From positions 1 to 64,000 of the forward strand of contig CAIYVX010000094.1 of NCBI GenBank assembly GCA_903929765.1: a DNA stretch of 64,000 bases, read 5' to 3'. The DNA is from an uncultured Planctomycetia bacterium. Its GTDB lineage: Bacteria > Planctomycetota > Phycisphaerae > FEN-1346 > JAACEH01. This document shows, one piece after another, positions 1 to 64,000 of this stretch. A program made the position numbers and the translations under genes. A model generated the notes under the pieces. It was not told the DNA's origin. It did not search any database and saw only the letters and a list, made by a program, of their open reading frames with translations. The stretch's first letter is position 1. Each line of letters opens with the position of its first letter.

Positions 1-354
1 ATCGAACACAGTCGCTCTCCCGAGGGAGAGGGGTGAAGAAGAAAAAGAAGAAGAAACAAAAGAAGAAGCGTTTTGTCGTCGCCGCGCGACCAGCCCTAAA
101 AGGGCTGGCCTGAACCCCGGCAGGGCCGGGGCAAAGCCCGCTGAAGCGGGCTGAACGGCAACAACAGAAACAACAGCAACAACAGAAGAAAAAACGGCGT
201 CCCCCAGCAGTGCCGGGGGCTTCAAAAGAAGAAACAACAACAGAAACAAAAACAGCAAAAGAAACAACCGGACAGGGCAGAGCCCTGTCCCCACGAAAGA
301 AAGAAAAACAACAGCAGGGCAGAGATAAACTCTGCCCCTACGAACAACAAAACA
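1..354. repeat. Intergenic palindromic-repeat mosaic at the left edge
   Basis: No credible gene is present. The stretch is built from short palindromes separated by T-poor AAG/AAC-rich linkers: a CTCTCCC/GGGAGAG hairpin near 15-33, nested arms AGCCC/GGGCT, CCCCGGC/GCCGGGG and AGCCCGC/GCGGGCT between about 92 and 155, a CCCCC/GGGGG element near 200-220, and the perfect arms GGACAGGGC (270-278) and GCCCTGTCC (282-290). The last hairpin recurs at 2898-2918 and 27044-27064. A 62-codon open frame across it is only the repetitive linker. Confidence 0.8.
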
Positions 355-2862
<2,508 letters not shown>

Positions 2863-2869
2863 TTATTCA

Positions 2870-2952
2870 AAAAGAAGAAACAACAAAAGAAACAACCGGA
2901 CAGGGCAGAGCCCTGTCCCTACGAACAGCAACGGCAAGAACAACAGAAACGG
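2870..2952. repeat. Intergenic hairpin repeat (GGACAGGGC family)
   Basis: Perfect 9-bp arms GGACAGGGC (2898-2906) and GCCCTGTCC (2910-2918) with an AGA loop, followed by CTACGA and flanked by AAG/AAC-rich linkers. The same unit is at 270-290 and 27044-27064. It separates gyrB from the DUF721 gene and could form a transcript hairpin. Confidence 0.8.
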
Positions 2953-2960
2953 CTGACGGC

Positions 2961-3254
2961 CTACTTTTTGACCATGCCGGGGCGGAACTTGATGTCCTGA
3001 ATAAAGACGCCGTGCACGGCGGATTGCAGATGCGAGAGCAGTTCTAGTTTGCGGAAGTTGTTCAGTTCCGAGAGCAGGACGGAGCTATCGACGACAAAGA
3101 CGGCGACGCCTTTCTTGAGCGAATCGAGCCGCGTGTGGCCGGCGGCGGGTCCAAGGGCGGCACGCCAGACGGTTTCGACCTCGGCCAGTTGGAGGCGACC
3201 GGCCAAGGCGGTGGTTTTGAGGTAGCGGGTGAGGATGTCTCCGAACAGTTCCAT
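2961..3254 (-). CDS. DUF721/DciA-like protein
   Basis: Short protein (97 residues from the chosen start) with the DUF721 pattern: an early helix, a central W-x-x-A-LG-x-x-A segment (VWRAALGPAAGHT), then the alternating strand VAVFVVDSSVLLSELN and a helix. Bacterial DciA (DUF721) loads the replicative helicase, and these genes often sit between dnaN/recF and gyrB, exactly as here. The open frame continues 12 codons further upstream, but that extension is translated from an intergenic repeat, so the ATG at 3254 is preferred. No clear Shine-Dalgarno is visible there. It may be translated by coupling, or the family assignment may be only distant. Confidence 0.7.
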   Translation of the reverse strand: MELFGDILTRYLKTTALAGRLQLAEVETVWRAALGPAAGHTRLDSLKKGVAVFVVDSSVLLSELNNFRKLELLSHLQSAVHGVFIQDIKFRPGMVKK

Positions 3255-3261
3255 AAAAACG

Positions 3262-3405
3262 GCAGGCTTCAGACCTAAGGCTTCAGGCACAGAAGAAAAA
3301 GAAGAAAAAACAGCCCTTAATCCAAGGTTTATTCTTCATGGCCACGCTTCGCGTGGACCATGCCACCCACCGTTTGGGGTGGGCGGAGAAGAAACAACAA
3401 CGAAA
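3262..3405. repeat. Intergenic repeat block (TTCAGG and CATGGCCACG families)
   Basis: Contains the TTCAGACCTAAGGCTTCAGG element with an AAG-rich tail, then CATGGCCACG-CTTCGCGTGG-ACCATGCCACC, a hairpin family also found near 4588, 6552, 9034, 13803, 21589 and 47542. The block lies between dnaN and the DUF721 gene and pads that gene's open frame upstream. Confidence 0.75.
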
Positions 3406-3408
3406 CCC

Positions 3409-4515
3409 TTACGGGATGTTGACGGGCATGATGACGTGGGTGTAGAGGGCGCCCTCGCGGATCAGGCCGGGCTTGTTGGCGCTCTTGAGCTGGAGCGTGA
3501 AGGTTTCGGCTTCGATAACCTTCAGGACGTCGATGACAAAGAAGGGGTTGAAGGCGATTTCGAATTCCTTGTCGGGAGATTCGAGGGCGGCCTTGAAGGT
3601 GATGCGGGCTTCGCCCATTTCGGGGGCGCGGCTGGAGAGGATGCACTCGCCCTTTTTGAACTCGATCCGCACGCCGCGCGATTCCTCGTTGGTGAGGACG
3701 GAGGCCTGGCGCATGGCGGTGAGGAATTCGGAGGTCTTGAGTTCGACCTTTTTGTCGCAGTCCTGAGGGATCACGTCTTCGTACTTCGGGAAGTGGCCGT
3801 CGACGAGGCGGGAATAGATCACGGTGTCGCCGGCCTTGACGAGAATCTGCTTTTCGCCGACCTGAATCTGGGCGGTTTCCTGGCCGGCCAGGGCGCGTTC
3901 GATGAGGTGCATGGCTTTGGTGGGAACGATGGCGGAGACCTGGCCGGAACTCTTGCCGCCCTTGCACTCGCCCTTGCCGACGGCGAGACGGTGGCCGTCG
4001 GTGGCGACGAGGCGGATTTCCTTGCCGCGCACTTCCCAGAGGACGCCGTTGAGGGCGTAGCGGGCGGCTTCGCGGGCGGCGGCGAAGACGGTTTTGTGAA
4101 TCATGCCGAGTAGTTTGGCGGCTTCGATTTCGGTAGCGCCGGCGGCTTCGAATTCCGGGACGGTGGGGAAATCGGCGGGGTCATCGCCGAGGATGGTGAA
4201 GCTGCTGCCGTCGGATTCGATCTGGACTTTTTTGTCGGTCGATTTAAGCGAGACCTTTTCGCAACTGAGTTCTTTGAGGATGGCCCCGACACGTTCGGCG
4301 GAAAGGAGGGCGACGCCGGGTTCGCCGACTTCAAGGCCGGCGGAGAGAATAATTCGGACGCCGACTTCAAGGTCGGTGGCGAGGAGGCTCAAGGTTTTTT
4401 TGGTGGCCTCAATGCGGACGCATTGGAGAGCGGGCTTGGGACTGCGCGGAGAGACAACGCCCTGGGCTGTTTGAAAAGCCTCACTGAGAATCGCACGATC
4501 GCACAGAACTTTCAT
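3409..4515 (-). CDS. dnaN: DNA polymerase III beta subunit (sliding clamp)
   Basis: The 368-residue length matches the three-domain beta clamp that encircles DNA and tethers polymerase III. The start MKVLCDRAILSEAFQTAQGVV is typical, the centre has the family sequence EVRGKEIRLVATDGHRLAV, and the protein ends with HVIMPVNIP, the equivalent of the usual (L)PMRL C-terminus, altered here. A GGAGG sits about 7 bases before the ATG. It lies downstream of dnaA on the same strand with the candidate origin between them. Confidence 0.96.
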   Translation of the reverse strand: MKVLCDRAILSEAFQTAQGVVSPRSPKPALQCVRIEATKKTLSLLATDLEVGVRIILSAGLEVGEPGVALLSAERVGAILKELSCEKVSLKSTDKKVQIESDGSSFTILGDDPADFPTVPEFEAAGATEIEAAKLLGMIHKTVFAAAREAARYALNGVLWEVRGKEIRLVATDGHRLAVGKGECKGGKSSGQVSAIVPTKAMHLIERALAGQETAQIQVGEKQILVKAGDTVIYSRLVDGHFPKYEDVIPQDCDKKVELKTSEFLTAMRQASVLTNEESRGVRIEFKKGECILSSRAPEMGEARITFKAALESPDKEFEIAFNPFFVIDVLKVIEAETFTLQLKSANKPGLIREGALYTHVIMPVNIP

Positions 4516-4659
4516 GACTGACCTCCGAAGGTTTGATAATGTCGGGCCAGGGCCCGACCTACATTATTCTTGGGTAGTTTACTATTCATGGCCTGTCTTC
4601 GCCAGACCATGCCACCCGACGTTTTTGGTTTTCGGGAAAGAAAAGACAAACAGGCAGGC

Positions 4660-4930
4660 GCTCCCGAGAACGCCTTTATTACCTATTCTTTAAAAGGTCA
4701 TCATAACCACCATAAGGCCTGTTGGAAAGTGGAAAAGTATTTTCTATCCACCGTGTAAGTCGAGGCACAAAAAGACGTTAAGAACGGAACAAAAAAAACT
4801 TTCCACCACAAAAAGCCTGTTAACAACCCGGGGTGCGGAACAGAGACGAACTGTGGTTAATTTTGCGGTAAGTTCGAGAACGGCGACAGCGCTGTGAAGC
4901 GGCGAAGATGAGTGACAGGTTGTACACAGG
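4660..4930. other. Candidate chromosomal replication origin (oriC)
   Basis: The 510-bp space between dnaA and dnaN contains the only long AT-rich, non-repeat sequence of the cluster. Sites close to the DnaA box TTATCCACA: CTATCCACC at 4744-4752 (7/9), CTTTCCACC at 4799-4807, the complement of TTAACCACA at 4852-4860 (8/9), and TTGTACACA at 4920-4928 (8/9 to TTATACACA). An A-run at 4786-4798 could belong to the unwinding element. The dnaA-dnaN interval is a classical oriC location. No perfect box is present, so the assignment rests on context plus clustering. Repeats flank it at 4540-4620 and 4930-5012. Confidence 0.6.
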
Positions 4931-5012
4931 AACGGCAGGCTTCAGACCTCAGGCTTTAGGCTTCAGGCGCAACAGAAGAAAAAGCAGAAACAGAAGCAGA
5001 AGAAACAACAGC
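4930..5012. repeat. Intergenic TTCAGG repeat with AAG-rich tail
   Basis: Tandem related words CTTCAGACCTCAGGCTTTAGGCTTCAGG followed by an AAG/AAC-rich linker, directly downstream of the dnaA stop codon. It is the same family as at 3268, 8953, 20132 and 29099. Confidence 0.7.
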
Positions 5013-5025
5013 AACGCCCTCGCGA

Positions 5026-6372
5026 TCAGGCGGGAGGGAGTGAAGAACCGGAGCGGATTTCTGTGGTGAGGGCGGCGATGGTGGCTTTGAGGTCTTCGTT
5101 GGCGGCGACGTCCTCGGTGATTTTTCGTTCGGCGTGAAGGACGGTGGTGTGGTCGCGTCCGCCGAAGTAGCCGCCGATTTCTTCGAGACTCAGGTCGGTC
5201 AGGCGGCGGGCCAGATACATGGCGACCTGACGGGGCAGGGCGACGGAGCGGCTCCGTTTTTTGCTCTGGAGTTCGGAGATGCGGATGGAGTAGCGGCGGA
5301 CGACGGCGTCGATGATTTCGGCGACGGTGATTTCGCGGGCGGACTTGGGGGCGGTGTCGGCGAGGAGGTTGCGAACCATTTCGACGGAGAGTTTGGCGCC
5401 GGCGAGGCGGCATTCGGCGGCGACGCGAGTGACGGCGCCTTCGAGTTCGCGGATGTTGTTGTCGTGGGTCTGGGCGATGTAGCGGAGGATGTCGTCGGGG
5501 AGTTCGAGGCCCTGCTGGCGGGCTTTTTTGCCGAGGATGGCGACGCGGGTCTCGAAGTCGGGGCGGTCGAGGCGGGCGACGAGGCCCCACTTGAAGCGGG
5601 AGACGAGGCGCTCTTCGAGGTGGGGAATTTCCTGGGGGGCGGAGTCGCTGGAGAGGATGACCTGTTTCTGGGATTGGTAGAGGGTGTTGAAGGTGTGGAA
5701 AAATTCTTCCTGGGTGCGTTCCTTGTCGGCGAGGAAGTGGATGTCGTCGATGACGAGGATGTCGATGTGGCGGTAGTGGAAGCGGAAGCGTTCGAGGTCG
5801 CCGCGCTCGACGGCGGCGATGAATTGGTTGACGAAGGATTCGCAGGAGAGGTAGAGGATTTTGGCGTCGCGGCGGCGGTCGAGGAGTCGGTGGCAGGTGG
5901 CCTGGAGGAGGTGCGATTTACCGAGGCCGACGGTGCCGTGGAGGAAGAGCGGGTTGTAGGCCTGGCCAGGGGCATCGCAGACGGCGACGCAGGCGGCGTG
6001 GGCGAGGCGGTTGTTTTCGGCGACGACGAGGTTCTCGAAGGTGTAGTTGGGATTGAGGCGGACCTGCTCTTCCGGTTCGGTCCGGGCGCGGCGGATGAAG
6101 GGGAGGTCGAGCTGGCCGGCGTCGTTCGGGCCGACGAGGCGAACGTCGATGGGGCGGCCCCAGGCGCGGGAGGCGGCGCGGGAGAGGCGGCCGGAAAGCT
6201 CGCTGCGCATCGAGGCGGGCCAGTCGGCGGGGGCGGCAACGTCGAGACGTTCGGCGAGGAGTGTTTCGGGTTGGAGGGCGCCGAGCATGGCCTGAATCTC
6301 CGGGTCGTCGGCGACTTCCTGGCGGACCAGGTGGAGACAGGATTGCCAGGTTTCGGAATCGGTGAAGCTCAT
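5026..6372 (-). CDS. dnaA: Chromosomal replication initiator protein DnaA
   Basis: A 448-residue AAA+ initiator that binds DnaA boxes and opens oriC. Seen: an N-terminal domain starting MSFTDSETWQ, then NYTFENLVVAENN leading into the Walker A motif GTVGLGKS near residue 144 (most DnaA have GGVGLGKT, so two substitutions here), Walker B DDIHFLAD near 207, the arginine-bearing ELEGAVTRV, and domain IV with the signature GGRDHTTVLHA. A GAGG precedes the ATG. It is the first gene of the replication cluster, transcribed toward dnaN across the candidate origin. Confidence 0.97.
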   Translation of the reverse strand: MSFTDSETWQSCLHLVRQEVADDPEIQAMLGALQPETLLAERLDVAAPADWPASMRSELSGRLSRAASRAWGRPIDVRLVGPNDAGQLDLPFIRRARTEPEEQVRLNPNYTFENLVVAENNRLAHAACVAVCDAPGQAYNPLFLHGTVGLGKSHLLQATCHRLLDRRRDAKILYLSCESFVNQFIAAVERGDLERFRFHYRHIDILVIDDIHFLADKERTQEEFFHTFNTLYQSQKQVILSSDSAPQEIPHLEERLVSRFKWGLVARLDRPDFETRVAILGKKARQQGLELPDDILRYIAQTHDNNIRELEGAVTRVAAECRLAGAKLSVEMVRNLLADTAPKSAREITVAEIIDAVVRRYSIRISELQSKKRSRSVALPRQVAMYLARRLTDLSLEEIGGYFGGRDHTTVLHAERKITEDVAANEDLKATIAALTTEIRSGSSLPPA

Positions 6373-6461
6373 AGCGGCGGACCTCGTATTGTTTCGCTCC
6401 GGAGCGAGTTGTGCGGGGGGTTACTGTAGCATGGTGGGGCGGAAAGTCAAGGACGGCAGAA

Positions 6462-6612
6462 AACAGTCTTCAGTCCTCAGTTCCCAGTCCCCAGGCGCAG
6501 CAGAAGAAAAAGAAGAAAAAGAAAACAGCTTCCAGTTTGGGTGTCACACATTCATGGCCACGCGAAGCGTGGCCGTGCCACCCATGGTTAATATTTCCCC
6601 AAAAAAATAACA
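6462..6612. repeat. Intergenic repeat block upstream of dnaA
   Basis: TTCAG/CCCAG words followed by an AAG-rich run, then CATGGCCACGCGAAGCGTGG, a hairpin of the CATGGCCACG family. The block lies between the dnaA start and the stop of the serine hydrolase gene. No gene is seen. Confidence 0.7.
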
Positions 6613-6619
6613 ACGACAA

Positions 6620-7654
6620 TTATCCGACGATGGCGTCGCGGAAGAGGGCTAGGAAGGTGTCAAAAAGGTCGGTGTTGACGCGGATGTCGGTGCCCTGGCG
6701 GACGATAATCATGTTCCACGGCGGGATGATGAAACAGAAGTTGTTGCGGTTGGCCTGGCTGGCGAAGGTGTCGGCGGGGGCGGCGGGCCAATTGGGTTGG
6801 CCGGTGTGGGTGGGGGTGTTGATCCACCAGCCGAGGCCGTAGGCGCCAGGGAGTCGGTAATACCATTTGTCGGGCTGGTAGATGGGCAGGTCGCGGGGCA
6901 CCTGGTTGGTGAACATTTCTCGGACCCAGGATTCAGGGATGATCTGGCGGTCGTTCCAGCGGCCGCGATTGAGGAGGAGTGTGGCGAGTCGGGCCATTTC
7001 CCGGGCGGTGATCCAGACGCCCTTGTTCATCCAGCCGGAGCCGCCGCAAACGACGAGTCCGTTGACCTCGCCCCAGTCGCCCCAGGACCAGCGGTCGGGT
7101 CGCATGCCGATGGGGTCGGCGATGCGGCGCTTGAAGAGGTCGCGCAGGGGTTCGCCGGCGACGCGGGTGAGGACGTTGGCAAATTCGTCGGAGGCCCAGG
7201 AATAGTAGAAGCAGGCGCCGGGGGCGTGCAGGGGTTTATCCGGGAGGAAGGAGCTGTGTTCGGTTTGAACGTAGCCGGAGGTGAAGTTGGCGAACTGGCG
7301 GATGGTGACCTCGGGGTAGTATTGGCGGAGGTCGGGGCAAAAGTCGGCGGCGCGGGAGTCGAGGGTGCATTTGCCATCGTCGACGAGAAGGCCCAGGATG
7401 AGTCCAAGAAAAGCCTTGGTGCCGGACCAGATGTGGTGGAAGTTGTCGATGTCGGGTCCGTGCCAGACCAGGTAGCCGTGGCGGAGGACGAGACATTGGT
7501 CAACGCCGTCGCGGCCGGAGATTTTTTTGATCTGCTTGACGGCCTTGGCGAGTTTTTTGGGGTCGAGGCCCTGGGATTCGGGCGTGGCTTCGAGGAAGTC
7601 GGCGCCGGGAAGAAGTAGATCTTGTTGTATTTCGTTGGTTATTGTCTCGTCCAT
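6620..7654 (-). CDS. Serine beta-lactamase-like hydrolase (class C / PBP family)
   Basis: A 344-residue beta-lactamase-superfamily protein (Pfam Beta-lactamase type). The active-site tetrad is visible as SGTK at residues 77-80 (Ser nucleophile, Lys base), a Y-Y-S at 150-152 stands where the family has YxN, and HTG near 283 replaces the KTG box. No signal peptide or membrane segment is present, so it looks cytoplasmic, unlike true beta-lactamases. It probably acts as an esterase, amidase or D-aminopeptidase; the substrate cannot be told from sequence. It is a stand-alone gene flanked by repeats on both sides. Confidence 0.85.
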   Translation of the reverse strand: MDETITNEIQQDLLLPGADFLEATPESQGLDPKKLAKAVKQIKKISGRDGVDQCLVLRHGYLVWHGPDIDNFHHIWSGTKAFLGLILGLLVDDGKCTLDSRAADFCPDLRQYYPEVTIRQFANFTSGYVQTEHSSFLPDKPLHAPGACFYYSWASDEFANVLTRVAGEPLRDLFKRRIADPIGMRPDRWSWGDWGEVNGLVVCGGSGWMNKGVWITAREMARLATLLLNRGRWNDRQIIPESWVREMFTNQVPRDLPIYQPDKWYYRLPGAYGLGWWINTPTHTGQPNWPAAPADTFASQANRNNFCFIIPPWNMIIVRQGTDIRVNTDLFDTFLALFRDAIVG

Positions 7655-7704
7655 TATCTCACCTGATTAACTAAAGTCGGGTCAGGGCTCGTCCCAGAAA
7701 CAGC

Positions 7705-7808
7705 GAATATCCAACACCGAATAACCAATATCCAATCACCAAGTCAGACTCCGCGTGAGCCGTTTTTCACTTCATGATTGGATATTGGGTGTTGGATATT
7801 GGATATTT
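7705..7808. repeat. Inverted pair of ATATCCAA repeats
   Basis: Left copy 7705-7738 (GAATATCCAACACCGAATAA and on) and right copy 7775-7808 (TGATTGGATATTGGGTGTTG and on) are near reverse complements around a 36-base loop. A third copy lies at 12600-12640. Together they could form a long cruciform or hairpin between prfA and the serine hydrolase gene. Confidence 0.8.
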
Positions 7809-7838
7809 GCCGTTGTCCTTTCTGTGGACCAGAAAAAC

Positions 7839-8936
7839 CTACGCTTTATTCATATTGGCCAGCCGATCTTCGCGGTCGGCCATGCGCAGGGCGTTGATCA
7901 ATTCGTCGAGTCGGCCCTGCATGACATTGTCGAGGTTGTACACGGTAAAGCCGATGCGATGATCGGTCAAGCGGTTTTGGGGAAAATTGTAGGTGCGGAT
8001 GCGGGCGGAACGGTCGCCGGAGCCGACTTTGATGCGGCGGTCGGCTTCGCGGGCGGCGCGCTGCTGGGAGTCGTAGAAGTCGAAGACGCGGGAGCGCATG
8101 ATGCGCATGGCGGACTCGCGGTTCTGGTGCTGGCTGCGCGAGTCGCGCATGGAGACGACGATGCCGGAAGGAATGTGGGTCATGCGGATGGCGGAGGAGA
8201 CTTTGTTGACGTTCTGGCCGCCGGGGCCGGAGGAGCGGATGGCCTCGATTTCGAGGTCTTCGGGTTTGATCGTGACGTCGAGTTCTTCTGGTTCGGGCAT
8301 GACGGCGACGGTGGCGGCGGAGGTGTGGATGCGGCCCTGGGCTTCGGTTTCGGGGACGCGCTGGACGCGGTGGCCGCCGGACTCGAAGGCCAGGTCGCGG
8401 TAGCAGCCGTCGCCTTCGACGGAGATGGAGACCTCGCGGAAACCGCCGAGGTCGGAGGGGCTGGAGTCCATGATTTCGAATTTCCAGCCGCGGCCCTGGC
8501 AGAACATGCGGTACATTTCCAGGAGGTCGCCGGCAAAGAGGGCGGCCTCGTCGCCGCCGGTGCCGGCGCGGATTTCGAGGATGAGGCTGGGGGCGTCGAG
8601 GCGTTCTTCGCCTTCCAGGACCATTTCGCGGAGGGCTTCGAGGCGGCGCGTTTCGTCGGCCTGGAGTTCGGCGGCTTCGCCTTGGGCCATTTCGCGCATT
8701 TCGGGGTCGTCGGCCTCGCGGGCGATGGTTTCAGCTTCCTCGCGGCGGCGCATGGTGTCGCGGTAGGCGCGGTAAGGTTCGACGTAGCGGATGAGCCGGC
8801 CGCGCTCGCGCATTAATGTTTGCAGGCGCGCCCCGACGGAGGCGACCTCGGGGGTGGAGACGAGGGCGTCGATTTCTTCCATGCGGCGGGACATGGCGTC
8901 GAGAGAATCGAGATAGCCCACGCGCTTTTCGGCCAT
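7839..8936 (-). CDS. prfA: Peptide chain release factor 1
   Basis: RF1 recognises UAA/UAG and triggers hydrolysis of peptidyl-tRNA. The 365-residue length is normal. The catalytic GGQ is in SSGPGGQNVNK, and the codon-recognition loop reads RVPETEAQGRIHTS, giving a PxT tripeptide of PET (E. coli PAT, B. subtilis PVT). The P-x-T form separates it from RF2, which has SPF. A GGAG precedes the ATG. It lies downstream of rpmE on the same strand. No prmC is adjacent, although the methylase that modifies its GGQ is encoded at 19771. Confidence 0.96.
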   Translation of the reverse strand: MAEKRVGYLDSLDAMSRRMEEIDALVSTPEVASVGARLQTLMRERGRLIRYVEPYRAYRDTMRRREEAETIAREADDPEMREMAQGEAAELQADETRRLEALREMVLEGEERLDAPSLILEIRAGTGGDEAALFAGDLLEMYRMFCQGRGWKFEIMDSSPSDLGGFREVSISVEGDGCYRDLAFESGGHRVQRVPETEAQGRIHTSAATVAVMPEPEELDVTIKPEDLEIEAIRSSGPGGQNVNKVSSAIRMTHIPSGIVVSMRDSRSQHQNRESAMRIMRSRVFDFYDSQQRAAREADRRIKVGSGDRSARIRTYNFPQNRLTDHRIGFTVYNLDNVMQGRLDELINALRMADREDRLANMNKA

Positions 8937-8949
8937 TAGTTACTCCAAC

Positions 8950-9115
8950 AGCAGGCTTAAGACCTAAGGCCTTAGGCGCTGCAGAAGAAAAAGAAGAAAA
9001 GGCAACCGCCTCCAGGTCGGGCTTCTTCTCTTCATGGCCACGCTTCGCGTGGACCATGCCACCCGGCAGCAAGGGCGGGGGAGAAGAAACAACAACGTCA
9101 ACAAAAACAAAATGG
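8950..9115. repeat. Intergenic repeat block between rpmE and prfA
   Basis: TTAAGACCTAAGGCCTTAGG element plus AAG-rich linker, then the hairpin CATGGCCACG/CTTCGCGTGG at about 9034-9060, then AAC-rich sequence. No gene is visible. Confidence 0.7.
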
Positions 9116-9160
9116 GCGGTCGTGCCCGGTGGACACGCGCCGCCCTGAGATTTTGCGTCG

Positions 9161-9424
9161 CTACTTGGACTGGGCTGCGGCCGGAGCTTTTTTGTCGGCG
9201 GCGGCAGGTTTGGCATCCTTGCGTTTGTCCCAGTTGTACTTCTTGGTGAATTTTTCGACGCGGCCGGCGGTGTCGATCAGCTTCTGGGCCCCGGTGAAGA
9301 AGGGGTGGCAGGCCGAGCAGATTTCGACGTTGATCTTGGGGAGAGTCGCGCGGGTCTTGAAAGTCTGGCCGCAACCGCAGGTGACGGTGCACTCGACGTA
9401 CTTGGGATGGATTTCCTTCTTCAC
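9161..9424 (-). CDS. rpmE: 50S ribosomal protein L31 (zinc-binding form)
   Basis: Starting at the GTG at 9424 the protein begins MKKEIHPKY, the standard L31 N-terminus, and is 87 residues long. An AAGGAG lies 7 bases upstream; the longer open frame upstream is not supported. CxC (TCGCGQTF) and CSAC supply the zinc ligands of the C+ type. The C-terminus is extended by an alanine/lysine-rich tail ([19 protein letters not shown]), a moderate elaboration. The order rpmE-prfA is common in bacteria. Confidence 0.95.
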
Positions 9425-9522
9425 GGCAACGCTCCTTAGTTTTGAACCCCGAGGGATTCGGAACGCGGCATTGTAGGCTGCGGGGACGGGAAATGCAAGC
9501 ATTTTCGGGAAACAGCGATAGG

Positions 9523-9951
9523 CTAGCTGGTCACAACAGTCCAGCGGACAAATCGGGGGTGTTGGTTGTAGCCGGTCCATGGAGGGTCGGGCTGAAAATC
9601 GGCGGTGGCTTTCACGGCACGCCGCGGATCGGTTTTGAGCCGCTTCTCAAGGATGAGTTGTATCTCTTCGTGGCGCGGCTGGTCCTGAGCAAGGCATTGC
9701 GTTCTGCTGACGGTTACTCCAGAGTAATAAGCCGCTTGCCACCTCTGCCAGATAGCCCAGTCCTCCAAAGCCAACTTGAACGTCTCGTCGTCGATTGGGG
9801 TCAACATATATACCGAGGAATACTCGTCCGCCTCCTCGTCGAATATGAGTTCGTAGAGGTGTGGGGAGCCGTGAAAGTCCGCGATGCCAAGTCGCGGCCC
9901 GTCGTAGTAGTCGGACATCGTGTGAACGGTTTCAAAGCCATCGTTGCTCAT
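9523..9951 (-). CDS. Conserved hypothetical protein
   Basis: A 142-residue soluble protein of unknown function, rich in aromatic and acidic residues ([30 protein letters not shown]). It reads as a coherent globular protein, with GAGG before the ATG and no signal peptide or membrane segment. The pattern of a short immunity-like or regulatory protein is possible but not demonstrable. It lies between rpmE and dinD on the same strand, with no overlap. Confidence 0.7.
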
Positions 9952-10065
9952 GGTTGCTCGCCTCTTTGGGTTATTGCGATCCCGAGATTCGCTTGCGCTT
10001 GGGGTGTTCTGGTTTGTGGGCGGAGTCGGGGTAGGCGGCGCCGTCGTGCATAAAGCCTAACGACC

Positions 10066-10932
10066 TCACTCTTTAATCTCCGCCGGCCCTTCCAACCTTT
10101 CCACCTGCCGGGGCAGTTTCTTCTGTTCGGAGTCAAGTCGGCGCTCGACCTTCTTCACATCTTCGGCGGGAGGCAGGGCTTCGGGCACGATTCCCCTGTT
10201 CACTAATAGCCCACGAACCTCCTGGTTGTTCTTTATGTGTTCGCCGGTGATGGCTGATTCGGCCTGGAGACTGTTTTGCTTGATATTGAAGTTGGTGATC
10301 TCGTTGGCAAAATCCTTGGCCTTGATGGTGATAACCGGAAGGAAGTCGGCCAAGGCCCGCCCTTTTGGCACGCGGAGTTTATTCTTCATATCTTGCGTGG
10401 AACGTCCGCCGAAGAGCGCCATGTCGCCCTTGCTGCGAATTCGCCCGAAGCTTTCGTTGTCGTGTAGCCGTTCAAAGATGATGCCCGACAACTCTTTCTC
10501 TGATCTGGTCAGCTTGCGGCGAGCACTCACTCGTTCGGCCTCGGCCAAGCGCTTTACGATAATCTCTTGCTTGCGGGTCTGGACGGCAAAGTAGGTCTGT
10601 GCAAAGGCGATTTGTTCCTTGGTCGGGTCGCCATTCTGGGCGATCAAGTAGCAGGCATACCTCGTCAAGGCGATGTCTTGAACCACACGCTTGGCCCCGG
10701 AGCCGAGAACGACCATTTTCGTGATATCACGAAAATGGTCGGCTACATCGTTACCTGAGTTCCTACAAGCGGTTACGGCCTTGTCTACGACTTTGGCAAA
10801 GTTCTCCCATTTCGCGTAACCAAGTAGCATTTGGAGGTCTCTCGCGCACCAGAACTCGACGCCGCTTTCTGGAAATTGCCGGACCATGTCTTCAAAGCTG
10901 GTGTGCAGTCGGACGACGATTTCCCTGTCCAT
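10066..10932 (-). CDS. dinD: DNA damage-inducible protein D-like (DinD/BRO-N)
   Basis: A 288-residue DinD-family protein. A BRO-N-like N-terminal domain (FWCARDLQMLLGYAKWENF) is followed by the family hallmark DHFRDITKMV, then RYACYLIAQNGDP, AQTYFAVQTRKQE and a C-terminal FNIKQ...GEHIKNN...VR segment. E. coli DinD inhibits RecA strand exchange and is SOS-induced; the same role here is inferred. GGAG precedes the ATG, and a good sigma-70 promoter lies 45-73 bases upstream. The gene carries a perfect 32-bp palindrome inside the hallmark coding region (see separate entry). It looks like an accessory gene, and no partner gene is evident. Confidence 0.88.
   Translation of the reverse strand: MDREIVVRLHTSFEDMVRQFPESGVEFWCARDLQMLLGYAKWENFAKVVDKAVTACRNSGNDVADHFRDITKMVVLGSGAKRVVQDIALTRYACYLIAQNGDPTKEQIAFAQTYFAVQTRKQEIIVKRLAEAERVSARRKLTRSEKELSGIIFERLHDNESFGRIRSKGDMALFGGRSTQDMKNKLRVPKGRALADFLPVITIKAKDFANEITNFNIKQNSLQAESAITGEHIKNNQEVRGLLVNRGIVPEALPPAEDVKKVERRLDSEQKKLPRQVERLEGPAEIKE
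10710..10741. repeat. Perfect 32-bp palindrome inside dinD
   Basis: Arms CGACCATTTTCGTGAT and its exact complement meet without a loop at 10725/10726. Because the sequence is self-complementary, both strands read HFRDITKMV, the DinD signature. A close, imperfect relative lies in the upstream non-coding region at 11043-11070. Confidence 0.95.
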
Positions 10933-10976
10933 AGCCTATTCTCCTATTAACCAAACAAAACCCTACCAAGAATACT

Positions 10977-11005
10977 ATTGTCGGAATCCAGATAGTGAGT
11001 GTCAA
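10977..11005 (-). promoter_or_regulatory. Sigma-70-type promoter of dinD
   Basis: On the minus strand TTGACA (11000-11005) and GACAAT (10977-10982) are separated by 17 bases. A start of transcription near 10970 would leave a leader of about 38 bases carrying the GGAG ribosome site before the ATG at 10932. Confidence 0.7.
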
Positions 11006-11042
11006 TGGGCTATTTTGCGGAATAGTCGCAGGGTACGCGGCG

Positions 11043-11070
11043 ACCATTTTCCTGATGTCAGGAAAATGGT
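11043..11070. repeat. Stand-alone DinD-type palindrome upstream of dinD
   Basis: ACCATTTTCCTGA (11043-11055), TG, then the perfect complement (11058-11070). It encodes HFP-D-I/V-RKMV on both strands, matching the DinD hallmark, yet lies about 110 bases upstream of the dinD start, between dinD and der, in no recognisable gene. Confidence 0.9.
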
Positions 11071-11090
11071 TCCTCTGCTTTATAGCGGCC

Positions 11091-12563
11091 TCAAATCCTC
11101 TTGCGTTTGCGGCGCTCGGGGTTGCGGGGGGCGGCGCCGTGGCCGATACGCTCGGGTTGGGTGGAGGAGGCGCGGGCCCTGGTCTCGGTGGCGGATGGGG
11201 TTTTGGGCAGGTGGGCCTTGGCCCGGGCGGCGGGGTGCTGGTCGTCGCCGCCGGAACGGCGGAACAGGAGGCGGAGCGGCGTTTCGGCGAAGGGGAGCAG
11301 CTCGCGGAACTGGTGGACGAGGTAGCGGACGTAGGCGGTGGAGACGTTGTCGGGGTCGTTGGCGAAGAGGGTGATGGTGGGCGGATCGACGGCGACCTGG
11401 GTGCCGTAATAGATTTTGACGAGGCCGCCCTGTTTGCCGGAGGGGGGTTTTCGGCGGCGCGTGGCTTCGTCGAGGGCCTTGTTGATGCGGCCGGTGGAGA
11501 CGCGGGTGTGGGCCTGCTTGAAGACGGAACGGGCCACGTCGAGCGCCGCCAGGGTGTTCTGGGAGTTGATCGAGCTGATGAAGGTGATCGGGGCGAAGTC
11601 GAGGCCCGTGAGTTCGCGGCCGATGTAGTCGGCGAAGTCGCCGGTGGAGGCGCGGCCCTTAACTTCGTCCCACTTGTTGACGACGATGACGACGGGTTTG
11701 CGGGTGTCCATGATGAAGCGGCCGAGGTGCTGGTCGACGGTGCCGATGGGGACGATGGCGTCGAGGAAAAGGAGCGAGATGTCGGCGCGGCGGATGGCCC
11801 GCTCGGCCCGGACGCGGCTGTAGAATTCGATGTCGCCCTTGACGCTGCTGCGCTTGCGGAGGCCGGCGGTGTCGATGACGACGTAGGTCAGGCCGTCTTT
11901 CTCGATGCGGATGTCGACGGAGTCGCGAGTGGTGCCGGGAACTTCGGAGACGATGACCCGCTCCTGGCCGGCGAGGGAGTTGATGAAGGTGCTCTTGCCG
12001 GCGTTGCGCTTGCCGACAATGGCGACGGTCATGTCGGCTTGCGGCAGGCGGTCGTCGGCGGCCGGCGGGGGGAGAAGTTCGAGGATGCGTTCGACCAGGA
12101 GCCCGCGGTTGCGGCCTTCTTTGGCGGACACCAGGAGCGGCTCGCCGAGGCCGAGGCCGTAAAAGGCGGCGGATTCGGAGTCGGTCTTTTCGGATTCGGC
12201 CTTGTTGGCGACGACGATGACGGGTTTGCCGGCGTGGCGGAGGCGCTCGGCGACTTTGTTGTCGAGCGGGGTGATGCCTTCGCGGACGTCGAGGACGAAA
12301 ATGAGGAGCGTGGCGGCGGCGATGGCGTAGGAAATCTGGGCTTCGACCTGGTCGGTCAGATTGTCGGAATCCTTGATGCCCATGCCGCCGGTGTCGACGA
12401 GTTCGAAGAAGCGGCCGGACTCTTCGATGAAGGTGGAGACGCGGTCGCGGGTGACGCCGGCGGTGGGATCGACGATGGAAATCTGCTCTCGGGCCAGGGC
12501 GTTGAAGAGGCTGGACTTGCCGACGTTGGGGCGGCCGACGATGGCGACTAAACTCAGGGGCAT
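11091..12563 (-). CDS. der: Ribosome biogenesis GTPase Der (EngA)
   Basis: Tandem GTPase required for 50S assembly. First G domain: GRPNVGKSS near residue 10, DTGG, NKAE. Second: GKRNAGKST near 185, DTAGLRKRSS, NKWD near 300. A C-terminal KH-like domain (GGLVKIYYGTQVAVDPPTITLFANDP) follows, with a basic tail ending RKRKRI. The open frame runs far upstream, but the ATG at 12563 has GGAG 5 bases before it and gives the family start MPLSLVAIVGRPNVGK, 490 residues, a normal length. Confidence 0.95.
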   Translation of the reverse strand: MPLSLVAIVGRPNVGKSSLFNALAREQISIVDPTAGVTRDRVSTFIEESGRFFELVDTGGMGIKDSDNLTDQVEAQISYAIAAATLLIFVLDVREGITPLDNKVAERLRHAGKPVIVVANKAESEKTDSESAAFYGLGLGEPLLVSAKEGRNRGLLVERILELLPPPAADDRLPQADMTVAIVGKRNAGKSTFINSLAGQERVIVSEVPGTTRDSVDIRIEKDGLTYVVIDTAGLRKRSSVKGDIEFYSRVRAERAIRRADISLLFLDAIVPIGTVDQHLGRFIMDTRKPVVIVVNKWDEVKGRASTGDFADYIGRELTGLDFAPITFISSINSQNTLAALDVARSVFKQAHTRVSTGRINKALDEATRRRKPPSGKQGGLVKIYYGTQVAVDPPTITLFANDPDNVSTAYVRYLVHQFRELLPFAETPLRLLFRRSGGDDQHPAARAKAHLPKTPSATETRARASSTQPERIGHGAAPRNPERRKRKRI

Positions 12564-12598
12564 AACTTCTCCAGTGGGCGAACGAAAAACGGCAACAG

Positions 12599-12650
12599 CG
12601 AATATCCAATAACCAACACCCAATAGCCAATCATGAAGTGCGGAAAAAGA
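12599..12650. repeat. ATATCCAA repeat, third copy
   Basis: AATATCCAATAACCAACACC and following bases repeat the element found as an inverted pair at 7705-7808. It lies in the 155-bp gap between der and the SHOCT-type membrane gene. Confidence 0.75.
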
Positions 12651-12718
12651 AGCAGAAACGGCGCACTTCGGGCGGCGCGGGTGATTCAATAAGGACTTTA
12701 TACCCGAAGGGGCGGGGA

Positions 12719-13201
12719 TTAGCCAGAGGGGGGAGAGGCGGCTTCTTGGGAGGAAGAAGCCGGGGTCGTGGACGCCGGGGCGGAGGGAGAAATGATCGTG
12801 AGGCACCGCGGCTTGTGCTGGTTGTGGTTTGAGAAAAAAAAGAACGGGGCGATCACCATGAGGGCGAGGAGAAGCGCGCTGCCGATCAGGCCGCCCTTTC
12901 CTGCCAAGGCGCGATAGCCGGCGAGGCCGAAGATGAAGCCCAGAGCCGCCATGACCGTGACCGCCGTGTTGCCCGTTCGGCAGTTGCCGGCCACGTCCAA
13001 GAGGAAGAGAAACAGGCCGACGCTGAACATGACGAAGGAGGCGGTGCCGGGGCCCCCCGCGCGGCATTTATGTTCGACAGCGGTCGGCGCAGGCGGGGCG
13101 GGATTTTGGCGGACGAGGGATTCGACGAGTTCGGTGGCCTCCTCCGGCGTGATTTTGCCTGCGGCGACCATTTGTTGGATGCGGAGGATTTCTTCGTTCA
13201 T
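12719..13201 (-). CDS. Small membrane protein with SHOCT-like N-terminus
   Basis: 160 residues from the ATG at 13201, chosen for its GGAG and because it starts the motif MNEEILRIQQMVAAGKITPEEA, a SHOCT-like helix pair (short domain ending in G-K-I-T-x-E-E). Hydrophobic segments follow at about residues 55-72, 80-97 and 107-127 and then a Pro/Ser/Ala-rich tail. It lies immediately downstream of the DUF2089 regulator on the same strand, an arrangement seen for such pairs in other bacteria, suggesting an envelope-associated partner under that regulator's control. The molecular function is unknown. Confidence 0.75.
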   Translation of the reverse strand: MNEEILRIQQMVAAGKITPEEATELVESLVRQNPAPPAPTAVEHKCRAGGPGTASFVMFSVGLFLFLLDVAGNCRTGNTAVTVMAALGFIFGLAGYRALAGKGGLIGSALLLALMVIAPFFFFSNHNQHKPRCLTIISPSAPASTTPASSSQEAASPPSG

Positions 13202-13249
13202 GGCAAAGCTCCTGAACCAATGAAAAGCCAATCGGAAAACGTCATTTTA

Positions 13250-13278
13250 TTACCGCGTGGCTGCAAGCAGCCACCCTA
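13250..13278. repeat. GTGGCTGCAAGCAGCCAC hairpin
   Basis: Perfect self-complementary GTGGCTGC-AA-GCAGCCAC followed by CCTACA, between the DUF2089 gene and the membrane gene. The same element is at about 47516 and 48871. It may attenuate read-through within this operon. Confidence 0.75.
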
Positions 13279-13653
13279 CAACTCGCGTAACAACCTTGCG
13301 CCCTCTTTGGCGGTGAGGTCGCCCTTTTCGATCCGGCTGAGGATTTCGTTGCGGCGATTGAGCGCTCCGGCGGCGGCGACGGCGTCGGCCCCGAGGGCTT
13401 CGACCAGTTCGTCGAGACGTTTGCGGACGGTGGGGTAGCTGAGGCCCAGAACCTGCTCGACCTCGCGGATGTTGCCGCGCGTGGCCAGGAAGATTTCGGC
13501 GAACTTCTGGTGCTCGGGCGAAAGCAGGGCGAGGCGGGAGGATTGAAAGTTGCCCTCGACGGCCAGGCCGCACTCGGGGCACTCCAGCCGGGCGACGCGG
13601 AGCCGGGCGGCGCAGGACGGGCAGTTGGAAATTGGGGCGGGTTGATGGGGCAC
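13276..13653 (-). CDS. DUF2089-family zinc-ribbon/HTH regulator
   Basis: 125 residues. A zinc ribbon with two CxxC pairs (NCPSCAARL; LECPECGL) is followed by the DUF2089 core: SPEHQKFAEIFLATRGNIREVE, then a helix-turn-helix segment LGLSYPTVRKRLDELVEAL, and a terminal EILSRIEKGDLTAKEGARLL, itself SHOCT-like. An AAGGAG lies upstream of the ATG. The family is regarded as transcriptional regulators; the likely target is the adjacent membrane gene. The longer alternative frame starting at 13702 is in another phase and is a shadow. Confidence 0.88.
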   Translation of the reverse strand: MPHQPAPISNCPSCAARLRVARLECPECGLAVEGNFQSSRLALLSPEHQKFAEIFLATRGNIREVEQVLGLSYPTVRKRLDELVEALGADAVAAAGALNRRNEILSRIEKGDLTAKEGARLLREL

Positions 13654-13764
13654 TTTCGGCTCCTTGTTTAATGAGATTAGGCGAAAAGATTGATTTTGTC
13701 AAGAATAAAAGTTAAGAAAATCAAGTTTTGTGATGGACGGGCGAGATGGAGATTCCTGGTATTC

Positions 13765-13832
13765 GCACGGCGGGACAAGACCCGCCGTGGCACATCTGGG
13801 GAGCATGACCACGCAAGCGTGGGCCAGGCAAC
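13765..13832. repeat. ACGGCGGG palindrome plus CATGACCACG hairpin
   Basis: ACGGCGGG-ACAAGA-CCCGCCGT at 13767-13788, identical to copies at 26877-26898 and 36658-36679, then GTGGCAC and a CATGACCACGCAAGCGTGG hairpin. The remainder of the 560-bp space to 14214 holds a possible small gene and more repeats. Confidence 0.8.
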
Positions 13833-13833
13833 C

Positions 13834-14043
13834 CTATTTTCCGCTGCGCAGGCGGAGCCATTGGCGGCGGAAACGGTCGTGCCAGGGGGTGTGGCGAGGG
13901 AGGCCGAGGCGGGAAGAGGAGGATTTCCAGTCGGAGCGGAGGACGGATTCGACCTCGCCGGAGAAGGGGCGCTTGGGGCCGAGGTGGCGGAGGGCGAAAG
14001 ACATCAGGGCGGCGGACATTTTGGAGCGGATGGAGCGGAACAT
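13834..14043 (-). CDS. Possible small basic protein
   Basis: A 69-codon frame from the ATG at 14043 (MFRSIRSKMSAALMSFALRH). It has a weak AAGGA upstream, is strongly basic (many Arg/Lys), and avoids repeat-derived sequence except at its very end. No family is recognised. Codon use is compatible with a gene, but the length is marginal; it could be a chance frame in a gap otherwise lacking genes. Confidence 0.4.
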   Translation of the reverse strand: MFRSIRSKMSAALMSFALRHLGPKRPFSGEVESVLRSDWKSSSSRLGLPRHTPWHDRFRRQWLRLRSGK

Positions 14044-14079
14044 GGAAAATTCCTTCATTATTCGCATGGCAACCAGCCT

Positions 14080-14208
14080 CAAACCCTCACCCGGCCGCTA
14101 AAGCGGCCACCCTCCCCCAAGGGGGAGGGGTGAAGAAGCAACGGCAAAAGAAACAGCAACACCCTCACCCTACCCTCTCCCCTCAAGGGAGAGGGGTGAA
14201 AAAGCAGT
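14080..14208. repeat. CCCTCACC/GGGAGAGGGGTGA repeat pair
   Basis: Two copies of an element beginning ACCCTCACCC and ending GGGAGGGGTGAAGAAG, each with a CTCCCC/GGGGAG-type hairpin, separated by an AAG/AAC-rich linker. This is the family that is also embedded in prmC, the activase gene and the kinase gene. Confidence 0.8.
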
Positions 14209-14214
14209 GTCCGG

Positions 14215-14802
14215 TCAGCGCTGGATGGCCTGCCCGACGGCTTTGAGGACTTCTTCGCGGCTGCGGCTCTCGCGCCAGACGGCGGCGGGGAGTTGGGCGC
14301 GGCGGTGGACTTCGAGGTGGCTCGTCACCGTGTTGGCGTGGCTGAGGCCGGCGTCGCAGGTCTCGCCGCCCTGGAAATCGTGCTTCAAAAGCCAGGCGCT
14401 CATTTCGTCTTCGTACTCGGCGGGGTAGAGGAGGGCGGCAGCTTCGGGAAAGAGCGGCGCGTAGGAGAGGCGGCCGACGAGAAGGCGGGTGCGGCAAGGG
14501 GGCGGATCGTTTTCGGCCAGGGCGACGAGGGCGTCGAAGTCGTGTTCGGCCCGGGCGGCGTCGCGCGAGGAAAAGACGAAGGCGGATTCGGCGGACCAGC
14601 GGCGCGGGGAGACGCCCTTTAGTTCCATCGTGCCGTCGGGGTGGAGGCGGTGGAGTTTGTAGACCTTGAGGGCGGCGTACTTTTCCTGTTCGAGAAGGAT
14701 GGCGACCTCCTCGGCGGTGTAGCCGACGGCGGCGGTGTCGCCGAAATCGACGACATAGAGGCCGGCGTAGTTTTTGGACGGATCGAGACGAGGGAGGTTC
14801 AT
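14215..14802 (-). CDS. Conserved hypothetical protein
   Basis: 195 residues, soluble, with no signal peptide. It begins MNLPRLDPSKNYAGLYVVDFGDTAAVGYTAEEVAILLE, a well-formed alpha/beta segment, and continues with a middle region R-W-S-A-E-S-A-F-V-F-S-S-R-D-A and a C-terminal helix (EEVLKAVGQAIQ). Codon use matches its neighbours, so it is a real gene. I recognise no family. It is isolated by repeats on both sides, so the context gives no function. Confidence 0.7.
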   Translation of the reverse strand: MNLPRLDPSKNYAGLYVVDFGDTAAVGYTAEEVAILLEQEKYAALKVYKLHRLHPDGTMELKGVSPRRWSAESAFVFSSRDAARAEHDFDALVALAENDPPPCRTRLLVGRLSYAPLFPEAAALLYPAEYEDEMSAWLLKHDFQGGETCDAGLSHANTVTSHLEVHRRAQLPAAVWRESRSREEVLKAVGQAIQR

Positions 14803-14819
14803 GGTTTCACCACCGGTAT

Positions 14820-14948
14820 TATAAGGTCACTTCCGCCCCTTCGGGGCTAAGAAGAAGAAAAAGGAAAAGAAGAAATATTTCGCGGCGACTCCAACCGGTG
14901 GCTTACGCCACCGGCTAAATACTTTCGCCCCTTCGGGGCTTGCCTTCC
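14820..14948. repeat. Repeat block with CCGGTGGCTTACGCCACCGG
   Basis: Two GCCCCTTCGGGGC hairpins (about 14835 and 14927) flank CCGGTGGC-TTAC-GCCACCGG near 14894. It lies upstream of the hypothetical gene and just past the tyrS stop. No gene is seen. Confidence 0.75.
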
Positions 14949-14950
14949 AG

Positions 14951-16201
14951 CTAACCGGCATTATCAACCATAAGACGGGCAAACCGGCGCTTGCCGACGC
15001 GGAGGATTTCGCCGCCGGTCAAAGAAACTTTGGCCCGCTCGTCGGCGACGGGTTGATCGTTGATGGTGACGCCGCCTTGTTTGACCAGGCGCATGGCTTC
15101 GGAGTTGCTGGCGGCAAAGCCGCAGAGGACGATGAGGCGGGCGATCCAGATGGCGCCGGATTCGAGTTCGTCGGGCGGGACGACGGCCTCGGGAATGTCG
15201 GTCGGAAGTTCTTTCTTGGCAAACACGCGGTCGAATTCGGCGGCGGCTTCGCGGGCGGCGTCGGAACCGTGGAACTGTTCGACGATGAGGGCGGCGAGGC
15301 GGCCCTTGGCCTGGCGCGGGTGGGTGGCGGGGCTGGTGAGTTGGCGGCGCTCTTCGAGCGGCAGGGCGGTGAGGAGTTCGAAATAGTTGTCCATGAGGGC
15401 GTCGGGGATGCTCATGACTTTGCCGAACATGTCGGCGGGGGCGTCGGTGACGCCGATGTAGTTGCCTTTGGACTTGGACATTTTTTGGGTGCCGTCGAGG
15501 CCGACGAGGATGGGCATGGTCAGGACCATCTGGGGCCGTTGGCCTTCGTCGCGCTGGAGGTCGCGGCCGACGAGGTTGTTGAAGGTCTGGTCGGTGCCGC
15601 CGAGTTCGAGGTCGGCGTGGACCTGGACGGAATCGTAGCCTTGCATGAGGGGGTAGAGGAGTTCGTGGCAGCCGATGGGGTCGCCGGCCTTGAAGCGAAG
15701 GGCGAAGGTGTCGCGTTCGAGCATGCGGGCAACGGTCATGCGGGAGGCCAGGCGGATGACGTCGGCGAAGGAGAGTTTGGCGAGCCATTCGCTGTTGCGG
15801 CGGACTTCGAGCTTGGCGGGGGAGAGGTCGAGGATTTTTCCGGCCTGGTCGAAATAGGTTTTGGCGTGACGGTCGATCTCGTCGGGGGAGAGGACGGGTC
15901 GGGTTTTGTTCTGGCCGGAGGGGTCGCCGATGCGGGCGGTGTAGTCGCCGATGATGAGGACAGCGGTGTGGCCGAGGTCCTGGAACTGGCGCATTTTGCG
16001 CATGACGACGGTGTGGCCGAGGTGGATGTCGGGGGCGGTGGGGTCCATGCCGAGCTTGATGCGCAGCGGCTTGTTGGTCTGGTAGCTTTCGGCGAGGCGC
16101 TGGCGGAGTTCTTCGAGAGAATAGATTTCGGCGGCGCCGCGCTGGAGGAGTTCCAGTTCGGAATTGACGCGGGCGAGAAGATCGGGAGGAAATTCTTTCA
16201 T
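14951..16201 (-). CDS. tyrS: Tyrosyl-tRNA synthetase
   Basis: Class I synthetase charging tRNA-Tyr. The HIGH box is DIHLGH, the KMSKS loop is TQKMSKSKGN, and the tyrosine pocket includes GCHELLYPLMQGYDS with the ELGGTDQTFN stretch typical of the TyrZ-like branch. A C-terminal S4 RNA-binding domain is seen (ASNSEAMRLVKQGGVTIN). The ATG at 16201 (MKEFPPDLLARV) is preferred to one 13 codons upstream; neither has a strong ribosome site. It is 416 residues. No T-box leader was recognised upstream. Confidence 0.95.
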   Translation of the reverse strand: MKEFPPDLLARVNSELELLQRGAAEIYSLEELRQRLAESYQTNKPLRIKLGMDPTAPDIHLGHTVVMRKMRQFQDLGHTAVLIIGDYTARIGDPSGQNKTRPVLSPDEIDRHAKTYFDQAGKILDLSPAKLEVRRNSEWLAKLSFADVIRLASRMTVARMLERDTFALRFKAGDPIGCHELLYPLMQGYDSVQVHADLELGGTDQTFNNLVGRDLQRDEGQRPQMVLTMPILVGLDGTQKMSKSKGNYIGVTDAPADMFGKVMSIPDALMDNYFELLTALPLEERRQLTSPATHPRQAKGRLAALIVEQFHGSDAAREAAAEFDRVFAKKELPTDIPEAVVPPDELESGAIWIARLIVLCGFAASNSEAMRLVKQGGVTINDQPVADERAKVSLTGGEILRVGKRRFARLMVDNAG

Positions 16202-16372
16202 AATGCGGCCTATGATAGGAGCGGCGGACGGGGGATTCAAGGATTATCAGGAACGGGTAGGCTTGCGCACGTCGGGCGGTTCGACGTAGTTCGCCGCAGA
16301 CAAGCCAACCGTGGCACAGGCGGAAAGAAATTTTTTCCGCGGAGCTATTGACGATAGGCCGATAACAATTGA

Positions 16373-16837
16373 ATGCTAAACGCGAGAGAAGATCCGCATT
16401 ATTTTGATTTTGACCTTGACCGCGGCATCCGCGCTCAAGTTGTGGAGAAGCTTGAGCAAAGCCCTCGCCTGCCCTTGGAAAAGAGCGTCGGGCCACAAGA
16501 GAGCGGCGTCTATGCTCTCTACTTCAAAGGAAAACTGGTCTATGTCGGCAAGGCTTCCAAGGGAACGACCAAGAGTCAGCGAACGCTCCGCGAACGTTTA
16601 AACGAACACGTTGGTAAAATTAGCGCACGGAGTAACATCGCGCTGGGCGACGTGAAGTGCCGCTATCTTACTTTTGCGAGCGAATGGTGGGTATTTGCGG
16701 CGGAATTCGCCCTGATCACGCACTATGCCCCGGAATGGAACACGAGCGGATTCGGCAGCAAGGTTCCCGGAGTCGGCCGACCGGGAACGGCGCGGGTCAG
16801 CACCTGGGATAAGTTGTTTCCCAAGCGCGCTGATTAG
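16373..16837 (+). CDS. Eco29kI-like GIY-YIG type II restriction endonuclease
   Basis: 154 residues. All catalytic positions known for the Eco29kI branch are visible: GVY (Tyr47), YVGK (Tyr57), the arginine in RTLRERLNEH (Arg73 or Arg75), His79, Glu111 in AAEFALI and Asn123 in EWNTSGFG, followed by the family end PGVGRPG...STWDKLFP. Eco29kI itself cuts CCGCGG; target identity here cannot be assumed. The gene is convergent with a DNA methyltransferase and overlaps it by 4 bases at the 3' ends, forming a compact restriction-modification unit. It starts with the ATG at 16373; no strong Shine-Dalgarno is seen. Confidence 0.88.
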   Translation: MLNAREDPHYFDFDLDRGIRAQVVEKLEQSPRLPLEKSVGPQESGVYALYFKGKLVYVGKASKGTTKSQRTLRERLNEHVGKISARSNIALGDVKCRYLTFASEWWVFAAEFALITHYAPEWNTSGFGSKVPGVGRPGTARVSTWDKLFPKRAD

Positions 16838-17559
16838 CGTTCGCAGCGGTCGCCATTTCGACAGATAATCCAGAAACAATGGCGTTTTCGGGCGTGGTGG
16901 GCCATCAGCCATTTGTTCGAGACCATAGGGCCGCGCCGAACTTTGACAATCAGGTCGCAGACGGTAAATCCGGCTTCTTCGGCCATGCGCATAAAGTCGC
17001 AATGGGCCCAGCGCGATTTGTGGCTGTTGACCATGTCGGTTATTTTGGCCAACAACAAACCATCCGGCTTGAGAACGCGCTTGGCCTGAGCCAGGAACGG
17101 CGGGTACAAATAGCTCAGCGTCCAGTCGTGTTCTTTTCCGCACTCCATCGTGGCCCCGAAATCTACGTCGAAGCGCTTGACGCTCTTGTCCCGCCCCTGC
17201 GGGCCGACGTGCGGCGGGTCGAAGACCACGGTGCCAAATTTATTATCCGGGACGCCGATCATGGTGCGGTTGTCGCCGAGGATCATGGGTTTGTGGCGCG
17301 GGTCAATGTCCATGGACCAGACGTCGCGTTTCGAGCCTTGCCAGAAACGGCCCGCATTGTAGGTGGAGTCGAGGATCGGCTCGGGATCGATGGTGGGATA
17401 AAATTTGAGCATGGCTTCCAGGAGTTCGCCGTCGCTGCGCTCCCAGATGCTGCTAAGCGGCTCATATTTTGTGACAGGTTTTGGAACTAAAGAGGCCGGA
17501 AATAATCGGGGCGCACCCCGTTTTATCCGCGCGACGATGTTTCCCGCCAATCTGGCCAT
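16834..17559 (-). CDS. DNA methyltransferase with DPPH catalytic motif
   Basis: 241 residues. A motif-I-like segment ILDSTYNAGRFW at 62-73 is followed by the amino-methyltransferase motif DPPH at 114-117 and the strand GLLLAKITD. The DPPx form and order mark an N4-cytosine or N6-adenine methylase rather than a 5-methylcytosine enzyme, which would have PC and ENV motifs. The gene is presumably the protective partner of the convergent GIY-YIG nuclease. That is unusual because M.Eco29kI is a 5mC enzyme. The C-terminus (RHCFWIICRNGDRCER) is cysteine- and arginine-rich. The family also occurs in phages without a nuclease, so pairing is inferred from overlap. Confidence 0.82.
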   Translation of the reverse strand: MARLAGNIVARIKRGAPRLFPASLVPKPVTKYEPLSSIWERSDGELLEAMLKFYPTIDPEPILDSTYNAGRFWQGSKRDVWSMDIDPRHKPMILGDNRTMIGVPDNKFGTVVFDPPHVGPQGRDKSVKRFDVDFGATMECGKEHDWTLSYLYPPFLAQAKRVLKPDGLLLAKITDMVNSHKSRWAHCDFMRMAEEAGFTVCDLIVKVRRGPMVSNKWLMAHHARKRHCFWIICRNGDRCER

Positions 17560-17853
17560 ACGCCTAAATTACCACCGTTGCGCCGCGGCGTCAAATTCCA
17601 TTTTAGCTTTACGGCGGTCCCTGGGGCCGGTCCGATAATGTGGCGGGGCATTTTTGTGGGCGAAAAATTTGCCTTTTGGACGTAATGTGGCGTAGAATAC
17701 CGTGTTACGACGGTATGTCTATCGGCCGCGCGGATAGTGGGCCTGGGCGGCGCTCCAGACAATAAGGTTCAGTAACACGTCCGAGACGGCAGGCGGCCGG
17801 ACATCCGGTCGCCGTGCAAGAGTACAAGTCAGTTCTGAAGCACCGAGGAGAGC

Positions 17854-19605
17854 ATGGCAAATCTGACGGTCATACAAGGCCGGGACCGTGGCAAGGCCTA
17901 CGACCTGCGCGGCAACCACATTGTGATGGGTCGCGACCCTCACGCCGAGGTGTCGCTGACGGATCACAGCGTTTCGCGGCACCACGCGGAGTTGCGGATC
18001 GAGGAGGGGCGGTTTCACTTCATCGACCTGAACTCGTCGAACGGTTCGTTCGTGAACGGGGTGAAGGTGACGGAGTGCATCGTGCGCCCGGGCGACCAGA
18101 TTCGCCTGGGCAGCGCGATTCTGACGCTGGGGCGGGTGGTGACGAGTCCGACGCAGACCGAGGGCGGGCCGGTGCAGATCGACGAGGACGGGCGGCTGGT
18201 GGATGCGGCCATTACGGCGACGGCGCCGGCGGCGTTCGATCCGGGAGCGATCCTCGTGGAGACGGCGGAAGACGCCCAGGCCCGGCGGCAGATCGGGAAC
18301 CTGAGCACGTTGCTGAAGTTTGCGGCGGAACTGTCGGGAATTATCGACACGCAGCAACTTCTGGAAACCATATTGGATTTGACCTTCGAGGTGGTGGACG
18401 CGGACCGGGCGTTTATTCTGTTGGCCGATCCGGGGACGGGTCGGATGGAGCCGCGCGCGGTGCGGTATCGCGACGACCTGGTGAAGACGATTGAGGCGGA
18501 GCGGGTGGAGTCGGCGGTGGAGAAAGCCGAAGCGGGGAGGAAGCCGCAGCAGCCGATTCACGTTTCGCGGACGATTGTGAATTATTGCCTGAGCAAGGGC
18601 GAAGGCGTGCTGTCGAGCAACGCGATGCAGGACCGGCGGTTCGAGCGCGGGGATTCGGTGCAGGACCTGGGGATTCGGTCGGCGATCTGCGTGCCGATCA
18701 AGTCGCGCGAGCGGATCGTGGGGATCATTCACGCCGACACGCAGTTGCAGCAAGCGCCGTTTACGGAGAACGACCTGCGGATGATGACGGCGGTGGGGTA
18801 TTTGTCGGGCCTGGCGGTGGAGAACGCGCGGCTGGTGGAGACGGCGTTGCACCGGGAGCGGCTGGCGGCCGTGGGCGAGGCCGTGGCGAGCATTTCGCAT
18901 TACGTCAAGAACATCCTCCAGGGCCTCGAGGGCGGGGCGAGCGTGATCGAGGACGGTCTGCGGCTGGGGAAGCTCGACAACATCGGTCGGGGCTGGGGCA
19001 TGGTGCGGCGCAACCTGGGACGGATCAGCGACCTGGTGCTGGACATGTTGCACTACACGCGCAAGAGCGAGCCGAACCTGGAGCGGCAGAACGTGAACGC
19101 GGTGGTGCGCGAGGCGATTGATCTGGCGGCGCCGCGGGCAGCGGAGAAGCAGGTGGAACTGGCGACGCGGCTGAACGCGGAGTTGCCGGAAATCTGGATC
19201 GACGGGTCGGGCTTGCACCATGCCTGCCTGAACATTCTGGTGAACGCGGTGGACGCGGTGGAGCCGCGGACGGGCCGGGTGACGGTGACGACGGCGCTGG
19301 AGACGCGACCGCCGGACGGCCGGGAAAAGTTGCCGCACCAGGTGGTGGCGATCAGGATTGCGGACAACGGTCATGGCATCGCGGAGGAGCAACTGCCGCT
19401 GATTTTCCAGGCGTTCCATTCGACCAAGGGCGGCGGGGGCACGGGGTTGGGGCTGGCGGTGTCGCGGAAGATCATCGAGGAGCATCGGGGGACGATCACG
19501 GTGGAGAGCCATGTGGGGGCGGGTTCGACGTTTACGATCACGTTGCCGGCGGCCGTGGCGGGGGAAGATGCGGCGGCGACGGTGATAAATGGGCGGGCGG
19601 GGTGA
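17854..19605 (+). CDS. FHA-GAF sensor histidine kinase
   Basis: 583 residues, no membrane segment, so cytosolic. The N-terminal FHA domain (MGRDPHAEVSLTDHSVSRHHAE, DLNSSNGSFVNG) occupies about 1-100. A GAF domain (about 150-325) begins LLKFAAELSGIIDTQQLLETIL. The dimerisation helix has the phospho-acceptor in ASISHYVKNIL, and the HATPase_c domain shows NILVNAVDAVE (N box), IADNGHGI (G1), FHSTKGGGGTGLGLAV (G2). It should bind phosphothreonine proteins through FHA and autophosphorylate on His; no receiver-domain partner is encoded nearby. GGAG is 3-4 bases before the ATG. FHA-linked kinases are frequent in Planctomycetes. Confidence 0.93.
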   Translation: MANLTVIQGRDRGKAYDLRGNHIVMGRDPHAEVSLTDHSVSRHHAELRIEEGRFHFIDLNSSNGSFVNGVKVTECIVRPGDQIRLGSAILTLGRVVTSPTQTEGGPVQIDEDGRLVDAAITATAPAAFDPGAILVETAEDAQARRQIGNLSTLLKFAAELSGIIDTQQLLETILDLTFEVVDADRAFILLADPGTGRMEPRAVRYRDDLVKTIEAERVESAVEKAEAGRKPQQPIHVSRTIVNYCLSKGEGVLSSNAMQDRRFERGDSVQDLGIRSAICVPIKSRERIVGIIHADTQLQQAPFTENDLRMMTAVGYLSGLAVENARLVETALHRERLAAVGEAVASISHYVKNILQGLEGGASVIEDGLRLGKLDNIGRGWGMVRRNLGRISDLVLDMLHYTRKSEPNLERQNVNAVVREAIDLAAPRAAEKQVELATRLNAELPEIWIDGSGLHHACLNILVNAVDAVEPRTGRVTVTTALETRPPDGREKLPHQVVAIRIADNGHGIAEEQLPLIFQAFHSTKGGGGTGLGLAVSRKIIEEHRGTITVESHVGAGSTFTITLPAAVAGEDAAATVINGRAG

Positions 19606-19607
19606 GA

Positions 19608-19762
19608 AGCAATTCAAAATTAAAAATGAAAAATTAAAAATGTAAAAGAAGAACAAATGTCGCCGGCACCGCCCGGCGCTGTCTGTCATGGCCGCGCTTT
19701 GTCTTCGGCTGGGCGGCTCTCTTCAATTTTTAATTTTTAATTTTTAATTTTTAATTTACCAT
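19608..19762. repeat. AT-rich ATTAAAAAT repeats flanking a hairpin
   Basis: Repeated AATTAAAAATGAAAAATT words at 19613-19645 and the complementary TTTTTAATTTTTAATTT at 19726-19757 could pair across the gap. A GCCGGC...GCCCGGCGC element lies between them. Similar AT-rich words occur at 20768, 37083, 37595, 40336 and 45947. Confidence 0.75.
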
Positions 19763-19770
19763 GTTCTGTC

Positions 19771-20781
19771 ATGCCCGACAGCTCTCCAACTTCCTGGACC
19801 ATATTGCGGCTGCTGGAGTGGACCCGCGATTTTTTTGCGAGCCACGGCATCGATGATGCGCGGCTGGAGGCGGAGTTGCTGCTGGGGCATGCGCTGGGGG
19901 CGAAGCGGATCGAGCTTTACACGCAGCACGGGCGAGTGGTGGGCGAGCCGGAGTTGGCGCGGTTCCGGGAGTTGGTGAAGCGGCGGGCGGCGCATGTGCC
20001 GACGCAATATCTGCTGGGCCAGGCCTGGTTTCGCAACCTGACGCTGAAGGTGACGCCGGCGGTGCTGATTCCGCGGCCGGAGACGGAGATTCTGGTGGAC
20101 GAGGCGTTGGAACTGCTCAAAAAGCAGTCTTCAGACCTCAGGCCTCAGGCTTCAGGCGCAGCAGAAAAAGCAACAGAAACAACACCCTCACCCTACCCTC
20201 TCCCCTCAAGGGAGAGGGGTGAAGAAGCAGCGGCAAAAAAAGAAACAACAAAGCGGCGCGTGCTGGATTTGTGTACGGGGAGCGGGTGCATTGCGATTGC
20301 GATAGCGGCGGAGTGCGCGGGGGCGCGGGTGGTGGGGACGGACGTGTCGGCGGCGGCTTTGGCGGTGGCGGCGGAGAATGCGGCAGCGGCGGGGGTGACG
20401 GAAAAAATCAGGTGGTTGCAGGGGGATTTGTTTGCGGCGCTGGAACAGTTGCCGGCGGAAGAGCGGCGCTTTGATTTGATTACGGCCAACCCGCCGTACA
20501 TTGGGGAAGGGGAGTTGGCGGGGTTGATGGCGGAGGTTCGAGATCACGAGCCGCGCGAGGCGCTGATTGCGGGGCCGACGGGGCTGGAGATAATCGAGCG
20601 GATTCTGGCGGGTGGTCCGGGGCATTTGTTGCCGGGCGGACACCTGCTGATGGAGATCGGGTTTGAGCAGGTGGCGGCGGTGCGGGCGCGAGTGGTGGCG
20701 GTGAAAGATTGGGAATGGGTGGGGAGCCGGAAGGATTTTGGGGGGCATGAGCGGGTGGTGAAACTGAGAATTAAAAATTAA
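19771..20781 (+). CDS. prmC: Release-factor glutamine methyltransferase with repeat insertion
   Basis: PrmC (HemK) methylates the GGQ glutamine of release factors. Seen: a helical N-terminal domain, IPRPETE near 105, SAM motif LDLCTGSGCIAIAIA, and the substrate motif NPPYIGEGE. At 336 residues it is about 45 longer than usual. The excess is a hydrophilic stretch at roughly residues 119-162 translated in frame from two intergenic repeat elements (TTCAGG and CCCTCACC families) between the IPRPETE strand and the SAM motif, a loop position. The rest is intact, so the enzyme may be functional. It follows the kinase gene after a repeat block. Confidence 0.93.
   Translation: MPDSSPTSWTILRLLEWTRDFFASHGIDDARLEAELLLGHALGAKRIELYTQHGRVVGEPELARFRELVKRRAAHVPTQYLLGQAWFRNLTLKVTPAVLIPRPETEILVDEALELLKKQSSDLRPQASGAAEKATETTPSPYPLPSRERGEEAAAKKETTKRRVLDLCTGSGCIAIAIAAECAGARVVGTDVSAAALAVAAENAAAAGVTEKIRWLQGDLFAALEQLPAEERRFDLITANPPYIGEGELAGLMAEVRDHEPREALIAGPTGLEIIERILAGGPGHLLPGGHLLMEIGFEQVAAVRARVVAVKDWEWVGSRKDFGGHERVVKLRIKN
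20128..20262 (+). repeat. Palindromic repeats embedded in frame in prmC
   Basis: Contains CTTCAGACCTCAGGCCTCAG, an AAG/AAC linker, then CCCTCACCCTACCCTCTCCC and GGGAGAGGGGTGAAGAAG. The whole is a multiple of three in the reading frame and stop-free; it encodes SSDLRPQASGAAEKA, SPYPLPSRERGEEAAAKKE and similar. The units are the same as in non-coding gaps at 3268, 8953 and 14160. Confidence 0.9.
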
Positions 20782-20926
20782 AAATTCAAAATGAAAAATT
20801 AAAAACGAAAAGAAAAAGAAGTCCTGGCGGGCGGGAGGGCCGGAGGTCGCGGAGAGCGGGGCGCGCGACAAAGCACACACTTTGGCCCCGGCAGAGCCGG
20901 GGCTTCAAAGTGTGGCACCCGGAGAG
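20768..20926. repeat. AT-rich words plus CACACTTTG hairpin
   Basis: ATTAAAAATT words run over the prmC stop, then CACACTTTGGCCCCGGC-AGA-GCCGGGGCTTCAAAGTGTG at about 20875-20916. The right arm supplies the stop codon and last residues of the convergent MgtC-like gene. Related hairpins are at about 21814 and 40446. Confidence 0.75.
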
Positions 20927-21453
20927 CGCGGATTTTTATCTGCGAATTGTTTTCCGCTGCCGAGGAGTTTTTCGATGGCGGGGAGGGCGACCAGGACCAG
21001 GAGAATCGTGACGGTGCCGATGACGGCGAGGGGGAACTCGCCGAGGGCACAGGTGAGGCCGATGGCGGCGACGGCCCAGATGGTGGCGGCAGTGGTCAGG
21101 CCTTCGACGTGGACGTGTTCGCGGATGATGGTGCCGGCGCCGAGGAAGCCGATGCCGGTGACGATGCCCTGGATGAGGCGGGACATGGAGTTGGTGTCGC
21201 CGGCGCTGGAGAAGGCGGCGACGCCGGCCAGGGTGAAGAGGCAGGAGCCGACGCCGACCATGGTCACGGTGCGCAAACCGGCGGGCTTGTGGCGGAACTC
21301 GCGTTCGGCGCCGACGGCCAGGGAGAGGAGCAGGGCGAGGAGGAGGCGGGCGGTCCAGAGTTGCCAGGGGGCGGCATGTTGATCGGGGCCGAAGACGAGC
21401 AGTGCGGCGGCGGCCAGGGCGGCGAGAAGAACAACGAGGAGAAGGCGTGACAT
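20905..21453 (-). CDS. MgtC/SapB-family membrane protein
   Basis: 182 residues with five to six hydrophobic helices. The MgtC signature is clear: LLLSLAVGAEREFRHKPAGLRT, then GIVTGIGFLGAGTIIREH and GLTTAATIWAVAAIG. MgtC proteins in pathogens modulate F-ATPase activity and adaptation to low magnesium; in free-living bacteria the role is unclear. It lacks the long cytosolic C-terminal domain of Salmonella MgtC. The final residues come from a palindromic repeat. GGAGG lies ahead of the ATG. An MgtA-type P-ATPase is encoded at 37710, not adjacent. Confidence 0.9.
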   Translation of the reverse strand: MSRLLLVVLLAALAAAALLVFGPDQHAAPWQLWTARLLLALLLSLAVGAEREFRHKPAGLRTVTMVGVGSCLFTLAGVAAFSSAGDTNSMSRLIQGIVTGIGFLGAGTIIREHVHVEGLTTAATIWAVAAIGLTCALGEFPLAVIGTVTILLVLVALPAIEKLLGSGKQFADKNPRSPGATL

Positions 21454-21479
21454 AGGGGATCCTCCGACTGAAAGCGAAG

Positions 21480-21866
21480 TAAAAAGTTAAAAGTAAAAAG
21501 AAGAAGAAACGGCGTCCCCCAGCAATGCGGGGGGCTTCAAAAGAAAAAGAAGAAACAACAACAGCTTCTATTCCAAACGTCGTTCATTCATGGCCCGTCT
21601 TCGCCGGACCAGGCCACCCACGGTTATTCTCATCCCACAACAACACCCTCTCCCTGAAGGGAGAGGGGTGACGCAATAACAGAAAAAACAGAAACGACAG
21701 TCCCGACATTTGAGAGGGCTTCAGCGAAACCCCTCACCCGGCCCGTTGGGCCACCCTCTCCCAAGGGAGAGGGGTAAAACAATAACGGCAAAACAGCAGA
21801 AGAAAAAGAAGAACACACCTTGCCCCAACAGCGGGGCCAAGGTGTGGCACCCACTTTTCATACCTG
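21480..21866. repeat. Intergenic repeat mosaic, about 390 bp
   Basis: No gene is seen. In order: a CCCCC/GGGGG element near 21517-21534, the CATGGCCCGTCTTCGCCGGACC hairpin near 21589, CCCTCTCCC...GGGAGAGGGGTGA near 21645-21671, a second such unit with GGCCCGTTGGGCC near 21730-21775, and CACACCTTGCCCC...GGGGCCAAGGTGTGG near 21812-21848, joined by AAG/AAC linkers. Confidence 0.8.
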
Positions 21867-21869
21867 ATT

Positions 21870-24800
21870 TTACACGCGGGCCGGGGCGCGGTGCGGCGAT
21901 GCGGCGGCGCGGAGGCGGCGGGCGTCGGCTTTTTGGCGGCACTGGTGCATGAAGGCTTCGAGGCGGAGCATTTCGGAGGCCTGTTCGAGGCCGTCGTAGG
22001 CGACTTTGAGGATGGGGAGGTCGTGGTCGGCGGAGAACTTGGTCAGGAGGGCGTTGACGATGGTGCCGGGCATGCAGTTGAAGGGGAGCAAGTTGACGAG
22101 GCCGACGCAATCGTGGTGGGCGTATTCGACGGCGCGGCCCATGGAGAGGATGGGTTCGCCGCGAATGGTTTCGTGGAGGTAGGCGCGGCCCATGGCGATG
22201 ACTTCGCTGGAGGGGATTTCGACGAAGAAGTCGCGGACGCTGCCGGCGAAGGGGGCGAGGACTTTGCGGCGCTCGCGCTTCTGGAAAATGTCGACCAGGA
22301 ATTCTTCGAAGACGCGTTTGAGGTTGCGGTCAACGCGGCCGTCTTCCAGGCGGCTCCAGGCGATGTAGTTGACCCATTCCTCGAAGGGAGGCAGGAAGGC
22401 CTCGCCACCGAGCTGCTCGATTTTGCGGATGATGAAGTTGTTGGTGAACTGGTTCTGGCGGACGAAGATTTCGCCGACGAGGCCGATGCGCGGGCGGGGG
22501 TGGGAATAGTCGGCGGGGATGGCGGCGAAGCGGCTACGGACCTGGCGGGCGATCTGGGCGGGCTGGCCGCCGGAGGCGACGTGGTCGCAGAGCAATTGGA
22601 GCGACTCGTTGTAAACGCGGTCGGTCTCGCCCTTGCTTGTTTCGTAGGGGCGGGTCTGGCGGAGAAGTTTTTGCATGGTGTCGACGAAGACGATGCCGGA
22701 CCAGGCGAGTTTGCGGAACTTCGTCCCGAGCATGCGGAGGTCCTGCTGATAGTCCTGGTCCTGGTCGAAGGTGACGATGGGGACATCGGTGAGGCCCATG
22801 TCGTCGAGGACGAGGCGCTGGAACTTGTTGTACTGGCCGAAGCGGCAAGGGCCGAAGGCGGTGGGCATGAAGAAGGCGGAATGTTTGGGGTCGAAGTCGG
22901 GCCGCTCGACCTGGCGGAGGATGTCGCCGGTGGTGATGATGCAGGGATAGCATTCCTTGCCGGAGGTGACGCGGCGGCCGAGTTCGATGGTGCGGGCGTC
23001 GGCCATGGGCATGGGGACGGCGTCGACGCCGCCGGCGCGCATGGCAGCGGCGATGGCGTTGCCGTGATCGTCCATGTAGGGGATGTAGAGTCGGCGGCGC
23101 TCCTGCTTGATGTTGTGGGGGATGGTGCCGGCGCGGACTTTGCGGAGGCCGTCGGGATGGAGGCGGCGCACGTTCTTGAGGCTGTCGAGGTAGGCTTCGC
23201 AACGGGTGATGGCGCCGACGTCGGCGGAGTGTTCGTCGACTTCGAGAGTGAGGCAGGGTTTGCCCTTTAGTTCACGCTCGAAGAATTTCATGATGAAGCT
23301 GTCAGGGCCGCAACCGAAGTTGGTGACGTAGACGGGGTAGAGGTTGGGATGGTCGGCGACGAGTCGGGCGGCGGCGAGGATTTTCTGGCCGTATTTCCAG
23401 TACATGTGGGGATAGTCGGCGGAAATATCCACGGTGTCCAGCGGGAGCATGTCCATGGGGATGGCGAGGGTGCCGAGGTCGCGGAGCTTGTCGGGGATGT
23501 TGAGGTTCAGGCCGGCGTCGCAGCCGTTGTAGGGGCGGCTGATGATGACGAGGGCGGGATCGTCGCCGAGGGAGTTGAGGATTTCCTGGCCGCGGCGGCG
23601 GAGGCGAGCGGCGAATTCGTCCTGGGCGGCGAAGGCGGCGTCGATGGCCAGGCGGCGGACCTTGGGGGTGACGCCCATGCTCTTGGCGACGGCGTCGAAG
23701 CGTTTGCGGACGGCGTCGCGACCGTGGGAAAAGTGGAGGATGGGCTGGAGGAGGCGCGTGTTGGGGAACTTGGTCAGGTCGAGGGCGGCGGAGATGAGGT
23801 AGGGCAAGGTCTGGACGTAGGGGCAGGCGTAAGTGTTGACGATATCTTCAGATGATTTTGGCAGATCGATGAGGCTGGGCAGGAAGAGGAAATCGACGCC
23901 TTTTTCGAGGCAGTTGAGGGCGTGGCCGTGGGCGACCTTGATGGGGTAGCAGGTTTCGGCGGCGACGGTTTCGAGTCCGGCGTTGATGATGGAGCGGTTG
24001 GTGTCGTCGGAGGGGACGGCTTCGAAGCCGAGGTTCTCGAAGAAGGCCCGCCACATGGGGAAATATTCGAAGAAGGGGGCGATGCGCGGGAGGCCGACGC
24101 GAAGTTTCTTGGCGTGGCCGGGAGATTTATTGGCCTCAGCCGTCACCCTCACCCTACCCTCTCCCCTCAAGGGAGAGGGGTGAAGAAGAAGACCCTCACC
24201 CGCCGCTAAAGCGGCACCCTCCCCCAAGGGAGAAGGGTTTAAAGCCCCCGTGCTCATCAACATTTCATTCCGCTCAACAAACAGGCGCGGGAGGTGTTCG
24301 CCGCGGCTTTTTTGTTTGGTTTCGTCGAACTTGCCGCAACGTGAGCCGTAGAAGAGTTTGCCCTGGCCTTTGATGTCGACGACGCGGACTTCGCACATGT
24401 TGGAGCAGGCTTTGCACTCGAAGCTGGAGCATTCGTACTGGCGGTCGCGGAGGTCGAAGCCGCGGAAACGGCTGGGGGACTTTTTGTCCCAGGCGTCGCG
24501 GGCGAGGAGGGCGGCGCCGATGGCGCCCATGATGTCGTGGTGCGGGGGGACGATGATGGGTTTGCCGGTGACTTTTTCGAAGGCGCTTTTTACGCCGCGA
24601 TTGTAGGCGGTGCCGCCCTGGAAGAAGATGCGCTGGCCGATACGGCGATCTTCGACGACGCGGTTCAGATAATTGTGAACGATGGAGTAGCAGAGTCCGG
24701 CGGCGAGGTCGTCGGTGGCGACGCCTTTCTGCTGGTTGTGGTTAACGTCGGTTTCGATGAAGACGGTGCAGCGTTCGCCCATGCAGGGAGGCTGGTCGGC

Positions 24801-26228
24801 GGCGAGGGCGAGGCGGTTGAAGTCGCCGTTCTTCAATTGGATGCCGAGGCGTTCGGATTGTTCTTCGATGAAGCTGCCGGTTCCGGCGGCGCAGACTTTG
24901 TTCATGGTGAAATCGACGACGGCGCCGTTTTCGAGGCTGACGTATTTGGAGTCCTGGCCGCCGATTTCGAAGATGGTATCGACTTCGGGGTCGAAGAAGG
25001 CGGCGGCGGTGGCGTGGGCGGTGATTTCGTTTTTGGCGAGGTCGGCCCCGATGAAGTCGCCGGTGAGGTAGCGGCCGCTGCCGGTGGTGCCGACGCCGCA
25101 GACGCGGACGCGGGCGGCAACTTCCTGGCCGCATTCGTAGAGGCCCTGGGTGACGGCTTCGAGCGGGCGGCCGGCGGTCATGAGGTAGCGGCGCGAGAGG
25201 ACGCGGCCTTGGGCGTCGATGGCGACGATGTTGGTGGAAATGGAGCCGACGTCAACGCCGATGTAGGCGTCGATCTTGGAACCGTTGGAGCCGAGGGCGG
25301 CGCGGTCGGCTTCGATGACGAGCGGGTACTTGTCGTCGACGAGCGGCTCGTTGCATTTGTGTTCTTCCTGCCGGTGGTCGGCGAGGTGGCGCGTGAGAGG
25401 TTCGAGGCCGGCGAAGGAGCGGAAGGCGTTTTGCTCGGCGGTGGCCAGGACGGCGCCGATGGCGCCCATCGAGGCGTGGTGCTTGGGGATGATGAGGGAA
25501 TCTTTGTCGAGTTCGAGGAGTTCGCGGAAGGCGCGGACCATGCCGGCGTTGGCGGCGACGCCGCCCTGGAAGGCGACCTTGGGGCGGAAGTCTTTGCCCT
25601 TGCCGATGACGGCTTTGAAGTTGCGGGCCATGGCGAAGCAGAGGCCGGCGACGATGTCGAAGTCGGGGCAACCTTCCTGCTGGAGGTGGATCATGTCGCT
25701 CTTGGCGAAGACGGAGCAGCGGCCGGCGATGCGCGGGGGGTGCTTGGACTGGAGGGCCATGGCCCCCCATTCGGTTTCGATGCTGATGCCGAGGCGCGAG
25801 GCCTGCTGGTCGAGGAAGGAGCCGGTTCCGGCGGCGCAGAGGGCGTTCATGGCGAAGTCGCGGATGCGGGTGCGGCCGGGGACGGCGTCGGGTTCGATGA
25901 GGATGAGCTTGGAGTCTTCGCCGCCGATTTCGATGATGGTGCGGACATCGCGGTAGAAATGGCCGGTGGCGGCGCCCTGGGCGACGACTTCGTTGACAAC
26001 GGGCAGGTCGAGAATGGCGGCGAGGAGCTTGGCTCCGCCGCCGGTGGCGGCAACGCCCTGGAGCGGCACGTTGGCCGGGACTTTGGCGAGAAGTTCTTTG
26101 AGGACTTCGCCGGCGCGCACGAGCGGCTGGCCGTGGTTGCGGGCGTAAACGTCGGCCAGGACGTTCAACTGGCCGTCCATGAGGACGCCCTTGGTGGCTA
26201 CGGAGCCGATGTCGATGCCGATGTACAT
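21870..26228 (-). CDS. Tandem 2-hydroxyacyl-CoA dehydratase activase fused to dehydratase-like domains
   Basis: 1452 residues. Two BadF/HgdC-type ASKHA ATPase domains: the first starts MYIGIDIGSVATKG, the second IGVDVGSISTNIVAID near residue 322. Each carries the iron-sulfur cysteine loop CAAGTGSF and a downstream C-x-F metal region. A DUF2229 domain and an HgdB-like dehydratase segment follow (ISRPYNGCDAG; CYPCIITTGDILRQ; FGPCRFGQYNKFQ). Known relatives use ATP to push low-potential electrons in anaerobes; the substrate is unknown. A repeat-derived insertion lies between the halves (24145-24262). GAGGGGGA precedes the ATG by 10 bases. Isolated; no separate dehydratase subunits are nearby. 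Confidence 0.9.
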   Translation of the reverse strand: MYIGIDIGSVATKGVLMDGQLNVLADVYARNHGQPLVRAGEVLKELLAKVPANVPLQGVAATGGGAKLLAAILDLPVVNEVVAQGAATGHFYRDVRTIIEIGGEDSKLILIEPDAVPGRTRIRDFAMNALCAAGTGSFLDQQASRLGISIETEWGAMALQSKHPPRIAGRCSVFAKSDMIHLQQEGCPDFDIVAGLCFAMARNFKAVIGKGKDFRPKVAFQGGVAANAGMVRAFRELLELDKDSLIIPKHHASMGAIGAVLATAEQNAFRSFAGLEPLTRHLADHRQEEHKCNEPLVDDKYPLVIEADRAALGSNGSKIDAYIGVDVGSISTNIVAIDAQGRVLSRRYLMTAGRPLEAVTQGLYECGQEVAARVRVCGVGTTGSGRYLTGDFIGADLAKNEITAHATAAAFFDPEVDTIFEIGGQDSKYVSLENGAVVDFTMNKVCAAGTGSFIEEQSERLGIQLKNGDFNRLALAADQPPCMGERCTVFIETDVNHNQQKGVATDDLAAGLCYSIVHNYLNRVVEDRRIGQRIFFQGGTAYNRGVKSAFEKVTGKPIIVPPHHDIMGAIGAALLARDAWDKKSPSRFRGFDLRDRQYECSSFECKACSNMCEVRVVDIKGQGKLFYGSRCGKFDETKQKSRGEHLPRLFVERNEMLMSTGALNPSPLGEGAALAAGEGLLLHPSPLRGEGRVRVTAEANKSPGHAKKLRVGLPRIAPFFEYFPMWRAFFENLGFEAVPSDDTNRSIINAGLETVAAETCYPIKVAHGHALNCLEKGVDFLFLPSLIDLPKSSEDIVNTYACPYVQTLPYLISAALDLTKFPNTRLLQPILHFSHGRDAVRKRFDAVAKSMGVTPKVRRLAIDAAFAAQDEFAARLRRRGQEILNSLGDDPALVIISRPYNGCDAGLNLNIPDKLRDLGTLAIPMDMLPLDTVDISADYPHMYWKYGQKILAAARLVADHPNLYPVYVTNFGCGPDSFIMKFFERELKGKPCLTLEVDEHSADVGAITRCEAYLDSLKNVRRLHPDGLRKVRAGTIPHNIKQERRRLYIPYMDDHGNAIAAAMRAGGVDAVPMPMADARTIELGRRVTSGKECYPCIITTGDILRQVERPDFDPKHSAFFMPTAFGPCRFGQYNKFQRLVLDDMGLTDVPIVTFDQDQDYQQDLRMLGTKFRKLAWSGIVFVDTMQKLLRQTRPYETSKGETDRVYNESLQLLCDHVASGGQPAQIARQVRSRFAAIPADYSHPRPRIGLVGEIFVRQNQFTNNFIIRKIEQLGGEAFLPPFEEWVNYIAWSRLEDGRVDRNLKRVFEEFLVDIFQKRERRKVLAPFAGSVRDFFVEIPSSEVIAMGRAYLHETIRGEPILSMGRAVEYAHHDCVGLVNLLPFNCMPGTIVNALLTKFSADHDLPILKVAYDGLEQASEMLRLEAFMHQCRQKADARRLRAAASPHRAPARV
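24145..24262 (-). repeat. Palindromic repeats embedded in frame in the activase gene
   Basis: Two CCCTCACC/GGGAGAGGGGTGA units in the coding region, translated on the minus strand as LNPSPLGEGAALAAGEGLL and HPSPLRGEGRVRV, between the second activase domain's cysteine-rich tail and the DUF2229 domain, an interdomain linker. The frame stays open. Confidence 0.9.
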
Positions 26229-26298
26229 ATTGTTTTCGTCCCCCTCTAAGAAACAGAAACGATGCGATGTGGCATTTTAGCGGGAAAGGGAGGAAAAG

Positions 26299-26847
26299 TC
26301 AAACGTCATGGGTGGCGGGCTCATCAGGCGGCGCATCTTCCGACAGCGGCACAGGGCAACTGACCCGGCCGCGCAGCAAGCGGCAGATGGCCTCAAGATC
26401 ATAGGTGTGCGGCAGCCAGGAGTCGGTGATCGTGACTTTCCCGTCCTGGTGGACTATGACCAGGCCCCTTGTGCTTGTTTTGTCGATTTGACAGACCGTT
26501 ACTTCGCGTACTTCTTCGTATGGCACCACAACTTTTTTGGATGACCAGACAGACTTCGGAACCACCAACGTGTCGGTGGTGAAGATGAGGCTCTGCGGAT
26601 TACGAAAGCGTCGAACCAGTGGCATCCCATGTGTCTTGCCACAGAGGAATCCCATCACGACGGTAACCACGCCCACGAGCCGCATGTATCCAGCGGATGG
26701 GCAGAATCCTTGTTTGTTCACTCCCCCCTGAATCGGGTGAATCGCCGCTACGAGACCCATCGTAACCATCGCAAGACTAACGATCGTGAAGAACCAACTG
26801 TCCCAACACGGCGGGCGATAGGTAAATTCGCGTAATTCTTCGGACAT
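26299..26847 (-). CDS. Two-helix membrane protein with PH-like cytosolic domain
   Basis: 182 residues from the ATG at 26847 (MSEELREFTYRPPCWDSWFF); the longer frame extends into a repeat. Two hydrophobic segments (about residues 18-40 and 57-75) are followed by a beta-rich domain with LIFTTDTLVVPKS and VVVPYEEVREVTV, which resembles bacterial PH (bPH/DUF304-like) domains. A helix LEAICRLLRG ends the fold. The function is unknown. The gene is monocistronic, between repeats. Confidence 0.65.
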   Translation of the reverse strand: MSEELREFTYRPPCWDSWFFTIVSLAMVTMGLVAAIHPIQGGVNKQGFCPSAGYMRLVGVVTVVMGFLCGKTHGMPLVRRFRNPQSLIFTTDTLVVPKSVWSSKKVVVPYEEVREVTVCQIDKTSTRGLVIVHQDGKVTITDSWLPHTYDLEAICRLLRGRVSCPVPLSEDAPPDEPATHDV

Positions 26848-26864
26848 TCCGGCACCTGTGGTTT

Positions 26865-27082
26865 GAGCGGTTCGGCACGGCGGGACAAGACCCGCCGTGG
26901 CACGGACCCGGCCCTGAACATGGCGGCAAACGGCGGCCGCCATGCCACCCATCATAGAAGAAAAAGAAGAAGAAGCAACACGGGCGACCCGTGGGTCGCC
27001 CCTACGAAAAGCAACAACGGCAACAGCAACAGAAACAACAACCGGACAGGGCAGAGCCCTGTCCCTACGAGCAGAAACGGCG
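26865..27082. repeat. Intergenic repeat mosaic with three palindromes
   Basis: ACGGCGGG/CCCGCCGT at 26877-26898, a CGGGCGACCC-GTG-GGTCGCCC hairpin near 26980-27001, and GGACAGGGC/GCCCTGTCC at 27044-27064, joined by AAG/AAC-rich linkers. No gene is present. Confidence 0.8.
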
Positions 27083-27084
27083 GG

Positions 27085-27972
27085 CTATTGGATGTAGGGT
27101 TGTTCGGGGGGGTCTTTTTGGATGGCGACTTCGTCGGCGGTGAGGACGACGGCGGGGTGGCCGTTGAGGGATTCGCGGCGGGCGACGCCGAGGACTTTGA
27201 CCCAGGAGTCGTCCTCGATGGCGGGGGCGTTCTTCCAGCGGACCAGGATTTCGATGGGCATGGCATCGGCGGCGCAGCAGGTCATTTTGAAGCGGACGCC
27301 GAGGAAGAGGTCGTCGGGGAGACCCTTGGGGCGGGAGGCCAGGAGGATGGTGGCGACTTTGGGCGGCGCGGGGTCGGGGTCGGGGCGGGAGTAGACGAGG
27401 TTGATGATATCGAGGGGGTTGCGGGCGCTGTACTGGCCTTCCATTTTGAAGATGCGATCTTTCTGGGCGGAATAGGCGGCGAGGACGGTTTGGGGGTCGA
27501 AGGAGCCGCTGCCGCGGCGCTGGGCGGCGAGGGAGTTGAGACTGCCGAAGGGGATGATGAGGCCCATGAGGATGGGGGCGGCGAGGACGGCGAGGAGGAG
27601 GATGGCTTTGGTGAGGGGCCACCAGCCGAGGCGGTCGGGGCCGTGACAGCCGCAGGCGCAGGATTCTTCGTGGGAGTGGTCGTGGAGGGCGCAGGCGTCG
27701 GGGGCGTGTGCGGCATTCGTGGTCGGTTCGGAAAGAGTTTCTTCGACTTCGTGGTCGCAGGCGCAGTCGCCGGCGAGGGCGGAGGGCCAGAAGACGCCTT
27801 TGAGGGCGGCGATGAGAAGGAGGAGGCCGGCGGCGGCGGTGAAATAGTAGTAGGGGCTGGCCTGGAAATATTTGAGGAGGACGCCCCAGTGATACATGGC
27901 GACCAGGAAGAGGCCCCAGAGGATGAGGAGGAAGAGCCACACGCCGCGCGAAAGACCGAGTCTATGGTCCAT
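27085..27972 (-). CDS. TIGR03943/DUF1980-like membrane protein (YcgQ-type permease partner)
   Basis: 295 residues. N-terminal helices at about 10-28 and 42-60, a His/Cys-rich cytosolic or periplasmic loop (HDHSHEESCACGCHG near 97-110) that could bind metal, a third helix near 118-138, then a soluble C-terminal domain with the conserved double cysteine in FKMTCCAADAMPI. This matches the YcgQ-like partner of DUF318/ArsP-type permeases. It overlaps the upstream permease gene by 11 bases, indicating translational coupling. Probably forms a metal or metalloid export complex; the substrate is inferred only from the family. Confidence 0.82.
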   Translation of the reverse strand: MDHRLGLSRGVWLFLLILWGLFLVAMYHWGVLLKYFQASPYYYFTAAAGLLLLIAALKGVFWPSALAGDCACDHEVEETLSEPTTNAAHAPDACALHDHSHEESCACGCHGPDRLGWWPLTKAILLLAVLAAPILMGLIIPFGSLNSLAAQRRGSGSFDPQTVLAAYSAQKDRIFKMEGQYSARNPLDIINLVYSRPDPDPAPPKVATILLASRPKGLPDDLFLGVRFKMTCCAADAMPIEILVRWKNAPAIEDDSWVKVLGVARRESLNGHPAVVLTADEVAIQKDPPEQPYIQ

Positions 27973-29044
27973 GGTGCACCCCCAGTCCCCAATAATATTC
28001 GGCGAGACTGGTGAGTTCCAGGGCGACGAAGACGACGGCCAGGATGGTGGCGACGAGAACGAGGATGAGTCGGCGGCGGAAGACCATGGTGTACATGAGG
28101 ATGAGTTTGATCTGGAGCATGGGTCCGAGGACCATGAAGGCGAGTTGGGCGGCGACGCTGAGAGCGGCGCTGAGGGTGGCGGCGACGAAGGCGTCGGCCT
28201 CGGAGCAGAGGTTGAGGACGAGGGCGAGGCCCATCATGCCGGGGACGGCGAGGGTGGGCGAGTGGCCGAAGCCGGCGAGGGCGGCGCGGGAGACGGCGGT
28301 CTGGAGCAGGGCGGCCACGGCGGCGCCGGCAATGAGGAAGAGGACCACGTCGAGGAACTCGGTGAGGGTGTGGTCGAGGGCGGCAGAGAGTTTTCCGGCG
28401 ACGGTGAGGCGGGAGCGTTGCTCGTCGGTGCCGGCGGAGGATTCGACGGCGATTTTGACATCGGCGGCGAACTTGGAGCGGCCGGCCCAGGCGGCGATGA
28501 TTAATCCTAAACATAAGCCGAGGACGACGCGGGCGACGGGGACGAGGAGCCAGGTGGGTCGGCCGCGATAGGCGGCGAAGGTGGCGACGATGACGACGGG
28601 GTTGATGATGGGGGCGCAGAGCATGTAGGCCAGGGCCATGCGGAGGGGGAGTCCTTTGCGGAGGAGGCGGCGGATGATGACGATGATGCCGCACTCGCAG
28701 ACGGGGAGGAGAAAGCCGGCGCCGATGCCGACGGCGAGTTGGGCGAAGCGGCCTTTCGGGATGAAGCGGAGGAGCGAGGGCGAGGGGACGAACATTTCGA
28801 TCAGGCCGGAGACGAGGGCGCCGAGAAGGACGAAGGGGATGGCTTCGAAGAGGATGCTGAGGAAGGAGATGGAGAAGGCCTGGACGTCGGCACGGGTGGT
28901 GAAGGCGTGGAGTCCTTCGCGGGCGGTGTAGATGAGGACGGCCAGGGGGACGACGGCCAGGAGGGCGACGAGGAGGGCGGTGCGGAGGCGCTGGCGGAGT
29001 CCGCCGGAGTATTCGTCGAGAGGGACGTTGGGCAGGTTGGACAC
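27962..29044 (-). CDS. DUF318/ArsP-like permease
   Basis: 360 residues with about eight to ten transmembrane helices. The family motif PVCECGIIVIIRRLLRKGLP is visible near residue 112, followed by LCAPIINPVVI, and a second half repeat contains NLCSEADAFVAATL. Relatives include ArsP (organoarsenical export) and YcgR/YraQ. The conserved Cys pair in the CEC motif is intact. It forms a coupled two-gene operon with the YcgQ-like protein. No ArsR-type regulator is adjacent, so regulation is not evident. Confidence 0.87.
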   Translation of the reverse strand: MSNLPNVPLDEYSGGLRQRLRTALLVALLAVVPLAVLIYTAREGLHAFTTRADVQAFSISFLSILFEAIPFVLLGALVSGLIEMFVPSPSLLRFIPKGRFAQLAVGIGAGFLLPVCECGIIVIIRRLLRKGLPLRMALAYMLCAPIINPVVIVATFAAYRGRPTWLLVPVARVVLGLCLGLIIAAWAGRSKFAADVKIAVESSAGTDEQRSRLTVAGKLSAALDHTLTEFLDVVLFLIAGAAVAALLQTAVSRAALAGFGHSPTLAVPGMMGLALVLNLCSEADAFVAATLSAALSVAAQLAFMVLGPMLQIKLILMYTMVFRRRLILVLVATILAVVFVALELTSLAEYYWGLGVHHGP

Positions 29045-29094
29045 GGAGCGCTCCCTGAAAGATTTTCTATTATAGGAGGTGAGCGGAGGGGAGG

Positions 29095-29345
29095 AAAGAA
29101 GTCTTCCGTCTTCAGGCGCAGCAACAACAACAGCAACGGCCTGAAATCCTCTAAGTGTCCGGCGAGGATTTGGGTTGGGGGCATTAATCCCTCATCCGGC
29201 CCGCTGGGCCACCCTCACCCGAGGGAGAGGGGTGAAGAAGAAGAATATTCTCATTGTGTCTCATACCGGGGGTTTCACTCCCGGCTAGGAACCCGGCGCC
29301 CTTTCAGGGCGGAAAGCAGCAACAAAAGAAAACAACGACGACAAC
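29095..29345. repeat. Intergenic repeat mosaic between permease and secreted protein genes
   Basis: TTCCGTCTTCAGG word, AAG/AAC linkers, a CCCTCACCC...GAGAGGGGTGA unit near 29205-29237 preceded by GGCCCGCTGGGCC, and a GCCCTTTCAGGGC element near 29309. No gene is seen in the 375-bp divergent space; promoters for both flanking genes must lie here but none is convincing. Confidence 0.7.
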
Positions 29346-29420
29346 GCCTATAATTCATGAGTGGGCGAAGCAGGAATAGGAGCGGCGGAAGAGGTGCGTG
29401 ATAAGTAGGAGGGAACGGAT

Positions 29421-30074
29421 ATGGCGCTGGCTACTAAAAGAAGATTGGGTTGGGTGAGCGTAGTCGCGGTAGCGCTGACAACGATGCTGCTGGTGGCCTG
29501 GGCGGCGCTGGGTCAGGGGCCTTTGGCGGCGCGGTCGACGATGACGGTTTACGTTCAGGACGAGCAGTTCCGGCCGATGCTCGGGGCGACGGTGACGATC
29601 GAGGGACGCAACCTGAGCGGCGGCGAGGCGGGCGAGTACCGGCAGGGCAAGACGGACGGGACGGGGGCGTTCAAGGCGCGGAACATGGCGGCGGGCGGGT
29701 ATCGGGTGACGGCGGAGGTGGGGGCGTTGTCGCAGTCGCAACTGCTCTATCTGGCGGAGCAAGCCGATATGCCGGTGACGATCAATCTGGTGACGACGGG
29801 GACAGTCGTTTATGGCCTGGTGGTGGACGGCCAGGGGCGCGGGGTGGGCGGCCTGGCGGTGACGCTGTCGGGGGCGTATCCGCCGCTGGTGCGGCAGGGC
29901 GTGACGAACGGGAGCGGCGGGTTTGCCCTGGGTCCGGTGCCGGACGGGCGGTACCAGGTGGCGGCGAGCGATCCGCAAGGACGGTACGCTTCGGCGGGAC
30001 CGCAGGTGGTCGTGGTGGAGGGGAAGATTTTCGATGTGGATCTGGTGATTACCGTGGCGGAGTCTGGCGATTAG
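29421..30074 (+). CDS. Exported protein with two carboxypeptidase-regulatory-like domains
   Basis: 217 residues. The basic N-terminus MALATKRRLGW and hydrophobic VSVVAVALTTMLLVAWAALG form a signal peptide or anchor. Two beta-sandwich repeats follow: residues about 40-120 (MTVYVQDEQFRPMLGATVTIEG) and 125-213 (TGTVVYGLVVDGQGRGVGGLAVTLSG), each with a G-x-F-x-L/A-x-x-(V/M)-x-x-G-x-Y signature of CarboxypepD_reg/DUF4198-like Ig folds. Probably a periplasmic or surface binding module. Divergent from the permease pair and convergent with carB. Confidence 0.78.
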   Translation: MALATKRRLGWVSVVAVALTTMLLVAWAALGQGPLAARSTMTVYVQDEQFRPMLGATVTIEGRNLSGGEAGEYRQGKTDGTGAFKARNMAAGGYRVTAEVGALSQSQLLYLAEQADMPVTINLVTTGTVVYGLVVDGQGRGVGGLAVTLSGAYPPLVRQGVTNGSGGFALGPVPDGRYQVAASDPQGRYASAGPQVVVVEGKIFDVDLVITVAESGD

Positions 30075-30123
30075 GGAGTGCGGCGGAGAACAGGTGAGCA
30101 GAAGAAGCTGAAATAACAGTCAA

Positions 30124-33381
<3,258 letters not shown>

Positions 33382-33437
33382 TTTTTTACCGTGACACGGG
33401 CGTTTGGTTCGTAAGAAACATGGGCGAGAAGCCCATG

Positions 33438-34571
33438 CTACTTTTCTTCCATCATCTTCACAAACAGGTCGAAGAGGTAGCGGGAATCGTGGGGGCCGGG
33501 GCCGGACTCGGGGTGATATTGGACGCAGAGGGCTGGGACTTTCTTGAGGCGGAGGCCCTCGACGGTATGGTCGTTGAGGTTCAGGTGCGTGACTTCGGCT
33601 TCGGACTCGGGCACGGAGTCGGCATCGACGGCGAAACCGTGGTTCTGCGAGGTGATTTCGACGTGGCGGTTAGGCAGGTAGATGACGGGCTGGTTGACGC
33701 CGTGGTGGCCGAACTTAAGCTTGTAAGTCTTGCCGCCGACGGCCTGGCCGATGATCTGGTGGCCGAGGCAGATGCCGAAGACGGGGACGCGGCCGAGGAT
33801 TTTTTTCACTTCGGCGACGATGGCGGGAAGAGCGGCAGGGTCGCCGGGACCGTTGGAGAGGAAGACGCCGTCGGGTTTGCGGGCGAGAACGTCGGCGGCC
33901 GTGGTGTTGGCCGGAACGACGTGGACGCGGCAACCGAAGCTGGTGAGGAGGCGGAGGGAGTTGTATTTGATGCCGTAGTCCAGGCAGACGACGTTGAATT
34001 TCACTTCGGGTGTGACCGGCACCGGGGAACCTTTGAGGCAGATGTCCGAAACCGGGTCTTTCCAGTCGTAGGCGGCATCGCAGGTCACTTCCTTGACACA
34101 GTCGCGGCCGAGGAGGCCGGGGGACTGGCGGGTGAGGGCGACGAGTTTTTGTTCGTCGAGGACTTCGGTGGAGACCATGGCCCGCATCGCCCCGGCCTGG
34201 CGGATGTGGCGGACAAGATGGCGGGTGTCGATGCCTTCGAGGCCGATGACGCCCTGGGCGGCGAGGAGTTCGGGGAGCGACTGGGTGCTGCGCCAGTTGG
34301 AGGGGCGGCGGGAGCATTCTTTGACGATGAAGGCGGAGAGCCAGAGCTTTTTGCTTTCGAAGTCGTCGGTGGTGACGCCGTAGTTGCCGATGAGGGGGTA
34401 GGTCATGGCGACCATCTGGCCGCGGTAAGAGGGGTCGGTGAGGACTTCGACGTAACCGGCCATACCAGTGTTGAAAACGACTTCTCCGGCGGCGGTTCCG
34501 GTGGCGCCGAACGCGCGACCGTGGAAGATCGTACCGTCTTCGAGAGCGAGGAGGGCGGCGGCGTTGGGCAT
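33438..34571 (-). CDS. carA: Carbamoyl-phosphate synthase small subunit
   Basis: Glutamine amidotransferase subunit supplying ammonia to CarB. N-terminal domain [17 protein letters not shown] with [18 protein letters not shown]-terminal class I amidotransferase with nucleophile Cys in FGICLGHQ, and the His/Glu pair in [13 protein letters not shown]. The ATG at 34571 ([13 protein letters not shown]) is preferred; alternatives at 34583 and 34604 add residues, the latter reaching a CACAC-rich hairpin near 34591-34620. None has a good ribosome site, so the start is uncertain. Confidence 0.95.
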
Positions 34572-34712
34572 AGCGTAAAGGTCCATTTGGCACAGGGGGC
34601 ACACGTTGTGTGTGCCCCGGAATGTGCGACGTAGGAGACGGCCTATTATAGGAAAGACGGCCGGGATAGCAAGAGTGCGGGTAAAGAAGTTTTTGCGGCG
34701 GCGGGCGGAGGC

Positions 34713-35522
34713 TTACTTCCTGCCGGATTGTCCGATGCCGGGGCCGGCGCTCTGGCCGGCACTCCACATCTGCTTCTGTTTCTCCAGCGCCTGGGCCTCG
34801 GCGTCGAAGGCCTGCTGCTGGTCGGGCGTGAGAACCTGCCGCACCTGGCTCAGGTACTGTTGGTCGAGGGGGGCGGTGATGGCGTTTTGCAGCTTTGAAA
34901 TCTCCTTGACCTTGTCGGACTCGGCCTTGACCTGGGTCTGGAAGGTGGGGTCGGACTGGCCATTGAGGGTGACGCTTTTCCAGAGGGCCTGATTGCGCTC
35001 ACTCCATTGGGTGAATTGGGCGCGGACATCGCCGAGGGCCAGGTCCATCTGTGGTTTCATGGCGTCTTTGATGGCCTTGATCTGCTGTTCCTGGTCGGGG
35101 GTCAGGTTGAGTTTTTTGCTGCTGAGGAGGCGGTCGCTGGGCAGAGCGTACTTGGCGTTATCAATTCGCTTCAAGTATTCGCGTTCCCGGACGGCTTTGT
35201 CCAGTTTTGCAAGATCCTCGGGCGAGAGGCTGTTGACCAGCGCGGCCAACTGCTCGCGGGTGAGCGGACCATTATCCGCGACGATGGCCGGGGCGGCGGA
35301 AACGGGCGCCGGGGCGGCCGTCTGGGCCGGAGGCGGGGCGGCGGGTTCGGCCGGGGCGGCGGCCGGGACGGCTGAGTCGGGGGCCACGAGCGGCTCGGTC
35401 GCGGCGGCGGCGGTGGCGGGTTCGGGCGCGGCCGGGGCGGCCTGATGCAGGGCGACATAGGCGACGGCGCCGCAGGCGGTCAGGATCACCACGACGGCCA
35501 CCACGATCAAGATTTTCCCCAT
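34713..35522 (-). CDS. Anchored Spy/CpxP-like LTxxQ protein, paralogue 1
   Basis: 269 residues. An N-terminal hydrophobic segment (ILIVVAVVVILTACGAVAYVA) acts as anchor or signal; the ACG could be a lipobox but the context is imperfect. A Pro/Ala-rich linker (about 28-85) leads to a helical domain with LTREQLAALVNSLSPEDLAKLD, NLTPDQEQQIKAIKDAM and QVLTPDQQQAFDAEAQAL, the LTxxQ pattern of Spy/CpxP periplasmic chaperones. A second gene of the same design lies directly upstream (35565-36422). Probably an envelope-stress or protein-binding role; not proven. Confidence 0.72.
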   Translation of the reverse strand: MGKILIVVAVVVILTACGAVAYVALHQAAPAAPEPATAAAATEPLVAPDSAVPAAAPAEPAAPPPAQTAAPAPVSAAPAIVADNGPLTREQLAALVNSLSPEDLAKLDKAVREREYLKRIDNAKYALPSDRLLSSKKLNLTPDQEQQIKAIKDAMKPQMDLALGDVRAQFTQWSERNQALWKSVTLNGQSDPTFQTQVKAESDKVKEISKLQNAITAPLDQQYLSQVRQVLTPDQQQAFDAEAQALEKQKQMWSAGQSAGPGIGQSGRK

Positions 35523-35564
35523 CGCAAATTCTCCTAATTTCAGACCCGGGCCAGGGCCGCAGGA

Positions 35565-36422
35565 TTACCTACCAGTGAAAATGGTCATGCCGCCCGTGGG
35601 CTGGCCGTTGGCGTCAACACTGCTCTTGAGAGTCATCGACGTGCCGTTGGGCAGACGCTGCACCAGGACGTTGTCGAACTGCTGTTGCTGGTCCGGCGTG
35701 AGGATCGAGCGGACGGCGGCGGCGTACTGGTTGTCCAGGGGCTGGGCGAGGTCATCGGCCTGCTTGAACAAATCCTTCTCCTGCTGCAAGAGGGCCTGGT
35801 TGTCCTGGGTGAATTTCTGATACTCTTCCGCGGTCCAGACGCCCTTTCGGGCGACCTCGAGTTTTTTGGCGACTTCCTCCTGTTTGGCCCAAACGTCGGC
35901 CAGGAGGGTTTCCATCTGCGGCCTGATGGCTTCCTTGAGCTTGGCGATCTGGGCTTGCTGGGCAGGAGTCAGGCCGAGATCTTTGCGCGGCCCGTAAGTG
36001 TTCCTCTGGATGAAGGAGAGGAGGAGGTCGGACTTGGTATGGTAGCGTTCCTCCTGACGCGCTTTGGCGACTTGCTTCTGCAGCAGGATGTCCATCAAGT
36101 CGCGGAGTTCACGGTCGGAGAGCGCGGCGACGAAGGCGGCGGGGTCGGCGAAGGCGCTGGCGAGGGGATCGAGGCTGGGGGTTTCGGCGACGACGGGCTG
36201 GATCAGTTCGGTCGGGGCAGGCGCTTCCGGGGCCGCGGGCGCGGCGGGCGCTGACGCGAGTTTGCGGACGGGGGCGGTGGGGTGAGCCGGGCGGACGGCG
36301 ACGGTCCTGGCGGCCGGAGCGGCGGGTTTGGCCTGGTTCGCTTTGTGGACGACCACGACGGTGGCGACGACGGCCAGGGCGACGATGATTCCCAGGGCGA
36401 CGACTAGTCCACGATTCTTCAT
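35565..36422 (-). CDS. Anchored Spy/CpxP-like LTxxQ protein, paralogue 2
   Basis: 285 residues. N-terminal membrane segment (LVVALGIIVALAVVATVVVV), Ala/Pro-rich linker (about 30-75), then helices with DRELRDLMDILLQKQVAKARQ, LGLTPAQQAQIAKLKEAIRPQ and SILTPDQQQQFDNVL. The layout and C-terminal QYAAAVRSILTPDQQQ/QYLSQVRQVLTPDQQQ match between the two neighbours show tandem duplication followed by divergence. The 42-base gap suggests one operon. A Gln/Lys-rich coiled-coil is likely in the middle. Confidence 0.72.
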   Translation of the reverse strand: MKNRGLVVALGIIVALAVVATVVVVHKANQAKPAAPAARTVAVRPAHPTAPVRKLASAPAAPAAPEAPAPTELIQPVVAETPSLDPLASAFADPAAFVAALSDRELRDLMDILLQKQVAKARQEERYHTKSDLLLSFIQRNTYGPRKDLGLTPAQQAQIAKLKEAIRPQMETLLADVWAKQEEVAKKLEVARKGVWTAEEYQKFTQDNQALLQQEKDLFKQADDLAQPLDNQYAAAVRSILTPDQQQQFDNVLVQRLPNGTSMTLKSSVDANGQPTGGMTIFTGR

Positions 36423-36551
36423 GGGACAGTTCCTCCACCAAAGAGTCTCGCGCGGCTACAGATGCGTATTTTAACTCTTCAGGCAGGGGGTGGTATCGAA
36501 AAATATTCTGCTCGCAAAGGGGCGCATTAACGTTTTGGGGAAACGGCCAAA

Positions 36552-36682
36552 GACCAGGGGCAAGATGCCCGTGCCACTGTACAGCACGCAAATCCGGCGC
36601 TTGTCGGCATGGCGGCGGTCTGCTATAGTCCGCGCTCATGGCGGCGATGAACAGCACACGGCGGGACAAGACCCGCCGTGGC
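36552..36682. repeat. Repeat words and ACGGCGGG palindrome
   Basis: CCAGGGGCAAGATGCCCGTG and related bases near 36553, then ACGGCGGG/CCCGCCGT at 36658-36679. The palindrome lies upstream of the preferred start of the kinase gene and would be translated if an upstream ATG at 36638 were used. Confidence 0.7.
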
Positions 36683-36706
36683 ACAACGGATTCCGATGCC
36701 GGGAAG

Positions 36707-37582
36707 ATGAAAGGCCAGTACGAGGTGGCCCGGATTCCGCCGAAGATGCTGCGCGGAGGGCTGGTGCCGGAGGGGTTTGAGTTGGACGGCGTGGAGTATC
36801 GGCTGGAGAAGCATCTGAAGGCGGATTTTTTTGCGGCGACGGGGCGGTATGTTGATGGGTCTGGGCGGCGCGTTTGTTTGAAACATTTTCACACGGAAAG
36901 CTGGCTGGGGATTCCGCTGGGCTGGGCGGGACGGTACATGTGCCGGCGGGAGATGGGGTTTTATCGGCATCTGGCGGGAGTGGAGGGCGTGCCGGCTCTG
37001 GTGGGTCAGGTGGGCGAAAGCGGGATGGTGCATGAGTGGGTGGCGGGGTGCGATCTCCTGGATTTTGGGCGGGAGACGGAAGAATTAAAAATTAAAAATG
37101 CAAAATTAAAAATTAACGACGAGAAACAGCCAAAAAGCGAAGAAACGGCACCCTCACCCTACCCTCCCCCAAGGGGGAGGGGTGAAGAAGAAACAGCACC
37201 CGTGCCGGATGATTTTTTTGATCGGCTGGAGGAGTTGGTGGGGCGGCTGCACGAGCGCGGGGTGGCTTATGTGGATTTGAACAAGCCGGATAATGTGCTG
37301 GTGGGGGAGGACGGGCGGCCGTACCTGGTGGACTTTCAGATTTCGTATCGCTGCCCGGCGGCGCGGTGGCGGATTTTCGGGCGGGCGTTCTTCCGGCAAC
37401 TGGCGGGAGAGGATTTGTACCACGTTCGGAAATTGAAGCGGAAGTTCCGGCGCGACCAGATGACGGTGGCGGAAATCGAGCAGAGTTACGAGCGGTCGTG
37501 GGTGCTGAGTGTGCACCGGAAGTTCGCTCATCCGTTTCAGCAGGTGCGGCGGTGGGTGCTGACGCGGTTGGGGGCGAGATGA
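36707..37582 (+). CDS. Kdo/RIO-like small-molecule kinase with repeat insertion
   Basis: Protein-kinase-like fold of the lipopolysaccharide-kinase type. KADFFAATGRYVDGSGRRVCLKHFH holds the beta3 lysine, the catalytic loop is YVDLNKPDNVLV (equivalent of HRDLxxxN) and the metal loop is DFQIS in place of DFG. From the ATG at 36707 it has 291 residues, about 42 of them (roughly 125-166) translated from AT-rich and CCCTCACC repeats inserted between the hinge (HEWVAGCDLLDF) and the helix before the catalytic loop. The ATG at 36638 is possible but would translate a palindromic repeat. Substrate unknown; a lipid or sugar acceptor is plausible. Confidence 0.8.
   Translation: MKGQYEVARIPPKMLRGGLVPEGFELDGVEYRLEKHLKADFFAATGRYVDGSGRRVCLKHFHTESWLGIPLGWAGRYMCRREMGFYRHLAGVEGVPALVGQVGESGMVHEWVAGCDLLDFGRETEELKIKNAKLKINDEKQPKSEETAPSPYPPPRGRGEEETAPVPDDFFDRLEELVGRLHERGVAYVDLNKPDNVLVGEDGRPYLVDFQISYRCPAARWRIFGRAFFRQLAGEDLYHVRKLKRKFRRDQMTVAEIEQSYERSWVLSVHRKFAHPFQQVRRWVLTRLGAR
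37078..37206 (+). repeat. AT-rich and CCCTCACC repeats embedded in frame in the kinase gene
   Basis: Coding bases carry ATTAAAAATT words, an AAG/AAC linker and CCCTCACCCTACCCTCCCCC with GGGGGAGGGGTGAAGAAG. Translated as ELKIKNAKLKINDEKQPKSE and SPYPPPRGRGEEE; no stop codon and no frame change. Confidence 0.88.
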
Positions 37583-37589
37583 ACGGCAA

Positions 37590-37692
37590 TTCAAAGTTAA
37601 AAATTAAAAATTAAAAATGGAAGAAGCAGCCGCCGAGGGTAAAATCCGGGTTTGAAAAACACACGGTCGGGCAAAGCCGACCGTGGCACATT
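37590..37692. repeat. AT-rich words and CGGTCGGG hairpin
   Basis: ATTAAAAATTAAAAATGG at about 37600-37618 and CGGTCGG-GCAAAG-CCGACCG near 37665-37684 followed by TGGCAC. The hairpin lies just ahead of the P-type ATPase start, and the longest open frame would begin inside it. Confidence 0.7.
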
Positions 37693-37709
37693 GGCTTGAG
37701 GATGGTTTC

Positions 37710-40331
37710 GTGCCGAAGAATGGTTCCAAGATCGCGGCGGCGAAGGTTTCGGCGGAGTTGGTGCGCGCGGCGGGGCTGGGGGTGCCGGAAGCACTGGCGA
37801 TGGTGGAGAGTTCGTCGGCGGGTCTGTCGGAGGCGGAGGCGGAGGCGCGGCTGGAGAAGTACGGCCCGAACGAGTTGTCGACGGAGAAGCCGCGCGGCTG
37901 GCCGGGTCTGCTCTGGGACGCCTTCTGGAATACGCTGAACATTCTGCTGCTGGTGCTGGGGGCGATCACCTATTTCACCGGGGAGAGTGCGGCCGATCGG
38001 GGCGGCGCGTTCGTCATTTTCGGCATGGTCGTCCTGAGCGTCACGCTGCGCTTCCTTCAGGAACTGAAGGCCGACAATGCGGCGCTGAAGCTGAAGGCGA
38101 TGGTCACGGTGACGGCAACGGTGATCCGGGCGGGGCTCAGGCAGGAGGTGCCGCTGAAGCACATCGTTCCGGGCGACATCGTGTCGCTGGCAGCGGGGGA
38201 CATGATTCCGGCGGACGTGCGGCTGATTACGACGAAGGATCTGTTTCTGAATCAGGCGAGCCTGACGGGCGAATCGTTGCCGGTGGAGAAAATCGACGCG
38301 GCGACGACGAAGCCGCCGGAGACGGCGCTGGAGTTGACGAACGTCTGTTTCATGGGGACGAACGTGGGGTCGGGGGCGGCGACGGCGGTGGTGGTGGCGA
38401 CGGGCTCGGCGACGTATCTGGGCGGGATGGCCCGGAGCCTGGCGGCGCCGGCGCCGGCGGAGACGTCGTTTGACAAGGGCATCAATTCCTTCGTGCGGCT
38501 GATGCTGTACATCATGGTGGTGATGGCGCCGCTGGTGTTTCTGATCAACTGGCTGAGCAACAAGAGCGGCGGCGGGTCGGACCGTCCACCGTGGCTGGAC
38601 GCGTTGCTGTTCGCGTTGGCGGTGGCGGTGGGGTTGGCGCCGGAAATGTTGCCGATGATCGTGACGGTCTGCCTGTCAAAGGGGGCGATCGCCATGTCGC
38701 GGAAGAAGGTGATCGTCAAGCGACTCCATTCGATTCAGCAGTTCGGGGCGATGGACGTGCTGTGTACGGACAAGACCGGGACGCTGACGATGGACCGGGT
38801 GATCCTGGAAAAATATTGCGACGTGGTGCGGGAGGAGAGCCAGGACGTGCTGCGCCTGGCTTACCTGAACAGCTATCACCAGACGGGTCTGAAGAACGTG
38901 CTGGACCGGGCCATTCTGGAGCACGGGGAAATGGCCGTGGGCGAGGCGCGGAAGGTGGACGAAATTCCGTTCGACTTCGTGCGCAAGATCATGTCGGTGG
39001 TGGTGGCGGAGGGGGACAAGCACCGGCTGATCGCCAAGGGGGCGCCCGAGGAGATCATGAGCCGGTGCACGCGGTTCGAGCTGGACGGGCAGACGTTGCC
39101 GATGGACTACGTTCTGCTCGAGGACCTGCGCGAAGAGTACGCCGGGCTGAACGAGGACGGGTTCCGCGTGCTGGCCATTGCCTACAAGGACACGGAGGCG
39201 ACGCAGACGGTCTATTCCCGGGCCGACGAGAAGGAACTGATTCTGAAGGGTTACGTGGCCTTCCTCGATCCGCCGAAGGAGAGCACGCGCGAGGCGATCA
39301 CCGCCCTGCGGAAGTACGGCGTGCAGGTCAAGGTGCTGACCGGGGACAACGACCTGGTGACGCGGAAGATTTGCAGCGAGGTGGGCCAGCCGGTGGATCA
39401 CCTGGTGCTGGGGGCCCAGGTGGAGAAGATGAGCGACGAGGAGTTGGCGGGGGTGGCGGAAGAGACGGACGTGTTTGCGCGGCTGTCGCCGGCGCACAAG
39501 GAGCGGATCATCCGGGCGTTGAAGTCGCGGGGGCACGTGGTCGGGTTCCTGGGCGACGGGATCAACGACGCTCCGGCGCTGAAGGCGGCGGACGTGGGGA
39601 TTTCGGTCGATACGGCGGTGGACGTGGCCCGCGACTCGGCGGACATCATTCTGCTGGAGAAGAATCTGCTGGTGCTGGAGCAGGGCGTGCTGGAGGGGCG
39701 GCGCGTTTTTGCGAACATCATCAAGTATTTCAAGATGGGGGCGAGTTCTAATTTCGGTAACATGTTCAGCGTGATCGGGGCGAGCGCCTGGCTGCCGTTC
39801 CTGCCGATGCAGGCGGTGCAGGTGCTGACGAACAACCTGCTCTACGACGTGTCGCAGACCGGAATTCCGACCGACGAGGTGGACGAGGCCCAGGTGGCCA
39901 AGCCGGCGAAATGGGCGTTGGGCGAGTTGAAGCGATTTATCTTCTTCATCGGGCCGATCAGTTCGATTTTCGACTATACGACGTTTTTCGTGATGGCCTA
40001 TGTGTACAAGGCGATTTACGAGCCGCAGAACCCGGAACTGTTCCAGAGCGGGTGGTTCGTGGAATCGCTGGTGACGCAGACGCTGATCATCCACGTCATC
40101 CGGACGAATAAGATACCGTTCATCCAGAGCCGGGCGAGTTGGCCGCTGATCGTCACGTCGAGCCTGGTGATTGCGGCGGGGATTTACCTGCCGTACTCGC
40201 CACTGGCGCCGATGCTGCACTTCACGCCGCTGCCGGGGACGTACTGGTGGTACCTGGGCGGGACGATGGTCAGTTATCTCGTACTGACGCAACTGATCAA
40301 GACGTGGCTGGTGCGGCGCGGGTGGGTGTGA
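37710..40331 (+). CDS. mgtA: MgtA-type P-type ATPase (probable Mg2+ importer)
   Basis: 873 residues from the GTG at 37710, which has GAGG 8 bases upstream; the longer frame starts in a repeat. P3B ATPase features: SLTGESLPVEK actuator loop, DKTGTLT phosphorylation motif with Asp acceptor, GDGINDAPALKAADVGIS hinge, and the M4 region VAVGLAPEMLPMIVT, which is characteristic of MgtA/MgtB. About ten membrane helices. Likely imports Mg2+ at low external concentration; no leader riboswitch was recognised in the short repeat-filled upstream gap. The MgtC-like gene is 16 kb away. Confidence 0.93.
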   Translation: MPKNGSKIAAAKVSAELVRAAGLGVPEALAMVESSSAGLSEAEAEARLEKYGPNELSTEKPRGWPGLLWDAFWNTLNILLLVLGAITYFTGESAADRGGAFVIFGMVVLSVTLRFLQELKADNAALKLKAMVTVTATVIRAGLRQEVPLKHIVPGDIVSLAAGDMIPADVRLITTKDLFLNQASLTGESLPVEKIDAATTKPPETALELTNVCFMGTNVGSGAATAVVVATGSATYLGGMARSLAAPAPAETSFDKGINSFVRLMLYIMVVMAPLVFLINWLSNKSGGGSDRPPWLDALLFALAVAVGLAPEMLPMIVTVCLSKGAIAMSRKKVIVKRLHSIQQFGAMDVLCTDKTGTLTMDRVILEKYCDVVREESQDVLRLAYLNSYHQTGLKNVLDRAILEHGEMAVGEARKVDEIPFDFVRKIMSVVVAEGDKHRLIAKGAPEEIMSRCTRFELDGQTLPMDYVLLEDLREEYAGLNEDGFRVLAIAYKDTEATQTVYSRADEKELILKGYVAFLDPPKESTREAITALRKYGVQVKVLTGDNDLVTRKICSEVGQPVDHLVLGAQVEKMSDEELAGVAEETDVFARLSPAHKERIIRALKSRGHVVGFLGDGINDAPALKAADVGISVDTAVDVARDSADIILLEKNLLVLEQGVLEGRRVFANIIKYFKMGASSNFGNMFSVIGASAWLPFLPMQAVQVLTNNLLYDVSQTGIPTDEVDEAQVAKPAKWALGELKRFIFFIGPISSIFDYTTFFVMAYVYKAIYEPQNPELFQSGWFVESLVTQTLIIHVIRTNKIPFIQSRASWPLIVTSSLVIAAGIYLPYSPLAPMLHFTPLPGTYWWYLGGTMVSYLVLTQLIKTWLVRRGWV

Positions 40332-40334
40332 GAG

Positions 40335-40498
40335 GAATGAAAAATTAAAAATGAAAAATTAAAAATGTAGAAACAGCAACGGCAAGAAGAATAAGTCCTT
40401 AACTGACGGAGATTTCGGCGTTCGGCGGCAAGGGGCGCGACAAAGAACACACTTTGCCCGGCGAAACAACCCGCCGGGCCAAAGTGTGGCACCCCGAC
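40335..40498. repeat. AT-rich words and CACACTTTG hairpin
   Basis: ATTAAAAATGAAAAATTAAA near 40341-40365 followed by an AAC/AAG linker, then CACACTTTGCCCGGC...GCCGGGCCAAAGTGTGG at about 40449-40488. It fills the gap between mgtA and the amino-acid permease gene. Confidence 0.75.
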
Positions 40499-40502
40499 TC
40501 CT

Positions 40503-42080
40503 ATGTCATCAGATTTGGAGGCGAGCGAGGCCATGTTCAAACGGAAACCGTTGCACCGGTTGCTGGAGGAAGCCGAGGGCGGGCCGCACGGGTTGCGGCG
40601 GGCCTTGAGCGCGATGAACCTGATCAGCCTGGGGATCGGGTGCATCATCGGGACGGGGATTTTCGTGCTGACGGGCCTGGCGGCGGCGGAACATGCCGGT
40701 CCGGCGATTGTGCTGTCGTTCGTCTTCGCGGCGGTGGCCTGCGTTTTTGCGGGCCTGTGCTACGCGGAACTGGCTTCGATGATTCCGGTCTCCGGCAGCG
40801 CTTATACTTATGCCTATGCGACGATGGGAGAGATCATCGCCTGGGTCATCGGGTGGGATCTGATTCTGGAATATTTGCTGGGGGCTTCGACCGTGGCGGT
40901 GGGGTGGTCGGGCTATCTGGCCAGTTTCATGAGCGACTGCGGCCTGACCCTGCCGGATCAACTGACCACTTCAACGATCAGCGAGGCGGGCCAGATCGGG
41001 GCGACGGTGAACCTGCCGGCGATGCTGGCCATCGCGGTGCTGACGGTGCTGCTGATCGTGGGCATTCGCGAATCAGCGTGGTTCAACAACCTGATCGTGC
41101 TGGTCAAGCTGGCGGTGATCGTCATGTTCATCGCCTTCGGCTTCGCCTACGTCAAACAGGCCAACTGGCATCCGTTCATTCCCAACAACACCGGCGCGTT
41201 CGGGCAACTGGGCTGGAGCGGCTTCGCGCAGGCCTGGCACGACGGGGGTCTGGTCGGGGTGTACCAGGCCTTCACCGAGCACGGCGGGCGGGGCCAGTTC
41301 GGGTGGCTGGGGATTCTGAGCGGCGCTTCGTTCGTCTTTTTCGCTTACATCGGGTTCGATGCGGTCTCGACGACGGCGCAGGAGGCGAAGAACCCGCAGC
41401 GCGACATGCCGATCGGGATTCTGGGTTCGCTGGTGATTTGCACGGTACTCTACATTCTGGTTTCGTTGGTGGCGACGGGGCTGGTCAACTATACGCAACT
41501 GGACGTGAAGGCGCCGATTGCGACGGCGGTGGATGCGGCGGGGCCGGGGTTGGCGTGGCTGCGACCGTTCATCAAGCTGGGGGCTCTGGCCGGGCTGACT
41601 TCGGTCATGCTGGTGCTGCTGCTGGGCCAGACGCGGATTTCCTATTCGATGTCGCGCGACGGACTGTTGCCACAGGCCTTCGGCAAGATCCACCCACGGT
41701 TCAAGACGCCGTACGTGTCGACGATTGTGACCGGCCTGGTGGCCATGGTCGGGGCGGGGATGTTGCCTATCGACATGCTGGCGAAACTGGTGAACATCGG
41801 GACGCTGCTGGCCTTCGTGCTGGTGTGCCTGGGCGTCTGGATTCTGCGTCGGCGGAATCCGGAGGCCAAGCGGGCCTTCCGGACGCCGTGGGTGCCGGTG
41901 GTGCCGATTCTGGGCATGGTTTTCGCGCTGGCCCTCATGCTCGGCCTGCCGGGGTCGACCTGGCTGCGGCTGGCCATCTGGATGGCCATCGGGTTCGTGA
42001 TTTTCTTCGCCTACGCCCGGCGGCACAGCCGGCTGCAAATTGAGCACCGGGCGGCGGAAGCGGGACGAATTAAAAATTAA
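40503..42080 (+). CDS. APC-family amino acid permease (cationic amino acid transporter type)
   Basis: 525 residues with about twelve to fourteen transmembrane helices. The first helix has the APC substrate motif LGIGCIIGTGIFVLTG; other family segments are YAELASMIPVSGSAYTYAYATMGE, IGFDAVSTTAQEAKNPQRDMPIG and GQTRISYSMSRDGLLP. The N-terminal RKPLHRLLEEAEG is typical of CAT/YhdG-like transporters for basic or branched amino acids. Which amino acid cannot be told. The 3' end runs into an ATTAAAAATT repeat word; a sugar-nucleotide epimerase gene starts 22 bases later. Confidence 0.9.
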   Translation: MSSDLEASEAMFKRKPLHRLLEEAEGGPHGLRRALSAMNLISLGIGCIIGTGIFVLTGLAAAEHAGPAIVLSFVFAAVACVFAGLCYAELASMIPVSGSAYTYAYATMGEIIAWVIGWDLILEYLLGASTVAVGWSGYLASFMSDCGLTLPDQLTTSTISEAGQIGATVNLPAMLAIAVLTVLLIVGIRESAWFNNLIVLVKLAVIVMFIAFGFAYVKQANWHPFIPNNTGAFGQLGWSGFAQAWHDGGLVGVYQAFTEHGGRGQFGWLGILSGASFVFFAYIGFDAVSTTAQEAKNPQRDMPIGILGSLVICTVLYILVSLVATGLVNYTQLDVKAPIATAVDAAGPGLAWLRPFIKLGALAGLTSVMLVLLLGQTRISYSMSRDGLLPQAFGKIHPRFKTPYVSTIVTGLVAMVGAGMLPIDMLAKLVNIGTLLAFVLVCLGVWILRRRNPEAKRAFRTPWVPVVPILGMVFALALMLGLPGSTWLRLAIWMAIGFVIFFAYARRHSRLQIEHRAAEAGRIKN

Positions 42081-42102
42081 GAGAAGAAGAAGGAACAACA
42101 GA

Positions 42103-42999
42103 ATGAAAATACTCGTGACCGGGGCCGCCGGGTGGCTGGCCCGAGAGTTGGTCAAGACACTTGAGCCGGCGCACGAGCTCCGCCTGCTCGACCGGGTGGA
42201 GCCGCAGGCGGCCACGGTGTTCGCCCCCGGCCAGGCCGAGCGTCAGGCGTTGCCGCTGGAGACGACGTGGCCCTATGTTCGCGCCGAGATCACCGATCTG
42301 GACGCGCTGCGACGGGCCTGCGAAGGCATGGACGCAGTCATTCATCTCGCCGCCGCCACCAACGGCCGGCCCGAGCAGGGTATCTCCATCATGCAGGCCA
42401 ACGTAATCGGCACCTATGCCGTCCTCGATGCCGCCCGGCTCAGCGGGGTGCGGCGCGTGCTGTGCGCTTCCAGCATCAACGCCTTCGGCACAATCTACTT
42501 TCGCATCAGCAAACGCCCGGTGGTCTACCCGTCGATGCCACTCACCGAAGCCTTCCCACCCGAGCCGGAGGATCCCTACAGTCTCAGCAAGTACTGCAAC
42601 GAGGCGACCTGTGCCGCGTTTACCCGCGCCTACGGCCTGACTACGGCCGCGTTTCGTTTCGCCGGCGTGTGGACCAACGAGATGTACCGCAGCGCACTGG
42701 GCAAGCTGCCGACGACGACCGGCTGGAGCGACGAACTATATCAGTGGGTTCACGTCAACGACATCGCCGCGGGCCTGCGGCAGGCGATGGAGTGCCCGAC
42801 GCTGCCGGAGAGCGGCGTTTACACTCTGGGGGCAGCCGATACCCGCTGTCCCGAAGCGACGATGGAGTTGTTGCGGCAGTTTCAGCCGGGGCTGGCCAGG
42901 AACCTCACGGAACCATTGCCCGGCCGAGCTGCGCTGCTGTCGATCAGCCGCGCCCGAAAGGCCTTCGGTTACGATCCGCAGATCCGGCTGGGGGTGTAG
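42103..42999 (+). CDS. NAD-dependent epimerase/dehydratase (extended SDR) 1
   Basis: 298 residues from the ATG at 42103 (MKILVTGAAGWLARELVKTL), which begins the Rossmann motif GAAGWLA. The strand-4 region VIHLAAATNG, the catalytic YSLSKYCNE (YxxxK) and ASSINAFG serine are all visible. The C-terminal half carries a WVHVNDIAAGL segment seen in sugar epimerases. Start choice is supported by family length. The gene opens a carbohydrate-associated cluster with GH127, a second SDR and GH29. Substrate unknown. Confidence 0.9.
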   Translation: MKILVTGAAGWLARELVKTLEPAHELRLLDRVEPQAATVFAPGQAERQALPLETTWPYVRAEITDLDALRRACEGMDAVIHLAAATNGRPEQGISIMQANVIGTYAVLDAARLSGVRRVLCASSINAFGTIYFRISKRPVVYPSMPLTEAFPPEPEDPYSLSKYCNEATCAAFTRAYGLTTAAFRFAGVWTNEMYRSALGKLPTTTGWSDELYQWVHVNDIAAGLRQAMECPTLPESGVYTLGAADTRCPEATMELLRQFQPGLARNLTEPLPGRAALLSISRARKAFGYDPQIRLGV

Positions 43000-43308
43000 A
43001 ACACAGCCGCAGATCGAGACTCCGCTCAGGACCGGTCCTCTGCCGGGCACAAACTGGTTAATAGCGGGTCGCGCTTTATACCAGTTCGCCTTGAAGACGC
43101 CATGTGGCAGAAGCTTGTGCAAGCCGCGTGACTATTACCAGCGCCGCCGGGGTTACTGGAGGAGAAAAGTGGTTGCTTTTCCGGTGGAAAAGTGTCAAAT
43201 TGATATCGGAAGAGTTTGGCCGTGATGCCGGGCAACGCCAAAGGGGAAATGTCGGCTTAGTCTTCTCCGTCTCCAAGCCCGGAGCGCACCCGAACCAGGA
43301 GCCCAACA
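43000..43308. promoter_or_regulatory. Leader region of the GH127 gene with candidate operator
   Basis: A 309-bp repeat-free gap. It contains the perfect inverted repeat CTTTTCC-GGT-GGAAAAG at 43176-43192, about 117 bases upstream of the GH127 start, which could be a regulator site. AGGAG lies 7 bases ahead of the GH127 ATG. No convincing -35/-10 pair and no gene are seen. Confidence 0.4.
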
Positions 43309-45066
43309 ATGAATTTTTATTCGCCGCTGCCCATCACGTCCGTCACGCTTGCCGGCGAATTCGGCCGGCGGGTCCGCCAGATCATCGACAAGAACATTCT
43401 CCAGATCGACGTCAATGAGACGTTCCTGGCTTCGTTCCGCACCCGCGGCGAGGGCGGCTTGATGGGCATCGGCAATTTCCTCGACGCGTGCATCCGCCTG
43501 GCCGCAAACACGCGGGATGAGCGGATAATCGCCCTCAAGACCCGCGTGATCGCCGACCTGCTCGCCACGCAGGACCCCGATGGCTATATCGGCACCGTTC
43601 TCAAACCCGAATCGCGTATCGTCGCGCTCTGGGACCTGCACGAAAACGCCTACATCATCTGGGCCCTCATCAGCGATTTCGATCTGCATCACGAAACCGC
43701 TTCGCTGGTTGCGGCGCAAAAGATGGCCGACTACATGCTCGGCCTCTTCGCCAAGAACCCCGACCTTCGCCCCGATACCCTTGGCGGCGTCGTCACTTTC
43801 TGGGGTTCCAACCTCGCCTTTGACCGCGCGCTGATCGCCCTCTCCCGCGCCAGCAAGAATCCGAAGTACCGCGATTTCGCCATCAACTTCATGCACGTTA
43901 AGGAATTCGCGCCCGAAATCCATACCGGTCCTTCCAGCCTGGCCAATCATGCCTACACCTACCTGGGCCATGCCCTGGCGCAGCTCGACCTCTACCGCGA
44001 ATCGCCCGATCCCAAACTCCTCGCCACCACGCACAAGGCCATCGACTTTTTGCGCAAGAAGGACGGCATGCTCATCACCGGCTCCTGTTCTGAAGCCGAG
44101 TGTTGGCACGATACGCAGTCCGGCCTGCAGAATACCTCCGAAACCTGCCTGTCCGCCTACCTCGCCAGAATCATGGACGCCATGATCCAGATTGAAGCCA
44201 ATTCGCTCTATGGCGACATCATGGAGCGCGATGTCTACAATGCCCTCTTCGCCGCCACCTCCCCCGACGGCTCCAAGTCCCGCTACTTCACCCCCTTCGA
44301 CGGTCCGCGCGAATATGACGCCAACATCAACCGCTTCTGCTGCGCCAACAACAACAAACGCTTCCTCGCTGACCTCGCCACATGGATCTATTACCAAACC
44401 CCAACCGGCCTCGCGATCAACCTCTACAACGCTTCTTCCGCCAACATCAGGTTGCCTGGGGACCTCGCCGTCAAAATCGAGCAGCAAACCGATTACCCCA
44501 CCTCAGGCTCCATCGGCATCAAGGTCGACCCGGCGCGCCCCGCCAGATTTTCCCTCACCCTCCGCATCCCGCGCTGGGCCCAAGCCGCAACCGTCGCCAT
44601 CAACGGTGGCGCGGCAGAGACGCTCCGGGCCGGAATCTTCCACACCATCGAACGTACCTGGAACCCTGGCGACACGGTGCAACTCGAACTCCCCATGTCC
44701 TTCCGCTTGATCAAAGGCCGCCGCGCGCAGGCCGGCCGCGCCGCCATCCTCCGCGGCCCCGTCATCTTCACGCTCAGCCCCGAACGCAACCCCGACTTCG
44801 CGAAAGACCCCAAATTTGCCCCGCGCGAACTCATGATTCATCCCCACGAAGTCCAACCGCCAACCCCCGACGATTCCATCCGCCCCGGCGGCCTATCCTG
44901 CACCGTGGGCGCCTGGGAGCCCGGCGTCCATCACTTCTGGCCCCACATTCAGCGCAAACCGCTCATGCTCACCGAATACCCCGACGCCACCGGACAAAAC
45001 ATCTTCTTCATCGTCCCCAACCCCGAATCCACCGCGCTCGTCGAAGACGAACTCATCACCGACTAA
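43309..45066 (+). CDS. GH127 (DUF1680) beta-L-arabinofuranosidase-like hydrolase
   Basis: 585 residues, no signal peptide, probably cytoplasmic. Alpha/alpha-barrel: DVNETFLASFRTRGEGG, LATQDPDGYIGTVL, LWDLHENAYI, then the zinc/cysteine region ITGSCSEAECWH and NRFCCANNNKR near 345, where GH127 enzymes keep the catalytic cysteine and its glutamate. A beta-sandwich domain ends the protein. Known members release beta-L-arabinofuranose; others have related activities. Codon third positions are strongly C-rich (CTC, GCC, ACC), unlike the G-rich neighbours, pointing to recent acquisition. An epimerase gene follows. Confidence 0.9.
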   Translation: MNFYSPLPITSVTLAGEFGRRVRQIIDKNILQIDVNETFLASFRTRGEGGLMGIGNFLDACIRLAANTRDERIIALKTRVIADLLATQDPDGYIGTVLKPESRIVALWDLHENAYIIWALISDFDLHHETASLVAAQKMADYMLGLFAKNPDLRPDTLGGVVTFWGSNLAFDRALIALSRASKNPKYRDFAINFMHVKEFAPEIHTGPSSLANHAYTYLGHALAQLDLYRESPDPKLLATTHKAIDFLRKKDGMLITGSCSEAECWHDTQSGLQNTSETCLSAYLARIMDAMIQIEANSLYGDIMERDVYNALFAATSPDGSKSRYFTPFDGPREYDANINRFCCANNNKRFLADLATWIYYQTPTGLAINLYNASSANIRLPGDLAVKIEQQTDYPTSGSIGIKVDPARPARFSLTLRIPRWAQAATVAINGGAAETLRAGIFHTIERTWNPGDTVQLELPMSFRLIKGRRAQAGRAAILRGPVIFTLSPERNPDFAKDPKFAPRELMIHPHEVQPPTPDDSIRPGGLSCTVGAWEPGVHHFWPHIQRKPLMLTEYPDATGQNIFFIVPNPESTALVEDELITD

Positions 45067-45182
45067 TGCGGTGACGCATTGGCATACTCGCTGTGCCCGG
45101 GGCCTGCACACTGGCGAAGAAGGCCCGCTGGCATCGACCTTAAGAATATACCCACAGGCAAAGCCAAGAGGAAATCCTGAAG

Positions 45183-45950
45183 ATGAAAGTTCTGGTAACC
45201 GGTGCGGCGGGGTTTCTGGGCCGCGGGCTGATTATTCCGTTCGAGGAGCATGGCCACACCCTGCGGCTGATGGACGTGGCGGAGTTCAGTTCGCCGCGCC
45301 ATGAGGTGGTGGTCGGCGACGTGAGCAACTACGACCAGGTGGAACGGGCGGTGCAAGGCATGGAGGGGATAGTAATTGCCCACATGGCTTCGCGCGGCCC
45401 GGAGGACATCAACTACAAGACGCCGCAGATGGCGTTCGACATCAACGTCAAGGGGACGGCGTTTCTATTTCATGCGGCGGTGAAGTGCGGGGTGCGGCGC
45501 GTGGTGGTGATTTCGAGCGGTCCGACCATCTGGGACCAAACGGAGGTAGGTCCGAACTGGGACCGCAAGCAACCGTTCCGGACCTGGGGCGGATATTACA
45601 TACTGAGCAAGTCGATCCAGGAAGTGATCGCCGAACATTTTGCCCGGACGGAGAAACTGGCGGTGGCCTGCCTGCGCCCGGCCTACATCGCCGACGGCGA
45701 AGCCAACGTTGACAAGTACGGCCGTCAGATCGGCGAACGGAACTTCCAGGACACGGACCGGCGCGACATCGGCGAGGTGGCCCGACTGTGCCTGGAGCGA
45801 ACGGATTCGACTTACGAGTGTTTTACGGTCATGAGTACGCCGGAGTCGCTGGAGAAGGCGGATGTGCGGTACACCTGTGAGCGGCTCGGCTGGAAACAGC
45901 GGTACGATTTTACGTGGCTGCCGAAGGCGGAGGAAAAAAAGCCTAATTAA
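45183..45950 (+). CDS. NAD-dependent epimerase/dehydratase (extended SDR) 2
   Basis: 255 residues, starting MKVLVTGAAGFLGRGLIIPF with the Rossmann glycine motif GAAGFLG. Other SDR landmarks: VGDVSNYDQVERAV, IVIAHMASRG, VVVISSG and the catalytic YYILSKSIQE (YxxxK). The C-terminal ends early compared with full GDP- or UDP-sugar epimerases, so the substrate domain is small. It lies 116 bases after GH127. The 3' end reaches the ATTAAAAATT repeat. Likely sugar interconversion together with the first SDR. Confidence 0.88.
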   Translation: MKVLVTGAAGFLGRGLIIPFEEHGHTLRLMDVAEFSSPRHEVVVGDVSNYDQVERAVQGMEGIVIAHMASRGPEDINYKTPQMAFDINVKGTAFLFHAAVKCGVRRVVVISSGPTIWDQTEVGPNWDRKQPFRTWGGYYILSKSIQEVIAEHFARTEKLAVACLRPAYIADGEANVDKYGRQIGERNFQDTDRRDIGEVARLCLERTDSTYECFTVMSTPESLEKADVRYTCERLGWKQRYDFTWLPKAEEKKPN

Positions 45951-45986
45951 AAATTAAAAATGTAAAATTAAAAATTGCAAAGGAAA
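45946..45986. repeat. AT-rich ATTAAAAATT repeat words
   Basis: TTAAAAATTAAAAATGTAAA and following words between the convergent SDR and fur genes. Same family as 19613, 20768, 37600 and 40341. Confidence 0.65.
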
Positions 45987-45997
45987 AGAAGAGACGA

Positions 45998-46399
45998 TCA
46001 GCGGGGTTTGCGGGTGCGGCGCGCGGCGGGCTTGTGGCAGGCGGGGCACTGGCCGTGGAGGACGACTTCGTGACCTTCGAGGAGGAAGCCCTCGGGGACC
46101 GGCGGGTCGGCGTTGATCGGGCAGCCTTCGACTTCAAAGACCTGTTCGCAGGAGCGGCAACGGAAGTGGTGATGGTGGCCCTTGCCGACGAGTTCGTAGC
46201 GGGCGGGTTCGCCGCCCAGGTGGACGGCGATCAGCGTGCCGGAAGCGACCAGGGCGCTCAGGTGGCGATAGACGGTGGCGATGCCGAGGCCGGGGACGTC
46301 GGAGCGGGCGGCGTCGAGGACTTCCTGCGGGCCGAGCGGGCGGGTGATCCGGCCGAAGACCCGGAGGATGGCGCTGCGTTGGGAAGTGTTGCGTAACAC
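45998..46399 (-). CDS. Fur-family metal-responsive repressor
   Basis: 133 residues from the GTG at 46399, with AGGAG 10 bases upstream. Winged-helix DNA-binding half: TSQRSAILRVFGRITRPLGPQEVLDAARSD...GIATVYRHLSAL. Metal half: GKGHHHHFRCRSCEQVFEVEGC and HGQCPACHK, giving the two CxxC pairs of the structural zinc site and the His cluster of the regulatory site. Whether it acts as Fur, Zur or PerR is not decidable. The first 154 bases are duplicated at 47303-47456 (see pseudogene). Confidence 0.9.
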   Translation of the reverse strand: MLRNTSQRSAILRVFGRITRPLGPQEVLDAARSDVPGLGIATVYRHLSALVASGTLIAVHLGGEPARYELVGKGHHHHFRCRSCEQVFEVEGCPINADPPVPEGFLLEGHEVVLHGQCPACHKPAARRTRKPR

Positions 46400-46413
46400 G
46401 GTTCGACGATCTC

Positions 46414-47247
46414 CTAATCTTGCAGGCGACGCTGGCTTTCGGGCGTTTCCTTGAAGTTCTCCCTGGTCGAAACCTTCCGCCCGCTCTTACTCTCCAACTC
46501 CTTTCGGGCGTTGCCGGCCACCCTGCCGCCCTGCCTGGCCGCCTGCTTATTCTGTGGAAATCCTTGTGCGTCGGTGTTGCGGGCGATTTCTGTGGTGGAG
46601 GCTTCGCCAAGCATCGTAAAGATCAACTCCAAGTCCGTCATGTGGTCGCGGAGATTGTCGCCCGGGTGCGCCAGCGCTTTGTGGTCGCGATATTCCGTCG
46701 GCGTCAGGCCGAAGGTGGCCTTGCTGATCTCGGCGGTGAGAATGGCGTATTCGGTCCGCTCTTTAACCCCGCGCTTCTTCCATTCCTCAGTCAGTTCATC
46801 GCGCACGGCGATGCCACGCATCCGCTTCTCGATCCACGTCTGGGAGTAGCCCTTCAACCGGTAGACATCCCTCATGCGCTGGGAGGCCAGTTCGGGGTTT
46901 TCGATCTCCTGGAGGCGTTCATAGCCCACCTTAGCCAGCCAGCGTTTAAACGGTTCTGCCTTGGGTGAGGGGATGGACTGAATGAGACGGAGTAGCTGTT
47001 CAGCATCGGCCACATCCGTCATCCGCTGTTTGCCGTCCGCGGCGGTCATTTTCAAAGCGTGACAACCTGTCACGCTTTCATTGCCTTCCTTCCTGAGTCG
47101 CTCCTTCAACTTCCGCCAGTAAGCCCCGGCATTTACGCTGTCCGTCAGCACGCCAACCACGTCCACGATGGCAAAATACCATTTCTGGTCCGTCTCATTC
47201 CACAGGCGGCGGACCTGCTTCTGCTCAAACAGAACCAAATTATTCAC
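46414..47247 (-). CDS. BRO-N/DinD-like phage antirepressor-type protein
   Basis: 277 residues from the GTG at 47247, with GAGGAG 8 bases before it; the longer upstream frame is a fusion to fur-derived sequence and is not expected to be translated. BRO-N domain: VNNLVLFEQKQVRRLWNETDQKWYFAIVDVVGVLTDSVNAGAYWRKLK. The middle WLAKVGYERLQEIENPELA and C-terminal GKQ-rich region follow the family. Such proteins occur in phages and mobile regions. It lies between the two fur copies and probably arrived with or after that rearrangement. Confidence 0.82.
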   Translation of the reverse strand: MNNLVLFEQKQVRRLWNETDQKWYFAIVDVVGVLTDSVNAGAYWRKLKERLRKEGNESVTGCHALKMTAADGKQRMTDVADAEQLLRLIQSIPSPKAEPFKRWLAKVGYERLQEIENPELASQRMRDVYRLKGYSQTWIEKRMRGIAVRDELTEEWKKRGVKERTEYAILTAEISKATFGLTPTEYRDHKALAHPGDNLRDHMTDLELIFTMLGEASTTEIARNTDAQGFPQNKQAARQGGRVAGNARKELESKSGRKVSTRENFKETPESQRRLQD

Positions 47248-47259
47248 GGTACGGCTCCT

Positions 47260-47456
47260 CATTCTACTCTTTAACGACGCGCCTGGCGAGGTCGGCCCAT
47301 TGCCAGGGCGCTCAGGTGGCGATAGACGGTGGCGATGCCGAGGCCGGGGACGTCGGAGCGGGCGGCGTCGAGGACTTCCTGCGGGCCGAGCGGGCGGGTG
47401 ATCCGGTCGAAGACCCGGAGGATGGCGCTGCGTTGGGAAGTGTTGCGTAACACGGT
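47260..47456 (-). pseudogene. Chimeric remnant: fur 5' part fused to URO-D-like gene 3' end
   Basis: 47303-47456 matches the first 154 bases of fur (46249-46402) with one mismatch; 47260-47306 matches the last 47 bases of the URO-D-like gene (47589-47635) with one mismatch. The two parts meet at a shared CCAG (47303-47306). The frame reads the fur N-terminus to YRHLSAL and then 10 unrelated residues to a stop, so it encodes at most a truncated DNA-binding half. This is the footprint of a tandem duplication of the URO-D-fur junction. Confidence 0.92.
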
Positions 47457-47465
47457 ACGTCAATC

Positions 47466-47590
47466 TCCTGTCGGATGTCGGGCCTGTTGACCCGACCTAC
47501 ATGATTAATTCCGCGTGGCTGCAAGCAGCCACCCTACAGTGAGCATGGCCACGCAAGCGTGGACCATGCCACCCGGCCACCCGACCTACA
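47466..47590. repeat. Repeat mosaic upstream of the fur remnant
   Basis: GTCGGGCCTGTTGACCCGAC hairpin near 47475, GTGGCTGC-AA-GCAGCCAC near 47516, and CATGGCCACG-CAAG-CGTGGACCATG near 47544. No gene is present. Confidence 0.75.
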
Positions 47591-47592
47591 TT

Positions 47593-48840
47593 CTACTCTT
47601 TAACGACGCGCATGGCGAGGTCGGCCCATTGCCAGAGGCGCTCGGGGTGATATTGGACGGTCGAAACGTCCTTGAGGGTGAACTCCAGCGGGCAGCCGTG
47701 GCGGGCACAGGCGGCGCGGGTGGCGCGGAGGTCGGCCTCGACGGCGGGCCAGTCGACGGAGTCGCCGGCCAGGCGGACCGGGGCGGGTTTGCGCGAGAAA
47801 ACGAAGTCGCGCCCGAGGCCTTCGGCCCCGCGCTCCACGTCCACCCACGGACTCATGGAAACTTTCCGCACGTGCGGCAGGAGACGGACGATGTCGAGCT
47901 TGCGGTCGAGGGGTTCGCAGCAGCCGTAATAGCCGAGGCCGAAACGGGCGTACCAGGGAATGGCGTAGTCGATTTCGAATTCCTGGTGCATGGCCGGGGA
48001 GACGGAGGAGAAGATCTGGGCCATGCCGGCGGTCCAAATGTCCCTGGCCCGGGGCTTGGCGGGGTCGTAGCCGGGGGCGGGGAGTTCGTCGGTCCAGGCC
48101 CCGGTGCAGTGGATGAGGGATTGCGGCCCGTGGAGGTAGCCCTTGGCTTCCAGATCGTCGAGCATCTGGAAGTGGGCGTCGGTGAAGCGGCGCATCAGGC
48201 GGTGGACGAAGTCCGGGCGGTCGGCCAGATCCATGAGGCACGATTCGACGCTGTGCCACATGGGAATAATGTCCCAGAGTCGGAACCAGGCCCCGTAGCC
48301 GATCATGCGGACCTGGAGCAGGCCGTCGAGGATTTCGCGGGCGCGGGCTTCGAGGGCCGCCGTGGCCGGCTCGTCGAGGGTGATGTGCGGGGCGCGGATT
48401 TTGGCGAGGTCTTCGTCGGTCTTGAGCTGGTCAATGTAGAGATGGCCCTGGATGTCGTTCTGCGGATCAAGGGCGGCGGTGTGTTCCTCGATGCGCAGGC
48501 CGAAACCGTCATCGTGAAAAACCTTGCCGAGGTCGAGGAACGGTTCGACCACCATGTCGGCGCGGAGGTGGTTCCAACAGTACAACCTCCGCCGCAACTC
48601 GGTCTCCAGGCCGCGGCAGAACTCGTCCTGGCAGCGGAGCGTCAACTCGTCGTTGACGTTCAACTCGTGCCAGGGCACCTGGTCGATGAGGACCAGCGGC
48701 CGCACGGGGCGCAGGGCGTTGTTGGCCCGCCAGAGGCGAATGGTTTCCTGCTGGACCGGGAGGGCGGCAATCTCGGCGACTTGGGCGGCGAGGTCGCGGA
48801 GGATTTGGCGGTCGGTGGCGGTGGTGACGGACTTCGGCAT
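47593..48840 (-). CDS. Uroporphyrinogen decarboxylase-like (URO-D superfamily) protein
   Basis: 415 residues, TIM-barrel pattern. It begins with a helical segment and RPVRPLVLIDQVPWHELN, includes DPQNDIQGHLYIDQLKTDEDLAKI, a YGAWFRLWDIIP segment, and ends RDFVFSRKPAPVRLAG...CPLEFTLKDVSTVQYHPERL, as in the URO-D/methyltransferase-like proteins often found beside glycosidases. True HemE arginine/aspartate landmarks are absent, so a haem role is unlikely. It is encoded with GH29 downstream-to-upstream on the same strand; function and substrate unknown. Its 3' end is duplicated at 47260. Confidence 0.7.
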   Translation of the reverse strand: MPKSVTTATDRQILRDLAAQVAEIAALPVQQETIRLWRANNALRPVRPLVLIDQVPWHELNVNDELTLRCQDEFCRGLETELRRRLYCWNHLRADMVVEPFLDLGKVFHDDGFGLRIEEHTAALDPQNDIQGHLYIDQLKTDEDLAKIRAPHITLDEPATAALEARAREILDGLLQVRMIGYGAWFRLWDIIPMWHSVESCLMDLADRPDFVHRLMRRFTDAHFQMLDDLEAKGYLHGPQSLIHCTGAWTDELPAPGYDPAKPRARDIWTAGMAQIFSSVSPAMHQEFEIDYAIPWYARFGLGYYGCCEPLDRKLDIVRLLPHVRKVSMSPWVDVERGAEGLGRDFVFSRKPAPVRLAGDSVDWPAVEADLRATRAACARHGCPLEFTLKDVSTVQYHPERLWQWADLAMRVVKE

Positions 48841-48861
48841 TTGAACGGTTCTCCAGATTTT

Positions 48862-48928
48862 ACTCCACGTGGCTGCAAGCAGCCACCCTACGGAACTGTC
48901 TGGTCTGTTGACCCGACCTACATGCTAC
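48862..48928. repeat. Hairpins between URO-D-like and GH29 genes
   Basis: GTGGCTGC-AA-GCAGCCAC near 48871-48888 and GTCTGTTGACCCGACCTACATG near 48903; the same families as the block at 47466-47590. Confidence 0.7.
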
Positions 48929-48932
48929 ATGC

Positions 48933-50216
48933 TCAGAGCACTTCGGGCATCCAAACACAACCGGCGCCGAGTTGCTGGAGGGGCTTGCCGTCGCACTCCA
49001 GGACCAGGACAGAGAGGTCCGGGTCGGGGGCGGCAGCGGGAAGATCGTACAGGTGCAGGCGGTCGGTCGCCCCGTCCGACGCAAAGGTCTGCCGGAACTT
49101 GACGGCCTGGCCGGTGGAGAGGAGGCGGGCCCCGAGGACTTTGGTCTTGAGCCCGCCGATCCAGAGGTCGCTGCCGTACCAATGGCTGATGTGCCAATAG
49201 AGGGTGTGGCCCTTGACCGTGGCGGCGCAAGGGGAGAGGGGTGAGAAGTTCATCCACTCGACGGTGGCGCGTTCGGCGCCATAGATCGACACGCCATCGC
49301 CGTGGCGGCGCAGCCACCGGCCGACGCCGCGCAGGCGCTCGACGGCTTCGTCCTGGACCGAGCCGTCGCCGCGCGGTCCGACGTTGAGAATATAGTTGCC
49401 GCCCAGGCCGGCGCAGGAAACCAGGAGGCCGAGGATCTGGGCGACGCTTTTCCAGTGGTTGTCGGCGACGTTGTAGCCCCAGGAGTGGTTAAGCGTGTCG
49501 CAGCTTTCCCAGTCGCGATAGGGCGGGCTGGCCTTGACGACATTTTCGGGGGTGTCGAAGTCCTCGGGCATGACTGAGCCGTGGGAGTCCATGCCGGAGC
49601 GGTTGTTGATCAGGATGTGCGGCTGGCAGGAGCGGACCATGTAATTGAGCCGGGCGGATTCCCAGCCGTCGGGCTTCATGGGCCAGGGCACGTCGTACCA
49701 GAGAATGTCGATGTGGCCATAGTTGGTGACCAGTTCGCGGACCAGGCTGTGGGTGTAGTCGACGAAACGGCGGCGGGCGGCGGGGTCGTGGAAACAGCGG
49801 GCGCCGTCGGGATGGTGCCAGTCCATGAGGCTGTAGTAGAGGCCGACGTGGAGACCCTCGGCCCGGACGGCCTCGACGAATTCGGCCACGAGGTCGCGGC
49901 GGGCGGGCGAGTTCATGGCGTTGAAGGGGTTGACCGCTGAATTCCAGAGCGAGAAACCTTCGTGGTGCTTGGTGGTCATGATGACGTACTTCTGGCCGGC
50001 GTCCTTGGCCAGGCGGGCCCAGGCGCGGGGATCACATTTTTCGGCGGTGAACCGGCCGGCCAGGGCTTCGTACTCGGCCAGGGGGATGCGTTCGCGGTTC
50101 ATGACCCATTCGTGGCGGCCGAGGATCGAGTAGAGGCCGTAGTGGACGTACAGGCCGAACTTGGCCTCGCGCCACCACTTCATCCGCTGTTCCAGAGACA
50201 GAATTTCTGAAGCCAT
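48933..50216 (-). CDS. GH29 alpha-L-fucosidase-like glycoside hydrolase
   Basis: About 427 residues from the ATG at 50216. GH29 signature: WWREAKFGLYVHYGLYSILG near the N-terminus, KYVIMTTKHHEGFSLWNS, LHVGLYYSLMDWHHPDG and the nucleophile region HIDILWYDVPWP, where Asp in W-x-D is the expected nucleophile. Cytoplasmic by lack of a signal peptide, unlike secreted fucosidases. The beta-sandwich C-terminal domain (VKGHTLYWHISHW) is present. It lies next to the URO-D-like protein and near GH127, fitting a pathway for fucose- or arabinose-containing glycans. Confidence 0.9.
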   Translation of the reverse strand: MASEILSLEQRMKWWREAKFGLYVHYGLYSILGRHEWVMNRERIPLAEYEALAGRFTAEKCDPRAWARLAKDAGQKYVIMTTKHHEGFSLWNSAVNPFNAMNSPARRDLVAEFVEAVRAEGLHVGLYYSLMDWHHPDGARCFHDPAARRRFVDYTHSLVRELVTNYGHIDILWYDVPWPMKPDGWESARLNYMVRSCQPHILINNRSGMDSHGSVMPEDFDTPENVVKASPPYRDWESCDTLNHSWGYNVADNHWKSVAQILGLLVSCAGLGGNYILNVGPRGDGSVQDEAVERLRGVGRWLRRHGDGVSIYGAERATVEWMNFSPLSPCAATVKGHTLYWHISHWYGSDLWIGGLKTKVLGARLLSTGQAVKFRQTFASDGATDRLHLYDLPAAAPDPDLSVLVLECDGKPLQQLGAGCVWMPEVL

Positions 50217-50249
50217 AAGCAACCCTTTCTTTCATATCCTGATTTTGTT

Positions 50250-50280
50250 TTGTCGGGCCTGGGCCCGACCTACACGCTAC
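50250..50280. repeat. GTCGGGCC hairpin
   Basis: GTCGGGCCTGGGCCCGAC followed by CTACAC, directly beyond the stop of the TIM-barrel lipoprotein gene; it could act as a transcription hairpin. Confidence 0.65.
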
Positions 50281-51509
50281 TTCGCCGCAGGAATCTTGTA
50301 CAGATGGACCTCGTAACCTTTGAACTCGTCGGTGAACTGTTGGTTCTTGACGACTATCGTCCGGTTCTCGCCGAGTACTTCGGCTAAGCCGGCAGGCGTG
50401 CCGGGCAGAGTCTTGACGGTGAATGTCGCCTTGGTCGGACCGTCGCGCATGGCCACGGCGAAGATGTAGGACACTCCATTAAACATTTTGACACAGAAAT
50501 CCACCGGCACGTCCTTGTTGGAACTTTCCACCGTCACCGCGTCCGTCAGTGTCGGCGAATTGAGGACCGGGGCCAGGTCGGTGATCTGCTGGTTAATCTT
50601 CCCGACGGCAGCGGCCATCTCCTTGTCGGCCAGGAGGCCGGCCTCGATGGACTTGGGTTTGAAGGTGTGGCAGAAATAAATCAGCCCGCGCGAACCGTGA
50701 ATCAGCGACATCCAGACCTCGGTCCTGACCTGGTCGGGGGTGGGCTTGCCGTGGCCATCGAAGGACGTGGTCTCGATGCAGTCCCAAACGACCTTGTGGC
50801 CGCCGCCCCACTTGATGAGGCGGTCGACGCCGAAGGGCACGAGCCAGAGCTTGTTGTCGAGGTCGGCCGGGTGGGCCGCGTCGCCGTTGACGGGGTAGAT
50901 GTCGAAACTGACCACGTCGCCGCCATTGATGTATTCGGGATAGTCTTCCGGGTGGTTGGTGCGCGGGCCGCGACCGACCCAGTTATCCCAGGCCACGCCC
51001 CAGCCGAGGTTGAGCATGACGGGGCGCGTGGGATCGGCGGTAATAAACTTCTTATAGTCGGCGATGATCTTGGCCGGAAGAATGGGCGGATCGTAGCCGC
51101 TCTGGCCTTTGGGCTTCGCCTGGGCGTTGTCCGGCTCGTCGCCGTGCAGCCAGCCGATGATGGTGGGATCGTCGAGGTGCTTGAGGCCGACGGCGTTCTG
51201 GTCGCAGAAGACCTTCAGTCCGGCCTTTTTCAGGGTCGCCAAATCTTCCTCGGCCGGCCCATGCCAGATGGCGACATAGGTGTTGATGCCGATGGCTTTG
51301 TACTTCTCGGCCAGGCGCGGCGGCTGGCACCAGACACAGAGCGGGAAGAAGTCGGGCGAGCCGATGGGGCTGTTGGTCCACTGGCCGACTTTGGTCGCTG
51401 TGGCTTTCGCAGGCGCAGCGGGCGCGACCGGTGTCTCCGGCCGGCAACCGGCAGACAGCGCGGCCGCAACGATAAGAACCGGCAGAACGAGCAGCGAACG
51501 GATGTTCAT
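50277..51509 (-). CDS. Lipoprotein with TIM-barrel glycosidase-like domain
   Basis: 410 residues. Lipoprotein signal MNIRSLLVLPVLIVAAALSAGC with cysteine at 22, followed by an Ala/Pro linker. The body reads as a TIM barrel: FFPLCVWCQPPRLAEKYKAIGINTYVAIWHG, LKVFCDQNA, IIGWLHGDEPDN, VMLNLGWGVAWDNW, DVVSFDIYPVNG, KVVWDCIETTSF. The (H/E)GDEP segment resembles the acid residue zone of glycoside hydrolases acting on plant or algal polysaccharide. A small beta domain ends the protein. The specific family is not assigned. It lies in the GH29-URO-D neighbourhood. Confidence 0.75.
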   Translation of the reverse strand: MNIRSLLVLPVLIVAAALSAGCRPETPVAPAAPAKATATKVGQWTNSPIGSPDFFPLCVWCQPPRLAEKYKAIGINTYVAIWHGPAEEDLATLKKAGLKVFCDQNAVGLKHLDDPTIIGWLHGDEPDNAQAKPKGQSGYDPPILPAKIIADYKKFITADPTRPVMLNLGWGVAWDNWVGRGPRTNHPEDYPEYINGGDVVSFDIYPVNGDAAHPADLDNKLWLVPFGVDRLIKWGGGHKVVWDCIETTSFDGHGKPTPDQVRTEVWMSLIHGSRGLIYFCHTFKPKSIEAGLLADKEMAAAVGKINQQITDLAPVLNSPTLTDAVTVESSNKDVPVDFCVKMFNGVSYIFAVAMRDGPTKATFTVKTLPGTPAGLAEVLGENRTIVVKNQQFTDEFKGYEVHLYKIPAAK

Positions 51510-51532
51510 GACCGTCTCCTGTACTTGGCTTT

Positions 51533-51785
51533 GCCGTTCAGCCCGCTTCAGCGGGCTTTGCCCCGGCTTTGCCGGGGTTCAGGCCAGGCGTTTTACGCCT
51601 GGTAACACGGCGACGAAAAAGCAGTTCTTCTTTTTCTTCTTTCTTAGCCCGTTAAAACGGGCTAAAGAAGAAACAGAAGAAAAAAAACTCCTCACGGCGC
51701 CCGGTAACCAGGGCTAAAAACCCTGGCCTGTACACCTCGCGTGCCGCGCGGTGCGAAGCCCGCTAAAGCGGGCTGGAAGCGAGGC
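51533..51785. repeat. Repeat mosaic ahead of ssrA
   Basis: No gene. AGCCCGC-TTCA-GCGGGCT and CCCCGGC-TTT-GCCGGGG near 51540-51577, CCAGGCG-TTTTA-CGCCTGG near 51585-51602, an unusual TTC-rich linker on this strand near 51625-51641, AGCCCG-TTAAAA-CGGGCT near 51647-51664, and AGCCCGC-TAAA-GCGGGCT near 51758-51775. This is the last repeat block; none is found beyond ssrA. Confidence 0.8.
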
Positions 51786-51909
51786 TCGTCAGATTTTAGA
51801 CAGCCTGGCTCGCTCGCTTCCCAAAGCGTCCGGCGAAGTCGGTTGACCGGGCCGGCGAAGCGAGGTATTATAGCGGAGTGCCTCGTGGGCATGATAGTGG
51901 ATTGTAGGT

Positions 51910-52266
51910 GGGGGCGATTGGTTTCGACGGGGTTAAGGAGGCCGGCGCCGGCGTGGCGGGGTTGTGAGGAGGCCCCGTAAAACACCTCACACCAACACAA
52001 ATGCCAACAATGGCATGCTGCTGGCCGCCTAGAGATAGGTAGCCCGTCGCCGGAGCAGTGCCCGTGGGCCCCGGAGCGACGTCACTAGCGGGCTGGCCGG
52101 TCAAGTCCGTCTTCGGCGCGATCGACGAGAACCAGCGAAGGCTGGGTGGCCAAAGGGCGGGTTGTCTTGCCTGCGGCGACCGACAGTTGCAAAAGGACAA
52201 CTATCCACGTAGAAGGCCCGGCTGACTGGCATCCGGACGCGGGTTCGATTCCCGCCGCCTCCACCA
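51910..52266 (+). ncRNA. ssrA: Transfer-messenger RNA (tmRNA)
   Basis: The 5' end GGGGGCGATTGGTTTCGACG and 3' end GCGGGTTCGATTCCCGC...ACCA pair into the tRNA-like acceptor (7 bp: GGGGGCG with CGCCTCC, one G-U) and T arm; CCA is encoded. The tag frame reads T-N-T-N-A-N-N-G-M-L-L-A-A-stop (stop at 52030-52032), with the LAA end expected of proteolysis tags; the resume codon is upstream of 51991 and not fixed by inspection. Pseudoknot-like inverted stretches follow. tmRNA rescues stalled ribosomes with SmpB. Its 3' end is a frequent integration site. Confidence 0.95.
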
Positions 52267-52298
52267 TTTTCTTCGCTGCAACTGGCTCTCTCTGTAGA

Positions 52299-52330
52299 CG
52301 AAGCCCGTGGCCAACCAGCCACGGGCTTCG
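52299..52330 (+). terminator. Probable ssrA terminator hairpin
   Basis: Perfect 13-bp arms CGAAGCCCGTGGC (52299-52311) and GCCACGGGCTTCG (52318-52330) with loop CAACCA, followed by CTCATTTCGG and a T-rich run near 52345-52352. It lies 33 bases after the tmRNA end. Confidence 0.8.
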
Positions 52331-52638
52331 CTCATTTCGGCCTTGTTTTATAGGTTTTTCGACGTAGTAGCCTCCCCGCAACCCGGACTCGGTTTTCAGA
52401 CTCACCTACCCCGTTTGGGCCTGTTTTTTCTCTCTTATGGAGCATCCTCTCTGTTGTCCGTGGACTCGCCCCCAGCGCGTCCGGGTTTTTATAACGGGAG
52501 CATTGACGGCCACTTACGATTTTTGGCCGAGGGGCCGGAAAAAAGTTTAATGAGCAGTAGAATGGAGTAGCAAACGGCGCTGTAATCAAATACCGGCAGC
52601 GCCAAGTAGAGTGGACGCCGCCCGCCAAGTAATATTTG
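52331..52638. other. Non-coding junction region with weak hairpin
   Basis: No convincing gene; three short open frames lack ribosome sites. A GGCGCTG...CAGCGCC hairpin (52576-52603, 14-base loop) lies beyond the stop of the PLD-type gene and might terminate that operon, but no U-tract follows on the minus strand. No duplicate of the tmRNA 3' end was seen in the window. Confidence 0.45.
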
Positions 52639-54144
52639 TTAGGATGCTGGCATGGATATCTCCGCAGGGCAGAAGCCCCGCTTTGCCGAAACATTGCCCT
52701 GGTCGCGTCTTACAGAAACAAGCCAGTCTCGGAGTCGCTCTGTGGCGGGCGTACACTGGGTGAGCGACTCGCAATGCATTGAAGACTCGTCGGTCGGCCC
52801 TGCGAGTACAATTGCGGTGCTCCCGGCGTAGAGGCAGATCTTATTGTCGCCCTGCTGTTCGAATAAGCAGGGACCCGAAGATGCTTCTTTGGTAAAGGCA
52901 GTACGCGCGGCCCGATCTGCATGCACAACCAGGCGCTGGGAATACGGCCATTTACCGCACCACCTTGCGGCAAGTTGGCCGTCCAACTCACCAACCGTGG
53001 GATTGCGGAAAAACGCCGCATCGGCGTTGGAAATGACATGCTCCACATACTCGGACAGGGCTTTTATTGCATCACTGTCATCGACGCGAATCCCCGCTTC
53101 AACACCAGAGGTCAAGCCGTGTGCAGCGTCCAGGTTGGCCGAAAAAACGACCCCCACGTCCCTGTCGGCAATTATCACCTTAGCATGGTTTCGGAGATCA
53201 CCGTGAATTGCAACTCCCATGTCTGCTGCGACTAGAAGATCCGACATCTGGTCCGGCCAAGCATTCCTCTGCCGGACTAGCAACCGCACTCTCACCCCGC
53301 GTTTAACCGCACGGTGTAAATGGTCAAAAATCAAGGAGGGCTCTTTGCGCATTCCAGCCACGCTGTAGGTCGCGAGCGTGAGTTCTTGCTTGGCGGAATC
53401 AGCTACCTCACGTATGGCGTCAAGAAGCATGGTCTGGCCGCGGCCGTTTGTCCACACAAAGCGTGTTGGCGGCGTCTGGGACGTTGCCGGGCGTACGGGC
53501 GACTCTGCAACTGCACGCTCGGATACGATGTATTTCATTCCAGGAGGAATCTCCCACGTACATCCGCCGTACCACAATTCGATGAACAATCCTGCAACTT
53601 GGCGTACTTGATCAGGATCACGGATCAGGACGTCAGCTTCGTTGGTCCATTCGAGGCCGTTGGTCACAAAATTCGCGGACCCGACGATGGCCACGGTATC
53701 ATCCACCACGGCGAACTTTGCGTGGCATTCCTCATGGCCCCGCACGTACACGCCACCGGACGTAAGCCGCTCGAAGTTCTTCCTCCGCTCTTCCGGGGCC
53801 GTGTGTTCGGACTCCTCATATTCCTCGAGCCCACGGCGGAGGGACTTCTCATCCAAGGCGGTGATCAGGTAAACGCCGCCCCTGAGACGCTCGGCGGCCG
53901 CCAGCATCTCTCTGATAATCTCCTCGTCTCCGAGCATGAATGATGCCACAAAGACTCGTTTCGTAGCCCCCCGTATCATCGACACCAGCGAGTCCCTTAC
54001 GGGAGAGCCGCTACCCCTGTAGGTTCCAAGGAATCGGACTCTCTGGCCTTTGTCTTCGGGCCAGACAAGAGGCTGAGGCTGTTGCCCGTTGTGAAGGAAA
54101 AAACCCCCCTCAACCCGATTCTCAGCCAGTTTGAGTTTTTTCAT
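52639..54144 (-). CDS. Double-HKD phospholipase-D-family nuclease
   Basis: 501 residues, no signal peptide. Two catalytic HKD modules are visible: HAKFAVVDD...GSANF near 143 and HAKVIIADRD...FSANLD near 318; each N-terminal half has a TKRVFVASFMLGDEEI or QELTLATYSVAGM strand. PLD-family members include Nuc nucleases, BfiI and the effectors DrmC and MkoB. The N-terminus MKKLKLAENRVEGG and the C-terminal 120 residues are of unknown fold. It overlaps the wHTH-protein gene by 4 bases (ATGA), so the two are translationally coupled; it is the last gene of the helicase operon. Confidence 0.88.
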   Translation of the reverse strand: MKKLKLAENRVEGGFFLHNGQQPQPLVWPEDKGQRVRFLGTYRGSGSPVRDSLVSMIRGATKRVFVASFMLGDEEIIREMLAAAERLRGGVYLITALDEKSLRRGLEEYEESEHTAPEERRKNFERLTSGGVYVRGHEECHAKFAVVDDTVAIVGSANFVTNGLEWTNEADVLIRDPDQVRQVAGLFIELWYGGCTWEIPPGMKYIVSERAVAESPVRPATSQTPPTRFVWTNGRGQTMLLDAIREVADSAKQELTLATYSVAGMRKEPSLIFDHLHRAVKRGVRVRLLVRQRNAWPDQMSDLLVAADMGVAIHGDLRNHAKVIIADRDVGVVFSANLDAAHGLTSGVEAGIRVDDSDAIKALSEYVEHVISNADAAFFRNPTVGELDGQLAARWCGKWPYSQRLVVHADRAARTAFTKEASSGPCLFEQQGDNKICLYAGSTAIVLAGPTDESSMHCESLTQCTPATERLRDWLVSVRRDQGNVSAKRGFCPAEISMPAS

Positions 54145-55349
54145 GGCGTGAAATCCATTGGCTCTCGCAAATCATACAGCGGCTTAAAAAGCCGCATCTC
54201 CCATAAACGGTCACATAGTACCTCCCTCGTAACCCCAGAAGATTGGAGGGCCGATGGGCCATTGGCCAAGTACGCACTCAAAGCCGCATCGACTGCGAAC
54301 AAGTCCTTTGCGCCTTTGTCCAGCGGCTTCAATCGCAGCGGCAGGGCAAACTCGAATTCATCCTCCACACGCACCTTCAGTCCCATGAGGCCGCGAAGAA
54401 GATGGTTCCGGCGTAGCCCCATTGCCCTGTATTCGGTGATGTCACCCTGAAGAGATGATTCGCCGTCCCATGACGTCGTGATCCCGTAACTTTTGGTCAA
54501 CTCTCCGATTATTCCTTCTGCCAGGTGTGACAGCCTGGACCGGTACCCCGTCACCATAGCCTTAAGTTGTGGAACAGGCAGTTTAATCTCGGTCGTGTCG
54601 GAACCATTGGACTCGGCACCCGCCGATGCACTGTGGGCTTTCTTTCGGCGCTCGCCAGAGATGACAAGCTGCCACCCGTCACCCTTCTCAACGGGCAGCA
54701 AGGCGCTACAGGCATATGTGGGGCACACGTTCTGCGTTATCACCATCTTGTCATCGAATTCACAGACGCTCTGTGCGGCCTGGCCATACAGTCTCTTGGC
54801 GGCAAACACTTCTTGCAAGATCTCCCCACGACTTCTACCCCGCACGGTGTTGGGCCAGGGACAACTCGGGCCCGGCTTGAGGTTCGTTAATTGCCTTATG
54901 AGGGGAACAGCCTTTTCTATGACAACGGCCTCCTCTGTTTCCGGGAACCACAGGACATCAAGTCGCTCAGGGCGCCGCACTGGGAGTCGGCCCGATTGCA
55001 ACGCTCTGGTACATAGCTCGACGTCAGGCTCAAATACGTCCGCTTCCTCCTCATACGCAAGTTTCCTCTGTTTCAAGCATTCCAGCAACCACCTGCCCAG
55101 TTCAGCGGGAATTGAAGCGATTTCCTGGAGTTCGGCGGCACGGAGTCTTTTGAGAGACAAGAGCGACTGGGCCACGAATCGCTCCATTACGCTCATGCCT
55201 TCGTAGGTCTCTATGGTGGCGGTGACGCCCACAAGAACCATCATTGGCAACCATGCCTGTACCAAATGAAGAGCCGCGCCGTCTCCGTCGGCCCAATCCT
55301 GCAGCACCGTCACAAGCAAGCGTTCAGAGTTATTCGTCGAGTGTGCCAT
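54141..55349 (-). CDS. Predicted winged-helix protein of the helicase-PLD operon
   Basis: 402 residues from the ATG at 55349 (MAHSTNNSERLLVTVLQDWA), which overlaps the helicase end by 20 bases and has a G-rich ribosome site. I recognise no family. A winged-helix-like segment is suggested by LRAAELQEIASIPAELGRWLLECLKQRKLAYEEE (about 65-100). The rest is alpha/beta with a long helical tail and carries CPTYACSALLP. Its position between a helicase and a PLD nuclease, with overlaps on both sides, implies a fixed complex. Role could be sensing, recruitment or adaptor. Confidence 0.7.
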   Translation of the reverse strand: MAHSTNNSERLLVTVLQDWADGDGAALHLVQAWLPMMVLVGVTATIETYEGMSVMERFVAQSLLSLKRLRAAELQEIASIPAELGRWLLECLKQRKLAYEEEADVFEPDVELCTRALQSGRLPVRRPERLDVLWFPETEEAVVIEKAVPLIRQLTNLKPGPSCPWPNTVRGRSRGEILQEVFAAKRLYGQAAQSVCEFDDKMVITQNVCPTYACSALLPVEKGDGWQLVISGERRKKAHSASAGAESNGSDTTEIKLPVPQLKAMVTGYRSRLSHLAEGIIGELTKSYGITTSWDGESSLQGDITEYRAMGLRRNHLLRGLMGLKVRVEDEFEFALPLRLKPLDKGAKDLFAVDAALSAYLANGPSALQSSGVTREVLCDRLWEMRLFKPLYDLREPMDFTP

Positions 55350-58300
55350 GCTTGGCCCCCCCAAACTGTCGCACGACGCGCATGGTATCCGGATGACTTT
55401 CAAACAGCTCATTCAGGTGACGGTAGAACTGCATAGCCCCATCATTCGAGCATAATTTACCTAGTAATTCTTTCTGGCCAACCAAAATCAGAGCGCGATG
55501 AGCCCTGGTGCAAGCCACATTCACTCGGCGTAAGTCCTGCAGCCATTGCCCAAAACGTGGGCTTACCGTCTTGCCGGCAGTGCGACAGAAGCTGAGGAAG
55601 ACAATATCGCTCTCCTGGCCTTGAATGCGATCTATGGCATCAATAACCGAGAATCGTAAACGCTGAAAACGACTCCTGCCGTGACGATCAAGCACCTTGT
55701 CTCGAATCAATCTCGCCTGCGCCTTATAGAAGGCAAGAATGCTCACGGTCAGGATACGTGAGCCAGACTCCGAGAGTTCCCTGTTCAAGACTTCACATGC
55801 CTCGATAATCCAGTGAGCTTCCGTCCGGTTGACAAAGCCATTACGAATTGACTCGTCACGCGCCTTGACGCCTAAGGCCGAGGTGTCAAGAAAGGTGATT
55901 GGCGTTGGAAACGTCGGCGTGGAGAGCGGCACCAACCCCTGTTGGCGCATTTCCTCCGCTGGTGGCGTGCAGTAGTCGCCACCGTAGATTGGTTGACTGA
56001 CTATTCTGGCGATGGACTCGACCATCCGGCGTTGCTCCACAAGCCTCAGTTTCAGAGAATCTGGACACGAAACGACAATACGCTCGAAAAGACTTCTTAT
56101 CAGATTGTCGCGCATGGTCCTTAGAAGTTCGCGGGTGGGATTTTCGACTTCCTGGCCAAGGTAGTCAATCCCGTCCCTGAAAGCTTGCCTGTAGGTTGAG
56201 GCCCACAGGCCGGCATCGAGAAGTGTCGTGGCGACCTCCGCTACGTTCTGCCGCCTGAAAAGGTGCAATTCCTCATCCTCTTCCCAAAGATTCCCGAGTT
56301 CATCGACCGCCGCTTCGAGCGACACTTGCCGCCGTTCCGCCAGGTCCAGCGCGGACAGGGCGTGGATGAAGTGTTCGTCACTCTGCTCGACATAGGGCGG
56401 CAGTTGGTGTTCATCTCCGACCAGTATCCATCGCTTGGCCCGTACGGCACCAATGAGAAACTCGGAGTCGGTAACTCGGCTCGCTTCATCGACGATGAGC
56501 GTATCGACAACAACATCCCTAAGTTCCTGGTTGCCAGCTATGCCCGTGGTAGTACAGCAGAAGAGGTTCGTCACCGCCAGTAGGTCTCGTCGCAGGCCAT
56601 CCAGGTTTTCGCCGTCGCTCGTGACCTCAGCAACGATTTCGTCAAAGCGACTGCGGAGTCTTCCGTAAGCATCGAGACGGGAGTGCCGGTCAGTGAATTC
56701 GGTCAGGCTGCTGGCCACCGATTCAGGTTCAAGACCGCGGTCGCCAAGAGCGGGGTGTCCGCTACAAGTTCTCTTTGCCTCGCTCTCTGCCGACATTGCC
56801 TTAGCCAGTCGCTCCGCGGCTTCGACGGAGGCCCTCGTCGCCGCCGAGACCTCCTCCCGCAGGACGGTCAATCGCTCTTCTGCTGCCGTGTCATTCTTTC
56901 TGAGTGGTCCTAGCTGCCCCCCCAGTTGCTGCAACTGCCTTGCGATGCCGTCTCGCTGCCGGCCAATTCTCCCAAGTTCCCCCCGGTTGAACCAGCCAAG
57001 TACGCGAGTGCCCACACCCGCCGTCTGTGACTTGGCCGCAAGTGTCGATTTGACCTCGGCAAGCCCCTGGCGGAGCTCCGCGATGCCCGTTTCAGCCGCT
57101 TGGATTTCTTTTGCCAGCTGTCGCCGCAATTCATTCAGGGAAGGCTCGTCCGCGGCCCACTGGCTCTGGGCGTTTTCTGTGCGATGGTCTGCCTCGGCCC
57201 TGACCTGAGCCGCAGACCTAGTCTCGGATTGGCAGGCGTGCAATGGCTTCAGCAATTCTACAGCACTCTGAATACGTGCTTGCTCCTGCTGCCACCGGCT
57301 ACTGTTCTCCGAATCGTGTCGCTGAGCACGTTCAAGGAACGGCTCGATGATCTGTGATGGCGCGAACTTCCTCACGTCATCCGCTATCCGAGTATCATCC
57401 CAGCTAAGGCGGAGCGCTCTGACCCCCTCGCGCGCACCTATTCGCCGTAACACCTCATCAACAGCGACATGCGTGGGAGCCGCAAGCAGAATCCGCTCAC
57501 CTCGAGCGATTAGCTGCTGAACAAGCTCGCAAATTACGGTCGTCTTGCCTGTACCTGGCGGTCCCTGAATGCAGAACGCGTGGGGAGTGGCCAGTGCTCC
57601 GGCAACAGCGGCCCGCTGCCTGGCATTCAAGGGGGGGCCACCATTGTTAAGGTCGCAAAAAAAGCTCGGGATCGGGGGCGCCGGAGCACTAGGCAGATCA
57701 GCTGGGCAACACAGGAGAGTGGCCAAATCGGGCCAGTATCCCTGCACTTGTTCATTAAGGAGGTCTTGAACGGCCTTCTGGTGCGCCCACCAGTTAAACC
57801 GCGAGATCACATCAACCTGGATTTCGGTGCCGTGGTTGAAATCGGTGGCAGACAGGTCCACTTCAATAAGCACCGAGCGACCTGTGAAATTGCACGAGAG
57901 AACCTTTGCCCTACAAGCATGCTTCTGGTTGGCCTCGCGAATTTCGACCAACGATCCCTCTTCGAGGGAGCCTTTAACTACCGTGGCTTCAGCCTGAAGT
58001 TGCAGGTTCGGCGGCCCTGCTTCGTCTTCCCCATTGCCATCGCCTAGTTGGCTCTCTGCTTTATCCGAAGCCGAGACCACCGCCTGAAAAGAGTGTTGTT
58101 CGCAATCGCTTCGTAGCTTCAGAAGGTCCATCATCACGCGAAGGGCGGAGTATTGCTTGCGGACGACGGTGTGAAGCAAGGAACGGTCTCGCACGGCTAC
58201 GTCCGGAGTACCCCGATCAAGTTCCTTTCGGACTTGGCGAAGAGCGTCTTCGTGCTTTTTGCGCAGCACACCCAATCGTTGCCTAAGGGATCTCGCTGCG

Positions 58301-58845
58301 TCATCCGCTTCGCGGAGCGACTGGAGGCAACCGCGATAATCGGCGTCCAGCTCCTCCGGGTCACAAGTCACCTCATCCCAAATCGGATGGAATCGTACCC
58401 ATTGAGGGCGAAAGGAAGGTTGCCTGGTAGGGATATTTTGTTGCTGAAGACTGGCAAACACCAAAACAATACGGCGAGAGTTCTTCCCCAACTGAGGCCG
58501 GACATTCATTCGCCATCGTGCGCCCAGCAGGCACCCATTCCTTTGCCCCTTTCTTATCTGGATGCACACACCGTTCGCCAGATCCCCAGTGACGGAACCG
58601 AGAACTTCTGTTGTGCCTATTCCCACCTTGTTAGCAATGTCAGCGAGGCCGTCGGGAAAATAACTGATGTCGATACCGTTACGGAGGTAAATGGGGTCAG
58701 CGGTTGAAAGATTTGCCAGGTCTTCTTCGGCCGTGGTAAGCGCATCGGCGGAAAGTTCTGGCGATGCCTCCGCAAGCCGTCTCTCGACCCAGGCTCTGGG
58801 AGTTCTGATAGGCTGGATCGATTCGTCTTCTGTCACTGAAGTCAT
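55330..58845 (-). CDS. SF1 COG1112/UPF1-like helicase
   Basis: 1171 residues from the ATG at 58845 (AGAGG upstream). An N-terminal unknown region (1-300) and a beta-barrel insertion are followed by Walker A GPPGTGKTTV near 427, motif Ia APTHVAVDEV, a long coiled coil (about 500-690, interrupted), Walker B VDEASRV near 783 with GDEHQLPPY, and motifs V-VI (IDRIQGQESD; VACTRAHRALI near 1110). This is the UPF1/DNA2/SETX-like group; COG1112 helicases are the motor of Mokosh. A likely nucleic-acid translocase. It has no nuclease domain of its own; the PLD gene downstream supplies one. Confidence 0.92.
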   Translation of the reverse strand: MTSVTEDESIQPIRTPRAWVERRLAEASPELSADALTTAEEDLANLSTADPIYLRNGIDISYFPDGLADIANKVGIGTTEVLGSVTGDLANGVCIQIRKGQRNGCLLGARWRMNVRPQLGKNSRRIVLVFASLQQQNIPTRQPSFRPQWVRFHPIWDEVTCDPEELDADYRGCLQSLREADDAARSLRQRLGVLRKKHEDALRQVRKELDRGTPDVAVRDRSLLHTVVRKQYSALRVMMDLLKLRSDCEQHSFQAVVSASDKAESQLGDGNGEDEAGPPNLQLQAEATVVKGSLEEGSLVEIREANQKHACRAKVLSCNFTGRSVLIEVDLSATDFNHGTEIQVDVISRFNWWAHQKAVQDLLNEQVQGYWPDLATLLCCPADLPSAPAPPIPSFFCDLNNGGPPLNARQRAAVAGALATPHAFCIQGPPGTGKTTVICELVQQLIARGERILLAAPTHVAVDEVLRRIGAREGVRALRLSWDDTRIADDVRKFAPSQIIEPFLERAQRHDSENSSRWQQEQARIQSAVELLKPLHACQSETRSAAQVRAEADHRTENAQSQWAADEPSLNELRRQLAKEIQAAETGIAELRQGLAEVKSTLAAKSQTAGVGTRVLGWFNRGELGRIGRQRDGIARQLQQLGGQLGPLRKNDTAAEERLTVLREEVSAATRASVEAAERLAKAMSAESEAKRTCSGHPALGDRGLEPESVASSLTEFTDRHSRLDAYGRLRSRFDEIVAEVTSDGENLDGLRRDLLAVTNLFCCTTTGIAGNQELRDVVVDTLIVDEASRVTDSEFLIGAVRAKRWILVGDEHQLPPYVEQSDEHFIHALSALDLAERRQVSLEAAVDELGNLWEEDEELHLFRRQNVAEVATTLLDAGLWASTYRQAFRDGIDYLGQEVENPTRELLRTMRDNLIRSLFERIVVSCPDSLKLRLVEQRRMVESIARIVSQPIYGGDYCTPPAEEMRQQGLVPLSTPTFPTPITFLDTSALGVKARDESIRNGFVNRTEAHWIIEACEVLNRELSESGSRILTVSILAFYKAQARLIRDKVLDRHGRSRFQRLRFSVIDAIDRIQGQESDIVFLSFCRTAGKTVSPRFGQWLQDLRRVNVACTRAHRALILVGQKELLGKLCSNDGAMQFYRHLNELFESHPDTMRVVRQFGGAKHGTLDE

Positions 58846-58913
58846 TCCGCGCCTCTGGCTGCTCCCATTCTGTAGGGGCCTGAATGCGCCACCCACCGGA
58901 TTACTTCAAAATT

Positions 58914-58942
58914 ATTATGCTCACGCCGATAGGCGAGAGCAA
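58914..58942 (-). promoter_or_regulatory. Promoter of the helicase operon with palindrome in the spacer
   Basis: On the minus strand TTGCTC (58937-58942), 17-base spacer, CATAAT (58914-58919). The spacer contains the near-perfect inverted repeat CTC-A-CGCC-GATA-GGCG-A-GAG (58920-58939), which covers the promoter core, as an operator would. Leader of about 60 bases to the ATG at 58845. The -35 is weak, which fits regulation. Confidence 0.5.
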
Positions 58943-59021
58943 TGCTTTTCTTTCAGACCCGGGTAATGGGCAGACAGGCAGTGCCGTCGCCCCCGGGCCA
59001 GACCAGGTTTCAGCAACCAGA

Positions 59022-59624
59022 TTACACCATCAGATCCTTCTGAAAGAGCTCTATTGCAGCTTCAGCGACGCGACCTGTATCGTGATAAGCATATGCCGCA
59101 ATACCGGCCGCCCCGATAACCGGCAGCCACCTGGAAATCGTTCGCCCGACGATCCGTTGGGTAACCGAGATTCCGACCCGGCGTAATACCTGTTGCACGA
59201 CTCGTAAGGAGGCCCGTCGCACAAGAACACGCTCCCCCACGCGTACCACAAAGTCTCGAATCACCTGTCCAGCTGCATGGCGGAACAAGCACCACATCAT
59301 GGCCTCTCGCGTGAGAAATGCCGATTTGCCGAAAGCGGCGGCGATGTCCGCCACCATCTTTTGTTGGATTCGCCAAATGCCGACGAGATCAGGCAGCACG
59401 GTCAACAGCCCGGCAGGACCTGGCGGCAGTGCGAGCGAACCAGAGAGTGCCGCACTTTTCCATTTGGCTATGCTCGCAATGTGCCGCGAGCGTTCCAGCG
59501 GAGACACGCTCTCTGGTTCGGTTGACATGGGTTGGCTGCACAGTAGGTCGAAAATGGCTCGGGGGAGGGGTTCTAATGTGTTGTCGGATTCTGCTCCGGC
59601 GGCCATTGTAATTGTTCTAGCCAT
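59022..59624 (-). CDS. EcsC-like protein
   Basis: 200 residues from the ATG at 59624, which has GGGAGG 7 bases upstream; the longer frame is not needed. The pattern of an early helix (LERSRHIASIAKWKSAALSG), a short amphipathic segment with LPPGPAGLLTVLPDLVGIWRIQQKMVADIAAAFG, and late helix SRWLPVIGAAGIAAYAYHDTGRVAEAAIELF matches EcsC-type proteins, whose role is unknown. Membrane association is likely. It is the last gene of the four-gene unit that starts at 61989. Confidence 0.65.
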   Translation of the reverse strand: MARTITMAAGAESDNTLEPLPRAIFDLLCSQPMSTEPESVSPLERSRHIASIAKWKSAALSGSLALPPGPAGLLTVLPDLVGIWRIQQKMVADIAAAFGKSAFLTREAMMWCLFRHAAGQVIRDFVVRVGERVLVRRASLRVVQQVLRRVGISVTQRIVGRTISRWLPVIGAAGIAAYAYHDTGRVAEAAIELFQKDLMV

Positions 59625-59762
59625 ATTTGAGCCTCCCTTTAGTCCAACAAAGTTAAACCGACTCTTTCCACGCATCCGCACCAACTGGTTCGGCATTTTG
59701 ACTTCTTCGCGAGTGAATCTTGATCGGCAGCGTTGTTGTGCTGCTGTTGCCGAGTCACCGGA

Positions 59763-60887
59763 CTACCTAGCCCCTTTTCCGCCAGGCAAGGTCTCCTTCG
59801 TAGTGGCCGGGCTAATCTCGGGTAGGAAGATATCGCTCAAAGCGTGACCCGGCTGGATCACGTTCACGTGCAACGGCTCTCCCGAGCCTGCATCGGCCAA
59901 GGTCCATCCCTTTGGGAGGGCGGCGTTTATTTCCGCTACCGTCAGTGGAGTGGTGACCCAGTTCTCTCGCTTCTCGGTAATTGCGAAGTCGGCAACCAGG
60001 TAGGTCACGCCTCCGACTACCAGGACCGTGAGCCCCACAGGGTTGGCACCAAGCAGGACCACGGCGCCTGTTGCCACCGTTACCACGGCAGCCTTGGTGC
60101 CAACTTCACACAACTGCTCGCGAGTCTCCTCTGGTGTCAACTCGCCATTTAGACCCCGGTAGACCACGGCACCGCCTTCGAGGACGAGGATCAAGCCACC
60201 ACCTGCACCTCCTGTCTTGACCGCGCGGACGATCCGTGCATTGCGGAGAGCCATCTTTGCGGTCCGCAACACCGCCTGGTCGAGGGCGGCGTAACTGCGT
60301 CCGAGAGGCTTCAGGCGTTTCAACTGCTCCTGCCATCGCGCCACATCCTTCGGGTTGCCCCGCTTTTTCATCAACTCGATCTGGTCCAGAATCCGCTGGC
60401 GAGTTGCATCATATTGGTCGTCTGGAACCATGAAGTACTCGGCCTTGGCGTCCTTGACCATATCGTTCATGTAGGTGGTCGGGTTGCCGTCGGCGTGCGT
60501 CTTGATCTGGGTACCTTGGATGCCGTTCTTCGTGATCGTCCAAGCATCGTTCTGCGGCGCGTTGGGCTTGGCCGTCAAGTTCCACTTCGGATTTCTGGCG
60601 GCGAAATCCTCCTCGGCAGCATGTCCCACGGCCTTAGCCCGCTGAACTGGATCCGTTGCAACACGCTCCCACGCGGCTGATTCGCCCTGCTTCGCGGCAA
60701 TAACCGGCATGTTCCGTTCCAAGACGGCCGTTTGAACAGTCTCCGTCGCCACCTGCTCGGTCGCTCGCCCAGTGGCGTTCGGTACGCTGGCCAGCGGGTC
60801 GTAGGGCACGCGAGCTACGGCCATACTGGCCAGTCCAACCATAGTGACACACACGACAGCAATCTTAACCACAGTGTTCTTGTTCAT
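59763..60887 (-). CDS. Exported protein with possible nuclease-like core
   Basis: 374 residues. Signal peptide MNKNTVVKIAVVCVTMVGLA, cleavage near ASMAVA-R. Segment 90-150 reads AAEEDFAARNPKWNL, NAPQNDAW and GTQIKTH, then GNPTTYMNDMVKDAKAEYF; the E...ND...QIK spacing resembles PD-(D/E)XK folds, but I cannot confirm it. A helical region follows, then hydrophobic GTKAAVVTVATGAVVLLGAN and VGLTVLVVGGVTYLVADFAI (about 270-310), probable membrane helices. GGGAGA precedes the ATG. Function unknown; toxin-like or a surface nuclease are possibilities. Confidence 0.65.
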   Translation of the reverse strand: MNKNTVVKIAVVCVTMVGLASMAVARVPYDPLASVPNATGRATEQVATETVQTAVLERNMPVIAAKQGESAAWERVATDPVQRAKAVGHAAEEDFAARNPKWNLTAKPNAPQNDAWTITKNGIQGTQIKTHADGNPTTYMNDMVKDAKAEYFMVPDDQYDATRQRILDQIELMKKRGNPKDVARWQEQLKRLKPLGRSYAALDQAVLRTAKMALRNARIVRAVKTGGAGGGLILVLEGGAVVYRGLNGELTPEETREQLCEVGTKAAVVTVATGAVVLLGANPVGLTVLVVGGVTYLVADFAITEKRENWVTTPLTVAEINAALPKGWTLADAGSGEPLHVNVIQPGHALSDIFLPEISPATTKETLPGGKGAR

Positions 60888-60923
60888 GGCTTATCTCCCT
60901 TTTATTAGTAGTCTTTTGCCTTG

Positions 60924-61643
60924 TTATGCTGCGTTCTCAACGAAACCGGCCTCAGCTTGGAGCGATGCCCATTCTTTGTCGGCAACCATCCCCTTCAGTA
61001 TGCTGAGCACGCGGAGATACTCCCCTCGCGTGTCGGCATCAGCCAACTCGAATCGCTCTTTCACCCACCGCAGAGCGACCAAGGCTTCTCGGACGCCGCT
61101 TCGGTTATTCGGACGGTACCAGTGGTACGCGTCCTCAGCCTTGGTCTCTGCTTCAGCGATGTGCTGTTTGGCAAGGGTGACCGTATCTTCGCTAAGCCGC
61201 TGCAGCGCCACGTCGATGGTCTTCTGTGAGCACACAAGCCGAGCGACTTGCTGTGCAGGGCGGCAGTCTTCGACGCTAATTCGTGTGGCTTGGGCAACAA
61301 CCTTGTTGGCAGTGCCGAGTTGCTCGTAGGCCTTGACTTGGTCGCCGTGATCTTGGCTCTGCCGGCTCTGAACTACGAGAGTGTCCACGAGCGATTCCAC
61401 GCATGCGGGATTGCCGGGATCCCCACGGAACGCCCGGGACAACAGCAGATAGGCCAGATCAAGGTTGTTCGCCTTGAATGCGGCCTGGCCAGCAGCAACG
61501 TCGGCAGCAGAATCATAGCTTCGAGGTGTTGCCGCGACCGACGGTTCATGTCGTTCAGCGCCTTTGTCCGTGCCACAGCCACCCATCAACGCGATACTGA
61601 AAACGGCCAAGCCTGCCAGCGAGAGATTCGTCCTGAGTGTCAT
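60924..61643 (-). CDS. Putative lipoprotein
   Basis: 239 residues. Signal with lipobox: MTLRTNLSLAGLAVFSIALMGGCGTDKG, cysteine at about 23. The mature part is helical with TPR-like spacing (AAFKANNLDLAYLLLSRAFRGDPGNPACVESLVDTLV) and a late region RPNNRSGVREALVALRWVKERFELAD. It therefore resembles outer-membrane-anchored helical-repeat proteins. GGAG lies before the ATG. It follows the small gene by 58 bases and precedes the exported protein gene by 36, so an operon. No known family recognised. Confidence 0.68.
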   Translation of the reverse strand: MTLRTNLSLAGLAVFSIALMGGCGTDKGAERHEPSVAATPRSYDSAADVAAGQAAFKANNLDLAYLLLSRAFRGDPGNPACVESLVDTLVVQSRQSQDHGDQVKAYEQLGTANKVVAQATRISVEDCRPAQQVARLVCSQKTIDVALQRLSEDTVTLAKQHIAEAETKAEDAYHWYRPNNRSGVREALVALRWVKERFELADADTRGEYLRVLSILKGMVADKEWASLQAEAGFVENAA

Positions 61644-61701
61644 GTTTCTTTCTCCTTTTTTCTGTTTTGCCCTTGTTTCGTGCCTCTTCTAGTTTCCACC
61701 G

Positions 61702-61989
61702 TCACGCCGCATTGACCGGAAGGTGAAGTCGCCCCTTGGACTGCCACCTGACGCTGGGCAGGCCAATGTGATAGTCGCTGTCGATGCCGACCACGACGTA
61801 CTCCGGAGCAAGCAGGATCGCACGTTTCACGGCGGCCACCTTGATGCGAGAGAGGAGGCGAGCCGCCGCCACAGCGCCCTGAGCGGCAACGAGATGCCTG
61901 AGCCGGGAAGCCATCTGTGCTCGCCGCCATGCCGCCTCAGCGGCTTCGACACGGGCATCACTAAGAATCTGACAGAATGTCTTTCGCAT
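61702..61989 (-). CDS. Small helical protein, first gene of the sigma-54 unit
   Basis: 95 residues. Amino-terminal two-thirds are helical and basic/Ala-rich (DARVEAAEAAWRRAQMASRLRHLVAAQ, KVAAVKRAILL); the C-terminal third EYVVVGIDSDYHIGLPSVRWQSKGRLHLP is beta-like. AAGGGG is close to the ATG. No family is recognised. It is the first gene downstream of the -24/-12 promoter (about 37 bases from the likely start site), so its expression should require the divergent sigma-54 activator. Confidence 0.65.
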   Translation of the reverse strand: MRKTFCQILSDARVEAAEAAWRRAQMASRLRHLVAAQGAVAAARLLSRIKVAAVKRAILLAPEYVVVGIDSDYHIGLPSVRWQSKGRLHLPVNAA

Positions 61990-62037
61990 CTGTGGCCCCT
62001 TTCGTTGTGTTCATTTGCTTCTGGGTTTCTAACAAAA

Positions 62038-62053
62038 GCAAACTGCGTGCCAC
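62038..62053 (-). promoter_or_regulatory. Sigma-54 (-24/-12) promoter
   Basis: On the minus strand the sequence is GTGGCACGCAGTTTGC: TGGCACG, four bases, TTGC, with GG and GC 12 apart, an exact match to the RpoN consensus. Transcription would start near 62026 and run into the gene starting at 61989. It lies between the two divergent genes. Confidence 0.88.
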
Positions 62054-62061
62054 ATGTCCTG

Positions 62062-62136
62062 AAACACACGCATGCCATGTAACGGCCACTTTCTTACAGA
62101 TTTTGGCGATCATAATAGGACGCTGTGCGTTTGTTT
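62062..62136. promoter_or_regulatory. Candidate upstream activator sites
   Basis: AAACACACGCA (62062-62072) and TGCGTTTGTTT (62126-62136) are inverted copies with 10 of 11 positions matching, centred about 46 and 110 bases from the -12 element on its upstream side, a spacing fit for enhancer-binding-protein sites. Confidence 0.4.
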
Positions 62137-62148
62137 TCGAACTGGCGA

Positions 62149-62176
62149 TTGACAACGAACGGTATTCGATTACAAT
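62149..62176 (+). promoter_or_regulatory. Sigma-70-type promoter of the activator gene, near-leaderless
   Basis: TTGACA (62149-62154), 16-base spacer, TACAAT (62171-62176). The predicted transcript start, about 7 bases on, falls at the ATG at 62184, so the mRNA would be leaderless or nearly so. No Shine-Dalgarno precedes that ATG. Confidence 0.65.
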
Positions 62177-62183
62177 AGACCGC

Positions 62184-63779
62184 ATGGCTACCAATACGCT
62201 GTGCAGTTGGATTGGGATGACGGACTTGGCGCATATGGGCGGCAAGAAGTCAGGAAGTCCGCTGCTCGCTGTTGCCGAATACATCAAGCCCAGACGCATA
62301 GTGGTGCTTTGGCCCGACACGGCCAAGGTTCCAGCGTCCTACGCCACCGAATACGCGGCATGGCTGCGTAGTTGCTTGGCGAAGAAGGGGGCAACGGTCC
62401 AAGTGGATGTGGAGGTAATGGAGGATTCCGAAGGGCGACTCATGGATTTCGCATGGGCCTATGGTGGAATAGATGGGGCGATCAACAGACTGCGCGATGC
62501 GAAGAGCATCGCCGTAAATGCCAGTAGCGGCACCTGGGTTATGCAATCAGCCTGGGTGGTGTATGCCAAGGCCGTTGGCGACATCGACGTGCAGTTGTAT
62601 GTCAGCAGCGAAGAGCGCGGCGTCCAGGAACTCCGATTGCCCCCGGGGTTGAGAATAGACCTTCGCCGCATCCTGGCCCTGACGGATGACGACCCACTCG
62701 TTGAACGGTACATTCGTGGTGAGCTCTGGCAGCGTTCACCAGAACTGGCCGATTTCATTGGCGACTCGCCGGCAATGAGCCGTGTTAAGTACATGGCCGA
62801 GGCTGTTGCCCGCTTCAGAATCCCCGTTCTAATCACAGGAGACCCTGGAAGCGGGAAGAGTCTCCTCGCCAGAATAATCCACCGCTTGAGCGGTGCTTCG
62901 GGTGGGTTCGTGCCAGTGGACTGTGGACAACTCTATGCGGAGGCAGAAGTCCACAGTGTCTTCGGCTGGGAAAAAGGGGCGTTCACAGGAGCTGACGCAC
63001 CAAACCCGGGAATCATCAGTAAAGCTAAGGATGGCACCCTATTCCTGGATGAGATTGCCAACGCTCCCGCCGCGATTCAGGCAGGTCTCCTGCGGTTTCT
63101 TCAGGAAGGCAAGTATCGGCCGCTGAAATCTTTGGAGGAGATGGACAGCACGGCCAGAGTGATCGCGGCCACCAACACGGATCTGGATGAGGCGGTGAAA
63201 GAAAGGAAGTTTCGGCAGGATCTTCATGACCGCCTTCGCGCGGTCATGATTCATATTCCGCCACTTCAGGACCGCGGGGATGACGTAATATCATTGGCAC
63301 ACTTAAAGCTCTCGGAGTTCCAGAAGAAACAGACGCAGGCTATGCAGGCAAAAGGCGTGAGGGAAAAGCGGCTTTTGGCAGAAACAGAAGACGTTTTTCG
63401 CAGGCACGACTGGCCGGGGAATGTTCGGGAACTCGAGCACCTTATTGCGCGGCTCGTCATCTTCAGTGCTCCAGAAAAAGAGGATATCACGGCAGATGAC
63501 GTGCGCCGCCAGCTTCTTCCGTCCCGTCGAAAGGATGGCATCCTGGGTCGTGAACTGAGTCCTGGTTTCAGGCTCGATGACGTCATCCACGAGGTTCAGT
63601 CGCACTACGTGACGCGGGTGGACGAGGAAACCGGAGGCAACAAGGCAGAAATGGCTAGGCGATTAGGTTTCGGTGAGAGCCGGACCCCCCTGCTAACCAT
63701 ATTGAAGAGTTTGGAACGCGCTGGGCTTGCCCCATTACGAGACGACTCTGATGGGGCAAGGCCAAGTGTTTCTCCCTGA
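62184..63779 (+). CDS. RtcR-like sigma-54 activator with CARF-like sensor domain
   Basis: 531 residues. N-terminal CARF/RtcR-like domain (1-175): the opening TLCSWIGMTDL, and VNASSGTWVMQSAW near 112, where CARF proteins have their ligand loop. AAA+ domain: GDPGSGKS near 219, the sigma-54 contact loop GAFTGA near 266, LFLDEIANAP, R finger region. C-terminal Fis-type helix-turn-helix (EMARRLGFGESRTPLLTILK). The family reads damaged or cyclised RNA ends in E. coli (RtcR). Here the target is the divergent operon at 61989-59022, not rtcBA. The ATG at 62184 keeps the first CARF strand. Confidence 0.9.
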   Translation: MATNTLCSWIGMTDLAHMGGKKSGSPLLAVAEYIKPRRIVVLWPDTAKVPASYATEYAAWLRSCLAKKGATVQVDVEVMEDSEGRLMDFAWAYGGIDGAINRLRDAKSIAVNASSGTWVMQSAWVVYAKAVGDIDVQLYVSSEERGVQELRLPPGLRIDLRRILALTDDDPLVERYIRGELWQRSPELADFIGDSPAMSRVKYMAEAVARFRIPVLITGDPGSGKSLLARIIHRLSGASGGFVPVDCGQLYAEAEVHSVFGWEKGAFTGADAPNPGIISKAKDGTLFLDEIANAPAAIQAGLLRFLQEGKYRPLKSLEEMDSTARVIAATNTDLDEAVKERKFRQDLHDRLRAVMIHIPPLQDRGDDVISLAHLKLSEFQKKQTQAMQAKGVREKRLLAETEDVFRRHDWPGNVRELEHLIARLVIFSAPEKEDITADDVRRQLLPSRRKDGILGRELSPGFRLDDVIHEVQSHYVTRVDEETGGNKAEMARRLGFGESRTPLLTILKSLERAGLAPLRDDSDGARPSVSP

Positions 63780-63874
63780 AGTGGGCAGGCCAGGATCGAT
63801 GAAACCGTGTTGTAGAGGGCGGAGGAAAAGTGCGGCGGGTGGCGGTCCAAAAGTGAAGCGTCCAGCCACTATCT

Positions 63875-63927
63875 ACCCCACACGGTGTGGGGTGTCAAGG
63901 TTTGATTCACTCCGTTTGATTCACTCC
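63875..63927. repeat. Palindrome and tandem 14-bp repeat after the activator gene
   Basis: ACCCCACAC-G-GTGTGGGGT (63875-63893), then GTTTGATTCACTCC at 63900-63913 repeated without gap at 63914-63927. No gene is seen from 63780 to the edge. The palindrome could be a terminator stem, but no U-tract follows directly. Confidence 0.6.
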
Positions 63928-64000
63928 TTTGTTTCACTCATGAGGCACCCGTAGCGCATGGGTATGATCTCCTGCCGCCGCCCACAGCCGCAGGGAATCG

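Follow-up and report, generated by a model that had tools for sequence, protein, structure and literature searches.

In-frame insertion of the TM palindrome and heptamer arrays into prmC and other conserved genes of a Planctomycetia genome, in a single reading frame and in an orientation that follows GC skew

The insertion of palindromes into genes is a rare documented path by which non-coding DNA enters proteins, and it has been described mainly for Rickettsia. Both Rickettsia and Wolbachia carry in-frame palindromic elements (PMC3767692), and in-frame REPs were reported in Opitutus terrae, Thauera, R. conorii and others, where they reach up to 43–82 residues in clusters (PMC3733652). Two further classes of repeat resemble the elements described here. 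One class is the heptameric intergenic repeats, described as 7-nt units in intergenic DNA (PMC4692102, PMC4679880). The other is the G/C-rich intrastrand-triplex motif TM, which Holder et al. listed in 2015 for E. coli (PMC4666352). The E. coli copies of TM are always intergenic and without strand bias, and no association with mobile elements was found (PMC4666352).

The stretch analysed here, referred to as the window, comprises 64,000 nucleotides from an uncultured Planctomycetia bacterium. It holds the only full-length copy of prmC found in the 116 contigs of a genome that is 96% complete. The encoded protein has two Pfam domains, PrmC_N (aa 14–83) and a methyltransferase domain (from aa 159), and a composite insert is located between its IPRPETE...LLKK and VLDLCTGSG segments. 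The insert consists, in this order, of a TCAGGCx heptamer array, an A-rich and T-poor linker, a 36-nt palindrome and a second linker that is again A-rich and T-poor. The features concerned are as follows.

19771–20781, + strand: prmC, release-factor glutamine methyltransferase with the insert, open frame of 336 aa
20128–20262, + strand: composite insert in the hinge between the PrmC domains, about 45 codons long and predicted to be disordered
20125–20157, + strand: TCAGGCx heptamer array, family HepB, read as SSDLRPQASG
20158–20186, + strand: A-rich, T-poor linker of the CAGCAGAAAAAGCAACAGAAACAACA type
20187–20222, + strand: palindrome CTCACCCTACCCTCTCCCCTCAAGGGAGAGGGGTGA, which matches the TM motif on the complementary strand, read as SPYPLPSRERG
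20223–20255, + strand: second A-rich, T-poor linker, read as EEAAAKKETTK
14164–14199, + strand: intergenic copy of the exact TM palindrome
4933–4968, + strand: intergenic copy of the TCAGGCx heptamer array

According to a first-pass annotation, two repeat families of the non-coding gaps are translated within prmC without a stop. Both families indeed recur in intergenic gaps of the window, and all 135 nt of 20128–20262 are open in the prmC frame. Gaps with the TCAGGCx heptamer lie near 3263, 4936 and 8956, and variants of the TM palindrome are present near 21650, 21755 and 29215.

A search of the whole genome (3.83 Mb, 116 contigs) returned 135 copies of the palindrome (76 + 59) at up to three mismatches, 58 of which are exact. 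A reversed-pattern control in the same genome returned 0 copies; the recurrence of the palindrome is therefore not due to chance. The complement of the palindrome reads CCCTCTCCC-TTGAG-GGGAGAGGG-TA-GGGTGAGGG. When the complement of 20187–20222 was compared, together with its flanking bases, with Table 1 of PMC4666352, the three blocks that define TM were all found, namely CCCTCNCCC, a loop, GGGNGAGGG, a short loop and GGGTGAGGG. The many near-identical copies per genome that characterise TM are found as well. What the first-pass annotation had treated as a nameless repeat family is thus a genuine repeat, and judged by its sequence it is the known TM motif. The palindrome in prmC and the E. coli copy CCCTCTCCCTTGAGGGAGAGGGTTAGGGTGAGGGT are complementary save for small differences in both loops. 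Unlike the E. coli set, the palindrome here is fused to heptamer arrays and linkers. In addition, the exclusively intergenic position and the lack of strand bias, which describe the E. coli copies and lie outside the TM sequence definition, do not hold here, as intragenic copies exist and 105 of 108 copies are co-oriented with the GC skew (vide infra). Among 61 genomes (this one and its relatives), the exact 18-mer was detected in six, with the present genome far ahead at 117 copies. A variant with one extra base in the short loop, CTCACCCTAA, is present in other genomes and common in one of them (52 copies). Inspection by eye of 30 loci in two motif-bearing genomes, G030 and G004, revealed no convincing in-frame insertion in a gene.

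The likeness to the Rickettsia palindromic elements would be one of insertion behaviour. Those elements, too, are found both in intergenic DNA and in frame within diverse conserved genes, at exposed sites and with the frame kept (PMC3767692, PMC3733652). Insertion without loss of frame was observed here for PrmC, a BcrAD activase, LpxB and a kinase-like gene, and an exposed, loop-like site of the peptide for the PrmC model only. However, the Rickettsia unit measures 100–150 bp, whereas a short palindrome within a composite is seen here; the host lineage is different, and the polarity of orientation sets the present elements apart. The parallel with Rickettsia that had been drawn from prmC holds for this behaviour, but an occurrence in an unrelated lineage is not without precedent, since in-frame REPs outside Rickettsia have already been published (PMC3733652). 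The GTAG/CGTC REPs are likewise palindromes in frame inside known genes (PMC3733652). Their end tag is absent here, where GTAG is found only between the stem and the third block of the complement; other families are involved, and no tie of the palindrome to a RAYT gene was found among the Y1 genes checked. With the heptameric intergenic repeats as described, the 7-nt units are shared; those of the present genome differ in being parts of composites that are also translated in silico in the gene frame (KLKIKNEKLK, DLRPQASG).

The effect of the insert on PrmC was assessed by comparison with homologues and by modelling. The hinge from E106 to G170 is 63 aa long; in 37 homologues spread over many phyla it spans 20–44 aa, with a median of 25. 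Using phmmer, it was found that residues 120–162 are unmatched by E. coli PrmC (1T43), which has two residues at that place. The claim that about 44 residues had been added agrees with the E. coli comparison (43 against 2), but less so with G001, the nearest relative available and a member of the same family. The net gain over G001 is small because its PrmC has a 51-aa hinge of its own, the sequence of which is unrelated to the insert. Linkers in the same class are usually 20–22 aa, and longer within the same order. It is possible that the hinge was already long in the ancestor. Taken together, the long hinges of G001 and of the order indicate that the insert occupies a tolerant hinge whose length is possibly in part older. 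The repeats themselves are absent from the PrmC of the relatives aligned. An AlphaFold2 model of PrmC gave a mean pLDDT of 91.3, with both domains above 94 apart from the first residues, and with residues 122–160 at 51–61 and without secondary structure. The NPPY motif, which is invariant in the alignment, and the SAM motifs are intact in the insert-bearing protein. With both domains and these motifs preserved, PrmC with the insert probably still works, and the peptide would be tolerated rather than functional.

Although prmC had been singled out as the insertion site, and is a real one, it is one of many, and two more are present in the window.

21873–26228, − strand: BcrAD_BadFG / DUF2229 activase gene with the second in-frame insertion, the elements lying opposite to the gene orientation
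24138–24248, − strand: insertion in this gene, GALNPSPLGEGAALAAGEGLLLHPSPLRGEGRVRVT, with TM at 24148–24183 and a TM variant at 24195–24241
36707–37579, + strand: conserved kinase-like gene (named from the appearance of its sequence) with the third in-frame insertion
37067–37192, + strand: insertion in the kinase-like gene, with AATTAAA heptamers read as ELKIKNAKLKIN
37153–37185, + strand: TM variant in this insertion, read as APSPYPPPRGRGEE

The insertion in the BcrAD activase amounts to about 36 aa and is absent in five relatives (G001–G004 and G007), and that in the kinase-like gene amounts to about 33 aa and is absent in G001–G007. No Pfam family was assigned to the kinase-like gene at E 0.01. 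Outside the window, LpxB has an in-frame insertion of about 43 aa, which is lacking in G001 at 71–72% identity. For all three genes, the empty sites in relatives are clean at about 71–76% identity. The AATTAAA heptamer array is also in frame in both LpxB and the kinase-like gene, where it is read as KLKIKNEKLK. In a survey of gene insertions using a home-made gene caller, 26 of 134 full palindromes were located inside gene calls; this survey covered 1.85 of the 3.83 Mb, on contigs chosen partly for known copies, and its densities may be overestimated. Pfam domains were recognised on both sides of a copy in a squalene-hopene cyclase, a double GNAT protein, a GH42/GLMA-like protein and AddB. The insertions in genes other than prmC would likewise be situated in loops. 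A broader tally, in which a match to any repeat sufficed, gave 70 genes; it includes chance matches of short 16-mers and was excluded from the evidence.

The palindrome can be read through in two of the three frames of its own strand (SPYPLPSRERG and HPTLSPQGRGV) and in one frame of the opposite strand (HPSPLRGEGRV). In genes on the same strand, all 22 copies in gene calls use the SPYPLPSRERG frame and none uses the other open one. Such a result could arise from circularity if the gene caller had been trained on peptide-bearing genes. This was checked with a test based on the flanks only, which disregarded each element together with 75 nt to either side and used a scoring model trained without element neighbourhoods: the same frame was obtained for 13 of 13 copies. 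For copies between separate genes, i.e., with a stop between the coding flanks, the frames split 6:4 (Fisher p = 0.002). Among intergenic copies, the frame used in genes is open in 62% and the other frame in 55%. A single frame inside genes, with both frames open in intergenic copies, points to either a survival filter at the protein level or a fixed phase of insertion, of which the filtering of surviving insertions is the simpler reading. The composites were also considered as unusually stop-free sequences, for which the difference was weak (1.52 of six frames open, compared with 1.34 in shuffles).

The orientation of the repeats follows the sign of the local GC skew. The skew was computed over 67 skew domains in 1.85 Mb with the elements masked or skipped, which excludes the circular explanation that the elements themselves were counted in it. 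Agreement was found for 105 of 108 TM copies, 99 of 103 arrays of heptamer A, 67 of 71 of heptamer B and 41 of 52 of a third heptamer family, and the T-poor linker and other short repeats also track the sign. Counted by skew domain, TM is 44:0 in agreement, and 71 of 76 copies obey the rule after thinning to 5 kb. Genes, on the other hand, are unbiased (438 of 912). The intragenic copies agree without exception (25/25); one orientation rule for intragenic and intergenic copies means that one process is most likely responsible for both. Transcription does not account for the skew, since it is equal in genes on the two strands (0.17 and 0.19). The skew reaches 0.2–0.3 in many blocks, and 16 or more switches of its sign were counted along the 1.85 Mb, with no scaffold (N) gaps in the element-bearing contigs that could cause them. 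Within the window it is about +0.2 over 1–40 kb and near 0 beyond 40 kb. In 400 kb of G001, the skew is weaker and repeats are few. This is not a simple two-replichore pattern, and we infer a replication-strand polarity in a rearranged chromosome.

Taking these observations together, we consider it quite likely that the repeats spread in a skew-oriented manner, mostly between genes, and that in-frame insertions in loops survive because they are tolerated. The TM palindrome, several heptamer arrays and the A-rich linkers would multiply in the genome and insert in one fixed orientation with respect to the strand marked by the local GC skew, which is most likely that of replication. The majority of insertions would fall between genes. 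Inside a gene, an insertion would survive only if its length preserves the frame, if the palindrome is read in an open frame that is tolerated (SPYPLPSRERGEE from the element strand, HPSPLRGEGRVRV from the opposite one) and if it lies in a surface loop. The composite in PrmC would occupy the hinge between the domains, forming a disordered loop some 43 residues long, and leave both domains and the motifs intact. A broader form of this proposal is held more tentatively: replication-polarised insertion may spread several unrelated repeat families in one orientation through a mosaic of strong GC-skew domains, and conserved genes may in this way receive stop-free, disordered peptide modules, of which selection would permit a single frame.

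The use of one frame to the exclusion of another open one implies some selection on the peptide, and the sister genome G001 also has a long PrmC hinge. Both could be taken to mean that the insert was recruited, either as a charged disordered hinge or as triplex-forming DNA or RNA that tunes PrmC, and is kept by positive selection. This is improbable, as the same peptide is found in the unrelated LpxB, kinase-like protein, BcrAD activase and cyclase, which argues for tolerance and not for a role specific to PrmC, and as the PrmC of relatives lacks the insert. More than 40 residues inserted in a core gene might also indicate that prmC is decaying after damage by repeats, with release-factor methylation lost or taken over by another enzyme. 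However, this is the sole full-length prmC in a 96% complete genome, its frame is intact, the invariant motifs are kept with both domains modelled at pLDDT >94, and the same repeats are present in several other intact conserved genes, all of which makes decay highly improbable. An artefact of assembly or binning, in which misassembly stitched repeats into genes, deserves attention in a draft genome of 116 contigs, as repeats often cause misassembly. We regard it as extremely improbable, because the insertions affect many independent genes, each with the frame preserved and with differing linkers and unique flanks, because the element-bearing contigs contain no N gaps, and because 22 of 22 copies in one frame would be unexpected from misassembly.

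A further proposal concerns the spreading step only and is compatible with tolerated, skew-oriented insertion. It holds that an HUH transposase of the Y1/RAYT type, acting on the lagging-strand template, moves the repeats. The genome has eight Y1_Tnp matches, and one Y1 gene, on contig C74, is flanked by small hairpins. IS608 and ISDra2 of the IS200/IS605 family are described as targeting the lagging-strand template (PMC6006769), and targeting of this kind would yield a strand polarity. However, heptamer arrays and linkers, which are not REP-like, show the same polarity, and the Y1 genes checked have no TM copy beside them, except that a variant copy lies at a distance of 0.9 kb from a weak Y1 match. 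A Y1/RAYT origin of the spread is possible but rather unlikely.

In a limited literature search, TM inside genes and composite TM-heptamer insertions appeared to be new, as did the exclusive use of a single frame and the skew-locked orientation of several unrelated families, and earlier reports of these features may exist. Compared with the Rickettsia elements, the motif is a different and widespread one, intergenic in E. coli and now found in several conserved genes at once. Two testable regularities emerge: a single frame is permitted, and the repeats keep a set orientation with respect to strand composition. The second of these suggests that small repeats enter by way of replication, a question that also concerns REP-like elements.

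Several minor observations were made alongside. Other short repeats are apparently translated in many genes as recurring peptides (GMGVSPMSPTGVPPV, HGQDARAT and LAPAxPGLQSVAPG), for example at C82:71181-75023, C84:9792-11336 and C13:63875-67285. The PrmC hinge of another member of the class (G024) contains NPLPLDGGGSGGGV, which resembles a different translated palindrome. On contig C74 (L064, positions 1–900), the Y1 transposase gene has small G/C hairpins of other repeat families on both sides, in a REPtron-like arrangement. Within the window, 51910–58896 contains a tmRNA gene and, after it, a pair of genes similar to the Mokosh defence system, with an MkoA-like helicase and a PLD nuclease like MkoB/DrmC; this low-skew and repeat-free stretch is likely a tmRNA-linked island. 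An RtcR-like CARF-AAA-HTH regulator is encoded at 61977–63776, and the Acido-Lenti-1 small RNA (Rfam) is found at 14895–14940.
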